A stretch of 46,457 nt of DNA from Fibrobacteria bacterium (GTDB lineage Bacteria > Fibrobacterota > Fibrobacteria > UBA11236), in contig JANYDA010000019.1 in the NCBI GenBank assembly GCA_025360005.1, positions 1 to 46,457 of the forward strand, given 5' to 3'. The position numbers and the translations under genes are program-made. The notes under the pieces were generated by a model. It was not told the DNA's origin. It did not search any database and saw only the letters and a list, made by a program, of their open reading frames with translations. Below are positions 1 through 46,457 of this stretch, in pieces (within the stretch, counting starts at the first letter, position 1; the number at the start of each line of letters is the position of its first letter).

Positions 1-189
1 GAGAATCCCGGCGGAAAGCCGCTCCCCACAAAAGTTGAGCATTGGATCCACCCGTACTACTTTTAACAGACGGCCAGCGTCGCTTCGCTCCGATCTGGAT
101 CCAATGACCGGAATGATGGATCTTTTGGCCGGAATTCGCACAATTCGTACATAGCTACGGGTTTACGCGAAGGTCAAGGATCTAGCGAC
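1..189. other. Gene-free stretch at window start
   Basis: I see no coding region here. A 10-bp inverted repeat, ATTGGATCCA at 41-50 and TGGATCCAAT at 96-105, frames a 45-nt loop. Just after it come two CCGGAAT words, at about 108 and 133, spaced like the short repeats at some IS21-family ends. No transposase remnant supports this, so it stays a weak hint. The stretch lies downstream of the decayed abiEii gene. Confidence 0.3.
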
Positions 190-779
190 TCAAGGTGGCT
201 TCCCAAAATCCTTCGTGAGGGCGATAGGAATCGCCTCCGCGCTTACCGATTCCCGTTCATAGGCAGGTAGCTTAGGTGCTGGGAAATCCAAAATGGCCGG
301 GTATTCGCGTGATACTGGACGGGGCTAAGGAGCATCCCCGACTCCTACATCAATCTGGATCCGGGTGTTCCATTTACCCACGTAGCCGTTCAATAGAACA
401 CGTTGGCTTTGATATTCCTGGTCCTGCCTGATAGCTTCCACGGTGATGCTCTCCGGATCGAATCTGGCGCCGTCATCCTCGATTTCCGTCCCGCAGATTT
501 CCTGGATTTCACTTTCCAGGGTAGTTGCATCCGCATTTCCACGATGGAGCAGGTCGAGATCGAGCGTTGTCCGATAGAGCAGGACTTCCCATAGCCTGAA
601 TAGTATGGCTCCTTTGAGGATGAATTGATCTTGAAACCGTGATTTGGATAGGCGATACAGAAGGCGCTCAATCAGGTTCGCATAAGCGTCACTTGATAAT
701 CTTCGCCCAGTTTCCGCGACTCATTCAGGAGGCGGACCCGCACGGATTCGGGACTCGTCTTGCCTTTTCCGGCTGTCAC
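190..779 (-). pseudogene. Decayed AbiEii-type nucleotidyltransferase toxin (type IV TA)
   Basis: Read on the minus strand this is a broken AbiEii/AbiGii toxin, a GTP-binding nucleotidyltransferase of type IV toxin-antitoxin systems. Translation starts at GTG 779 and gives SPESVRVRLLNESRKLGEDY. The frame is lost near 675-690. In the next frame come NLIERLLYRLSKSRF, FILKGAILFRLWE, YRTTLDLDLLHRG (the DxD of the transferase core) and TRIQIDVGVGDAP. An in-frame TAG at 325-327 follows, then the family's next block, YPAILDFPAPKLPAYERES, and a TGA at 190-192. The C-terminal helical domain is missing or scrambled. With a frameshift and a nonsense codon it cannot make a full protein. The start overlaps the stop of the abiEi remnant as GTGA, the usual arrangement of the pair. 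Confidence 0.85.
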
Positions 780-1075
780 AGCATGCTTTCCAGGTAGGGC
801 CGGATGATGCGGGTCACCCTACAAGTCTTGGCGAAACGCCACAGCTCATCCGCTCCACCGCGATGCTTCTTGAGGTAATCCCGCAGGGCTTCCAGAGCCA
901 AATCGAGCCCAATCTTGTTCCACGGCCCCCTCTTCGATTTAGCCCGGCCCCGATTTATCCTGACTTTGTTTCTCCCGGAGGCAAGTCATGAACGGAATTG
1001 CGGAACTAAAACGGATCCATCGAAGCATCTTACCTCCGGTACTTGGAAATTTCCCACAGCGCGGCGAGAAGAACT
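776..1075 (-). pseudogene. Decayed AbiEi-type antitoxin (type IV TA), C-terminal part
   Basis: The minus strand encodes KIGLDLALEALRDYLKKHRG then ADELWRFAKTCRVTRIIRPY and LESML with a stop at 776-778. This matches the C-terminal domain of AbiEi, the DNA-binding antitoxin and repressor partner of AbiEii. Further upstream only scraps in shifted frames fit the family: KMLRWIRFSSAI near 1000-1030 and LWEISKYRR near 1035-1060. The N-terminal winged-helix DNA-binding domain is not recognisable. The gene is therefore a truncated, frameshifted remnant. Its stop overlaps the GTG start of the abiEii remnant. The recognisable part ends near 960 and the outer boundary is approximate. Confidence 0.75.
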
Positions 1076-1118
1076 ATCGCAATTGTTGCATACGGTCCAA
1101 AAGATAATCGTTCAGATG

Positions 1119-1219
1119 AAACCTTTCCGGAAAGGTCCTTGGAAACCTGAAAAAGGTCACCAGATAGTCACCGTCCCAGGATTCCAACCCCCCAAGGGTT
1201 TCGGAAACCTGGAAAGGTT
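1119..1219. repeat. Nested palindromes built on AACCTTTCC / GGAAAGGTT
   Basis: ACCTTTCCGGAAAGGT at 1121-1136 is a perfect 16-bp palindrome. AACCTTTCC at 1120-1128 is also complementary to GGAAAGGTT at 1211-1219, and further partial copies (GGAAACCT) lie between. The segment has no open frame that looks real. It could be an operator cluster left from the AbiE locus, a mobile-element end or chance; I cannot tell which. Confidence 0.5.
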
Positions 1220-1703
1220 GAATGGACCGCATGTTTAACTACTACAAACAGGCAGAAATAGATAAAAACCACCTCAAAACTACCACAAAATATGACCCAA
1301 AATTGCACCACTTTACGCATGGCCCGAGGGGCTTCCAGTTCGCCTTGCTCAGCGAGTTCCCACTTGGTTTTAGGTGGTTCCATTCGGGCAGGTCTGGAAA
1401 GCCCAAATCCAAGCCTCCGAGGCCTTACCGGGCTTCCTGGATGCAAACCGCCGTCGGCACACACAGTCCAGATCTATAGTCCATCGGCCGTCTCTGTGTT
1501 CGCGCTACACCATTCTTTCCCCTTTGGGCAAATGTTCGACCGGAGGCGGTAGGAACCCGCAAAGCGTCTGCGATTTCTGGAAGCCTGCCCAGGCCGCCCG
1601 GGTTAATAGGCGGAAGGGTCCAAGTGTACGCGGAGTGTACGCACCCCCAGGTGTACGAGGGGGTATTCAGAGGTATTATCGAAGCAGTCGGGAATTTCGG
1701 TTT
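1220..1703. other. Gene-free region beside tRNA-Gly
   Basis: Short open frames exist on both strands but none shows a recognisable motif, a ribosome binding site or plausible composition. The only pattern is three copies of GTGTACG at 1624, 1635 and 1651. The region lies between the AbiE remnants and tRNA-Gly and is probably degraded accessory DNA. Confidence 0.4.
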
Positions 1704-1750
1704 CCCCGGTAAACCCCTGTTTCGGTCAATGAAATCAGGGGTTTACGGGG
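1704..1750 (-). terminator. Hairpin just downstream of tRNA-Gly
   Basis: CCCCGGTAAACCCCTG at 1704-1719 pairs with CAGGGGTTTACGGGG at 1736-1750, leaving one bulged base and a 16-nt loop. It begins 9 nt beyond the tRNA 3' end on the tRNA strand. There is no clear U-run, so it may be a processing or weak termination hairpin. Confidence 0.5.
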
Positions 1751-1758
1751 AGAAGAAG

Positions 1759-1834
1759 TGGAGCGGATTGCGGGACTCGAACCCGCGACCCTTTGCTTGG
1801 GAAGCAAAAGCTCTACCAACTGAGCTAAATCCGC
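1759..1834 (-). tRNA. tRNA-Gly (anticodon CCC)
   Basis: The minus strand folds as a cloverleaf. The acceptor stem GCGGATT pairs with AATCCGC. The D-arm contains AGCTCAGTTGGTAGAGC. The anticodon stem TTTGC/GCAAA closes the loop TTCCCAA, which gives anticodon CCC. The T-arm contains GGGTTCGAGTCCC. The discriminator base is T, and CCA is encoded at 1759-1761. The decayed toxin-antitoxin genes downstream are consistent with this tRNA having served as an integration target. Confidence 0.95.
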
Positions 1835-1969
1835 GCGGCCCCTGAAGCCAAGGCCCAAGAGCGGAATATAATATAGTGAGATCCCCCGTTTCCGTCCGGT
1901 TGCCGACCTGAAATTTCCAAATTCCCCGGGGTTTATTACTTTGATGCCAAACCAAGGAAATTCAGGATC

Positions 1970-2410
1970 ATGGAATCTACCCTCGTCATCATCAAACCCA
2001 ACGGAGTCAAAGGCGGCATCATCGGAGAGATCATCTCCCGGTTCGAGAAGTCCCGCTTATCCGTATCCGGTCTCAAAGCCAAATCCCTTACCAAGGCGGA
2101 AGCGGAAGGGTTCTATGCGGAGCACAAGGAACGCGGCTTTTTCGGCGAACTCGTCGGCTTCATGACCTCGGGCCCCGTTATCCTCATCGCCCTGTCCGGC
2201 GAAAAGGCGGTCGAGAAAGTGCGCACCATCAACGGCGCCACCAATCCGGCCAACGCATCGCCCGGCACCATCCGCCACGATTATGCTCCCAATACGGGCG
2301 AGAACATCGTGCACTCATCGGACTCGACGGCCAGCGCAGCCCGCGAGATCGCCTATTGGTTCGAGAAGACGGAGTTGGTTTCCTACCCGGCCTTTTCCTC
2401 ACTGAAATAA
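1970..2410 (+). CDS. ndk: Nucleoside diphosphate kinase
   Basis: Ndk moves the terminal phosphate of ATP to nucleoside diphosphates through a phosphohistidine and so balances the cytosolic NTP and dNTP pools. The protein has 146 residues, the usual length. It begins with the family's ESTLVIIKPNGV strand. The catalytic histidine is His115 in NIVHSSDS, and the nucleotide-binding stretch GATNPANASPGTIRHDY precedes it. AAGGAA lies shortly upstream of the ATG. The gene runs toward the gamma-carbonic-anhydrase-like gene, with a small GC hairpin (CCGCCC-GTCA-GGGCGG, 2421-2436) in the 43-nt gap that may tune read-through. The identification is secure. Confidence 0.97.
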   Translation: MESTLVIIKPNGVKGGIIGEIISRFEKSRLSVSGLKAKSLTKAEAEGFYAEHKERGFFGELVGFMTSGPVILIALSGEKAVEKVRTINGATNPANASPGTIRHDYAPNTGENIVHSSDSTASAAREIAYWFEKTELVSYPAFSSLK

Positions 2411-2453
2411 AGAAGACCCACCGCCCGTCAGGGCGGAACCTGAGCGGGGCGCC

Positions 2454-2975
2454 TTGATACTGTCATTCGGCGATAAACGTCCCGAGCTGGGACAAAGGGT
2501 TTTCCTGGCCCCCAGCGCGGATATCATCGGCGAAGTCCGGTTGGGAGAAGACGCTTCCGTTTTCTTCCAATGCGTCCTTCGCGCGGATATCAACCATATC
2601 ACCGTCGGCGCGCGCACCAATATCCAGGACCATACCACCGTGCATGTCGCCAGCGACCTGGGAACCCTTATCGGCGAGGATGTTTCCATCGGCCACGGTT
2701 GCACCATCCACGCCTGCACATTGGGCGATCGCGTGCTGGTGGGGATGGGCAGCATCATCATGGATGGCGCCACGGTAGGCGACGATTCCCTGATAGCGGC
2801 GGGAAGCCTGCTCTCCAAAGGCAAAAGCTTCGCGGCGGGAAGCCTCATCATGGGCAATCCGGCCAGGGCAATCCGCGCGCTCACCGGAGAGGAAATCGCC
2901 GGCCTGGCCAAGCTGGCCGCCAAGTACGTGCATGTCAAAGACGTTTACCTGAATGCGCGCTCATGGCCTGGCTGA
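2454..2975 (+). CDS. Gamma-carbonic-anhydrase-like hexapeptide-repeat protein (YrdA family)
   Basis: The protein has 173 residues and forms a left-handed beta-helix of hexapeptide repeats typical of the YrdA/PaaY branch of gamma-class carbonic anhydrases. The three metal-binding histidines are visible as His64 (QDHTTVH), His81 (IGHG) and His86 (TIHAC). The start is TTG, with GCGGGG ahead of it and no better in-frame ATG. Members of this branch are often only weakly active or inactive as carbonic anhydrases, so enzymatic activity is not assured. The end overlaps the next gene by 13 nt, which suggests translational coupling. Confidence 0.88.
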   Translation: MILSFGDKRPELGQRVFLAPSADIIGEVRLGEDASVFFQCVLRADINHITVGARTNIQDHTTVHVASDLGTLIGEDVSIGHGCTIHACTLGDRVLVGMGSIIMDGATVGDDSLIAAGSLLSKGKSFAAGSLIMGNPARAIRALTGEEIAGLAKLAAKYVHVKDVYLNARSWPG

Positions 2976-3562
2976 AGCCTTTCGGCATCTTCGCGCTCCT
3001 GCTTGTCATCGGCGCCTGGATCATCAACGCCTACGTGGTGGTGAAAGCCAAGGCGCGTATGTTCACCGACCCGGCCGCCATTCCCGCGGCCGATGCCGTA
3101 ATCGTGCCGGGAGCGAGCGTCTACCGTTCCGGAAAACTTTCCCCGGTCCTGCAACAGCGGATGGATGGCGCCCTGAAGTACCTGGCCTTGCACAAAGGGA
3201 CCAAGCTGGTTTTGTCCGGACATGCCATCCCCGGCGGATACAACGAGACCACGGCCATGCTGGAATGCGCGCGCCGCGGGGAAATCCCCATGGAAAATAT
3301 CCTGGTGGACGAAAAGGGACGTTCCACCTACGTTACCCTGCTCAATTTCCGGCGCGGTTCCGACATCCGCCGGATCCTGATCGTGAGCCAGGACTACCAC
3401 CTTCCGCGGGCGCTTTATATCGCCCAATCCATGGGCTTCAGCGCCTCCGGGCTGGTGGTGAGCGGGGACGGCGCCCCGGCCAGCGTGCCCGCCAGGGAAT
3501 ATTTCACCCGCCTCAAGGATTTCATCCTGCTGCGGATCTCGCGGTGGTTCAATGCCGACTGA
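2963..3562 (+). CDS. SanA/YdcF-like DUF218 membrane protein
   Basis: The protein has 199 residues with one N-terminal membrane anchor (about residues 5-25, FGIFALLLVIGAWIINAYVV) and a periplasmic DUF218 domain. Family signatures are ADAVIVPGASVYRSGKLSP near the domain start, ILVDEKGRSTYVTLLNF and ILIVSQDYHLPRALYIA. SanA in enteric bacteria affects the envelope barrier to vancomycin and is thought to act in peptidoglycan or envelope maintenance, but the reaction is not firmly known. The open frame extends far upstream without a stop. I choose ATG 2963 because it gives the family's normal N-terminus and overlaps the previous gene only slightly. It also overlaps the next gene by 11 nt. Confidence 0.87.
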   Translation: MAWLKPFGIFALLLVIGAWIINAYVVVKAKARMFTDPAAIPAADAVIVPGASVYRSGKLSPVLQQRMDGALKYLALHKGTKLVLSGHAIPGGYNETTAMLECARRGEIPMENILVDEKGRSTYVTLLNFRRGSDIRRILIVSQDYHLPRALYIAQSMGFSASGLVVSGDGAPASVPAREYFTRLKDFILLRISRWFNAD

Positions 3563-4583
3563 GGCTTCCGCCTCCCTTTCCGGCGGCGCCGCCGCGGCAG
3601 CCCGCCTCTCCATCGCCTTCCTGATCAACCCCATTTCCGGCGGCGGCGTGGGCAAGCGCGTCTTCAACCAGCTCCCCGAGATCATGGATTCGTTCGGTTT
3701 CCGGCCGGACGACTGGCGCGCGGAACTCACGGAAGCCTCGCGGCTGGAAGCGCAGACGGATTCCCTGTTGGCCTCCGCGCATAAGGTCATAGCCGTGGGC
3801 GGCGACGGCACCATCGGATTCGTCCTCAACCGCCTGCGAGGCCGGGATCTGCACGATACCGAGATAGGGCTTATTCCCTTGGGCACCGGCAATGACCTGG
3901 GCCGCGCCCTGGGCATTTTCCGCATCTACAACGAGCGCGGCCTTTTGGCCTGCGTCAAGCGCCTGCTCAAGGCCCAATGCGTGCGCTTCGATCTCTGGGA
4001 TCTGAACGGCAAGCTTACCATGGCCTCTTACGTGAGCATTGGGATGGACGCCGCCGTGCTGCACGATTTCGACTTGGCCCGCAAGGCCGGGAAAATCCCC
4101 ACCGGCAGCCTGTTCAACAAGCTGTTCTACGTCAAAGCCTTCATGCGACGCTCCTCGCAACGCATCAGCGGCAAGTGCACCCTGGTGATGCGGACCTCGA
4201 AGGGCGAAGAAAGCGTCGAATTGGACGCTTCCATCTGCTGCGTGATCGGCAACATCAATTCCTACGCCGCCGGGGCCCGCGTCTTCCCATCCGCACGTTT
4301 CGACGATCGCGCTTTGGAGATAGCCGTGTTCGACAAGCTGTGGAAATTCTCTTTGTTGGTGGGGATAACGCGCGCGCTCCCGCGCTTCGCGAAAGTCATG
4401 GGCAGGCATATCCGGTTGTATAGGGCGGACAGCTTGGAAATCAGGGGCGGGGCCGGGGAGTTCTGCCAGGTGGACGGGGAGGACATCACCGGTTTCCTCA
4501 AGGAATCGGGGCGATTGGAAATCAAACCATCCCGGCAAGTGCAACTGCTCGATCTGCGCAGGGCGTTTTTCAGCCTCTTCTAA
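3552..4583 (+). CDS. Diacylglycerol kinase family lipid kinase
   Basis: The protein has 343 residues and belongs to the soluble diacylglycerol/sphingosine kinase superfamily, which phosphorylates diacylglycerol or related lipids at the inner membrane. The ATP-binding motif GGDGT begins at residue 83 and is followed by PLGTGNDLGRALG, close to the eukaryotic DAG kinase form. An accessory domain follows (YVSIGMDAAVLHDF, GNINSYAAGARVFPSA). The C-terminus contains QVDGED, typical of the family. It overlaps the SanA-like gene by 11 nt and is convergent with the glycerophosphodiesterase gene, only 7 nt apart. The exact lipid substrate cannot be read from the sequence. Confidence 0.88.
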   Translation: MPTEASASLSGGAAAAARLSIAFLINPISGGGVGKRVFNQLPEIMDSFGFRPDDWRAELTEASRLEAQTDSLLASAHKVIAVGGDGTIGFVLNRLRGRDLHDTEIGLIPLGTGNDLGRALGIFRIYNERGLLACVKRLLKAQCVRFDLWDLNGKLTMASYVSIGMDAAVLHDFDLARKAGKIPTGSLFNKLFYVKAFMRRSSQRISGKCTLVMRTSKGEESVELDASICCVIGNINSYAAGARVFPSARFDDRALEIAVFDKLWKFSLLVGITRALPRFAKVMGRHIRLYRADSLEIRGGAGEFCQVDGEDITGFLKESGRLEIKPSRQVQLLDLRRAFFSLF

Positions 4584-4590
4584 GCCGGGC

Positions 4591-5436
4591 TTACAACTTC
4601 GCCATCGCTTCCACATCGTCCGAGACCAGGCCCCTGATCCCATGGCTCAAAGCCGCGCGGAACTCGCTTTCCCCTTTCAGGTCCCAGACCAGGAAAAGCT
4701 CGGGCCCGGGCACGCCCGCTGTCCTGCGGGCCGACGCTTCCGGGACGGGTTTGCCGCGGGGGGGGGACCGGGGGATACGCTGCGCAGCCTGGGCGCTTTC
4801 CCGGATGAGTTTGCGGAAGAGTTCCCAGGAAACGGAAAAGTGCCGGATAGCCGCGGCGGTTTCGGCGTCCCGCCCCGAATGGACGTCCTCGAAGCGCGCA
4901 TAATCCTCGAAGATGCCGGCCAAGACCGGGAACAATTTGTGCTTGGCCACGTGCCTCAGGATGCCCGCGTGGAAGCTGGCCAGGAAAGTGTCCGGATGGG
5001 GCGAAGACGCTTTGACCATGCTCGCGCATTTCTCGCCCAGCATTTCCACGTAGGCGGCATTGCCGGCCACGGCAGCGGGGACTTTCATTTCCAGGTAAAA
5101 CGGCTTGGACTTGAACTCGGCCAGGAATTGCTCCAGGCTTGGGATGCCGTAACCGGTAAGCCCGGAGGCCTTTCCCGACGGCTCCGGCCGCGCGCGGGAA
5201 GGCATGAAGATCGATTGGATGTCCTTCCATTCCAGATCGTAGATGAAGTCGCGCTTGCCCGCCAGCCGCTTGCAATCGTCGTCATGGAAAACCACGGGTA
5301 CACCGTCCCTGCTGAGCTGCACGTCGAACTCCACCAGGTCGCATCCCGCGGCATAGGCCGCCCGGAATGCCTCCAGCGTATTTTCCACATGGACCTTGTG
5401 CCAACCGCGGTGGGCCACTTTCCAGAAGGGATTCAT
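4591..5436 (-). CDS. Glycerophosphodiester phosphodiesterase
   Basis: GDPD enzymes split glycerophosphodiesters, such as deacylated phospholipids, into glycerol-3-phosphate and an alcohol, using a metal-assisted pair of histidines in a TIM barrel. Visible motifs are AHRGWHKVHVENTLEAF (catalytic His9, Glu19), EFDVQLSRDGVPVVFHDDD (Glu and Asp metal ligands, second catalytic His) and YLEMKVP. The protein has about 281 residues from ATG 5436. An ATG at 5454 in the same frame would overlap glpD by 22 nt and is less likely. It sits directly behind glpD on the same strand, so its product glycerol-3-phosphate would feed the next enzyme. A stretch of low-complexity basic residues (about 206-230) is unusual. 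Confidence 0.9.
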   Translation of the reverse strand: MNPFWKVAHRGWHKVHVENTLEAFRAAYAAGCDLVEFDVQLSRDGVPVVFHDDDCKRLAGKRDFIYDLEWKDIQSIFMPSRARPEPSGKASGLTGYGIPSLEQFLAEFKSKPFYLEMKVPAAVAGNAAYVEMLGEKCASMVKASSPHPDTFLASFHAGILRHVAKHKLFPVLAGIFEDYARFEDVHSGRDAETAAAIRHFSVSWELFRKLIRESAQAAQRIPRSPPRGKPVPEASARRTAGVPGPELFLVWDLKGESEFRAALSHGIRGLVSDDVEAMAKL

Positions 5437-7055
5437 GCCGGGTCCTTTTCCCAATCCCCGGAGGCGGCTACGTGCCGGTTATTCCGCAGGAATGCGCGGT
5501 AATCCGCATCCGGCCCAAGCCATGTTTCCAGCCCCGGCGAACGCGCCGCAAACAGCGACCGCAGACGGTCAAGGTTTTCCACACCCGCTCCACGGGTAAA
5601 ATAGGCGTCCGTGCGCCGGCGCAGGAAGTCCTCCGGCGTGCGCGCCCATTCGCGTTCGGCCGAGAACTCCGCTTCGCCCGCGAGTAGGCCGTACGGTCCC
5701 GCCAGCCGCTCCCGCCTGGCAGCCGAGGCGCCGATATATTCGGCCAGCTCCAGGGAACGTTTTCCATACCGTCGCATCCATGTTACCCCCACGGATTCGT
5801 CCACGAAGGAATGGGCGCGCAAAGCCGTGCGGATGCGCTCCCGTTCCGCGGCATCGGCCCAGGCCCCCGGCAAGGGCCGTGCCTTGATGTCCTTGGCTTC
5901 CCGTTTCCCTTTCCCGCCCAGCACGAACGCCAGGAAGCCTTCCGCGAAAGTACGATGGGTGGTGTATTTGCCGCCCACGGCGGAATAGATCCCCTCTTGC
6001 AGGCGGTGGAACTCATGTTCGCGGCTCAAAGTGATGGTGGAACCCTTGGCGTTGCGCGCCAACGGACGCAAGCCGGTGATGGTACAGAGGACATCGGGCC
6101 GCCAGGCGGGAAAATAGGTTTGCGCCAGGCGCATCAATTCCTCCACCTCTCCTTCGCGCGGCAGGGCGGGCTCGGGCGGAGAATCCCCCACCTCCGTCTC
6201 CGTAGTCCCGATAAGATGCTTGCCTTTCCACGGCACGATGAAGAAATAACGCTTGCTCGCCTCACCGTCGGGATCCCTGGGCACGGGCAGGATGAAACAG
6301 GATTGCGAAGGCAGACCGTCCGCTATCAAATGAATGCCTTGCGATAACCGCACCTGGGCGGGCGCCCCCGGAAAGGACCTGCGGAGTACTTGATCGGTCC
6401 AAGGCCCCAGGCAAAGCGCCACGCGCTTTGCCCGCCAGACGCCTTCTCTGCCGGTCAGCCTGTCGAGCACGGTCACTTCCACGTTACCCCCGGGGCCGGA
6501 ACCGCCGGATGACTCCAACCCCTGCAGGCTATGGTAGTTCTTGACGACGGCTCCCAGGGCGGCCGCATCCACCAGGTTCTCCATCACGATGCGGGCATCG
6601 TCCATGACGCAATCGGAATATTCGTAGGCGCCGCAACGTTCCTCCGGGAGAAAGCCCGGCTCCCTTTCCCGCAGTTCGTCCGGGCCCACCCAACGATGGG
6701 GATCCAGCTTGAGATCGCCGGCCAGGAAATCGTAAAGCGTAAGGCCGGCCTTGATCCCGGGACGGCCATGGCGGCCCAATCGCGTGCGCGGAAAGAGGAA
6801 ACGCCGGGATTCCACCAGGTGGGGAGCCAGGGTCAGCAATTGCGCGCGCTCGCGGACGGCATCGCGAACCAAGCCGAAATCGAAGGTTTCCAGATAACGA
6901 AGGCCGCCGTGCAAAAGTTTGGAGGTATTGGTGCTGGCCCCGCGGCCGAAATCCCCCGCTTCAAAGAGGGCCGTGCTCAAGCCTTGGAAGGCCGCCAGAC
7001 GGGCCAATGCGGCGCCGTTGATGCCGCCGCCGATGATGATAAGGTCGTATTCCAC
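5433..7055 (-). CDS. glpD: Glycerol-3-phosphate dehydrogenase (FAD-dependent)
   Basis: GlpD oxidises glycerol-3-phosphate to dihydroxyacetone phosphate at the inner face of the membrane and passes electrons to quinone. The protein has 540 residues, slightly longer than the roughly 500 of enteric GlpD. The FAD-binding LIIIGGGINGAALARLA is at the N-terminus. Further family blocks are GRGASTNTSKLLHGGLRYLE, GPWTDQVL, FFIVPWKGKHLIGTTETEVG, ITGLRPLA and SAVGGKYTTHRTFAE. The C-terminal alpha-helical domain is present. The stop codon abuts the start of the phosphodiesterase gene, so the two likely form an operon. The divergent prolyl isomerase gene begins 102 nt away across an AT-rich spacer. Confidence 0.95.
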   Translation of the reverse strand: MEYDLIIIGGGINGAALARLAAFQGLSTALFEAGDFGRGASTNTSKLLHGGLRYLETFDFGLVRDAVRERAQLLTLAPHLVESRRFLFPRTRLGRHGRPGIKAGLTLYDFLAGDLKLDPHRWVGPDELREREPGFLPEERCGAYEYSDCVMDDARIVMENLVDAAALGAVVKNYHSLQGLESSGGSGPGGNVEVTVLDRLTGREGVWRAKRVALCLGPWTDQVLRRSFPGAPAQVRLSQGIHLIADGLPSQSCFILPVPRDPDGEASKRYFFIVPWKGKHLIGTTETEVGDSPPEPALPREGEVEELMRLAQTYFPAWRPDVLCTITGLRPLARNAKGSTITLSREHEFHRLQEGIYSAVGGKYTTHRTFAEGFLAFVLGGKGKREAKDIKARPLPGAWADAAERERIRTALRAHSFVDESVGVTWMRRYGKRSLELAEYIGASAARRERLAGPYGLLAGEAEFSAEREWARTPEDFLRRRTDAYFTRGAGVENLDRLRSLFAARSPGLETWLGPDADYRAFLRNNRHVAASGDWEKDPA

Positions 7056-7157
7056 CGTGTTGGACCGGTCCTTCCCGCGCTAATTTTCCTATTTTTCCAC
7101 TCTAATTTATCATTTAAAAAACGGTTATTTCCACCCTTTGACCAGGTTCAAATCTAC

Positions 7158-8390
7158 ATGCCCCCATCCTTCCGTCCCTCTCATTTTCTAACCCCGCTTC
7201 TGACTTCGCTGGCCTTCTCCTTTGCGATAAGCGCGGACCCGGCGCCTGCCGTCGCTCCGGCCCATGCCGCCTCGCCCGCTTCCGCCGCCGCCGATCCGAT
7301 ACCGGCCGCCGCCGTTCCCGCTGCCGCAGACGCAGCCGCCGACGCCAAACCCGAGAGCCAACCTCCGGCATCCAAACCGGTCGCCAAGCCGAAAAAGCAG
7401 AAAACGGCTTCCGCCTCCTCTTCCCCCAAAGGCGGCAGATCCCCCGCCAGCGTTGTCATCACCGTCGGCCCCAACAAGATCCGCAAGCGCCAGATCGACA
7501 CCTTGGTGAACCTGATGGTCAAGGTCAAGCGCGCGCCGGCGGAGATGGAACCCAAGGAAAGGCAATACCTGGAACGGATGGTGGCCACCAATCTCATCGG
7601 CCAGGAACTGCTGGATCTGGAAGCCAAGCGTCTCAACGTGATCGCGGACGAAAAGGCCATCGATTCGCTGGCCGGCACCTTCAAGAAAAACTTCCCCAAC
7701 GACGAGGCCTTCCGCCGCGCGCTCAAGGAAGCGGGCGATACGGAACCCGGGCTGCGCGAAAAGATGGCCCGCCAGATCAAGGCCGACAAGTTGCTCAACA
7801 CCCAGGTGAGCCCGGTGGCTCGCCCCACTTTGAAGGAGATGATGGATTTCTTCATCGCCAACAAGGCGGCCTTCCCCATCAATGACTCGCTGCGCGCGTG
7901 CCAAATCGTTTTCCTCGTGGACCAGAACGCCGGTTCCCTGGAGGCCTCCAAGCGCAAGCAACTGGAACAGATCCGCTCCGAGCTGGCCAGGGACAGCGGC
8001 CAACTGGAGGTGCTGTTGACGCATTTCGTAATGAAGGCGCGGGACGTTTCCGACGGGCCCGAGAAAAAGGATGGGGGCGATTTGCAACGTTTCCTGCCGG
8101 GGGACTTCAATCCCGAATTCAAAAAGCAGGTCACCGCCCTCAAGGTGGGCCAGATGTCCCCCGTCTTCCGCACCCCGTTGGGCTGGCACCTGATCCTCCT
8201 CACCGAGAAGAACGACGCCAAGTTCGAGAGCTACCAGTTGCAAGTGGCCCGCGCTTTGATGGCCCAGAAGTCCGCCCAGGCCGGCCAAGGGCTCAAGAAA
8301 TACCTCAAGACCCTGGCCGACAGGTATAAGGTGAGTTACTTGGAAAGCGACTACAAGGATACCTCCCTGGCCGGAGTCTACGAACCTTGA
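7158..8390 (+). CDS. Secreted parvulin-type peptidyl-prolyl cis-trans isomerase (SurA/PrsA-like)
   Basis: This is a 410-residue envelope foldase. It has a signal peptide of about 26 residues (hydrophobic core FLTPLLTSLAFSFAI), an Ala/Pro/Lys-rich linker to about residue 75, a SurA-N-like helical chaperone domain (about 90-235, with KAIDSLAGTFKKNFPNDEAF) and a parvulin domain (about 245-355). The parvulin domain shows GGDLQRFLPGDFNPEFKKQV and LKVGQMSPVFRTPLGWHLI. Such proteins assist folding and delivery of outer-membrane proteins. The open frame runs some 600 nt upstream, antisense to glpD. I choose ATG 7158 because only this start puts the signal peptide at the N-terminus. The kinase gene follows after 31 nt. 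Confidence 0.88.
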   Translation: MPPSFRPSHFLTPLLTSLAFSFAISADPAPAVAPAHAASPASAAADPIPAAAVPAAADAAADAKPESQPPASKPVAKPKKQKTASASSSPKGGRSPASVVITVGPNKIRKRQIDTLVNLMVKVKRAPAEMEPKERQYLERMVATNLIGQELLDLEAKRLNVIADEKAIDSLAGTFKKNFPNDEAFRRALKEAGDTEPGLREKMARQIKADKLLNTQVSPVARPTLKEMMDFFIANKAAFPINDSLRACQIVFLVDQNAGSLEASKRKQLEQIRSELARDSGQLEVLLTHFVMKARDVSDGPEKKDGGDLQRFLPGDFNPEFKKQVTALKVGQMSPVFRTPLGWHLILLTEKNDAKFESYQLQVARALMAQKSAQAGQGLKKYLKTLADRYKVSYLESDYKDTSLAGVYEP

Positions 8391-8421
8391 ACGCAGGCTC
8401 AGCGAGCGTTCGCCTACCCGC

Positions 8422-10425
8422 ATGATCGCCCAGGACCAATTGATCGGAACCCGCTTCGAGAAATGCGTGGTGGAGAGATTGATCGGTCGCGGCGGATACG
8501 GACTCACCTATTTGGCTTTCGATGAGGAATTGCAGGAACACCGCGTCATCAAAGTCAGCCAGGATTCCGGCCTGGACGAGGCTTCCCGGCGGCGGCATCT
8601 CAAGACTTTCCTGGAAGAGGGATTGATCCTCAGCCGCCTCAAGCATCCCCAAATCGTGACCTTGCGCGGGCAAGGCGACAAGCATGGGCATCGCTACATG
8701 ATCCTGGACTATATCCAGGGATTCAGCCTCCGCAATCTCCTCGACGTGGTGGGCCAGCGGCAGGCGGAACTCGGTTGCGCCTGGCAGGATCTCATCGATC
8801 CCGTCACGGCCACGGCACTGATCCTTTCCGCCTTGTATCCGCTCGAATACGCCCATCGCGCCAACGTGCATCTCCCTGATCGGGAAATCTTCGGCGTGGC
8901 CCATCGCGACATCAGCCCCGGCAACCTCATCCTGGGCGTCAAAGGCAACGAAAAGGGCCGGCTGGTGCTGATCGACTTCGGCACCGCGAAAACGGCGCTG
9001 ACGGAAAACGTCACCGTCGATCAGAACCTGGTGGGTACCATCCCTTACATGGGCAAGGCACGCCTGCAAAAGGCCAATAGTCCTGAACAGAAGGCCCAAT
9101 ACCAGGATTTCTGGAAGGATTTCCGCGAGACCCAGCACGATATCCACGCCATCGGCGTGCTATACTACCAGTTGCTTACCGGGCGGCTCCCCTTTTACGG
9201 GGAAACCTCGCCGCAGATCATCGTCAAGATCCTGGATCCCGAGGTCTACTCCCAATGCCATTTGGAAATCGCGTCCGCGCATTCCTTCGCTTCCGGCGTA
9301 CTCCGCAAATGCATCGTTTACCATGATTTTTCCATGTCGCTCAGCGAACAGCCTTACCAGTACCCGGACGCCGCATCCATGCGGCCGGACATGGAAGAGG
9401 TGTTCCACGGGCTTTCCGGCGGACGCACCGTGAACGATATCCTGATCGGGTTGGGGAAAAAACTCGCCCACCCGGAACTACTCACGCCGGATGCCGGCCG
9501 GCAAACCACCGACCACGCCTCCAGCGGAGTCATGCCCACGTTACCGCAACCCGTGAGGTACCCCAGCGGCCTTCCCTACCCGGGAAGGCGGGCAGGCGCG
9601 TGGGTTTACGGGTCCGTGGCCGCGGCCTGCCTGGCCTTGGCCATCGGGGCCGCCTGGTGGCTGAGCTACCTGCATCACCAGGCGGAAGCCGGTTCCCTGA
9701 ACCCGGCGCCTTCGCGGCCAGCACAGCAGAACCCGAATGGATCGGCCGGGAACGGAACGGGACAGCGCCTCCCGGAACGGGAAGCCCGGGAAACCGGCAA
9801 CCGGGAAACCCTGGAACGATTGGATCCTGCCGGGCAAGCCGCCGGAAAAGCCAAGACAGGTATAGGGAAACCGGAACGACCGAACGGCGGTTCCAAAGCC
9901 GTCGTTTCACGCCCGGCCGGAGGCGACGCCCTGGGCGGGGATGCCGCCAAATTGGGGGCCATCGCCGGCTTGGGCATGGAAACGGGCGAGAACGGCGGAA
10001 AGGTTGGGAACGGGGACTCCGATTGGGGCAAAGAAGGGTTTGTCCGCGTGCAAACCCTGGTGCGGGAAGAGGATCCCAGCGCCTTTGAAAAAATTTCGGC
10101 TTTACTGGCCATCAAACCCGACTCTCCGGATTTGCGACTTTTGAGATCCCAATTGGTGCTGAAGCGCAATCCCACCTCTCAGGAAGCCAGGCGGGACCTA
10201 TACAGCCTGCAATCGGCCCGGCCGGAGTTCATGCACCCGAACCTTTTCCATGAGCAGGTCATGTACCTGCTTTGGCAAACCGACCAGGCCATCTATGAAT
10301 CCCAAAAAAGCCCTGGTAACCGCATCAAGGCGCTTAAATCGGCGAATGCCTATATCTCCGAATTTCAGTCCAACGATGCCTTCCGGCAAAAGGTAAAAGA
10401 CATCCGGGACCGGATTCCCAAGTGA
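8422..10425 (+). CDS. Transmembrane Hanks-type Ser/Thr protein kinase
   Basis: The protein has 667 residues. The cytoplasmic kinase domain (about 12-320) shows the Gly-rich loop IGRGGYG (22-27), Lys44 in HRVIK, the catalytic loop HRDISPGN (161-168) and DFGTAK (185-190). The activation segment is odd: after GTIPYMGKA (205-213) there is no APE motif, and about 25 polar residues precede the HDIHAIGVLYYQLLTG helix. One membrane segment (about 394-415, VYGSVAAACLALAIGAAWWL) leads to a Gly/Asn/Arg-rich stretch and a final helical region (about 540-667) with TPR-like spacing, which would lie outside the inner membrane. There are no PASTA repeats. It lies 31 nt behind the prolyl isomerase gene and may sense envelope state; that role is inference. 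Confidence 0.88.
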   Translation: MIAQDQLIGTRFEKCVVERLIGRGGYGLTYLAFDEELQEHRVIKVSQDSGLDEASRRRHLKTFLEEGLILSRLKHPQIVTLRGQGDKHGHRYMILDYIQGFSLRNLLDVVGQRQAELGCAWQDLIDPVTATALILSALYPLEYAHRANVHLPDREIFGVAHRDISPGNLILGVKGNEKGRLVLIDFGTAKTALTENVTVDQNLVGTIPYMGKARLQKANSPEQKAQYQDFWKDFRETQHDIHAIGVLYYQLLTGRLPFYGETSPQIIVKILDPEVYSQCHLEIASAHSFASGVLRKCIVYHDFSMSLSEQPYQYPDAASMRPDMEEVFHGLSGGRTVNDILIGLGKKLAHPELLTPDAGRQTTDHASSGVMPTLPQPVRYPSGLPYPGRRAGAWVYGSVAAACLALAIGAAWWLSYLHHQAEAGSLNPAPSRPAQQNPNGSAGNGTGQRLPEREARETGNRETLERLDPAGQAAGKAKTGIGKPERPNGGSKAVVSRPAGGDALGGDAAKLGAIAGLGMETGENGGKVGNGDSDWGKEGFVRVQTLVREEDPSAFEKISALLAIKPDSPDLRLLRSQLVLKRNPTSQEARRDLYSLQSARPEFMHPNLFHEQVMYLLWQTDQAIYESQKSPGNRIKALKSANAYISEFQSNDAFRQKVKDIRDRIPK

Positions 10426-10450
10426 ATCTGGTCCGATTTCACTCCTAACC

Positions 10451-10479
10451 TTTAAAATTCCGGGATGTTTTGGTAAATT
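10451..10479 (+). promoter_or_regulatory. Possible promoter of rplU-rpmA
   Basis: TTTAAA at 10451-10456 and TAAATT at 10474-10479 are 17 nt apart. A 5' leader of about 65 nt would follow before rplU. The -35 element is weak, so this is tentative. Confidence 0.35.
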
Positions 10480-10553
10480 AATGCGCCTGTTTTTCCGGGT
10501 TCCGTTGTAGTCGGTTTCCCCTGTCAGTTAGCAGATAGATATAAAGGACGACC

Positions 10554-11003
10554 ATGTACTCAGTTATCGAATGCGGTGGGTTTCAGCATAAAATCACCGT
10601 GGGAGAAACGCTTAAGGTTCCCAAAATGGAAGCCAAGATCGGCGACGTCGTGACCGTTTCCAACGTGCTCCTGTTCGCCAATGGGGACAAGGTGCAAATC
10701 GGAGCCCCCCTGGTTTCCGGCGCCGCCGTGAAGCTGGAAGTGCTGAACCAGGGCAAAGGCGACAAGGTCATCTCCTTCAAGCGCAAGGCCCGCAAGCGTT
10801 ATCGCCGCATCGTGGGCCATCGCCAGCTCTTCACGGAAGTTCTCGTGACCGAGATCGCCCTCGGCTCCGACAAGTCCAGCGTGGACGAGAAGGCCAAGAC
10901 GCGCGCCCGCGCCCGCATCAAGGCCCTGGCCGCCCAGAAAGTTCAGAACGTTCCCCTTACCAGGGCCCAGAAAGTGGCCGCTGCAAGCAAAGAAGGAAAG
11001 TAA
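10554..11003 (+). CDS. rplU: 50S ribosomal protein L21 with C-terminal extension
   Basis: L21 binds 23S rRNA early in assembly of the large subunit. Residues 1-102 carry the whole family fold: [35 protein letters not shown] and [21 protein letters not shown]. The usual protein is about 103 residues, but this one has 149. The extra 45 residues are basic, Ala-rich and probably helical ([17 protein letters not shown]...). Similar tails exist in scattered lineages. A good ribosome binding site, AAAGGACGACC, precedes the ATG. rpmA starts 3 nt after the stop, the conserved rplU-rpmA order. Confidence 0.97.
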
Positions 11004-11006
11004 GTC

Positions 11007-11282
11007 ATGGCACACAAAAAAGGTCTAGGCAGCACCCGCAACGGCCGCGATTCAAACCCGAAATACCGCGGCGTCAAGAAGTTCGGCGGCGAAAAGGTCA
11101 TCGCCGGCAACATCATCCTGCGCCAAAAGGGTACCCGTTGGCATCCCGGCCTGAACGTGGGCCTGGGCCGCGACTATACCATCTTTTCGCTTATCGAAGG
11201 CGTGGTCAAGTTCGAGCGTTTGGGCAAGGATCGACAGAAGGTCAGCGTTTATCCTGCAGTGGCGCAAGCCGTAGCCGCCTGA
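11007..11282 (+). CDS. rpmA: 50S ribosomal protein L27
   Basis: L27 reaches toward the peptidyl-transferase centre with its N-terminal tail. The protein has 91 residues. It starts [20 protein letters not shown] and continues [27 protein letters not shown] and [13 protein letters not shown], all typical. There is no N-terminal prosequence of the kind that must be cleaved in Firmicutes. It is co-transcribed with rplU, and a terminator follows within 40 nt. Confidence 0.97.
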
Positions 11283-11317
11283 TAAGGGGTCCGCGCAAGC
11301 GGCCCGCTTAGGCATAC

Positions 11318-11345
11318 AGGACCTCCCCGGCGGAGGTCCTTTTCA
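11318..11345 (+). terminator. Rho-independent terminator of rplU-rpmA
   Basis: AGGACCTCC at 11318-11326 pairs perfectly with GGAGGTCCT at 11332-11340 around a 5-nt loop. TTTTCATTTT follows. It closes the ribosomal protein operon before the next gene. Confidence 0.9.
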
Positions 11346-11452
11346 TTTTCCCCCCGCCAATCCCTACCGGTTCGAAAATGCCTCCTTTATTGGGACAATG
11401 AAACATGACCGGAAAAGTTCCCAAAGTGGATTCTTTATATCTTACTCGGGCA

Positions 11453-14122
11453 ATGTGCCTTAGCAAAGCTTGGTTCTGGTTCGGCTTGGCCGCGCTCCTC
11501 GTCTCCTGCTCTCCTCCCAAGGACGGGAACAACTTCAATTATCTCCGCAGTCCCAGCTTTTTCGGCGCGGACACCACGGCCGCCGATCATCCTTTCTGCG
11601 ATGGCTCCCATCCCTTTGCCGGCAAGGACCAGTGCCTGGCCGCGAAGAAATACCAGTTAACCTGGGCGCGCCCGGAAGACACCGCGCACTTGATCGGCTA
11701 CCGCATCTACCTGGATACCCTTGAGCCCAATGCTCCCGGCAAAACATGGGACGAGATCCGGGACCATCCTGAATTCGCAAGCGTGATCGTAGTATCGCAA
11801 GCTCCCAAAGATACCCTGGTCTTCGTATTCGGAGCCTCTGGTTTCAAGCAGGACTCGTTAAAGCATGGCGACAGGAAAATCGTCCTGATCGATTCCTCCG
11901 GTCGTTCGGAAGAAAAATCTGGGCGCCTGGTTTTCGGACTGGTGCCGGTTTATAGCGGCGGTGTCACCCCCGGGCAGCCGCAATTCGCCTACTTCAAGAC
12001 CACGGACAAGGATCCTCCCGATCCCTTCCATCCCCGCATCAAGCCCATGGCCAGGGAAATAGCCATGGAGTGGGAGCGGCCCACCGACAGGACGAATTTT
12101 TTCGATCCGTCCCAGGACACCGGCCTCATCCTAGGCTACCGGCTATCGATCAGCCTGGCCGGCGGCAACCTGGCCGAGCGGAAAAAGACCTTCAGGCCGA
12201 AGTTGCTTTCGTATTCAGTAGGCGACAAGGACATGACCGGCCAGGTGACCGGCTTCCCGGATAAGGATAGCCTGCATGGGTCCGTCACTTTCCGGCTGCC
12301 GGATTCCAACCGCTCCGCCAAACGGATCTCGACCATCCTGGCGGACAGCCTGCATGTTTTGATCGGGAACCTGGCGCCTCAGGACTCCCTGAAGCTTTTC
12401 TTGTACGCCATCGACAGCAACGGCAACCAGAACGACTCGGCCATGGAGACGGTGACCGTGCATACCACGGATACCACGCAACCGTCCAAACCCGCGTTCT
12501 CGGTGGATTCAATCGGTCGCAACGGCTTCACGGTGCATTGGTCGGCATCGAACGATTCCGTGGAACGAGGGGGAACGCTTGCGGCCGGTCCCAATTTCAA
12601 TTTCGGCATCCAGGAATACCGTCTCACGCGGATCCTTCTGCGGGCGCCGGGAGAGAAGACCACCAGCCTGGATCATATCGATACCACAATCACCCCGGCA
12701 ATCGGGGATTCGCTCAAATACGCTTTCACCCTGCCCATGAAATTCCTGCCTCCCGGGACGTCCTTCCATCTGAGCATCATGGCCGTGGATAAGACCGGAT
12801 TCGAATCGGATGCGGATTCCCTCACCGTGGCCACGCAGTCGGTACGCTTCACCGGCGATGACAGCGCACTGGCATGCCCCATCGGGTTCATCCCCATCCC
12901 CCGGGGGAAATTCAAATTGGGCGATGACGCCCCCGCCGCGAATGCGGATGAGAGGAACACCCACGTCCTCACCATGGGTTCCTACTGCATCGAACCGTAC
13001 GAGCACCGGGACGGCACGGGGAAGCGATTCGTTTCCAGTATCACCTACGACCAAGCCGCGCAGGCCTGCGCCGACATCGATTCCACCTTCCAGACCCAGC
13101 TTTGCTCGGAAGCAGAATGGGAGCGCTCTTGCGAAGGCCCCGGAGCCGATTCGACGGCTTTGGCGCATGGCATCCAGTCGGAAAACAAGGACGCCTCCAT
13201 CCTACAGACCAGTTGCAACCAGGGGACGAACGATTCCGCCATGGCCATGTCCTTCGAGTTGCGGAACTCCCTCTGCCTCACCACGGAAGGCGTATATGAC
13301 ATGGCGGGAAACCTGTCCGAATGGGTACGCGACCCTTATGTCGCCAACGCGTATGCCGGAATCACGGATTCCGTTTTGGCGCCGGATTTCACCTTCCCGG
13401 ATTCATCCATCGCGGCTACGGATCCCACCTATGTCACCCGTCACGGCATCCGCGGCGGCAACTACCTCAAAACCAATCTGGGACTGGTGGGATTGACGCA
13501 AAACCTGGCGCGCTGTTCCAACCGTGATTTCGCGGAACAAGTCCGGCCAAGGTTCCGCGCTGAATGCCTGGATTCGACGAAGGCGAAAATCGCCGTCATC
13601 TACGGCTCGGGAATCACCGGGCACCGTTGTATCGATCTCGATCCTTCCATAGACGCCGCAAAGGTCACGGATATCATTCCTTCCCTCAAGGACACTTCCG
13701 GGCTGACCTTGCTGGTTTTCCAAACCGGCAAGGCGGAAGCCGTCAAACAAGCGATCAAGCCCGATTCGGCCTTCCTGGGGCGCAAACCCGTTTCCGCCGG
13801 TTTGACCACTCGCTCACTGGCCGTCATCGCGGTCCAGAATATAGCCAACCCGCTCACCGTGATCCCGGATACGCTCGACGCTATCGAAATGAAGGACACG
13901 TCCCAATCCGCACTGCAGAAAATCTTTTCGCGGGAGGTAGGCAACACGGCCTGGACCGTGCAAAAGGATCAGCAGGGGAACTTTCTGATCAAGTACCTGA
14001 CCGCGTACACGATATTGGGAACCAAGCCCGCGCTGGCCTACTATTCCAACCGCGCCATCGGATTCAGGTGCTGCAGCCGGGCCAAGGCGGTAGCGGCGCC
14101 GATCGTCACCGGCAACCCGTAG
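11453..14122 (+). CDS. Surface lipoprotein with FGE/SUMF1-like domain
   Basis: The protein has 889 residues. The lipoprotein signal peptide ends in the lipobox LLVSC (start ATG 11453; an in-frame ATG at 11405 would put 16 extra residues before the signal). Residues about 50-470 contain three segments resembling fibronectin-type folds with Asp/Thr-rich loops. Residues about 475-705 form a formylglycine-generating-enzyme/SUMF1-type domain: GFIPIPRGKFKLGDD, DERNTHVLTMGSYCIEPYE, TQLCSEAEWERSCEG, GVYDMAGNLSEWVRD and HGIRGGNYL. The last 180 residues are not recognised. Domains of this fold oxidise sulfatase cysteines in some proteins but are mostly binding modules in bacteria, and no sulfatase lies nearby. 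Function is unknown. Confidence 0.82.
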   Translation: MCLSKAWFWFGLAALLVSCSPPKDGNNFNYLRSPSFFGADTTAADHPFCDGSHPFAGKDQCLAAKKYQLTWARPEDTAHLIGYRIYLDTLEPNAPGKTWDEIRDHPEFASVIVVSQAPKDTLVFVFGASGFKQDSLKHGDRKIVLIDSSGRSEEKSGRLVFGLVPVYSGGVTPGQPQFAYFKTTDKDPPDPFHPRIKPMAREIAMEWERPTDRTNFFDPSQDTGLILGYRLSISLAGGNLAERKKTFRPKLLSYSVGDKDMTGQVTGFPDKDSLHGSVTFRLPDSNRSAKRISTILADSLHVLIGNLAPQDSLKLFLYAIDSNGNQNDSAMETVTVHTTDTTQPSKPAFSVDSIGRNGFTVHWSASNDSVERGGTLAAGPNFNFGIQEYRLTRILLRAPGEKTTSLDHIDTTITPAIGDSLKYAFTLPMKFLPPGTSFHLSIMAVDKTGFESDADSLTVATQSVRFTGDDSALACPIGFIPIPRGKFKLGDDAPAANADERNTHVLTMGSYCIEPYEHRDGTGKRFVSSITYDQAAQACADIDSTFQTQLCSEAEWERSCEGPGADSTALAHGIQSENKDASILQTSCNQGTNDSAMAMSFELRNSLCLTTEGVYDMAGNLSEWVRDPYVANAYAGITDSVLAPDFTFPDSSIAATDPTYVTRHGIRGGNYLKTNLGLVGLTQNLARCSNRDFAEQVRPRFRAECLDSTKAKIAVIYGSGITGHRCIDLDPSIDAAKVTDIIPSLKDTSGLTLLVFQTGKAEAVKQAIKPDSAFLGRKPVSAGLTTRSLAVIAVQNIANPLTVIPDTLDAIEMKDTSQSALQKIFSREVGNTAWTVQKDQQGNFLIKYLTAYTILGTKPALAYYSNRAIGFRCCSRAKAVAAPIVTGNP

Positions 14123-14134
14123 AGTCCTGGGGCC

Positions 14135-15445
14135 TCAGCGCAAGGCGCGCCATATCTTCCTGGGCAGGGAACTTACCAGCAATCGATCCAGTTCCCGGCT
14201 TGGCATCCAGGCATAACCATCCGGCAGCCCCTCGCTTGTGCCCAAGTCCGGCATGATGGCCTCCACCACGCCCAGGCGATAACGGTGATGGGTTATGCTG
14301 TGGGTTATGGTTTTGGCGCGGGGCCTGAGCACGGCCTCTTCCAGACCGGGAACGGCTTCCCGCCAGGCGACTTTCAAGGCAAGCAGCCCGGGCACCTGGA
14401 AGAGGGGAAAAGTCAAAAGACCCGCCAGCCTTTCGCCCTTGCGGGGCGTATACACCAGCGCTTCTTCGCCGTCGGTCCCCGCGCGGAAAGCGGCGACCGC
14501 GAATCCGGAAACCTCTTCGCTATCTTTGCGGGATCGGACCGGAGGAAATCCCTCCTGGCTTCCCGTCGCGAAGGCGGTGCAATGGAGACGCAACGGGCAG
14601 TTTTCGCAATCCGGTTTGCGCGGGGCGCAAATCAACGCGCCCAATTCCATCAACCCTTCATTGACGATGGCGGGATCACCGGCAAGGACCCAGGTGCGGG
14701 CCAGCTCCCAATAGGCGGCCTTGCCTTCCTTGGAATCCGGCAGGAAATCCAGCCCGTACAGGCGGCTGAACACCCGCACCAGGTTGCCGTCGAGGATTGG
14801 TTCAGGCAGGTTGAAAGAGAGGCTTGCAATGGCTCCGGCGGTATACTCCCCTATTCCCTTGAGCTCCAGCAAGTCCTCCCGCCGCCAAGGGAAACGGCCG
14901 CCGTGATCGCCTACCACCTTGCGGGCAGTAGCAAGCACGTTACGGGCGCGCGAATAATACCCCAGGCCGGCCCAGGCTTCCAGCACATCCTGCTCCGCCG
15001 CCGCAGCCAAGGCTGAGACATCCGGGAAGCGCTTCATCCAACGCCGGAAATAATCCACCACCGTGGAAACCTGGGTTTGCTGGAGCATGATTTCCGATAT
15101 CCAGGTGCGGTAAGGATCGCGGCGCGGAACCGGTCCCGAGCCGGCGGGCAATGGCAAATCGCGACGGGATGGATCGGCCTCGGGATACGAAGCCGCCTTT
15201 TCCCGGACGGGCGGATCAAGGCGTTTTCCGGGAGCGGGAGCGCGCCAGGGCAAATCGCGTTGATGGGCAACGAACCAATCCGCCAGCGCAAGAGCGGGAC
15301 CGGTAGTGGCGGCGGAGGAGGGGGCGGAAACTCCAAGCAGCGCGTGGTTGGCAACCCGGGACGGAGTTTCCGGCGTTGTCGATACGGCCATGCCTTCGGA
15401 CTGGCGCCCCGGCATCGCAAGCTTGGAAGGCCTCTCCCCGCTCAT
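14135..15445 (-). CDS. mutY: A/G-specific adenine DNA glycosylase
   Basis: MutY removes adenine mispaired with 8-oxoguanine and starts base excision repair. The protein has 436 residues. Key parts are SEIMLQQTQV (catalytic Glu118), the helix-hairpin-helix LLELKGIGEYTAGAIASLSF, the catalytic Asp in ILDGNLVRVFSRL and the 4Fe-4S ligands in CAPRKPDCENCPLRLHC. A Nudix-like C-terminal domain (8-oxoG recognition) contains RKGERLAGLLTFPLFQVPG. Two things are odd. About 50 extra residues come before the normal start, although Met19 or a later start is possible. Some 40 residues (69-109, Pro/Arg-rich) are inserted between DLPWR and DPYRTWISE, which normally almost touch. It overlaps the aminotransferase gene by 4 nt. 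Confidence 0.94.
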   Translation of the reverse strand: MSGERPSKLAMPGRQSEGMAVSTTPETPSRVANHALLGVSAPSSAATTGPALALADWFVAHQRDLPWRAPAPGKRLDPPVREKAASYPEADPSRRDLPLPAGSGPVPRRDPYRTWISEIMLQQTQVSTVVDYFRRWMKRFPDVSALAAAAEQDVLEAWAGLGYYSRARNVLATARKVVGDHGGRFPWRREDLLELKGIGEYTAGAIASLSFNLPEPILDGNLVRVFSRLYGLDFLPDSKEGKAAYWELARTWVLAGDPAIVNEGLMELGALICAPRKPDCENCPLRLHCTAFATGSQEGFPPVRSRKDSEEVSGFAVAAFRAGTDGEEALVYTPRKGERLAGLLTFPLFQVPGLLALKVAWREAVPGLEEAVLRPRAKTITHSITHHRYRLGVVEAIMPDLGTSEGLPDGYAWMPSRELDRLLVSSLPRKIWRALR

Positions 15446-16593
15446 AGCCGAGCCAATGTCTCGACGACCTTGTCCATCTGCGCTTCCGTATTATAGATAT
15501 GCGGAGCGAACCGGATACGCCCAAGCCTTTCCGCAACGATGATATTCCCGGCCTTGAGGGCCTTCACCGCGGCTGTGGAGTCCAGCCCCGGCTTGGAGGC
15601 GGCCACGATGCCGGTGGCAAGGCCGGAAGAAGCGTCTGAAGCCAACCGGAAGCCGTTCGCGCGCAGTCCGGAAGCCAGGCGCGCCGCCAAAGCTTGGATG
15701 CGGGCCCGTACCCGTGCGAAGCCGATGCCCTCCAAATAGGCAAGGCTGGCATCCAAGTAAACCCATTCCGTCATGCTCCCGGTGGAGACGACGAACCGGT
15801 CGGCGGAAGGCTTGAAGCCTTGTTTGTAGGGAAGATAATCCGCATCCTGAGGCACCGACTCCGTTCCCTTGAAAATAGGCGTCAACGCATCCAGCTTATC
15901 CCGTGACACGTACATGAGGCCCAGTCCCACCGGTCCCAGCAACCACTTCCAGGCTGAGAAGGCCATATAATGGATGCCGCAGGCCTTTACATCCAAATCG
16001 ATCAGGCCCACGCCCTGGGATCCGTCCACGACCCAAATGAGGTCCCGTTCCGCGCAAATCGACCCGATGGTTTCCAAGGGCAGGGGCATTCCCGTGCACC
16101 AATGCACCGCGGACAAGGAGGCCACGCGGGTCCTAGGCCCGATGGCTGCCGCGAAGACAGCCGGGAAATCTTCCGGATTGTCCGTCATCGCGAGGGTACG
16201 CAACGACACGCCCTTATCCCGCCGATGCTCCCATGGATACACGTTGCTGGGATACTCGTTTTCCAACAACAGGATCTCATCGCCCGGCCGCAAAGAAAGG
16301 CCATGGGAGATGAAGTTCATCCCTTCGGCCGTATTGTGGATCAAAGCCATTTCATCCGATTGCGCGCCCAGAAGCTTCCCCATGCGCCGATAGATGGACG
16401 CCTTTACCATCGGGTAGGAAAATCCTTCCGCCAGGGCGCCGCGACGCCGGTATTCATCCAGCCATCGGACTACCGTATCCCGCACGGGCGTTGCCAGCGG
16501 CGTGGTGCCGCAATTGTTCAGCCAGATCAGCTCGTTGTTGACAGGGAAATCGGATTGGATGCGCTCCCAATCCGGCGAATTGGATTCAGACAT
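15442..16593 (-). CDS. Class V aminotransferase / cysteine-desulfurase-like PLP enzyme
   Basis: The protein has 383 residues and the fold type I PLP fold of class V aminotransferases. The Schiff-base lysine is Lys216 in AFSAWKWLLGP. The cofactor pocket shows HNTAEGMNFISHGL, VVDGSQGVGLIDLDV (Asp190, Gln193) and the N-terminal LNNCGTTPLATPV. There is no clear mobile-loop cysteine of an IscS-type desulfurase, so it is more like the isopenicillin-epimerase or selenocysteine-lyase-like members. The substrate is not predictable. It lies upstream of mutY with a 4-nt overlap, so the two are probably cotranscribed. Confidence 0.83.
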   Translation of the reverse strand: MSESNSPDWERIQSDFPVNNELIWLNNCGTTPLATPVRDTVVRWLDEYRRRGALAEGFSYPMVKASIYRRMGKLLGAQSDEMALIHNTAEGMNFISHGLSLRPGDEILLLENEYPSNVYPWEHRRDKGVSLRTLAMTDNPEDFPAVFAAAIGPRTRVASLSAVHWCTGMPLPLETIGSICAERDLIWVVDGSQGVGLIDLDVKACGIHYMAFSAWKWLLGPVGLGLMYVSRDKLDALTPIFKGTESVPQDADYLPYKQGFKPSADRFVVSTGSMTEWVYLDASLAYLEGIGFARVRARIQALAARLASGLRANGFRLASDASSGLATGIVAASKPGLDSTAAVKALKAGNIIVAERLGRIRFAPHIYNTEAQMDKVVETLARL

Positions 16594-16634
16594 GATGAGA
16601 CCAGTCCGGATGCAACCGGAACTCCGGCACGCCG

Positions 16635-17093
16635 TTAGGGGACGGCGGCTTTGGATTCCGTGATATTGCCGCCTTTGGGATCCCCATACACCTTCTCCAC
16701 CTTGTCATTCTTGAAGGTTATCCCGGTGATAAGGGTGCCCTTGTTATTCACATATTCCCAGTTGGTATCCCCGCCGGTTGTCCTGTCCGGCGCGCCATAA
16801 AGTTGGAATACCATTTCGCGGGCCATGCCCACTTCCACGAACCCGTCCAGAAAGGCCTGCTTAACGTTTTCGGGAATCCCGAACCCGTTCTGGATGATAT
16901 AGTCCTTCCGCTCCTCCGCGGGCAAACCGCGGGCCACCAGGGGTCGCGTATAGTGGGACGCGCAGGCCGAGAGGAAAATCAGGCTGCCGACCATCAAAAA
17001 GGCCATGCGCCAAGCCATCGGCAAACTGCGGATGGCTTGGCACGTGACGCTCCGGACTTCCGGTTTCGAGTAGCCGGATTGCTTGATGTTCAT
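16635..17093 (-). CDS. SmpA/BamE-like outer-membrane lipoprotein
   Basis: The protein has about 152 residues, with a long N-region before the hydrophobic core MAFLMVGSLIFL and the lipobox LSAC. The mature part has a compact fold like SmpA/OmlA (BamE): VEVGMAREMVFQLYGAPDRT, then TNWEYVNNKGTLITGITF and KNDKVEKVYGD. BamE is an accessory lipoprotein of the outer-membrane assembly machine, but many relatives are uncharacterised. I choose ATG 17093 because the likely promoter at 17135-17162 puts the transcript start near 17128, which rules out an upstream ATG at 17147. A shorter start at 17018 would give a more compact signal peptide but has no ribosome binding site. Confidence 0.7.
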   Translation of the reverse strand: MNIKQSGYSKPEVRSVTCQAIRSLPMAWRMAFLMVGSLIFLSACASHYTRPLVARGLPAEERKDYIIQNGFGIPENVKQAFLDGFVEVGMAREMVFQLYGAPDRTTGGDTNWEYVNNKGTLITGITFKNDKVEKVYGDPKGGNITESKAAVP

Positions 17094-17134
17094 GCATACC
17101 CCCAGGAAGATGGCATTCGACGCGCTAAAATATA

Positions 17135-17162
17135 AGAATAGAACCATTCAATTTGACGGCAA
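17135..17162 (-). promoter_or_regulatory. Likely promoter of the BamE-like gene
   Basis: On the minus strand TTGCCG (17162-17157) and TATTCT (17140-17135) are separated by 16 nt. The -35 word resembles TTGCCC in the candidate promoters of recA and the large lipoprotein gene. It decides the start of the BamE-like gene. Confidence 0.45.
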
Positions 17163-17234
17163 AGCCGCCCGGGACGACGGCGGTCGCGAATATTTTTAGA
17201 TTTTGCCGAGAGAGGCATTGCCAGGGGTAACTCG

Positions 17235-18167
17235 TTGCATTCCCGATTCCCGGTTTTCAAAACCATCCTTCCGGCTTTCGCCGCGGCATTGCTGGTAACG
17301 GACGCCTATTCCGATACCATCAAGCCCCTCATCTTCGGCCCATTCTTCATGAATGAACTCAACATCACCGGAAGCCCGGCGGGATACGATTATGTCCTGA
17401 CCAACGGCTATTATCATTTCCAAGCCGGCTGGATCGAACCCTTGGCGGAATCCAGCAAAGGGCTTTTCGGCGAAACCTATTTTGAAACCAACGGCAACCT
17501 CAACATCTCCCCATTCACATCCGATCTGGGGACTACCTTCAATGTGAAGCCGATCCGCTACCTTGAATTCGGACTGAGCTACAACCGCCTGATTTTCCAT
17601 AATTCCATGCTGTCCTTCTCCACTAAGACCAATACCGATCCCCCCGACAAAAGCTTCTACGCGCCCGACGAAATCCTTACCGGCTCGAAGGAGCTTGGGG
17701 GCGCTGATATGTTCACCTATCAGGCCAACCTTACTTTCGATATCGGCAAAGGTCAGCTTTATTTCTTTGTTTCCCGGACCCTGTGGGATATCGACGCCAA
17801 AGGCAAATCCTTCGTCTACGAGTATGGGGATGAGTTTTTGATCGCCACCCGCGATCGGGTCAATAACGCACTGGCCCAGTTCTCATGGGATATGCAGCCC
17901 TGGTCCCTGTTCCGTACCGTTTCATTCCAGGGTTTCGAGCTTCGCGACGAGTATTGGATTGCAGACCATACCGAGTTGGAAAAAAACCTGGTCTCCTTCG
18001 GCATCACCGGCTTCCGGTTGGGAAGGAACCCAGAGCAGCAACGCCGCGGCCTGGACTTCAGCGTTGGTTATTGGACCTTGCACAACCAGATCCCAAAAGG
18101 CGAACCGGCCAAATCCTTCCTCCTCATGGCGGATTGGAAGTGGAATATCCATTTCCTGAAGATGTGA
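17235..18167 (+). CDS. Secreted, probably outer-membrane beta-barrel protein of unknown function
   Basis: The protein has 310 residues. It begins with a signal peptide (FPVFKTILPAFAAALLVTDAYS) and then shows alternating polar and aromatic strands rich in Tyr, Phe and Trp, for example YLEFGLSYNRLIFH, GKGQLYFFVSRTLWDI and LDFSVGYWTLHNQ. It ends in hydrophobic and aromatic residues (LLMADWKWNIHFLKM). This pattern suggests a transmembrane barrel of about 12-14 strands, but no named family is recognised. The start is TTG with CAGGGGTAA ahead. It is convergent with the LolA-like gene. Confidence 0.65.
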   Translation: MHSRFPVFKTILPAFAAALLVTDAYSDTIKPLIFGPFFMNELNITGSPAGYDYVLTNGYYHFQAGWIEPLAESSKGLFGETYFETNGNLNISPFTSDLGTTFNVKPIRYLEFGLSYNRLIFHNSMLSFSTKTNTDPPDKSFYAPDEILTGSKELGGADMFTYQANLTFDIGKGQLYFFVSRTLWDIDAKGKSFVYEYGDEFLIATRDRVNNALAQFSWDMQPWSLFRTVSFQGFELRDEYWIADHTELEKNLVSFGITGFRLGRNPEQQRRGLDFSVGYWTLHNQIPKGEPAKSFLLMADWKWNIHFLKM

Positions 18168-18246
18168 GGGAGGGGTCCGAAGGGGACTCAAGCTTTGCCT
18201 TAAAGCTATCCATCGTGGAGCCGAGATCGATATCCCGCTTCCGAAG

Positions 18247-19101
18247 TCAGTTACTGACTTCTTCGGAATTATCCGTTTCCGCATCCCCGCTCGCGGGGCC
18301 TGTCGGGGCCGGAATAAGCAAAGGCCGATTGGCCAAGAGATTCATGCCTCCTTTGGCTTTTTCCCGCTGGGCCAAGGGCGATTCCAGGAAGGAAAAATTC
18401 TTGAAGCACATTTGCAGGTTGGCGGTGGAATCATTGTCTGCTACAGCGAGGTCGGTGGCCAGCCACTTCCCTTCCATCTCCTTGTAGCCCCTGACGTCCA
18501 TGGTCTTGAGCCGTTCCCCATGACCGCCGAAAAAAGTCATCGATTTCACCAGCACTGGCGCCTTCGATAAAGTGACATCGATCCGGCCATAAAAGGATTG
18601 GAACAAGGGTTTCAAGGTCATGGAAATCTGGTATCCGCTATCCGTGGTCTTGACGCCTTTGCAGGACGAATATTCCAGGAAGAAGTCCGCGGGAAGCTTA
18701 AGCATGTCTTCATAGGTCAGCAAATTTCCAAACACGCCTTTTTTCCACTGCCGATTCGCGATGCGCCTTACCCTCCGGGAATTGTCATCCGTGACCCATT
18801 GCTCTTTTCCGAAATTCAGGCTCCGGTACTCGAAAGCCTTTTTGGATCCGGAAAGGCACATCTTGCGTTCACCCACATCGTCGGCGAACTCGGCCCAACC
18901 CGCAAGCGAATCCTTGCCATCGGCGAAATTCTCATTCACGATTTCCAGGGTAGCCTGGTAACGGCCATGATACTGGTTCTCCATTGCTTGCAGCAGGAGC
19001 GGTCGCGCGACATCGTCCTCGCCGGCCCCGAAAACTGCAGCAACACTCGCCAGCAACAGGCCGGACATCAAGTTCGGTTTTCTTGTTTTATGTAAGGGCA
19101 T
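18247..19101 (-). CDS. LolA-like outer-membrane lipoprotein-sorting family protein
   Basis: The protein has 284 residues with a signal peptide (LMSGLLLASVAAVFGAG). The mature part resembles the LolA/LolB-fold proteins annotated as outer-membrane lipoprotein-sorting protein: QYHGRYQATLEIVNENFADG, EQWVTDDNSRRVRRI, LLTYEDMLKLPADFF and RLKTMDVRGYKEMEGKWLAT. Members bind lipid or lipoprotein acyl chains in the periplasm, and many sit with export machines of the RND/MMPL type, which are absent here. The C-terminus has an acidic tail. The role is inferred from fold only. Confidence 0.7.
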   Translation of the reverse strand: MPLHKTRKPNLMSGLLLASVAAVFGAGEDDVARPLLLQAMENQYHGRYQATLEIVNENFADGKDSLAGWAEFADDVGERKMCLSGSKKAFEYRSLNFGKEQWVTDDNSRRVRRIANRQWKKGVFGNLLTYEDMLKLPADFFLEYSSCKGVKTTDSGYQISMTLKPLFQSFYGRIDVTLSKAPVLVKSMTFFGGHGERLKTMDVRGYKEMEGKWLATDLAVADNDSTANLQMCFKNFSFLESPLAQREKAKGGMNLLANRPLLIPAPTGPASGDAETDNSEEVSN

Positions 19102-19555
19102 GCGGTTCGATTGGATTCGGTTTCAGATAAAAGTCTTTCAGTAAATTATATAATTCGGCAGCTATCGTTACCCGGTAATACCTCCGGGATTCTTCGGAAA
19201 ATATATTCACTTACCGCTATTTAACCCCACCGCGTAAGAACGCCCCGAATTCTCCCAAAACGCGAAACCGCCTCCCTGCTTGGACAAAAGCTGCCAATCT
19301 CCCGTGCTCCTCTGATCGTCCCCAATTGCTCATGCCTCGCTTCAATCAGCCTAGATTAGGGTTGGGGCAAAGGAAGTGGTCGGCAGCCCTACAAGCATAA
19401 GGCTGCCGACGGGACGAGGAATGGCCATCGAGCAGTGAGGCGCCATCCCTTCGGTACGAGGCTGATCTCGGGGGCATCCAGAACGGAGCCTCAATCCAGC
19501 CGATTCTCAAGCTTAAGGCAGGGCACTGTTTTGCCGCAATACCTGTCTCAACCGT
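19102..19555. other. Intergenic stretch with three consecutive hairpins, possible structured RNA
   Basis: There is no credible open frame. Three stems follow one another. GTCGGCAGCC at 19379-19388 pairs perfectly with GGCTGCCGAC at 19401-19410. GGAATGGC at 19418-19425 pairs with GCCATCC at 19442-19448, with one bulge. GAGGCT at 19458-19463 pairs with AGCCTC at 19487-19492. None is followed by a U-run on either strand. The stretch lies downstream of recA and could be its 3' region or an unrelated small RNA. It does not look like tmRNA, SRP RNA, 6S or RNase P RNA. Confidence 0.4.
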
Positions 19556-20668
19556 TCAGGTCTCTCCCTGAGCGGTAATCTCGATATTGTCCCAGGACTC
19601 GTTGTCGGCAGGAGCGACGCCCTTGCCGGCCTTGGCATCGGCCTGACCGGAAGCGGCGGTTTGCCGGATCTTGGCTTCGATCTCCTGGGCCATGGCCTTA
19701 TTTTCCTTGAGGAAATCCCGGGCCTTTTCTCTGCCCTGCCCCAGGCGATCCTTGCCGTAGGAGAACCAGGTGCCGCTTTTCTGGATGATTTCCATTTCCG
19801 TGGCCATGTCCAAAAGACTGCCTTCCCTGGAGATGCCGGTGCCATAGAGGATATCGAACTCGCATTGCTTGAAGGGCGCAGCTACTTTGTTCTTGACCAC
19901 CTTCACCTTGGTACGATTGCCGATGACCTCTTCGCCTTCCTTAAGCGAAGCGATCTTGCGGATGTCGAGGCGCACGGAGGCGTAGAACTTGAGGGCATTA
20001 CCGCCGGTGGTGGTTTCCGGATTGCCGAACATGACGCCGATCTTCATGCGCAATTGGTTGATGAATATGAGGCAGCAATGGGAGCGGTTCAGAATACCGG
20101 TAAGTTTGCGCAAGGCCTGGGACATCAGACGGGCCTGGAGGCCCATATGCGAATCCCCCATTTCACCGTTGATCTCGGCTTGCGGCACCAGGGCCGCCAC
20201 CGAATCCACCACGATAAGATCGATGGCATTGCTGCGAACCAAAGTCTCGCAAATGTCCAGGGCCTGTTCGCCCGTATCGGGCTGGGAGACCAATAGATTG
20301 TCGATATCCACTCCGAGCTTGCGGGCATAGAGCGCATCGAAGGCATGCTCGGCATCGATGAACGCGGCCACGCCTCCGGCCTTTTGGCATTCTGCGATGG
20401 CATGCAAGGTCAGCGTAGTCTTGCCGGAGGATTCCGGTCCAAAAATCTCGACGATCCGGCCCTTGGGCAAACCGCCGACGCCAAGCGTCATGTCTAACTG
20501 GATGCATCCCGTACTGATGACAGGGATGTCCGCGATTTCCTGGTTGCCCAAGGTCATGATGGAACCCTTGCCGTGATTCTTTTCGATGAGTGCCACGCAG
20601 ATATCGATAGCCCTTTTCTTGCTGGCGGCTTCCTCGGAAACCGGAGGGGTATTTTTTTTGACGGACAT
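19556..20668 (-). CDS. recA: Recombinase A
   Basis: RecA coats single-stranded DNA, drives homologous strand exchange and triggers LexA self-cleavage. The protein has 370 residues. The Walker A motif is GPESSGKTT at 77-85, Walker B is in [17 protein letters not shown], and [22 protein letters not shown] is the conserved L2-type region. The acidic, Gly-rich tail is normal for the family. AAGGAGT stands a few bases before the ATG. The gene follows cinA on the same strand but has its own SOS-type promoter in the gap. No U-tract terminator is visible behind it. Confidence 0.98.
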
Positions 20669-20705
20669 AAGAGACTCCTTATGGAAGGGAGGGGTTGAAA
20701 GAAGA

Positions 20706-20738
20706 ATATAATTTACTGCTCATTTGTGCAAGGGCAAT
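20706..20738 (-). promoter_or_regulatory. recA promoter with LexA (SOS) box
   Basis: TGCTCATTTGTGCA at 20718-20731 (plus strand) fits TGCNC-N4-GTGCA, the LexA box I recall for Fibrobacter succinogenes. On the recA strand TTGCCC (20738-20733) and TAAATT (20716-20711) are 16 nt apart, and the box fills that spacer almost exactly. An alternative pair, TTGCAC and TATATT, is 15 nt apart. Repressor bound here would block RNA polymerase. The leader to the recA ATG is about 40 nt. Confidence 0.75.
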
Positions 20739-20749
20739 TATGAATATGT

Positions 20750-22012
20750 TCACTTTTGCTCCAATTGCCCTGAAATCGCCAATCTGAGCTGATTGAGAGC
20801 GGAATAAGCCGAACGCCAGCGGATGGTATTCCTATCCCCGCGGAGCTTCAACTGCTTGGCGACGCAAAAGTCCTTGGAAGCCACGGCAATCCAAACCGTG
20901 CCAACGGGCTTTTCCGTGGTGCCTCCGGTGGGGCCTGCGATGCCGGTGATGGCGGCCGCATAAGTGGCGCCGGTCCTCCCCAGGCATCCGCGTGCCATCG
21001 CCATGGCGGTAGCCTCCGAAACCGCGCCGTGGGACTCCAGGATCCCGGCATCCACACCCAGCAAATCGGTTTTGGCGGGATTGGAATAAGTCAAGAAGCC
21101 CTTATGGAAAACCGCCGAGCTGCCGGGAACTTCCGTGATCAGGAATCCCAGGCCTCCACCAGTACAGGACTCGGCCACGGAAACGGTGGCCCGCTCGGCA
21201 AGCAACAGTTTGACTACGGCTTGGGGCAAGGCGGAGCCTTCGCTATCGACAATTGCTTCAGGGGGAATGGCGGCGAGCATTTTCCGCCAAAGTAAATCGA
21301 GTTCCGAAGCGCGGCGATCCCGATCGGACGGAGCGCACAGGCACGACAAGGTGAGGCGCACGCCTTTTTCCCCCGGAAGACTGGAGAAGCGGAAGTGGGC
21401 CGGAATTCCAAGGGAACCGAAAGCTTCGCGCTGCGCGCTTTCCGACCAGGACCAGGTCCATAGGGCTTTTTCCAAAAGCACGCCGTCCCCTTGCAGGCCG
21501 GGCATGAGATGCAAGCGCACCATCGCGTCCAGTTCCGAGGGAACTCCGGGGAAAGCATAGCCGGTGACGCCGCGCGCCTGGAAGGCGAATCCGCATGCCG
21601 TACCTGCGGGGTTACGTAACGCGCGTGTTCCCTCAGGGATGGATGCCTGGACCATTTGGCCCCAAGGCAAGTCCGACGCGGGCTTGCCCAGGAATTCCGA
21701 GAGCCAGGCCAAAGCCTCCGGGCTTGCGGCGACCTTGAGCCCAAGGAAGGCCGCCACTGCTTGGCGGGTCAGATCGTCCTGGGTGGGCCCCAGGCCTCCA
21801 GTTAGGATGAGCATATCGATTTCGCCGAGCGCCTGCGGCCCCGTGGCCCAGTCCAGAGCGCGGACGATGGCGTCTTCTTCATCCCCGATTACCAGGTTGA
21901 ACGGGATCCGATGTCCCAAAGGGGCCAGTAGGCGGGCCAACTCGAATTGATTCGAGTTCAGGATTTTGCCTCCGAGCAACTCATCCCCGATATTGATGAT
22001 TCCGACTCTCAT
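20750..22012 (-). CDS. cinA: CinA-like protein with molybdopterin-binding and nicotinamide-nucleotide amidase domains
   Basis: CinA proteins join an N-terminal MoCF-type domain (ADP-ribose/NMN pyrophosphatase-like activity in some) to a C-terminal PncC domain that deamidates nicotinamide mononucleotide for NAD salvage. The protein has 420 residues. The N-terminal part shows VGIINIGDELLGGKILNSN and LILTGGLGPTQDDLT. The C-terminal part shows VSVAESCTGGGLGFLITEVP, GFLTYSNPAKTDLLGV and ITGIAGPTGGTTEKPVGTVW. The open frame starts earlier, but MRVGIINIGDE at 22012 is the family start. The cinA-recA order is conserved in many bacteria. Confidence 0.93.
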   Translation of the reverse strand: MRVGIINIGDELLGGKILNSNQFELARLLAPLGHRIPFNLVIGDEEDAIVRALDWATGPQALGEIDMLILTGGLGPTQDDLTRQAVAAFLGLKVAASPEALAWLSEFLGKPASDLPWGQMVQASIPEGTRALRNPAGTACGFAFQARGVTGYAFPGVPSELDAMVRLHLMPGLQGDGVLLEKALWTWSWSESAQREAFGSLGIPAHFRFSSLPGEKGVRLTLSCLCAPSDRDRRASELDLLWRKMLAAIPPEAIVDSEGSALPQAVVKLLLAERATVSVAESCTGGGLGFLITEVPGSSAVFHKGFLTYSNPAKTDLLGVDAGILESHGAVSEATAMAMARGCLGRTGATYAAAITGIAGPTGGTTEKPVGTVWIAVASKDFCVAKQLKLRGDRNTIRWRSAYSALNQLRLAISGQLEQK

Positions 22013-22120
22013 GGAAGAAAATATACCATCGGCACCAGGACAGAAACCGTCCCGCATGAGCGATAGCCCGTTCCGGAAGCGCTCCAGTTCTTTGTACTTT
22101 TTCCGCTCGGAAGCCACGCC

Positions 22121-23068
22121 ATGCCCAAGTCATCCGCCTTCATCATCCTATCCCTGTTCATGGCATTGCTTTACCGGCCGCTGGCAGCGCAGGGGCATAG
22201 CGGTATCGTCGCCATAGACACGCTACCCTTGCACGATTGGACCGGCCCCAGCGAGCCGCTTTCCTATCCCAAGACCATCGTCCTCTCCGCTCTGCTCCCG
22301 GGCGGCGGCCAGTTTTACGGGGAACATCCGGTGCGGGGAAGCTTCCTGGTGGGATTGGAAACCCTGTTGGGAGGGCTCGCCATCTATTCCGATCTGGTGG
22401 ATGTGCCCCATTGGCGGAACCAGGCCAAAGACGCGTTGGATTCCGCGGATGCCCTCTTTATCAAGCAGAGCCGGATGCCGGACAGCGCCGCCGGCCTGGG
22501 CGTGCAACGCTCGAACCAGATCCAGTTTGCGCGGAAGCGATCGCAACTGGCTTCGCAGCAGGAGGATCTCGCCAACTCGCAAATCGCCTGGGCGCTGGGA
22601 CTGCATTTGTACGGCGTCCTGGACGCAGCGGAAATCGCCTACCTCAGCCGCCATCGCGATACGGAAACCCGTTCGGTACGCAGGGCCATGACCTATGGAA
22701 TGCTGTTCCCCGGAGGCGGCCAGCTATACAATCGCCGTTACGGAAAATTCGGGATGCTGTGGATGACCCTGGGCGCCAGCGTGGTCTCCGCCTACTCCCG
22801 CCAGGAGATGGTGAACCTCCTCAATCATCGCTTGCGGGTAGCGCGCGATGAACACGACGCCGACGGCATTTCCCAACTGGACAAGGATCGCACCCTTTAC
22901 CGCAAGCGCCGCAACCAATATTTCTGGGGCATGGGACTCTTTTATGTCTATTCGGTTCTGGACGGAATGGTGGACGCCTCCCTGTCCGATTTCGACTCGC
23001 CCCAGAAGTTCGCCGTTTCCGCCGGGCCGGAAGGGTCGCTGGCCTGCGAATGGCGCATCCCTTTTTGA
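22121..23068 (+). CDS. DUF5683-like membrane protein, two tandem modules
   Basis: The protein has 315 residues with a signal peptide (SAFIILSLFMALLYRPLAAQ). The body contains two copies of the DUF5683-type motif. The first is IVLSALLPGGGQFYGEHPVRG followed by a hydrophobic segment. The second is TYGMLFPGGGQLYNRRYGKF followed by GMLWMTLGASVVSAYS. A helical region with Arg/Asp/Glu (about 105-150) links them. Proteins of this kind are found in Fibrobacterota and Bacteroidota envelopes and have no known activity. It is divergent from cinA, with a 108-nt gap. Confidence 0.68.
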   Translation: MPKSSAFIILSLFMALLYRPLAAQGHSGIVAIDTLPLHDWTGPSEPLSYPKTIVLSALLPGGGQFYGEHPVRGSFLVGLETLLGGLAIYSDLVDVPHWRNQAKDALDSADALFIKQSRMPDSAAGLGVQRSNQIQFARKRSQLASQQEDLANSQIAWALGLHLYGVLDAAEIAYLSRHRDTETRSVRRAMTYGMLFPGGGQLYNRRYGKFGMLWMTLGASVVSAYSRQEMVNLLNHRLRVARDEHDADGISQLDKDRTLYRKRRNQYFWGMGLFYVYSVLDGMVDASLSDFDSPQKFAVSAGPEGSLACEWRIPF

Positions 23069-23078
23069 TCACCCCCGC

Positions 23079-23510
23079 TTAGCCGGGAGGATGGCTGCGC
23101 AGGAATGCGGCCCATTCCTTTTGCAAATAAGCCATGCCCGCTTCGGGCGATTCGGAATGCCGCAAATATTCCTCCATCATCTCGCGAAAGGTGGGCGGCT
23201 CGATATGCCTGATCCATCGATCCAGGCGGAAGTCGAAATAGATTTGCCGATGATCCTTGGGGAAATCGGCGGGAATTTTTTCCACCAGCGAAAGGATTTG
23301 CGGAGCGGACAATCCCCCTTCCGCCAGGGGCAGAAGGAACATGGGTAGCGGGTCCTTTTCCGGGCCGGGGTGGTGGCCGCGTTGGGCCAGCGTTTCCAAA
23401 ACGGATTCCAAGGCATCTGCCTTGGGACCCTGCAAGCGGATCAGCCTGGCTTCGATTTTGTGATCGGGAATGTGGAAGGACCGGTTTTCCATCTTCCACC
23501 AGAATAGCAT
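23079..23510 (-). CDS. Hypothetical protein
   Basis: The protein has 143 residues and no recognised family. It is probably cytosolic: no signal peptide, a Trp-rich N-terminus (LFWWKMENRSFHIP), and helices with many charged residues toward the end (PPTFREMMEEYLRHSESPEAG). The first ATG downstream of the large lipoprotein gene's terminator is at 23510. ATG 23492 is an alternative start. It is convergent with the DUF5683-type gene, 10 nt apart. Function is unknown. Confidence 0.55.
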   Translation of the reverse strand: MLFWWKMENRSFHIPDHKIEARLIRLQGPKADALESVLETLAQRGHHPGPEKDPLPMFLLPLAEGGLSAPQILSLVEKIPADFPKDHRQIYFDFRLDRWIRHIEPPTFREMMEEYLRHSESPEAGMAYLQKEWAAFLRSHPPG

Positions 23511-23576
23511 TCTCCGCCCCCGAACAGCCAGCCAGGCTGCGCCGGTAAAAGAGGACGGCATTGCCTTTGCCCGAAA

Positions 23577-23605
23577 TGAAAAGGCCCCGGGGAAACCCCG
23601 GGGCC
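23577..23605 (-). terminator. Rho-independent terminator of the large lipoprotein gene
   Basis: On the minus strand GGCCCCGGGG-TTT-CCCCGGGGCC is followed by TTTTCATTT. The stem is a perfect 10 bp. It starts 24 nt after the stop codon of the large gene. Confidence 0.9.
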
Positions 23606-23629
23606 GCATAAAGGGAAATCCGGTTTGGC

Positions 23630-26600
23630 TTAAATGCCGGCGAGCGCGGACTTTTCCGCCACCAGAATGCTCCCGTCGGGTCCCAGCATGGGCTTGGTGG
23701 GGTCGCCCTTGACGCCCAAGAAGACATAGACTTTTATGCTGCTGTTGGCATCGAATGCAGTCGTGAGTTTGCCGTCGAATACCACCGATTGCGGGTTGAC
23801 TTGGGCGGGCACGGCTCCGCTGGAAGAGGCAACCATCACCTTGTTCTGCTTGGCGTTCAACAGGTTCTTAAGATTATCCAGCGATCCCGTATAGATCTCC
23901 GGACGTCCGGTATCGGACGGGGGATTGTTCACGATGGGAGTGGAATCCTTGGGGGGATTGTTCACCACCGGGGTGGAATCCTTGGGAGGGTTGTTCGGCA
24001 CCGCGCCACTATCGGCGGGACGCAGGACTACCAAGGGCATGCCTTCCTTTATCAGCAGGCTCAAGGAATCCCCATTGGCGGAGAGCAACAGGTACTTGCT
24101 GGCGCCGGCCGCGTCCATGATGGAAACGACACGGGCGTTGGGTTCAACCGCCATGGAAGCGGGATTGACGTCCACCTTTCCGGCCAGATTTAACATGCTG
24201 TCTTTCACCAATCCCACCCGGTTGTTGGAGGTGGACAAAGCGATCTTCAGGAGGTCGAGAGCACCTTTGTACAGAGGGGGCGTTTTGAACCCGCCGGTAA
24301 CGGGACCGCAGGGACCTTTAGCGGGATCGCAGGCCGGCTGCGGACAGGTCGACTTGGCCGGATCGCAAGCGACCTTGTTGGTATCGACCGGGCAAGGGCC
24401 TTTACCGGGATCGCAAGCCGGGTTTACCGGGCTGCCGTTGACGGGGCAAACCATGGTGGAGTGGCCATAGTCGGGCGAGGCGGGACGGATTTCCGCTACG
24501 AAGACGTTGGCCCGGATGACGCCTTGCGCGTCGAAAGCCTTGTCGAGACGGTTAGGCGCGCCGGCCCTGAATTGATCCTCCATCAGCAGGACCAGATTGC
24601 TCCCGCTGAGGCTGACGCTCATGGAATCCGCGCTGTAGGCAGCCTTGGCGGCGGGAGATTCGTCCACGGCCGGGACGGCTTCCGGCACCAACACCACCTG
24701 ACCGCACATGGGAGACTTGGCGTCCATGACGTGGGCTGAATCGTTCATGACCCGGTACACGCGGTTGTTGATGGAGAGGTAGAAGAACTCGTTGGGTTTG
24801 ACTCCCGCGTTGGCGACGAAAGTCCTGAAGGAAGCCGCTCCGGACATGAAGGAGCGGAGGAACGAGGTAACCGGCGTGGTACCCGAATTGCCGCAAGGGC
24901 CCTTGGACGGATCGCAAGCGGGGTTGGGATTGGTGGTACAGGGGCCTTTGGCCGGATCGCAGGCGGGGTTGGGATTGGTGGTGCAAGGGCCTTTAGCGGG
25001 GTCGCAAGAGGGGGTATTGTTCACCGGCTGGGCGGCGATGCCGTTGCCCTGGGTATCCTGGAAAATCCATCCCTTGAACTTCCCCGTGATTCCGTCCGCG
25101 GCGGGAGTGATATCGGCCTTGGCGGCTTTGCCGTTGATCTGTCCGGGTATGCTCTTGTGCACGCCCGACGAATCGCTTTCCTGGAAGAAGTGGCCGTCCA
25201 CGATCCAGGATCCGTTGTTGTCATAGGCGATGCGTCCGCCCACTTCGGCGCGCTTGGTGCTGTTGTTGGCACCGCTGGATTTCTTCTCGCCGAAAAACTC
25301 GTAGCTGCCGTCGGACTGGGCGCGGATGCTGGGGTTCTCAATGACGGCGACGGTATCGCCGAATTCGTCCACCAAGCTAACCTTACCGTCCGCCAGGATG
25401 ATGAACGCGCCTTCCTTGGTGCCGGAAGGAGGCAAACGATAGGTGATGGCGTTGTTCACTACCGTATTGACGGGATTGTTCACCGCGGTACCGGTATTGC
25501 CGCCGCCGCTGGCCGGCAGGTACCTGCTCACGTCTTCGCCGCGGCCGCTGGCCGCGAACTGGCCGACATTGGGTCCTCCGCCGAAATTGGTCGAGGTTTT
25601 GGCGGGAGCCGGGATCATGTCGATCGGACCCATCAACAGCGAGGAGATGGCGTCGTAATGGCCGCGCAGCAAAAGAGCCCTGCCGGCGTCAGGGCCGTTC
25701 TTGAGCAAGGTGACGGGAACGTAGACTTCGCCGGCCGCCTCATTGAAACTGGTCCGGACGGAATCGCTCAGGGTATCTTTGCCGATCACGGCGGTGTAGA
25801 AGACCCAAAGCGCCTTTGAGGTGTCCGTGAAGAGCTTGAAGGTGATGCTGTTCAGATTGCTTCCCATCTGGAACTTGCCCGCAAAGACGCCGGACGGGGC
25901 GCTGGCGCGCGGACGCGTACCGGGGTTGTTCTTGGGATCGTTGGGGTTGAATCCGGACAGCATTTCGATGTCATCCGGGAAGCCGTCGCCATCGGTATCC
26001 TGCCAGACGATTCCCATGGCGATCAACTTGGCGATTTCCGCCTTCACGCCGGGGGCATCGGCCTTCTTGGTCACCAGGCTATCTGTTCCCTGGGGATCCA
26101 GCATGGCTTCCAGGAAATCCGCCAGACCGTCATTATCGGTATCGGTGCGGAAATCGGGATAGGAGTTGCGGTCCCGCGGATCCGTCTTGTACTTGGCTTC
26201 GATGGCGTCCGGAACTCCGTCCAGATCCATATCGCTGAAGCTCCCGTTGTTGTTGCCGTTAGGCTGGGTGCTCACGAATTTCTGCTGGTTGTTTTCCAAG
26301 GTGTTGAACGCCGCTCCGGAGGGAAATCCCTTGCAAGCGAAGTAACCGCGGTTGGGTCCGAAATCGGATTCCGCGAAATAACGATCGGGGCTGTAGCCGT
26401 TGGCCAGGAACTGCACGGCGGAAGTGTCCTTCACGCCGATGACCTTCCAATTGTAAACGCCGCCGAAGCCGCTCTCGGTCTTGTACAGGGTGGTCAGGGC
26501 ATTGTCGAAAATGGTGCGATCCCAACCGGGCAGTTTCAAATCCTGCACGCGGCGGAGTATGGAGGCGGCGTTATTGCCTTCCGGACCTCCGGCGCTGTTC

Positions 26601-28984
26601 AATACCAAGGTTTCCTCGTTGCCTTTGGTGTTGGACGCTTTGACGAAGATCAACGCGCCATAGGGAGCCCGGCCGAAGCAGAACTTGGGATCTTCGGCGA
26701 TGCCGACCAGGTAACCGCCGATGCTGTCGAGGGCCGGGCCCTTGAACTTGAAGGTGACCTTGCCGTCGTCCCCTTGGGCGTTCTCCTTGAGGGGGGTGGT
26801 GAGGGTGATGGGCATGATCTGCTTGATCTTGAAGTCCTTGGTATCCACGGCCTTGTTGAAGTCGTCCTTGTTGGTCTGCTTGGAAGGCGAGACGATGGAC
26901 ATGACCAGCCATTTGGAACCGTCGTTCACGAGGGTGAACTTCAGGATCTGGAAGGACGTGTCCGTGAGGCTCCCGCCGCAGGCGCGGCCGATATCGCCGA
27001 AATTGACGCGGTTGTATTTCTCGTAAGAGATCATCTTGACGGCCAAGCGGGCGGTGTCGCCGCTCAGGGTCACGGAAGGATCCACGTTGAATTCTTCGCG
27101 GCCTTCGAACTTGATGGCTTCCAAAACCACAGTCGAGGTCTGCTTAAGCTGATCGGCCATGAAGCGCTGATCGTTCTTGGCGGCATCCATGTTGACCGGG
27201 CCTTTGAACCTGGACAGATCCGGGCCGAAGCCGTATTTCTTGCCGGTGGATTTGATGGTGAAGCGGGGCCCGGTCGGATCCCAGGTGAGATCGGTGGCCA
27301 TGATTTCCTTCTTGTCCTTATCGAAGACGCGCGGGGATTGGCCGGGATTGACGTAGGCGTCCACCCAGATCTGGTCGTCCGCGGTTCCGCCTTCCGCGCC
27401 CACTTTCCAGCGGGCGCCGCCGTCCTTGCAGGCCTCGGGGGAGTTGTCGAACACGGGTCCGTCGAACCCGGCTGCCAGCGCCTGCTTGTCGCCCACCTCG
27501 GCGCGGATCTTATCCAGGAACTCGGACTTGGACTTCATGCCGCCGTCTTCGTCGTAGAGGCGGAAGTTGGGATGGAACGAAGTCGCGAACCGGCCGATGT
27601 CTCCGGAAACGTATGCGTCGAAGGCGGCTTCCACCGCCAGGGCCACATCCTTTTCACGGCCGGAATTATCCTTGGCCGCGCCCTGGAAATCCTTGATGGT
27701 GAAAGTGAAGGAAAAGTCGCTCGCCAGGCCGGCCCCGGCCTGATCCGTTACCGTGGCGGGCAAGGTCAGCGTGTAGGTGGTGCCGACCGTCAGGGCGTCC
27801 TTGTGGATGAAGACGGCGCGCGCGCCGGATACTTCCCAATAGCCCGTGACCGCAGGTTCGATCTTGGCGAATTTGATCAGGGAGAAAGCTTCGACGGGGC
27901 GGTTGAAGCTCACTCCGGGATTCTGGATGGGTTTGATGGTCTCCTTATCGGCGGGGACGCTCGCAACCACGGCGAACTTGATGGCAGCCAATTCCGCAGC
28001 GGCCACGGTCACGAAGGTGGCCTTGTATTCCTTGTCGAGGGGATTCTTGGCGAGATCCTTCAAACCGGTGGGAATGATAAGACCGTATTGGACACCGGTT
28101 GTCAAAGCCGCCATGGACAAGGTAGCCACCTTGCTATCGCCGCTCCAGCTGACTCCCACGTTCTTGACCGTGTCCGCCAGCACCATGGAGGTGGACGTGT
28201 TGGTGGTATCGATCTTGCCTAGCACCACCCCTTTGATCGATTCGCGGTTCATGGGTTCCGAGAAGGTGATATTGATCTTGGCGTTCTTGTCCGGCACCGA
28301 GCCGACCAGGAAGATGCCGTCCGAGTTGGCGGTGTTGGCATCGTAGACGCCGGAAACCGTGGGAGCGGTCACGTCCTCGATGGCGGTGGCGGTATCCATG
28401 TGGACGATGGTATCCGCTTTGGGATTCATGTTGGGAATCCCCGTCGTCACCAATTGGAAAGTCTCCAAATCGAGATGGACGGCGAATCCGAAGTACTTGC
28501 CTTCCTTGAGGATGCAAGTGTAATTACCCAGGGAATCCGTGGTGAGCGTGGTATCCGCGGCCGTGGTGGGCTTCAACGCGTCGAAGATGAGGATGGTGGC
28601 GCCCGTTAACGGGATTTGATCCTTCACCAACAGGCGACGCTCCCCGCCGGCGTTGCTGGCCTGCTTGAGGAGGCCTTTGGCGACGGTCTTGCCTTCCCCC
28701 GTCAGGAAGCCGGTGATCACGCCCTTGCCTTTGCCGGCATTTTGTTTGACGAGCGAATCCAGTTTGCTCACGACCTTCTTGACATCGGGATTATCGGTGT
28801 TGCCGGGCGCTACCACGGTGGCGGCCTTGCCCGCCTTTTGCGAACATCCCATGATTGCCAGGGTCAGCGCGCACAACGCCGCGACCGTAGATTTGCCGAT
28901 GAGGCGCAAGGCTCGATTATGGGGTTTGGACCCCATAAACATTGCCCCGGATTGTTTGCTGCGATTCATTTCCGAGTTCTCCAT
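23630..28984 (-). CDS. Giant multi-domain surface lipoprotein with CDPxKGPC repeats
   Basis: The protein has 1784 residues. The signal peptide ends in the lipobox AIMGC (Cys47). Regions in order: a carboxypeptidase-regulatory-like beta domain (about 88-205, GATILIFDALKP); two Big_5/SbsA-type Ig-like domains (about 207-430, INITFSEPMNRESI); an NTF2-like region (about 445-730); thrombospondin type 3 calcium loops (about 916-1015, DMDLDGVPDAIE, DTDNDGLADFLE, DTDGDGFPDDIE); and a beta-rich region. Three CDPxKGPC motifs follow near 1326-1364, and three more CDPxKxxC motifs near 1522-1559. A Pro/Asn-rich run of PPKDST repeats (about 1661-1690) and a final beta domain end the protein. AAGGA lies before ATG 28984. 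The architecture suggests an adhesin or surface scaffold; the ligand is unknown. Confidence 0.82.
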   Translation of the reverse strand: MENSEMNRSKQSGAMFMGSKPHNRALRLIGKSTVAALCALTLAIMGCSQKAGKAATVVAPGNTDNPDVKKVVSKLDSLVKQNAGKGKGVITGFLTGEGKTVAKGLLKQASNAGGERRLLVKDQIPLTGATILIFDALKPTTAADTTLTTDSLGNYTCILKEGKYFGFAVHLDLETFQLVTTGIPNMNPKADTIVHMDTATAIEDVTAPTVSGVYDANTANSDGIFLVGSVPDKNAKINITFSEPMNRESIKGVVLGKIDTTNTSTSMVLADTVKNVGVSWSGDSKVATLSMAALTTGVQYGLIIPTGLKDLAKNPLDKEYKATFVTVAAAELAAIKFAVVASVPADKETIKPIQNPGVSFNRPVEAFSLIKFAKIEPAVTGYWEVSGARAVFIHKDALTVGTTYTLTLPATVTDQAGAGLASDFSFTFTIKDFQGAAKDNSGREKDVALAVEAAFDAYVSGDIGRFATSFHPNFRLYDEDGGMKSKSEFLDKIRAEVGDKQALAAGFDGPVFDNSPEACKDGGARWKVGAEGGTADDQIWVDAYVNPGQSPRVFDKDKKEIMATDLTWDPTGPRFTIKSTGKKYGFGPDLSRFKGPVNMDAAKNDQRFMADQLKQTSTVVLEAIKFEGREEFNVDPSVTLSGDTARLAVKMISYEKYNRVNFGDIGRACGGSLTDTSFQILKFTLVNDGSKWLVMSIVSPSKQTNKDDFNKAVDTKDFKIKQIMPITLTTPLKENAQGDDGKVTFKFKGPALDSIGGYLVGIAEDPKFCFGRAPYGALIFVKASNTKGNEETLVLNSAGGPEGNNAASILRRVQDLKLPGWDRTIFDNALTTLYKTESGFGGVYNWKVIGVKDTSAVQFLANGYSPDRYFAESDFGPNRGYFACKGFPSGAAFNTLENNQQKFVSTQPNGNNNGSFSDMDLDGVPDAIEAKYKTDPRDRNSYPDFRTDTDNDGLADFLEAMLDPQGTDSLVTKKADAPGVKAEIAKLIAMGIVWQDTDGDGFPDDIEMLSGFNPNDPKNNPGTRPRASAPSGVFAGKFQMGSNLNSITFKLFTDTSKALWVFYTAVIGKDTLSDSVRTSFNEAAGEVYVPVTLLKNGPDAGRALLLRGHYDAISSLLMGPIDMIPAPAKTSTNFGGGPNVGQFAASGRGEDVSRYLPASGGGNTGTAVNNPVNTVVNNAITYRLPPSGTKEGAFIILADGKVSLVDEFGDTVAVIENPSIRAQSDGSYEFFGEKKSSGANNSTKRAEVGGRIAYDNNGSWIVDGHFFQESDSSGVHKSIPGQINGKAAKADITPAADGITGKFKGWIFQDTQGNGIAAQPVNNTPSCDPAKGPCTTNPNPACDPAKGPCTTNPNPACDPSKGPCGNSGTTPVTSFLRSFMSGAASFRTFVANAGVKPNEFFYLSINNRVYRVMNDSAHVMDAKSPMCGQVVLVPEAVPAVDESPAAKAAYSADSMSVSLSGSNLVLLMEDQFRAGAPNRLDKAFDAQGVIRANVFVAEIRPASPDYGHSTMVCPVNGSPVNPACDPGKGPCPVDTNKVACDPAKSTCPQPACDPAKGPCGPVTGGFKTPPLYKGALDLLKIALSTSNNRVGLVKDSMLNLAGKVDVNPASMAVEPNARVVSIMDAAGASKYLLLSANGDSLSLLIKEGMPLVVLRPADSGAVPNNPPKDSTPVVNNPPKDSTPIVNNPPSDTGRPEIYTGSLDNLKNLLNAKQNKVMVASSSGAVPAQVNPQSVVFDGKLTTAFDANSSIKVYVFLGVKGDPTKPMLGPDGSILVAEKSALAGI
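24307..24420 (-). repeat. Second cluster of CDPxKxxC-coding repeats
   Basis: Three motif copies lie here: CDPGKGPC, CDPAKSTC and CDPAKGPC, joined by short Pro/Val/Asp linkers. This cluster is more diverged than the upstream one. It encodes residues about 1522-1559 of the giant lipoprotein. Confidence 0.8.
24892..25008 (-). repeat. First cluster of CDPAKGPC-coding tandem repeats (45-nt unit)
   Basis: Three tandem copies of CDPAKGPC or CDPSKGPC occur. The first two are joined by the identical linker TTNPNPA, giving a 15-residue (45-nt) unit that is nearly identical in DNA. Near-identity suggests recent expansion or slippage. It encodes residues about 1326-1364 of the giant lipoprotein. Confidence 0.85.
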
Positions 28985-29026
28985 ATTGGTGTTCCTTGAC
29001 AGGTACCTGACCTTTTGACCAAATCG

Positions 29027-29055
29027 ATTTTAGGGGGTGGTCCAATTTCGGGCAA
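29027..29055 (-). promoter_or_regulatory. Promoter of the giant lipoprotein gene
   Basis: On the minus strand TTGCCC (29055-29050) and TAAAAT (29032-29027) are 17 nt apart, a good sigma-70-type spacing. The leader to ATG 28984 is about 36 nt. In the rest of the 28985-29309 gap I see only the strong yicC ribosome binding site. Confidence 0.6.
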
Positions 29056-29309
29056 TCCTTTTTGCGTATTCTTTGACTGGGGATAGGGAACTTCCCGATG
29101 TCTCCCGCCTTAAGGGAGACTTGCGGCGGACTAGCGAATGGCGCGGAGAAATTTCCTTGACATTCCGGAAAAGGCCCGCAGGCGCCAATCCCGGCGCAAA
29201 GGCATCAGGGGGCGGAACGGGATTTGTGTTTTTGCTAAGTTCAGGTTTGCATTTTTTGAGTCCGGGTCTCCCGGCGCTGCATTTCGTTTCGGAAACCAAG
29301 GAGGCCCAG

Positions 29310-30191
29310 GTGGCTGTTCAGAGCATGACGGGATACGGGAAAGCCGATGCGGTAGGAGCGGGGTACTCCGTGACCGTGGAATTTAAATCCGTCAATAACC
29401 GGTTCCTGGAATTCCAGATCCGCGCTTCCAAGAGCATCCTCCATCTGGAGCCCAAGCTTAAAACCGAACTGGGACGCCATCTTTCCCGGGGCAGCGTCAC
29501 TTGCCATGTGCAATATGATAGCGATGGCCCGGGCGGAAGCGGCTTGGCGCTCAATGAGTCCGTGTTCAAAGCCTATTCCGCCGTGATCAAGGACGCGCAA
29601 GCGCGCTTGGGCATCCCCACGGTGCTGGATATCGCGGATCTCTTGAAGCTGCCCGACATGGTCACTTCCTCGGAAGTCGCCGAGTCCACGGAGGTGGCCG
29701 TTGCCAGGATCCTTCCCGTTTTCGAACGCGCCTGTCTGGATCTGATCGCCATGCGCGAAAACGAAGGCCGCGTGTTAGCCGCCGATATGGAAAGCCGCAT
29801 CCGGGCCTTTTTCCCCGGCTTGGAAAAAGTTAAAAGCCTGGTGCCCGTGCGGCAGCAGGAGTATGTGGCCAAGATGAAAGCGCGGGTGCAGGAGCTGATC
29901 GGGGACGCCGCCCTCTCCCAAGATCGCATGGCAACGGAAATCGGGATCATGGCCGAGCGCTTGGACGTGACCGAGGAAATCGTCCGCCTGGAAGCGCACC
30001 TGCACCATTTCCTGGACACCATGGCATCACACAAAAGCCCCGGCAAGCGGCTGGGCTTCCTGCTCCAGGAAATGCTGCGCGAAGTCAACACGCTGGGCAC
30101 CAAGAGCCAGTTTTCGGACATGCAGCATCTTTGCGTCGCCTGGAAAGAAGAACTCGAGATCGTCAGAGAACAGATCCAAAACATCGAGTAG
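29310..30191 (+). CDS. yicC: YicC/YloC family endoribonuclease
   Basis: YicC-family proteins are stress-related endoribonucleases, reported to help degrade small RNAs in enteric bacteria. The protein has 293 residues with the family opening MTGYGKADAVGAGYSVTVEF and KSVNNRFLEFQIR. The conserved C-terminal block contains GIMAERLDVTEEIVRLEAHL, SPGKRLGFLLQEMLREVNTL and GTKSQ. The open frame extends upstream to 29037. I choose GTG 29310, which sits 6 nt after a perfect AAGGAGG and gives the family N-terminus (AVQSMTGYG). The usual downstream partner gmk (guanylate kinase) is absent; a 229-bp repeat element follows instead. Confidence 0.93.
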   Translation: MAVQSMTGYGKADAVGAGYSVTVEFKSVNNRFLEFQIRASKSILHLEPKLKTELGRHLSRGSVTCHVQYDSDGPGGSGLALNESVFKAYSAVIKDAQARLGIPTVLDIADLLKLPDMVTSSEVAESTEVAVARILPVFERACLDLIAMRENEGRVLAADMESRIRAFFPGLEKVKSLVPVRQQEYVAKMKARVQELIGDAALSQDRMATEIGIMAERLDVTEEIVRLEAHLHHFLDTMASHKSPGKRLGFLLQEMLREVNTLGTKSQFSDMQHLCVAWKEELEIVREQIQNIE

Positions 30192-30194
30192 GCC

Positions 30195-30423
30195 GCGGGT
30201 GTGCGGGCGCGGGGTCTGGGCGGGCGGCTACAGCAAGTCGCCGCGGGCGCTGTTGCCGATGGCTGGAAGGCTTGCGAGGCGTTGCGGCCGACCAAGCCCG
30301 CACGCACATGAGCCGGTCGCGTTGAGGTGGGTTTTCAGGAAGAGCGCGCGCGGGCTTGCCGCCTTCCCGCCCGGCTTGGTTGCTTCCGCCTGATCCGCCC
30401 AGACCCCGCGCCCGCACACCCGC
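30195..30423. repeat. 229-bp element with perfect 29-bp terminal inverted repeats
   Basis: Positions 30195-30223 and 30395-30423 are exact reverse complements over 29 bp (core GCGGGCGCGGGGTCTGGGCG). Inside, further arms pair: GGAAGGC with GCCTTCC, and AAGCCCGCACGC with GCGCGCGGGCTT (11 of 12). The whole can fold into one long nested stem. No target-site duplication is visible at the ends and no open frame looks real. It begins 4 nt after the yicC stop. It may be a MITE-like element or a large 3' RNA structure. Confidence 0.75.
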
Positions 30424-30730
30424 TTGATTCCGGCGGGTTCAGATGGGGAGTGGGTCGACTTGGGCCATTTCTGATATTCATGGCGGTGGAGAAGAGGGTC
30501 CCTGGAATGCGCGCCTTCGGCGGAATTGCGGAGGCTTTGCTGCCGGGTGAAGGCTTGCGGACGTCCGGCTTTGTTGGTTGCCTGTACCCAGCGCCCTGGC
30601 CTCGGCTTGCCAGGGCCGGGCAGCATTGGCTTAGGGGTAACGTTTGGGTTACGGAGGCTGGGAAGACTCCGATATCCGGGCATCGCGAGGGCGCGATGCG
30701 CATTGAGGCTTGGCCGGGGGAACGGTAGGA
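30424..30730. other. Gene-free stretch with small hairpins
   Basis: No supported gene. Small perfect stems occur: GCCCTGGC with GCCAGGGC near 30591-30614, and GTAAC with GTTAC near 30638-30653. The stretch continues the GC-rich repeat element and separates it from the convergent DRTGG-like gene. Confidence 0.35.
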
Positions 30731-31102
30731 TTAGACGGTGGGAGCGATTTTGGACTTGATGTCCAGCGTCGTACCGTATTCCGCCTTGAGCTGGCGGTGG
30801 ACTTCGTCCAGCGTCAGGGGCGTGGTGATCAAATCGATCTCAAGCTCCTGGGCGCGGGAAATTTCCTTGGGTTTGGGCAGGTGGCCGTTGGAGAAAACGA
30901 TGGCCACTATATCGACTTCTTCGGCGACTTCCATCAAGCGGATGTGCACGAGATTCGTGACAAGCATGATATTGGAAAGATCGTCCGTGAGTTCGTTAAG
31001 ATCGGAACCTACATAAACTAGGTCCACCGAGTCATGGATTAGGTCGGTATTCACCAAGGTTCCCTTGATGGTTTCCAGCATCGAGCGCAAGTCGGCTTGC
31101 AT
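30731..31102 (-). CDS. DRTGG-domain-like protein
   Basis: The protein has 123 residues. It resembles small stand-alone DRTGG-type proteins: SVDLVYVGSDLNELTDDLSN, then a region in which NLVHIRLMEVAEEVDIVAIV and FSNGHLPKPKEISRAQELEI alternate strand and helix, then DLITTPLTLDEVHRQL. Such proteins are found near histidine kinases and hydrogenase or anti-sigma genes, and their ligand is uncertain. I choose ATG 31102 because GAAAGG lies just before it. A longer frame to 31141 lacks such a signal. It is convergent with yicC across the repeat element. Confidence 0.68.
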   Translation of the reverse strand: MQADLRSMLETIKGTLVNTDLIHDSVDLVYVGSDLNELTDDLSNIMLVTNLVHIRLMEVAEEVDIVAIVFSNGHLPKPKEISRAQELEIDLITTPLTLDEVHRQLKAEYGTTLDIKSKIAPTV

Positions 31103-31379
31103 ATACCTTTCAGCCTGATGGCAGTTCGTGGATCGTCTCAAAAAGTATTAACAGGCAGTGGTAAATAGCAAGCTTAAACGAAGCTATTCCATTTTCCCTG
31201 GCAAAAGTCCCCCCGACCATCCGGACCCGGCTTTCCCGCCCCACCGCCAGAACCTCGGCTTTCCCAACCCGACTTGCTCCTTCTAGCGGGGCTAGCCGGG
31301 TTTTGGGCACCATCCCTTTCGACCCCACAGGAAAGGGATCCCTTCAGTCTGGAAATGGTTTGCCCGCTCGTGCCTATTG

Positions 31380-31431
31380 GACTAGATTTCCCCACTAGTC
31401 TGTTGACTAACCAGGTTTATTGCTCTAAGTT
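31380..31431 (+). promoter_or_regulatory. Promoter with adjacent palindrome ahead of a small lipoprotein gene
   Basis: GACTAG at 31380-31385 and CTAGTC at 31395-31400 form a 9-nt-spaced inverted repeat that ends 2 nt before TTGACT (31403-31408). TAAGTT follows at 31426-31431 after 17 nt. The palindrome is placed like an operator just upstream of the -35 box. The remainder of the 31103-31379 gap shows no other feature. Confidence 0.5.
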
Positions 31432-31454
31432 AAGGGAAAATCATGGAGAATCGA

Positions 31455-31694
31455 ATGATTTCAAGGTTCAAGAGCTTTGTCGTGCCCGCAATTTTGGCTG
31501 CCGTCATGGTCGCTCTTACGGGATGTGCCGGAAGCAAACATGCTTCCTCCGGTTCAGCGGACTCGAGCGCCAGCGCCGAGCCGGCCAAAAACCAGAAGCT
31601 CGAAGATGCCCGCCGTTCCGCCGAGGACGCGGAGACCAAGGCCCATCAGCTCCGGGAAGAAAAGAATAGCAGCAACGCCAAGTCCGGCAAATAA
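31455..31694 (+). CDS. Small Lpp-like lipoprotein
   Basis: The protein has 79 residues from ATG 31455, or 83 from ATG 31443. The signal peptide VVPAILAAVMVALTGC ends in a clear lipobox. The mature chain of about 50 residues is Ser/Ala-rich at first and then strongly helical with Glu/Lys heptads (KLEDARRSAEDAETKAHQL), like a short Lpp-type coiled coil. The inferred transcript start near 31438 leaves almost no leader for ATG 31443, while GGAG at 31446-31449 is well placed for 31455, hence the choice. phoH begins 11 nt downstream. Confidence 0.75.
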   Translation: MISRFKSFVVPAILAAVMVALTGCAGSKHASSGSADSSASAEPAKNQKLEDARRSAEDAETKAHQLREEKNSSNAKSGK

Positions 31695-31705
31695 AGGAGC
31701 CTTTA

Positions 31706-32686
31706 TTGTTCTCCTTTAACCTTCCCGCCACGGACGACGAAAAAATCCAATTGGCGGGCGAGGGTGAAAGAAATTTCATCCGCCTCGAACGGACCTACAA
31801 CGTCAAGCTTCTGACCCGGAATCCCGGGATTACCATCCAAGCAGGCGAAGAATTCCAGGTACGCGATGCCCGCGCCGCCGTCGAACGCATGCGCGATGCC
31901 CTGCGCACGGGACACCAACTCACGGACTTCTACGTACAGGAAATCCTGGCGGGCGGCACAGCCGGAGGCAGCGATGCGCCCGGCGAGGAGAAGAAAGGGG
32001 ATTTCGCGCCCCATCTTGAGAAGCCTATCCTGATCGATCGATTCGGCAACCCGGTCCAGCCCAAAACTCGCGGGCAGGCCCGCTTCATCAATGTCATCAA
32101 GCAGCATGATATCGTGCTGGCGGGCGGCCCCGCAGGTACCGGCAAAACCTTCCTGGCGGTGGCCATGGCCGTACAGGCTCTGGAAAAGAAGCTGGTGGAG
32201 CGCATCATCCTGGTGCGGCCGGCGGTGGAATCCGGGGAAAGCCTGGGCTTCTTACCCGGCGCGATAGGCGAGAAGATCGGTCCATACATGCGTCCCCTCT
32301 ACGATTCCCTCAGCGTGATGCTGCCGGCGGAAAGGCTCAAGGAATATTGGGACAGCAACTCCATCGAGATTGCACCGCTGGCTTACATGCGCGGCCGCAC
32401 GCTCGGGAAAAGCTTCATTATCCTGGATGAGGCGCAGAACACCTCCATCTCGCAGATGAAGATGTTCCTGACGCGTATCGGCATCAACAGTAAGGCCGTG
32501 CTTACAGGCGATGAGACCCAGGTTGATTTGGATAAGTTTGAAAAGTCCGGTTTTGCCCATGCCCGCAAAATCCTCCATGGCATCGAAGGCATCGGCCAAA
32601 TCGAGCTTTCCGTGGAAGACGTTGTCCGCCATCGCCTGGTGCGGGACATCATCAGGGCTTATGAAAAATCCGGGTTTCCGACCTAG
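31706..32686 (+). CDS. phoH: PhoH-like ATPase
   Basis: PhoH-family proteins are cytosolic ATPases linked to RNA metabolism and, in some bacteria, phosphate starvation. The protein has 326 residues. The Walker A motif is GPAGTGKT (141-148), and SFIILDEAQNTSISQMKMFL gives Walker B. Other family blocks are IILVRPAVESGESLGFLPG, RPLYDSL and AVLTGDETQVDL. The N-terminal region (about 1-90) is the KH-like part typical of the YbeZ branch. The start is TTG with AAAGGAG ahead. YbeZ usually sits beside ybeY, which is not present here. Confidence 0.94.
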   Translation: MFSFNLPATDDEKIQLAGEGERNFIRLERTYNVKLLTRNPGITIQAGEEFQVRDARAAVERMRDALRTGHQLTDFYVQEILAGGTAGGSDAPGEEKKGDFAPHLEKPILIDRFGNPVQPKTRGQARFINVIKQHDIVLAGGPAGTGKTFLAVAMAVQALEKKLVERIILVRPAVESGESLGFLPGAIGEKIGPYMRPLYDSLSVMLPAERLKEYWDSNSIEIAPLAYMRGRTLGKSFIILDEAQNTSISQMKMFLTRIGINSKAVLTGDETQVDLDKFEKSGFAHARKILHGIEGIGQIELSVEDVVRHRLVRDIIRAYEKSGFPT

Positions 32687-32782
32687 ACCACCGCTTTTCC
32701 CAACCTCAAAACCTTGATAATATCCCGCATTAATCTTACTTTACCTCATCCCAAGAAAAACGGGACCGATTCAGAAGGCAAG

Positions 32783-32986
32783 ATGCAGGATTTTTTCACC
32801 AAGAAGAATTACTTAGGAATCCTCCTTGGGGCGGTCTTGCTTTCCCTCGGTTTTTACCTCTTGGGCAGAGGGCCGGCTGATAACAAACTTGCCCTGAACG
32901 TTGCTCCTTTCATCCTCATCCTCGCATTTGCGGTGGTTCTTCCCATCAGCATTCTGATGGGAAAGGGTAAGGAAGAAAAGCAGTAA
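32783..32986 (+). CDS. Small membrane protein, DUF3098-like
   Basis: The protein has 67 residues and two membrane segments (about 9-27, LGILLGAVLLSLGFYLLG, and 39-58, APFILILAFAVVLPISIL), with a short charged C-terminus. The length and the two-helix layout match DUF3098-type proteins, known from Bacteroidota and relatives, whose function is unknown. AGAAGG lies before ATG 32783. An in-frame start at 32714 is possible but adds a polar stretch. The stop codon is only 6 nt before tRNA-Val, so messenger and tRNAs are probably one transcript. Confidence 0.65.
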   Translation: MQDFFTKKNYLGILLGAVLLSLGFYLLGRGPADNKLALNVAPFILILAFAVVLPISILMGKGKEEKQ

Positions 32987-32992
32987 GGTTTC

Positions 32993-33070
32993 GGGCGTTT
33001 AGCTCAGTTGGTTTAGAGCATCTGCTTTACACGCAGAGGGTCGGGGGTTCAAGTCCCTCAACGCCCACCA
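32993..33070 (+). tRNA. tRNA-Val (anticodon TAC)
   Basis: The acceptor stem GGGCGTT pairs with AACGCCC, followed by A and an encoded CCA. The anticodon stem CTGC/GCAG closes the loop TTTACAC, which gives TAC. The T-arm contains GGGTTCAAGTCCC. It lies 6 nt after the preceding small membrane gene. Confidence 0.96.
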
Positions 33071-33078
33071 ACTAACAC

Positions 33079-33155
33079 GGAGTGGTAGCTCAATTGGTTA
33101 GAGTACTAGCCTGTCACGCTAGGGGTTGCGGGTTCAAGTCCCGTCCATTCCGCCA
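33079..33155 (+). tRNA. tRNA-Asp (anticodon GTC)
   Basis: The acceptor stem GGAGTGG pairs with CCATTCC (one G-U), then G and an encoded CCA. The anticodon stem CTAGC/GCTAG closes CTGTCAC, which gives GTC. The T-arm contains GGGTTCAAGTCCC. It is 8 nt behind tRNA-Val in the same direction. Confidence 0.96.
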
Positions 33156-33162
33156 CTAACCC

Positions 33163-33181
33163 GCCCCGGGCCGGGGCTTTT
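33163..33181 (+). terminator. Terminator of the tRNA-Val/tRNA-Asp unit
   Basis: GCCCCG at 33163-33168 pairs with CGGGGC at 33172-33177 and is followed by TTTT. It lies 7 nt after tRNA-Asp. Confidence 0.85.
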
Positions 33182-33373
33182 GAAAGAAAGCTTCCGGTTC
33201 CGGGGATAGGGTTATCCTTTCTCCCCATTTTTTTGAAGCCGCTTGCTTTCCCCGCATGTGAAAATCATTTTGAGGGGACATAGGATTCAGGATTCACGCA
33301 ACGCATCGCCTCATGATAAGCTTCCATCGCAAGGCGTATAGGCTTTGCTTCTAATAACTAATTTACGGTAGTC

Positions 33374-35635
33374 ATGAAAAAATGCTTGTTACCTCCCCAG
33401 GAGCTGCTTCTCCTGGAGAATCTGGAAAACGTCGACCCATTCTCCAAACTCGGTTATCACCATATCGCGGTGAATAAGCAGACCTCGGGAATCATCCGCG
33501 TATTCAATCCCCAATTCAAGAAGGTGGAGATCCTGTGGGAGGATGGATCCGCGGTCTGCGAATACGGATCGGTCACCGGCTGTTTTGAATGCCTGTTCCC
33601 CGATAAGCTGGAATTTTTCCCTTACCGCATCCGCGCCACCTATCATTCGGGCCAGGTCAGCGAATACCACGATCCGTATTCCATCCTGCCCGTGATGAGC
33701 GACTATGACGTTTTCCTGTTCGGGAAAGGAACGCATTACCAGGTTTGGAAAAAGCTGGGCGCCAACCGCATCCACCACCAGGAATACGATGGGGTGCACT
33801 TCGCGGTTTGGGCACCCAACGCCCGCGGCGTAGCCGTGATCGGGGATTTCAACGGCTGGAACGGGCGCAGCCATATGATGCGCAAGATTTCCCTATCGGG
33901 CATCTGGGAAACCTTCATCCCCGGGCTCCAACATGGCCAGGCCTACAAGTTCCTGATCCACACCTTGGGCGGCGCCAAGGTGGAAAAAATGGATCCCTAT
34001 GCCAAGGAGGCGGAGCTGCGCCCGCGCACGGCCGCCATCATAACCGATCCCGCGCCATACACCTGGAACGATCAGGCTTGGATCGCGATCCGGCCCCAGG
34101 TGCAAAGGGACAATCGCCCCATATCCATTTATGAAGTGCATCTGGGGTCCTGGCAGAAGAATCCCGGCCGGGAGTCGGGATTCCTGACATACGATGAGTT
34201 GGCGGAGCGGTTGATCCCCTATGTTAAAGGCATGGGGTATACGCATCTGGAACTCATGCCCGTACAGGAGCATCCGCTGGATGAATCCTGGGGGTACCAG
34301 GTCATCGGCTACTATGCTCCCACCAAGCGTTTCGGCACGCCGGGGCAATTCAAGGCCTTCATCGATAAATGCCATCAGGCCGGCCTGGGCGTGCTTCTCG
34401 ATTGGGTCCCGGCCCATTTCCCCTCGGACCTGCATGGCTTGGATTTCTTCGACGGCACCTCCTTGTATGCGCATGAGGATCCGCGCAAAGGCAGCCATCC
34501 CCAATGGGGCACGCGCATCTTCAATTACAGCCGCCATGAGGTGAGCAATTTCCTCATCGCCAACGCCATCTATTGGATGGAGGAATTCCACATCGACGGC
34601 TTGCGCGTGGACGCGGTCGCCTCCATGCTCTACCTGGACTACGCGCGCGAAGCCGGGGCCTGGATCCCCAATCCGGACGGGACCAACACCAACCACGAGG
34701 CCGTTGAGTTCCTTAAGCATCTGAATTCCGTGGTCGCGCAGCATGCCCCCCACGCCTTGATGATCGCGGAAGAGAGCTCCGCCTTTCCGGGCGTAACGCA
34801 TCCCCTCGATCATGGCGGGCTCGGTTTCCATTACAAATGGAACCTGGGTTGGATGAATGATTTCCTCTCCTATCTTTCCAAGGATCCCTTGTACCGCCGC
34901 TACCATCAGGGCCTGCTCACTTTCGAGATGTCGTACGCCTTCTCCGAGCGCTTCTGTCTGGTCCTCTCCCATGACGAGGTGGTGCACGGCAAGGGTTCCC
35001 TGCCCAACAAGATGCCCGGCGACGAGTGGCAGAGGTTCGCCAACGTGCGCATCGCCTTCGCGTACCTCTTCGCGCATCCGGGCAAGAAGCTGCACTTCAT
35101 GGGCCTGGAAATCGGGCAATGGCTGGAATGGAATCCGGGGGTCTCCCTTGATTGGCCGTTGCTACAGGTGGAACGCCATAAGGGCCTGCAAATGCTGGTT
35201 CGGGACCTGAACACCATCTACAAGCAGGAACCGGCCCTCTACGAACTGGACAGTTCCTATGCCGGGTTCCAATGGGTGGACTTCCACGACCAGGACAACA
35301 ACATCGTGGCTTTCCTGAGGAAGGGCGAGGCGCGGGAAAGCGGAAAGCCCCAGGAAGTGATCCTGTGCCTGTTCAACTTCAGCCCCATCCCGCAGCACCA
35401 TTACCGCTTGGGCGCCCCTCTGGACGGTTTCTACGTGGAGGTTTTCAACAGCGATTCCCAGGTGTACGGAGGCGGCAACCTGGGCAACATGGGCGGTAAA
35501 CGGACGGAAGCGGTACCCATGCACAACCTGCCCTTTTCATTGGAACTGACCGCGCCGCCTTTGGCCGCATGCTTCTTCAGGTTCCAGACGGATCCACCGC
35601 TGCCGCCGCCCGCGCTTGGGTCCCGAAGGAAATAA
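33374..35635 (+). CDS. glgB: 1,4-alpha-glucan branching enzyme
   Basis: GlgB cuts alpha-1,4 chains of glycogen and reattaches them as alpha-1,6 branches. The protein has 753 residues. Its N-terminal N1-type and CBM48 domains precede the GH13 barrel (ISIYEVHLGSWQKN, YTHLELMPVQEHPLDESWGY). The catalytic residues appear to be Asp413 (IDGLRVDAV), Glu466 (MIAEESS) and Asp534 (LSHDEVVHGKGS). Their spacing of 53 and 68 residues equals that of E. coli GlgB (405, 458, 526). A short Pro-rich tail is extra. No other glycogen gene lies in the window. The 192-nt gap before it has no obvious promoter, and the ribosome binding site is weak. Confidence 0.97.
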   Translation: MKKCLLPPQELLLLENLENVDPFSKLGYHHIAVNKQTSGIIRVFNPQFKKVEILWEDGSAVCEYGSVTGCFECLFPDKLEFFPYRIRATYHSGQVSEYHDPYSILPVMSDYDVFLFGKGTHYQVWKKLGANRIHHQEYDGVHFAVWAPNARGVAVIGDFNGWNGRSHMMRKISLSGIWETFIPGLQHGQAYKFLIHTLGGAKVEKMDPYAKEAELRPRTAAIITDPAPYTWNDQAWIAIRPQVQRDNRPISIYEVHLGSWQKNPGRESGFLTYDELAERLIPYVKGMGYTHLELMPVQEHPLDESWGYQVIGYYAPTKRFGTPGQFKAFIDKCHQAGLGVLLDWVPAHFPSDLHGLDFFDGTSLYAHEDPRKGSHPQWGTRIFNYSRHEVSNFLIANAIYWMEEFHIDGLRVDAVASMLYLDYAREAGAWIPNPDGTNTNHEAVEFLKHLNSVVAQHAPHALMIAEESSAFPGVTHPLDHGGLGFHYKWNLGWMNDFLSYLSKDPLYRRYHQGLLTFEMSYAFSERFCLVLSHDEVVHGKGSLPNKMPGDEWQRFANVRIAFAYLFAHPGKKLHFMGLEIGQWLEWNPGVSLDWPLLQVERHKGLQMLVRDLNTIYKQEPALYELDSSYAGFQWVDFHDQDNNIVAFLRKGEARESGKPQEVILCLFNFSPIPQHHYRLGAPLDGFYVEVFNSDSQVYGGGNLGNMGGKRTEAVPMHNLPFSLELTAPPLAACFFRFQTDPPLPPPALGSRRK

Positions 35636-35644
35636 TTCCCGGGT

Positions 35645-38359
35645 TTAGAAGCCCAGTCCCTTCAAGACCTGTTTGCCTTTTTCCTTGGCTTGTCCCGCGG
35701 CCTTTTTCTTTTGTTCGTCCGCGGTCGCTTCCAGCTTCTTCTTTTCTTCATCGATTCTGGCCTTGCCGGCCGTTTCCAGCTTGGCCTTTTCGGCGTCGGC
35801 CACAGCCTTCAGCTCGGCCTTTTTCTTATTGAGCGCGTCGGTGAGCGCGCCCTTGGCGCCGGAAGTGGCTTCCGTGGCCATCCGCTTGGCATCCAAGGAG
35901 AAACTGGGCTTGGCCAGCGTGCCCCCTACCAGGAAGTAAAGCACGGCTCGTCCGGCCTTATCGGTGGGGACCAGGCTCGCGCCGCCGATGGCGGGGATTT
36001 GGGAAAGCTTGGCTACCTGCGAAGCCAGCGCGCTGCTCGCTCCCATGACGGTGGAACTGAGCCCGGGGGGCAAATGGTTTTCCAGGGAAAGGTCCAAGGT
36101 ATTATCGAAACCGATGGCGCCTGTGGCCATGATGGCGCCTATGGCGGAAGCATTCACATTGCAATCCTTAACGAGCAGCTTGCCGTTGGCGGCTTCCAGA
36201 TCCGATTTGAAATCGGAGAAGGCGAATTCGTGGAAGGCCAGGGATTTGCTCACCTTGGACAACGCATCCGAAAGCCCCTTCACCAAACCCGTCTCCATGA
36301 GCTTGCCGTCCGTCAACGCGAAGCTGATCTTGCCGAGCAGGTTGTCCGCGACCACGGGAGGCGTCCCGTGGGTTTTCACATCCACGTTCAGGCTGAACTT
36401 CCCGAAGATGGTACTGTCGGCGCGGGACAGGCTTTTCATCAGGCGATTGGTGGCGGGCAGACGATCGTTCAACCGCGAGATGAAATCATTGGCTTCCACC
36501 CGGTTCACGTTCAGCTTGAGCGCTACGTCGGCATCGCCGGTATCGTGCAGGTCCGCGCGCAGCGAAGTGGTGAACCCCCCGGAATAGAGGGTTCCCTTCA
36601 TCGCGCTGTTCACCACTCCGGAGGCCAAGGTGGTCTTGGAGGAATAATCGGTCATGGCCAGATTCATGAGCTGGGTCTTGGCGAGCTTGACGTCTATATC
36701 CGCATCCAGCTTGGGAAGCACCGGCCAGGATGTCATGGGAGCGCTCTCCTTCTCCGTTTTCTTTTCACCGCCCGGAATCAGCTCATCCAGGTTGAGGAAG
36801 GAGGATTGCACCAGCAATTTGGCCTTGGTAGAGCCCTTGGCCGCTTTGGGCATGACCATGGCCAGGTAATTGGTGACCGTTCCGCTCACGGCCAAATCGG
36901 ATTCACCGATATGCACGTTAAGGGTCTCGCCTACCCTGTCATTGTCGACCTTGACCTCTCCGGTAAGCCTGACCGGCTTGGGCAAAGGCGCGCCCTCCGC
37001 GGCCACGTTCTTCAATTCCACCGTGCCGGCCGCCTTCAGGTTCTGGGGCGCGTTGGGATCGAGCGGACCGGCGGCTTTGACCTTGGCCTGCACCATGCCT
37101 TCCGCCTTAAGCGTCTTTTCCACCATGCCCAGCTTCTGCAGCAAGGGAACCAGCTTGCCGATATCCAGCATGGCGTCCAGGTTGAAATCCTGCAGCGTGG
37201 GAACGGGCTTGCGGATGGACGTCACCATCGCATTCATGGAAACGGGATTGCCGCCCAGTTGAAAGGCGAAGCCGCCCAGCTTCAGGCTGTCCCCCGCCAG
37301 ATCTAGGGCCAGATTCAGATTCTCGATGCCAGCCGGCAAATCCTTATGGCTTACGCCGGCATCCCGGATGGCGAAATGGGCCGTCACTTCCGGCAGGGAT
37401 CCCGTATCCAGGACCCCCTTGATGCGAGCCTCCAGGGATGCGACGCCCGTGACGGAGAGCTTGGGGATATCCGGCGACAATGAAGCGGGCACCTCCTTCA
37501 GGACCGAGGCCAGGCGGATATCCGGGGCGGAAAGGGCGAAGTCCAGCACCGGCGGCTTGGTCATGAAATGGGTGGCTTCGCCCTTGATGGTGGCGCGGAT
37601 GTCCTGGAAGCCCAGCTCCAGGCTCCTCACCTGGATCCGCTCGGCGGGGAGGTTCAGGTGGATATCGTGCCTTAGGGTAACCTTGATGTTACCCCGGCGC
37701 AGTCCGGAGGCGGAATCGGAAACCTTGATTTCGGAAATCTCCAGCCTGCCCTTGGTCTCCACGTTCTCCAGGCGTTGATCCAGATCCAGGGAAACGGTCT
37801 GGTCGATCTTGTCCAGGATAAGCTCGCGCCCGCTTTTGAGATCGCGGTAACGGACCCGGCCGTTCTCGATTATGAACGACTTCAAGGCCACGGCGGCGGG
37901 GCTTTCGATGGCCGCGGGTTTGGCGGTGTCCATGGTCGCCGCCTTGGCGGTATCCGCCGCGGCGCCAATGCCTTCCAGGTTGTTATGGCCGTCGCGGGAA
38001 ACCTCATAGAGGATTTCCGGATCCACGAACTTGATCTCGTTGATCACGGGGGAGAATTTCAGCAGGGAAAGGAAATTTATGGAGAGCGCCAGCTCGCGCA
38101 ACTTGATGCACGGATCCGCGGAGAAGCCCTCGGCGTTGGCCACGTTGATCTCGCTTACGGAGAGTTTTAGGTTGGGAAACACCCGGATGGAAACGTCCTG
38201 GACGCTGACGTCGCGATGGAGCGCTTCGGAGCCGTGCTTGTGGACCAACTCCTTTATCTTGGCCGGAGGGAAAGCGATTTTGATGGCGAAGTAGGCGCCC
38301 AGGCTCAACAGGAGCACAACCAGGATACCCGCGAGGATGATGCGTTTGACGACCTTCAT
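35645..38359 (-). CDS. AsmA-family envelope protein
   Basis: The protein has 904 residues. It has an N-terminal membrane anchor (about 6-27, IILAGILVVLLLSLGAYFAI), then the AsmA start (PPAKIKELVHKHGSEALHRD, VSVQDVSIRVFPNLKLSVS). Long amphipathic beta-strand runs follow (SAPDIRLASVL, AEGMVQAKVKAAGPLD, VADNLLGKISFALTDGKL), ending near GGTLAKPSFSLD. AsmA and TamB relatives form hydrophobic grooves that span the periplasm and move lipids between membranes. The last 80 residues are unusual: a Lys/Ala/Glu coiled-coil-like tail (DALNKKKAELKAVADAEKAK) that should be periplasmic. It is convergent with glgB, 9 nt apart. Confidence 0.85.
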   Translation of the reverse strand: MKVVKRIILAGILVVLLLSLGAYFAIKIAFPPAKIKELVHKHGSEALHRDVSVQDVSIRVFPNLKLSVSEINVANAEGFSADPCIKLRELALSINFLSLLKFSPVINEIKFVDPEILYEVSRDGHNNLEGIGAAADTAKAATMDTAKPAAIESPAAVALKSFIIENGRVRYRDLKSGRELILDKIDQTVSLDLDQRLENVETKGRLEISEIKVSDSASGLRRGNIKVTLRHDIHLNLPAERIQVRSLELGFQDIRATIKGEATHFMTKPPVLDFALSAPDIRLASVLKEVPASLSPDIPKLSVTGVASLEARIKGVLDTGSLPEVTAHFAIRDAGVSHKDLPAGIENLNLALDLAGDSLKLGGFAFQLGGNPVSMNAMVTSIRKPVPTLQDFNLDAMLDIGKLVPLLQKLGMVEKTLKAEGMVQAKVKAAGPLDPNAPQNLKAAGTVELKNVAAEGAPLPKPVRLTGEVKVDNDRVGETLNVHIGESDLAVSGTVTNYLAMVMPKAAKGSTKAKLLVQSSFLNLDELIPGGEKKTEKESAPMTSWPVLPKLDADIDVKLAKTQLMNLAMTDYSSKTTLASGVVNSAMKGTLYSGGFTTSLRADLHDTGDADVALKLNVNRVEANDFISRLNDRLPATNRLMKSLSRADSTIFGKFSLNVDVKTHGTPPVVADNLLGKISFALTDGKLMETGLVKGLSDALSKVSKSLAFHEFAFSDFKSDLEAANGKLLVKDCNVNASAIGAIMATGAIGFDNTLDLSLENHLPPGLSSTVMGASSALASQVAKLSQIPAIGGASLVPTDKAGRAVLYFLVGGTLAKPSFSLDAKRMATEATSGAKGALTDALNKKKAELKAVADAEKAKLETAGKARIDEEKKKLEATADEQKKKAAGQAKEKGKQVLKGLGF

Positions 38360-38415
38360 GGACGGGGCTCCTGGGGGTAAGGAAAGGTGTAAATCTAGTT
38401 TTTCGGAGGGGAAAT

Positions 38416-38442
38416 AAAAACGCCATCCCGATAGGGATGGCG
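38416..38442 (-). terminator. Terminator of the lipoprotein gene at 38467
   Basis: On the minus strand CGCCATCCC-TATCG-GGATGGCG is followed by TTTTTA. It starts 25 nt after the stop codon. Confidence 0.9.
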
Positions 38443-38466
38443 CTCAGCCAGGGGCTGCTACCCGGT

Positions 38467-39078
38467 TTAAAGGGTGGAGATGGTGACGTTGAAGTTAGCG
38501 TTGGCCTTGTTGTCCGTTCCCACGATGGTTCCCACCGTGACAAGACAAAGTTTGCCGGCGGTATCCTCCACCAGGAACATCTCGCCCCCCACGATAACAT
38601 TCTCCGGCGTGGAGGATGCCGCTGCAAAGGTCTTAGCTGCGGCTTCCTCATCAGCGGGAGTGCTTGACACCTTCACGATTTTGGAATTCTTCAGGGAGGC
38701 CAAAGTATAGGTGTTGGTCAGGTTGATGTTATTGGCGATGCCGGCAGAGCGGGCCGCAACGGCGTTATCTAAATAGAAGTAGCCCCCATAGAACATGAAT
38801 ACGAGGTCGATGGAGCCTTGGGCGGCATTCGCGGCGGCGGAAGTCAGAGCCGTCTTTGTATCGAGGTCCAGAACGGATCCCAGCGTGGCGCCCTGAGCCC
38901 CGGCCGCAACGGTGGTGGCGGTAGGGAATGCGGTGTGTTTGGCCGTGTCCACAACCGCCGTCGTGTCTTTCTTGCTATCGGTCAAGCAACCGGTAACCGA
39001 AAATGAGCTGGCGATAATCAATGCTCCGGCTACAAAGCCGGCGAGCGAAACCTTTTTCACAGTACCCAGAACGTTCAT
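38467..39078 (-). CDS. Lipoprotein of unknown function
   Basis: The protein has 203 residues. The signal peptide (VSLAGFVAGALIIASSFSVTGC) carries a lipobox with Cys at about residue 31. The mature part is rich in Ala, Thr and Val with acidic patches, and no family is recognised. Strands such as SIDLVFMFYGGYFYLDN and EMFLVEDTAGKLCLVTVGTI suggest a small beta domain. I choose ATG 39078 because AAGGAG stands 6 nt ahead; the longer open frame from 39228 crosses the promoter. It is a single-gene unit with its own promoter and terminator. Confidence 0.75.
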   Translation of the reverse strand: MNVLGTVKKVSLAGFVAGALIIASSFSVTGCLTDSKKDTTAVVDTAKHTAFPTATTVAAGAQGATLGSVLDLDTKTALTSAAANAAQGSIDLVFMFYGGYFYLDNAVAARSAGIANNINLTNTYTLASLKNSKIVKVSSTPADEEAAAKTFAAASSTPENVIVGGEMFLVEDTAGKLCLVTVGTIVGTDNKANANFNVTISTL

Positions 39079-39123
39079 GCAATACTCCTTGATTTTTTCG
39101 GCAGCAATGAAATGCGCCGGTTC

Positions 39124-39152
39124 ATTATGCAAAAAATAAATAAAAATGCCAA
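39124..39152 (-). promoter_or_regulatory. Promoter of the lipoprotein gene at 38467
   Basis: On the minus strand TTGGCA (39152-39147) and CATAAT (39129-39124) are 17 nt apart, with an unusually T-rich spacer. The leader to ATG 39078 is about 40 nt. Upstream to the uvrB end at 39360 I see only small stems, CTTCAT/ATGAAG near 39240 and ATCCGG/CCGGAT at 39311-39328. Confidence 0.6.
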
Positions 39153-39359
39153 ACCACAAGAGCAAATAATGCCGGATTTCCGGTCCTGGATACTCGCAAG
39201 CATTTCGGTTCTGGGAAGGCGGCAACACGAATCGTTCTCTTCATCCTAATGAAGGGATATCCGAAGGCACTGATAAAAGCCATGGTTACCGGCGGTATGG
39301 TTCAAGGGGTATCCGGAGGGTTCCGGATGGAGCCGAAATCGACCGGGATTGGAATGGAT

Positions 39360-41366
39360 TCATCCCCCCTCCAATTTACGGATCCTGTCCCGGAAATGGG
39401 CCGCCTTCTCGAATTCCAAATTTGCGGCGGCCTCCCGCATCTCCTTGCGTAAGGCTTCGATATCGGGGTTTCCCTTACGCTGGGCCCCGCCCTTCTTTTC
39501 CTCCGCCGCATAAGCCGCGTCTTCTTCCGCCACCATCAAAGCTTTCATGTCGATACTGTAGTCCACATCGGGCACCAGTTGCAGGTGTTTATGGATTTCC
39601 CTTTGTACGCCGCGCGGCACCATGCCGGTGCGCAAGTTGGATTCCTCCTGCTTGGCCCTGCGCTTGTCGGTTTCGTCCATGGCATAACGCATGCTCGCGG
39701 TGATCTGATCCGCATACAGAATTACGCGGCCATTGAGATGGCGGGCGGCGCGGCCGATGGTCTGGATCAAGGATCGATTGCTGCGGAGGAAGCCTTCCTT
39801 ATCCGCGTCCAGGATCACGACCAGGGAGACCTCGGGCAAATCCAGCCCTTCTCTTAAGAGATTGATCCCCACCAGAATATCGATCGTCCCCTCGCGGAGA
39901 TTCTTGATGATTTCGCTGCGAGCCAAGGTATCCGTATCGGAATGCATATAGCTCACTTTGAGACCGGCCTGCTGCAGGTATTCGGTGAGATCCTCGGCGC
40001 TGCGTTTGGTCAAGGTAGTGATGAGGACGCGTTCTTTCCGAGGCAGACGCAAAGCGATTTCATTGAGGATATCGTCGATCTGGCCCTTGGTGGTGCGCAC
40101 TTCCACTTGCGGATCGAGGAGACCGGTGGGACGGATGATCTGCTCCACCACCACGCCGCCCGATTTGGCCAATTCATAGTCGGCGGGAGTGGCGGAAACG
40201 AAAAGGGTCTGGGGTATCTTGGCTTCGAATTCGGCGAACTTGAGCGGACGGTTATCCAGGGCGCAGGGCAGGCGGAAACCGTAATTGACCAGGTTCTCCT
40301 TGCGGGAACGATCGCCGTTGTACATCGCCCCGATTTGCGGCACGGTCACATGCGATTCGTCCAGGATGAGCAGGTAGTCGTCGCCGAAAAAGTCCATCAA
40401 GGTGGAAGGCGGCGTGCCGATAGCGCGGTTTTCCAGGATGCGGGAATAATTCTCCACGCCCGGGCAATGGCCCACTTCCTTCAGCATCTCCATATCGTAC
40501 ATGGTGCGCTGGCTCAGGCGTTGGGCCTCCAGCAACTTGTTTTCGGCCGTGAACTTCTTGAGAGTTTCGTCCAGTTCGTGGCGGATATCCCTGAGCACCC
40601 TATCCATCCCCTGTTCGCTGGTCACGTAATGGCGCGCAGGATAGATGAGCACGCTTTCCAGCTGGGCTTCCTCTTCCCCGGTGAGCAGGTTGATGCGGCG
40701 GATCTTCTCCACCTCGTCCCCGAAGAACTCGAAGCGGTAGGCGAAGTCGTCGTATGCCGGGTGGACCTCGACCACGTCGCCCCGCACGCGGAAGGTGCCG
40801 CGGCGGAAATCGAAGTCGTTGCGGCTGTAATAGATGTCCACGAACTTGCGCAGCAAGTCGTTGCGTTCAATGGTTTCGCCTACCTTGACCTCGACCATCA
40901 TCTTGCGGTATTCGGTAGGGGTGCCCAAGCCGTAAATGCAGGACACGGAGGAAACCACCACCACGTCCTTGCGGGACATCAGCGACATGGTCGCGCGCAA
41001 GCGCAGCTTATCGATCTCATCGTTCTGGCTGGAGTCTTTTTCGATGAAGGTATCGCTGGAGGGCACGTAGGCTTCCGGCTGGTAATAATCGTAGTAGCTG
41101 ACGAAGTACTCCACCGCGTTTTTGGGGAAAAAGGATTTGAACTCTTGGTACAGTTGGGCCGCCAAGGTCTTGTTATGGGAGATGATCAAGGTGGGCTTGG
41201 ACAGTTCCTGGATGATATTGGCCATGGTGAAGGTCTTGCCGGAACCGGTGACCCCCATCAAAGTCTGGAACTTCTCCCCGGCCCGGAAGCCCGCCGTCAA
41301 CTGTTCAATGGCCGCGGGCTGATCGCCGGCAGGGGCGAAGGGGGATTCGAGTCGGAAGATGGACAT
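39360..41366 (-). CDS. uvrB: Excinuclease ABC subunit B
   Basis: UvrB is the damage-verifying helicase-like subunit of nucleotide excision repair, loaded by UvrA and joined by UvrC. The protein has 668 residues. The Walker A motif is GVTGSGKTF (about 39-47). The beta-hairpin that clamps DNA is in VSYYDYYQPEAYVPSSDTFI. Helicase motifs include LLILDESHVTVPQIG, LVGINLLREGLDLPEVSLV and QTIGRAARHLNG. The C-terminal UVR motif for UvrC binding is IEALRKEMREAAANLEFEKA. I see no LexA box like that of recA in the short upstream region. Confidence 0.98.
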   Translation of the reverse strand: MSIFRLESPFAPAGDQPAAIEQLTAGFRAGEKFQTLMGVTGSGKTFTMANIIQELSKPTLIISHNKTLAAQLYQEFKSFFPKNAVEYFVSYYDYYQPEAYVPSSDTFIEKDSSQNDEIDKLRLRATMSLMSRKDVVVVSSVSCIYGLGTPTEYRKMMVEVKVGETIERNDLLRKFVDIYYSRNDFDFRRGTFRVRGDVVEVHPAYDDFAYRFEFFGDEVEKIRRINLLTGEEEAQLESVLIYPARHYVTSEQGMDRVLRDIRHELDETLKKFTAENKLLEAQRLSQRTMYDMEMLKEVGHCPGVENYSRILENRAIGTPPSTLMDFFGDDYLLILDESHVTVPQIGAMYNGDRSRKENLVNYGFRLPCALDNRPLKFAEFEAKIPQTLFVSATPADYELAKSGGVVVEQIIRPTGLLDPQVEVRTTKGQIDDILNEIALRLPRKERVLITTLTKRSAEDLTEYLQQAGLKVSYMHSDTDTLARSEIIKNLREGTIDILVGINLLREGLDLPEVSLVVILDADKEGFLRSNRSLIQTIGRAARHLNGRVILYADQITASMRYAMDETDKRRAKQEESNLRTGMVPRGVQREIHKHLQLVPDVDYSIDMKALMVAEEDAAYAAEEKKGGAQRKGNPDIEALRKEMREAAANLEFEKAAHFRDRIRKLEGG

Positions 41367-41516
41367 AGGGAGAATATAAATATCGGGGGTGACAGGAAGT
41401 GGCAGCAGTGAAGGGGGAGCGTAGGAATCAGGGGATTAGCCCGTACGCCCGACGAATGCTACGACGTGCTCGGCCTCAGGTCACAATGCTCTTATTCAGA
41501 ACCGTTCCCTGCGGCC

Positions 41517-42236
41517 TCAGGGGATCTGAGCCAGCAGCCGGATCGCGTCGAAAGACTCGCGGGATTCCGGATAGATGCCGACCAGTTTTTGCGCCGTGGC
41601 CTTTTCCTTTTCCGGATTCTTCAATTCGCGATAGACCAGGGTCAGCTTCCACAAAGCGTTGGGAACCGCAGGACTGAGATCGACGACCTCTTTGCCTGCC
41701 ACCCTTTCGTTGGGGCTGGCGGATCTGCGGCCGAAGGAGGAAGCGAACTTCTCCAGGGTCTCTGCGGCCAAGGGATAGTTTTTGTTCTGGATATAGCAGG
41801 AGGCCAATCCGTGCATGGCGCCCGAAGAGATCAAGGGTTCTTTGGTATTGGCGAGATCCACTTTGCTGAAGGCCTGGATGGCGTCGTCGTATTTGCCCTT
41901 GGAATAATTGATCTGGCCCAACATCAGGTAGGCTTTGTCCTGTACCAGCCGGGAATGGCTTGTTTTCACGAAAGGGGTGAGGAACGCCTCGGCGGAATCC
42001 AGCTTGTCGTCGCTGTAATAGACTAACGCCTGGCCCAGTTCCTTGTTTTCCTTGCCTTGCTGCTGCACGCGATCATTGTTGTACCAAGCGAATCCCGCCA
42101 CCACGACGGCGATGCCGGCCAATACATACGAAGTTTGCTTGCCGTAACGAGGCCAAAAGTCGTCCATGAACCAATCGACGAGGCCGACTTCCTGCTCGGG
42201 AGGTTGGGCGGCTGGCGTTTGTTTTGAAAGATTCAT
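41517..42236 (-). CDS. Membrane-anchored TPR protein (YfgM/BamD-like)
   Basis: The protein has 239 residues. A short N-terminal cytosolic tail (VDWFMDDFWPRYGKQ) leads to one membrane segment (about 36-54, YVLAGIAVVVAGFAWY). Four or so TPR-like helix pairs then lie in the periplasm, for example DKAYLMLGQINYSKGKYDDA and ALWKLTLVYRELKNPEKEKA. The layout matches the YfgM/UPF0070 group, which interacts with the Sec translocon and periplasmic chaperones. Its gene is divergent from the GAF-phosphatase gene. Assignment beyond TPR is tentative. Confidence 0.72.
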   Translation of the reverse strand: MNLSKQTPAAQPPEQEVGLVDWFMDDFWPRYGKQTSYVLAGIAVVVAGFAWYNNDRVQQQGKENKELGQALVYYSDDKLDSAEAFLTPFVKTSHSRLVQDKAYLMLGQINYSKGKYDDAIQAFSKVDLANTKEPLISSGAMHGLASCYIQNKNYPLAAETLEKFASSFGRRSASPNERVAGKEVVDLSPAVPNALWKLTLVYRELKNPEKEKATAQKLVGIYPESRESFDAIRLLAQIP

Positions 42237-42328
42237 CCGGGCCTCGTAATATCGCTAGTGATGGGACCAATGCCCCTTGAAAAGGGCAATAAAACTTAGC
42301 TAACCCCCCCTACCCGGTCAACCGTCCT

Positions 42329-42358
42329 TTGGTCTTGTCCCTCCGCTTGTGGTATAAT
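42329..42358 (+). promoter_or_regulatory. Promoter of the GAF-SpoIIE phosphatase gene
   Basis: TTGGTC at 42329-42334 and TATAAT at 42353-42358 are 18 nt apart. The -10 matches the consensus exactly. The leader is about 28 nt, and TTAAGGAA precedes the ATG. Confidence 0.7.
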
Positions 42359-42392
42359 CGGACCGTCCGCCAACCAATGGAAAGTTAAGGAA

Positions 42393-43820
42393 ATGCCATT
42401 TGATCCTCTAGAAACCGAAGACAACCAAAACCAGGATCTGCTGTCCAGGGAATTGGTGTTCAGCTCCCTGGTGCACGAGGTGACGCGCGTGATGCATTCC
42501 GCCGCGACTCTCGATCAAGCCATGGAAGCCTTCTTGTTGGGAATCACCGAGCTGGCCGGAGTGCAGAACATGGCCCTGCTCGGCCTCAAGGAGGGGCGCG
42601 CCTACCTCACCCCCACGCATAGCCTGGGTCTGCCTCCCGAATGCGTGGACCAGATCCGGATCTCCCCCGCCACGGGAACGGTGCACACGGCCTTGATTTC
42701 CCATCGCCATCTGTTCGTGGAAGCCTTGGCGGCCGACGATCCGTTCCGGATTACCGGCGCCGAGAGCTATCTAATCATGCCTCTCACCACGCGCACCGGC
42801 GAGGCCTCCCCGGATATGCCGTCCTGCATCCTGCCCATGGGGGCGTTGTGGTTGGATACCACTCCGCCCGGGCCGGAGTTGACGGGCCAGACCATATCGC
42901 ATCTATCCAGCCTGGCCCAGCAAGCCGGCTTGATGATGGAAACCTGGCGGGCGCAGCGCGAACTGGCGGCGGCGAACACCGAATTGAAGCAGACCAATGC
43001 CAAATTGAACGAAGCCTATGCCGCCCTGAGCAAGGCGCAGAAACACATCGAAAAGGATCTGGATCGCGCCCGCATCATCCAGAACAACCTGCTCCCCACA
43101 TCGTTCCCCGATCATCTGTTGCTGCGTATAGCCTCCAAGTACATTCCCGCGGGCATGGTGGGCGGGGACTATTACGATTGCTTTGAGCTGCCAAGCGGCA
43201 ACCTGGCGATGGTGATCGCGGACGTTTCCGGGCATGGGATAGGCGCGGCGCTGGTCATGTCCATGTTCAAGGTTCTGCTCAGGACCTTCTCCATGCCGGA
43301 CGGCGCTTCCGGGCAGGACGCTTCGCCCTGCGCGGTGCTCAACAAGATCAACGCCACCTTCATGACGCAGCAATTGGGGGCTGCCCAATTCGTGACCGCC
43401 TTTTATGCCATCTTCGACAAAGCCTCCCGGCGCCTCACCTATTGCAATGCCGGGCACGTAGCCCAGATGGTGCTTCAGGATCCCGCCAAGTCGCCCGGCG
43501 CGGACAACCTGCTGGAAATGCCTTCGCAAGGTCTGGTTCTGGGGATGTTCGCCACCACTTTTCTCAGCGATGCCGGCATCGACCTGGCGCCGGAAGCGCG
43601 TATCTTTCTCTTTACGGACGGTATCACGGAAGCCCACGGCGTCAACGGAAAAATGTTCGGGGTGGAGCCCTTGAAGGACATGGCGCTGGCTTCCGGGTCC
43701 GAGCACCCGGCCGATTTGATCGACTCGCTGATGCGCATCCGGTCCGAATACCTTGGAGGTTCCACCCAGGCCACGGGCGAATTGGCGGACGATGCCACCC
43801 TTGTTATCCTTGACGTGTGA
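42393..43820 (+). CDS. GAF-domain PP2C-type (SpoIIE/RsbU) phosphatase
   Basis: The protein has 475 residues. A GAF-like sensor domain (about 20-190) is followed by a coiled coil (about 190-232, ELAAANTELKQTNAKLNEAY) and a PP2C-type SpoIIE domain (about 235-475). The metal-binding motifs are present: GGDYYD, MVIADVSGHGIGAALVMS, FLFTDGITEAHG and DDATLVILDV. Such phosphatases dephosphorylate anti-sigma-factor antagonists and so steer partner-switching systems. No antagonist or kinase gene is adjacent. It ends with an overlapping start of pgeF (GTGTGA), suggesting coupling. Confidence 0.92.
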   Translation: MPFDPLETEDNQNQDLLSRELVFSSLVHEVTRVMHSAATLDQAMEAFLLGITELAGVQNMALLGLKEGRAYLTPTHSLGLPPECVDQIRISPATGTVHTALISHRHLFVEALAADDPFRITGAESYLIMPLTTRTGEASPDMPSCILPMGALWLDTTPPGPELTGQTISHLSSLAQQAGLMMETWRAQRELAAANTELKQTNAKLNEAYAALSKAQKHIEKDLDRARIIQNNLLPTSFPDHLLLRIASKYIPAGMVGGDYYDCFELPSGNLAMVIADVSGHGIGAALVMSMFKVLLRTFSMPDGASGQDASPCAVLNKINATFMTQQLGAAQFVTAFYAIFDKASRRLTYCNAGHVAQMVLQDPAKSPGADNLLEMPSQGLVLGMFATTFLSDAGIDLAPEARIFLFTDGITEAHGVNGKMFGVEPLKDMALASGSEHPADLIDSLMRIRSEYLGGSTQATGELADDATLVILDV

Positions 43821-44683
43821 AGGAATCCCGCCCATTTCTCATCCATCCCTTCCCTGAATGGGAACACAGGGTGACGGCGGCCTTCACCACCCGTTACCTG
43901 CAAGGTACCCCCGCCCCGCCCAAGCCCGGAACCGCAAATGCCGATCCGGCCACCCCGGCCGCGGGCCGGGGGAAATACTCCGATATGAACCTGGGCTTCC
44001 GTTGCGGAGACGATCCGGAACGGGTCGCCCGGAATTGGGAATCCGTGTTGGAGGCGACGGGCCTGGCGGGGAAAACCCTGGTGCTCCCGCGCATGGTCCA
44101 TGGGACCACCATGGTGGACATGGATGCCCGGCCGCAAACCGGGGCCGGCAGCGCGCCGCCGATGGGTGGGGCGCCGGGATTGCCGAGGCTGGAACCGGAC
44201 GATGCCGACGCTCTATGCACCGGATCCGCCCGATACGTGCTGGCCGTGACCATGGCGGATTGCCTGGCCGCACTGGTTTTCGATCCGGAGGGCGGAACCA
44301 TCACGGCGGTGCATGCCGGGTGGCGCGGCACACGCGCGGGCATCCTGGGCAAATCCCTGCGTTCCCTGATCGCCTCCGGCCGCGTCCGCGCGGAAAGCGC
44401 TTTGGTCGCGTTCGGACCATGCCTGCGTCCCGACTCCCTGGAAGTGGGGCCGGAAGTAGCCGCGGAGCTGGATCCCGCCTTCGTGATCCGCCGGGACGGA
44501 AAATGCTTTTTCGATATGCCCGGGAGCAACCGCGCCCAAGCCTTGGCTTGCGGCATCCTCCCCCACCGTATCCGCGATTCCGGCGGCTGCACGCTTACGG
44601 AACCGGAACGTTACTTCTCATATCGCCGCGACGGCCAGGCATCCGGACGGCTCGCAGCATTCATTTCGCTTGCGCCGGGATAA
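43817..44683 (+). CDS. pgeF: Multicopper-oxidase-like peptidoglycan-editing / purine nucleoside phosphorylase family protein
   Basis: The protein has 288 residues and is the YfiH/DUF152 (PgeF, laccase-domain) type. Members remove wrongly incorporated residues from peptidoglycan precursors in E. coli and show purine nucleoside activity in others. The zinc-site motifs are visible: PRMVHGTTMVDMD, AVTMADCLAALVFDP, AVHAGWRGTRAGI and AFGPCLRPDSLEVG. The start is GTG, overlapping the phosphatase stop by 4 nt. An insert of about 20 Gly/Pro/Ala-rich residues after VDMDARPQTGAG is unusual. Family assignment is firm; the substrate is uncertain. Confidence 0.9.
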   Translation: MKESRPFLIHPFPEWEHRVTAAFTTRYLQGTPAPPKPGTANADPATPAAGRGKYSDMNLGFRCGDDPERVARNWESVLEATGLAGKTLVLPRMVHGTTMVDMDARPQTGAGSAPPMGGAPGLPRLEPDDADALCTGSARYVLAVTMADCLAALVFDPEGGTITAVHAGWRGTRAGILGKSLRSLIASGRVRAESALVAFGPCLRPDSLEVGPEVAAELDPAFVIRRDGKCFFDMPGSNRAQALACGILPHRIRDSGGCTLTEPERYFSYRRDGQASGRLAAFISLAPG

Positions 44684-44772
44684 GACGCCGGTCATGTCCC
44701 CGGATCCGTTGCAAAACCATCCCGTTTTACCTATTCTATCGGCTTCGGAGATCCATTTTTCCCGGAGGAATC

Positions 44773-45525
44773 ATGAAGACGATGTTTATCAGAACGCTGG
44801 CCTTGGCCGCGACTGCGGTGGTTTACTCCCACGCCATTTTCGGAATCGGCGGCCAATGGGCTCCGGCGCTGGGCCTGCAAGTCAAAAGCAGCAACCAGAA
44901 CATCGCGTCCAACGGGAGCGACAGCATCTCCATCAAACAGGGATCGGTTTCCGGCCTGAACGGATTCGGCCTCAAGCTCTGGATCGACGCCTTGCCTTTC
45001 GTCGACATTGAGGCGGGCAGCAATTTCCAATATGGCCTGTACGATGTCGGTATTTTAACTCCCAGCACCCAAACGGATCTGAAATTCGATCTGGGAGTGC
45101 CGATCCTGAACAAGCCGGGTTTCGCCCGCATCATGAGCGACGTCACCATCCTCTATCCGTTCCTGAAACTCCCCCCCGTGGTCGATATCGTCAAGTTTTA
45201 CGCGGGCGCGGGCGTGACCCACGTGCTGGCTACGGAAGTCCTGAACGCCTCATTCGCCAAGAAGGCGGTGGCGAAGGCTACCGCGAGCGATGCCTCGGCC
45301 GCGAATTCCTCCGACAAGGTCGCTGCCATCCTGACCAAAGCCATCAAGGATGAAGGCCTTAAAAGCGGCATCGGATTCCATCTCGAGGTGGGCGCCAAGG
45401 CCAAGCCCCCGGTCGTTCCCATCGCCATCTTCGTCGACTTCAAATACCATTTTCTCAGCACCATGCCGTCCGCCGTGGACGGCAACAGCCTGACCATGGA
45501 AATGGGCGGCGCGCTGGCCTTTTAA
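44773..45525 (+). CDS. Outer-membrane-like protein of unknown function
   Basis: The protein has 250 residues with a signal peptide (FIRTLALAATAVVYSHAIFG). The rest alternates hydrophobic and polar residues like a small barrel: GLNGFGLKLWIDALPFVDIE, FYAGAGVTHVL and IAIFVDFKYHFL. An Ala/Lys-rich helical insert (about 175-205) lies between strands. No family is recognised. An open frame continues far upstream antisense to pgeF; I choose ATG 44773 with GGAGGAATC ahead. It follows pgeF by 89 nt and has its own strong terminator. Confidence 0.75.
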   Translation: MKTMFIRTLALAATAVVYSHAIFGIGGQWAPALGLQVKSSNQNIASNGSDSISIKQGSVSGLNGFGLKLWIDALPFVDIEAGSNFQYGLYDVGILTPSTQTDLKFDLGVPILNKPGFARIMSDVTILYPFLKLPPVVDIVKFYAGAGVTHVLATEVLNASFAKKAVAKATASDASAANSSDKVAAILTKAIKDEGLKSGIGFHLEVGAKAKPPVVPIAIFVDFKYHFLSTMPSAVDGNSLTMEMGGALAF

Positions 45526-45595
45526 GCGCGCGGGATATCCGCATTCCTGGCCCACGGGCCCGGCACTGGCGGAACCGGATCCTGAAAATCAACAG

Positions 45596-45624
45596 CCGCG
45601 AGTCCCCGGGACCGCGGTTTTTTT
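45596..45624 (+). terminator. Rho-independent terminator
   Basis: CCGCG-A-GTCCC pairs with GGGAC-CGCGG and is followed by seven T. It lies 70 nt after the outer-membrane-like gene. Confidence 0.85.
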
Positions 45625-45685
45625 AATGCCGCCGGGAAAATGAAGTTATAACCGGAGAATGCCCGCCAAGGGCGCGAACGCGGTC

Positions 45686-46457
45686 TTACCGTGCCGGTTC
45701 CGGCAACTCGATGGCGCGTGCCATGAGTACGTGGCGGGGTAACAGATTGGCTTTGCCCTTCAACTTGATGGCGCGGATGATTTCATCCAGCATCGCCTGC
45801 GTGCAAAGGCTTTTTCCGGTCTGCCGCGGCGTCTTACCCCATAGGCTCACGCGCGGTTGCTCGTTCCAGATGCTTTCCAAAACCCATTCCAATTCCGGGA
45901 TGGCGATGGTGGCGCCGGAAAGATCCTGCACCATGCGGGACAAGAGGCTGCCGCTCAATTCCCAATCGTGCAGCAGGGCGGGAAAGGACCAGGAATCCTC
46001 CAGCTCCTTGTCGAGATACTCTTCCCAGCGCACCAGCGCCTGCAGGTAGTTCTCGCTGGGGATGGGCATGTCCACGCAGAAATCCATCCAATGGGCATGC
46101 GCCCAGATCTTCTTTTCCAGCGTGTAGGCGGAGAGGCCGTTGGGGCAGAGGCGCAGGCAGGTGAGACTGCGCGCGCGCAGTTCGTTGCCGGTGTAATAGG
46201 TGGGCGCGGTGAGCAGCACCGCCTCGGCCACGTTCACGTTGATGGACCGCAGCGGAGCGCGATGCACCTGCATGAAACATGCGTCCTTGGAAGGCTTGAA
46301 CGGGGACGTCCACCAGGCCAGGTAGTCGTTGGGGCTGTAAAGGATTTCCTTGCCGTTACCCAGATCACGACCGTAGAAACGCACGCGATCCTCGTGCATG
46401 CCCATGAATTCCACCAGGGCCGTTTCGGCCTCTCCCAGGCGCAGCGCGAGCACTTCC
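45686..46457 (-). CDS. Hypothetical protein, start possibly outside the window
   Basis: At least 255 residues are visible and the frame is open to the window edge, so the true start may lie beyond it; GTG 46453 is the only visible candidate start. No membrane segment or signal peptide is seen. The sequence is mixed alpha/beta, Trp-rich and acidic in places (LDKELEDSWSFPALLHDWEL), with KTPRQTGKSLCTQAMLDEII near the end. I do not recognise the family and assign no function. Confidence 0.6.
   Translation of the reverse strand, partial: EVLALRLGEAETALVEFMGMHEDRVRFYGRDLGNGKEILYSPNDYLAWWTSPFKPSKDACFMQVHRAPLRSINVNVAEAVLLTAPTYYTGNELRARSLTCLRLCPNGLSAYTLEKKIWAHAHWMDFCVDMPIPSENYLQALVRWEEYLDKELEDSWSFPALLHDWELSGSLLSRMVQDLSGATIAIPELEWVLESIWNEQPRVSLWGKTPRQTGKSLCTQAMLDEIIRAIKLKGKANLLPRHVLMARAIELPEPAR

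Follow-up and report, generated by a model that had tools for sequence, protein, structure and literature searches.

A predicted LexA operator overlapping the recA promoter in a bacterium of the Fibrobacterota

Does the palindrome that lies ahead of recA in this genome place the gene under SOS control, and if so, which promoter would the repressor cover? The window analysed here, a stretch of 46,457 nucleotides from a Fibrobacteria bacterium, carries TGCTCATTTGTGCA on the forward strand at 20717–20730, inside the 81-bp gap between cinA and recA; in the sense of recA, which lies on the reverse strand, the box reads TGCACAAATGAGCA. The forward strand, TGCTC-ATTT-GTGCA, fits letter for letter the 14-bp imperfect palindrome TGCNC-N4-GTGCA, which, in the work of Mazon and colleagues in 2004, is reportedly the LexA box of Fibrobacter succinogenes. 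The preliminary description of this DNA had recognized the sequence and rightly placed it between the two genes, but its coordinates, 20718–20731, were one base off. The features of the region, all on the reverse strand, are these:

19556..20668, reverse strand: recA, 370 amino acids (PF00154, E=1.3e-139; TIGR02012)
20673..20680, reverse strand: recA ribosome-binding site AAGGAGTC, from the sequence
20703..20708, reverse strand: putative −10 element of recA, TATTCT, 17 bp from TTGCAC (TA...T invariant at that spacing in 20 of 20 relatives)
20714..20731, reverse strand: extended LexA operator of recA (predicted), TTGCACAAATGAGCAGTA
20717..20730, reverse strand: LexA operator of recA (predicted from pattern, copy number, matrix score and conservation)
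20726..20731, reverse strand: putative −35 element of recA, TTGCAC, which overlaps the operator's left half-site (TTGC unchanged in all 20 relatives)
20732..20745, reverse strand: A-rich stretch plus GCCC, upstream of the promoter (CAAAAA.GC(C/A)C conserved in the class, from column conservation)
20750..22117, reverse strand: cinA, upstream neighbour of recA on the same strand (PF02464 and PF00994)

A match to the pattern is by itself no proof, because the loose form TGCNC-N4-GNGCA is expected 1.09 times per window after shuffling and shows no enrichment in the 4.98-Mb genome, with 57 occurrences as compared with 66 of the reversed control. As a genome-wide signature, therefore, the literal F. 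succinogenes motif, which had been put forward as something to search for throughout the genome, fails. What exceeds chance is the particular sequence of the box and its position rather than the loose pattern. The exact 14-mer has only two copies in the 4.98 Mb, and the second, at C39:19765, sits in a different promoter, where TTGAAT and TACTAT flank it. Seven gene groups other than recA, taken from five other genomes, supplied the sites for a scoring matrix, so that both recA and the window's own genome were left out. By this matrix the recA box tops the window at 20.3 bits, 9 bits above the runner-up place (11.3 bits); in 30 windows simulated with a first-order Markov model, the highest score was 16.9 bits. 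The other box sites of the genome score 17.3 to 24.7 bits, except the lhr site (12.4 bits) and a half-box at uvrA (15.5 bits).

The box is kept at the identical place ahead of recA in all 20 Fibrobacteria genomes checked, which represent families f1, f3 and f4. In the comparison of these twenty relatives, in each of which the DNA ahead of recA could be read, mean information is 1.44 bits within the box as against 0.70 and 0.64 bits in the flanks. Since the box is intergenic in the window's genus, its conservation there is unexplained by coding constraint. A TTGC(A/T)(C/T) element, either TTGCAC or TTGCTC/TTGCTT, is fused to the box in every relative, its TTGC being invariant, and an equally invariant TA...T hexamer follows 17 bp downstream (TATATT, TAGATT, TATAAT or, as in the window, TATTCT). 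The conserved recA promoter predicted from these columns is TTGCAC-17 bp-TATTCT, with the box overlapping the −35 element; a generic scan found no sigma-70 consensus promoter at recA, so that this assignment derives solely from the comparison. The conserved A-rich stretch farther upstream (20732–20745) is a possible UP element.

The preliminary description had seen a different promoter, in which the box fills the spacer between TTGCCC and TAAATT. These letters are indeed present, at 20732–20737 and 20710–20715, flanking the box with a gap of 16 bp, and a box within the spacer is the layout observed at lexA (TTGACA-17-TATCTT) and at the orthologue of the C39 reading frame in genome G001. Neither hexamer, however, is conserved in the 20 relatives: the TTGCCC position reads ATGCCC in five congeners and GCAC or GCA in other families, and TAAATT varies too, in contrast to TTGC and the TA...T hexamer at 17 bp, which are invariant. 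It is improbable that TTGCCC and TAAATT form the main recA promoter, and the TTGCAC–TATTCT pair is preferred here.

The position of the operator bears also on cinA. The matrix scan found no box upstream of cinA, the best score being 8.4 bits, so that induction of recA only, through its internal promoter, is likely; it is plausible that SOS induction via the recA promoter would leave cinA unraised. The earlier proposal that recA would rise without cinA is thus likely for the internal promoter, but no terminator-like site was found between the two genes in the transcribed direction, and read-through from cinA into recA is possible. In f3 genomes (loci L077, L083, L087, L090, L092) cinA seems to extend at its 3′ end into the operator and promoter of recA.

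The same site is met again ahead of well-known DNA-repair genes in this bacterium and in related genomes, and for this reason the recA palindrome is almost certainly a LexA site. With two or fewer mismatches, TGYACAWWTGWGCAGTA has 9 matches and no control match in the window's own genome, and 58 matches against 5 control matches in six same-genus genomes, counts in which one site may be scored on both strands. The matches in the window's genome precede recA and the following genes:

C8:32778-36089: dnaE2, the second PF07733 gene; box at C8:32762
C8:38055-39248: imuB (PF00817); box at C8:38039
C8:43733: DUF72 gene (Pfam); box at C8:43717
C17:134691: dprA; box at C17:134664
C39:19823: open reading frame of 219 amino acids; box at C39:19765

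The preliminary description had named lexA, uvrA, dnaE2 and imuB as genes where the motif should recur, and all four carry boxes. Those of dnaE2 and imuB are full and stand at the same place in congeners, while those of lexA and uvrA have one good half each. The lexA promoter box, TAATTATTTGTGCA, lies between TTGACA and TATCTT; its right half is conserved in the genus and its left half is degenerate, the f3 genome G011 having TGCCC as its left half. At uvrA, TGCMCAAATWTTCA lies just upstream of a putative −10 element in five of five genus genomes, with a good left half and a weak right half; in all five the variants are TGC(A/C)CAAATTTTCA/TATTCA, i.e. TGC(A/C)CAAAT(T/A)TTCA. A gene for an Lhr-type helicase (on C8 in the window's genome) is preceded by a box in four congeners; the box in the window's genome, TGTACATCCGGGCA, is weaker. 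Some points stand against the LexA reading: the poor left half at lexA, the poor right half at uvrA, and the lack of a box upstream of dinB (C11) and of uvrB. The latter gene (39360–41366 of the window) has a best upstream score of 5.1 bits, unlike uvrA.

Two members of the set are less familiar. The dprA box, between a TTG-type −35 element and TATATT, is conserved in five genus genomes (L116; L108, L112, L168, L174), and would bring a protein of recombination and transformation into the SOS set. The 219-residue reading frame (G000:C39:19765-20482; L017, L134) has orthologues of 200–219 residues (L125, L129, L171, L172, L179), and the box stands in its promoter in six genomes of the genus. It matched no Pfam family; the predicted model is mediocre (pLDDT 70) and resembles most closely, though weakly, the fold of a restriction endonuclease (E=0.028), so that a PD-(D/E)XK-like protein is only a lead. 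One gene assignment and two further candidate boxes were set aside. The reading frame at C8:43733 is not imuA, since Pfam assigns it to DUF72; the match at C49:9931 (TGCACCAATGTGCA) falls within coding sequence and is also present in congeners, fitting coding constraint; and that at C18:14547 (TGCGCGAATGAGCA), at 10.3 bits in the leave-recA-out matrix, is probably due to chance.

The operators occur in three layouts: on the −35 element (recA), in the spacer (lexA, dprA and the C39 reading frame), and on the −10 element (dnaE2, imuB and the DUF72 gene). Those of the last group (C8:32762, 38039 and 43717, with their orthologues) overlap a putative −10 element, TACATT, and end 2–4 nucleotides before the ATG, an arrangement that suggests leaderless messages. 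Beyond the genus, a related pattern, one mismatch being allowed, has 272 matches against 17 controls across 61 genomes. Related sites are, on these counts, class-wide, the genes served outside the genus having been examined for recA and lexA only. In the lexA promoters L016, L058–L067, L072–L074 and L076, a conserved TGNAC-like arm stands a few base pairs before TTGACA. The resulting arrangement of about 30 bp, TGNAC...TTGACA...GTGCA, recurs at lexA in most families, and the arm is possibly a second LexA half-site.

The genome has a single lexA gene (TIGR00498, 202.9 bits). Its product combines the LexA_DNA_bind (PF01726) and S24 (PF00717) domains, and the residues of cleavage and catalysis, Ala111-Gly112, Ser147 and Lys184, are present in the expected motifs. 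As judged from these motifs, the genome encodes a canonical self-cleaving LexA. With the conserved operator, its position and the shared gene set, this single repressor with intact cleavage residues supports the earlier claim of SOS control of recA, and the probability that the recA box is a LexA operator in a Fibrobacterota bacterium is put at about 0.93. In the undamaged cell, a LexA dimer on TTGCACAAATGAGCAG, overlapping the −35 element TTGCAC, would keep RNA polymerase off the recA promoter. Upon DNA damage, RecA on single-stranded DNA would stimulate self-cleavage of LexA, and recA would be induced together with lexA, uvrA, imuB, dnaE2, dprA, the Lhr-type helicase gene and a few other genes that share the operator.

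It is very unlikely that the site, though real, belongs to another regulator (a further S24-type repressor, for instance, or a different winged-helix protein) and that LexA acts elsewhere. The pairing of site and LexA in this genome is deduced, and there is a precedent in the Bacteroidetes, where non-canonical LexA proteins control the same gene set (PMC8565304). Canonical lexA, however, is single-copy here and present in all 61 relatives, with a conserved box in its own promoter, and in Zixibacteria, whose LexA shares the STNGVR recognition helix, TGCACGTTTGAGCA precedes lexA. The probability that the box is a loose palindrome matched by chance, the promoter being AT-rich, is negligible, although the once-per-window expectation and the lack of genome-wide enrichment might have favoured this reading; it is contradicted by the conservation of the box in all 20 relatives, by the SOS gene set that shares it and by its score in the leave-recA-out matrix.

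The Fibrobacter-type box ahead of recA had also been taken as a sign of membership in or near the Fibrobacterota. The genome does belong to this phylum, as indicated by its nearest LexA proteins: the closest named ones are from the Fibrobacteres bacterium MAGs RYN_348 and RYN_349 (94% identity) and nzgw217 (89%), which are same-genus genomes. The box alone does not mark the phylum, since it is met in two Zixibacteria lexA promoters. Throughout family f1 the recognition helix reads SSTNGVR or TSTNGVR, and the two Zixibacteria proteins with the STNGVR helix have TGCACGTTTGAGCA ahead of their genes, so that the association of helix and box extends outside the Fibrobacterota. Among Zixibacteria and Ignavibacteria, the lexA promoters L146, L147, L144, L145 and L150 carry TGCACGTTTGAGCA or TGAACAATTGAGCA. 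In this comparison, confined to the lexA promoter, the layout is like that found here and the Zixibacteria helix is identical, whereas the Ignavibacteria differ in their STFGVK helix and TGAAC half-sites.

The weighted consensus over nine gene groups is C-TGYAC-AWWT-GTGCA-GTA, and CTGYAC-AWWT-GTGCAG may serve as a working consensus in the window's genus. The outer C and G reach 0.78 and 0.85, giving CTG-N10-CAG. Some of the rightward GTA belongs to −10 elements at lexA and dprA and to start codons at dnaE2 and imuB; no such account covers recA and lhr. In the g4 genomes examined, recA has CAC and so lacks the outer G; the same loss is seen at lexA in G011 (CAT), the one such genome read at that gene. 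Compared with the reported F. succinogenes box, the palindrome has the same 14-bp length and half-sites and likewise stands in SOS promoters; the window's genus differs in that its left half is mostly TGTAC, its middle is AWWT and most sites retain the outer C/G pair (CTG...CAG).

The E. coli SOS box, CTG(TA)5CAG (PMC3091678), shares the 16-bp span and the outer CTG and CAG, and the dnaE2 box CTGTACATTTGTGCAG matches it at 12 of 16 positions. It differs in its inner half-sites, which are YAC/GTG here rather than TA/TA, and the recA box, TTGC-N8-GCAG, matches at 9 of 16 positions only; an E. coli-type box of the form CTGT-N8-ACAG was accordingly rejected at recA. The cyanobacterial box, RGTACNNNDGTWCB (PMC3091678), has in common the 14-bp palindromic form and the TAC-N4-GT core, but its outer bases are RG..., as against TG...CA here, where the right half is GTGCA.

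These comparisons hint, without proving it, that the known Fibrobacter motif is derived and has lost the outer C/G pair. It may be suggested, tentatively, that the ancestral Fibrobacterota operator was CTGYAC-N4-GTGCAG, intermediate between the TAC/GTA-type boxes known in other phyla and the CTG-N10-CAG of E. coli, with the F. succinogenes form derived from it and with LexA sitting on the starts of probably leaderless messages for mutagenic polymerases, as at the dnaE2, imuB and DUF72 operators. Mazon and colleagues are said to have proposed in 2004 that the Fibrobacter box was a transitional step towards that of the Gammaproteobacteria, and this proposal becomes testable with natural sequences.

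What emerges is in all likelihood an ordinary SOS switch in a little-studied phylum, new for its lineage; the LexA box of the Fibrobacterota is not known from more than one cultured species. What the analysis contributes is a corrected promoter, a consensus specific to the lineage and a list of genes. The comparison yields an operator consensus and target genes for uncultured families, which the literal published motif fails to find, and it makes SOS control likely for dprA, the Lhr-type helicase gene, the DUF72 gene and one uncharacterised reading frame. Elsewhere in the window, at 23630–28984, lies a gene for a secreted-looking protein of 1784 amino acids with repeated CDPAKGPC segments.
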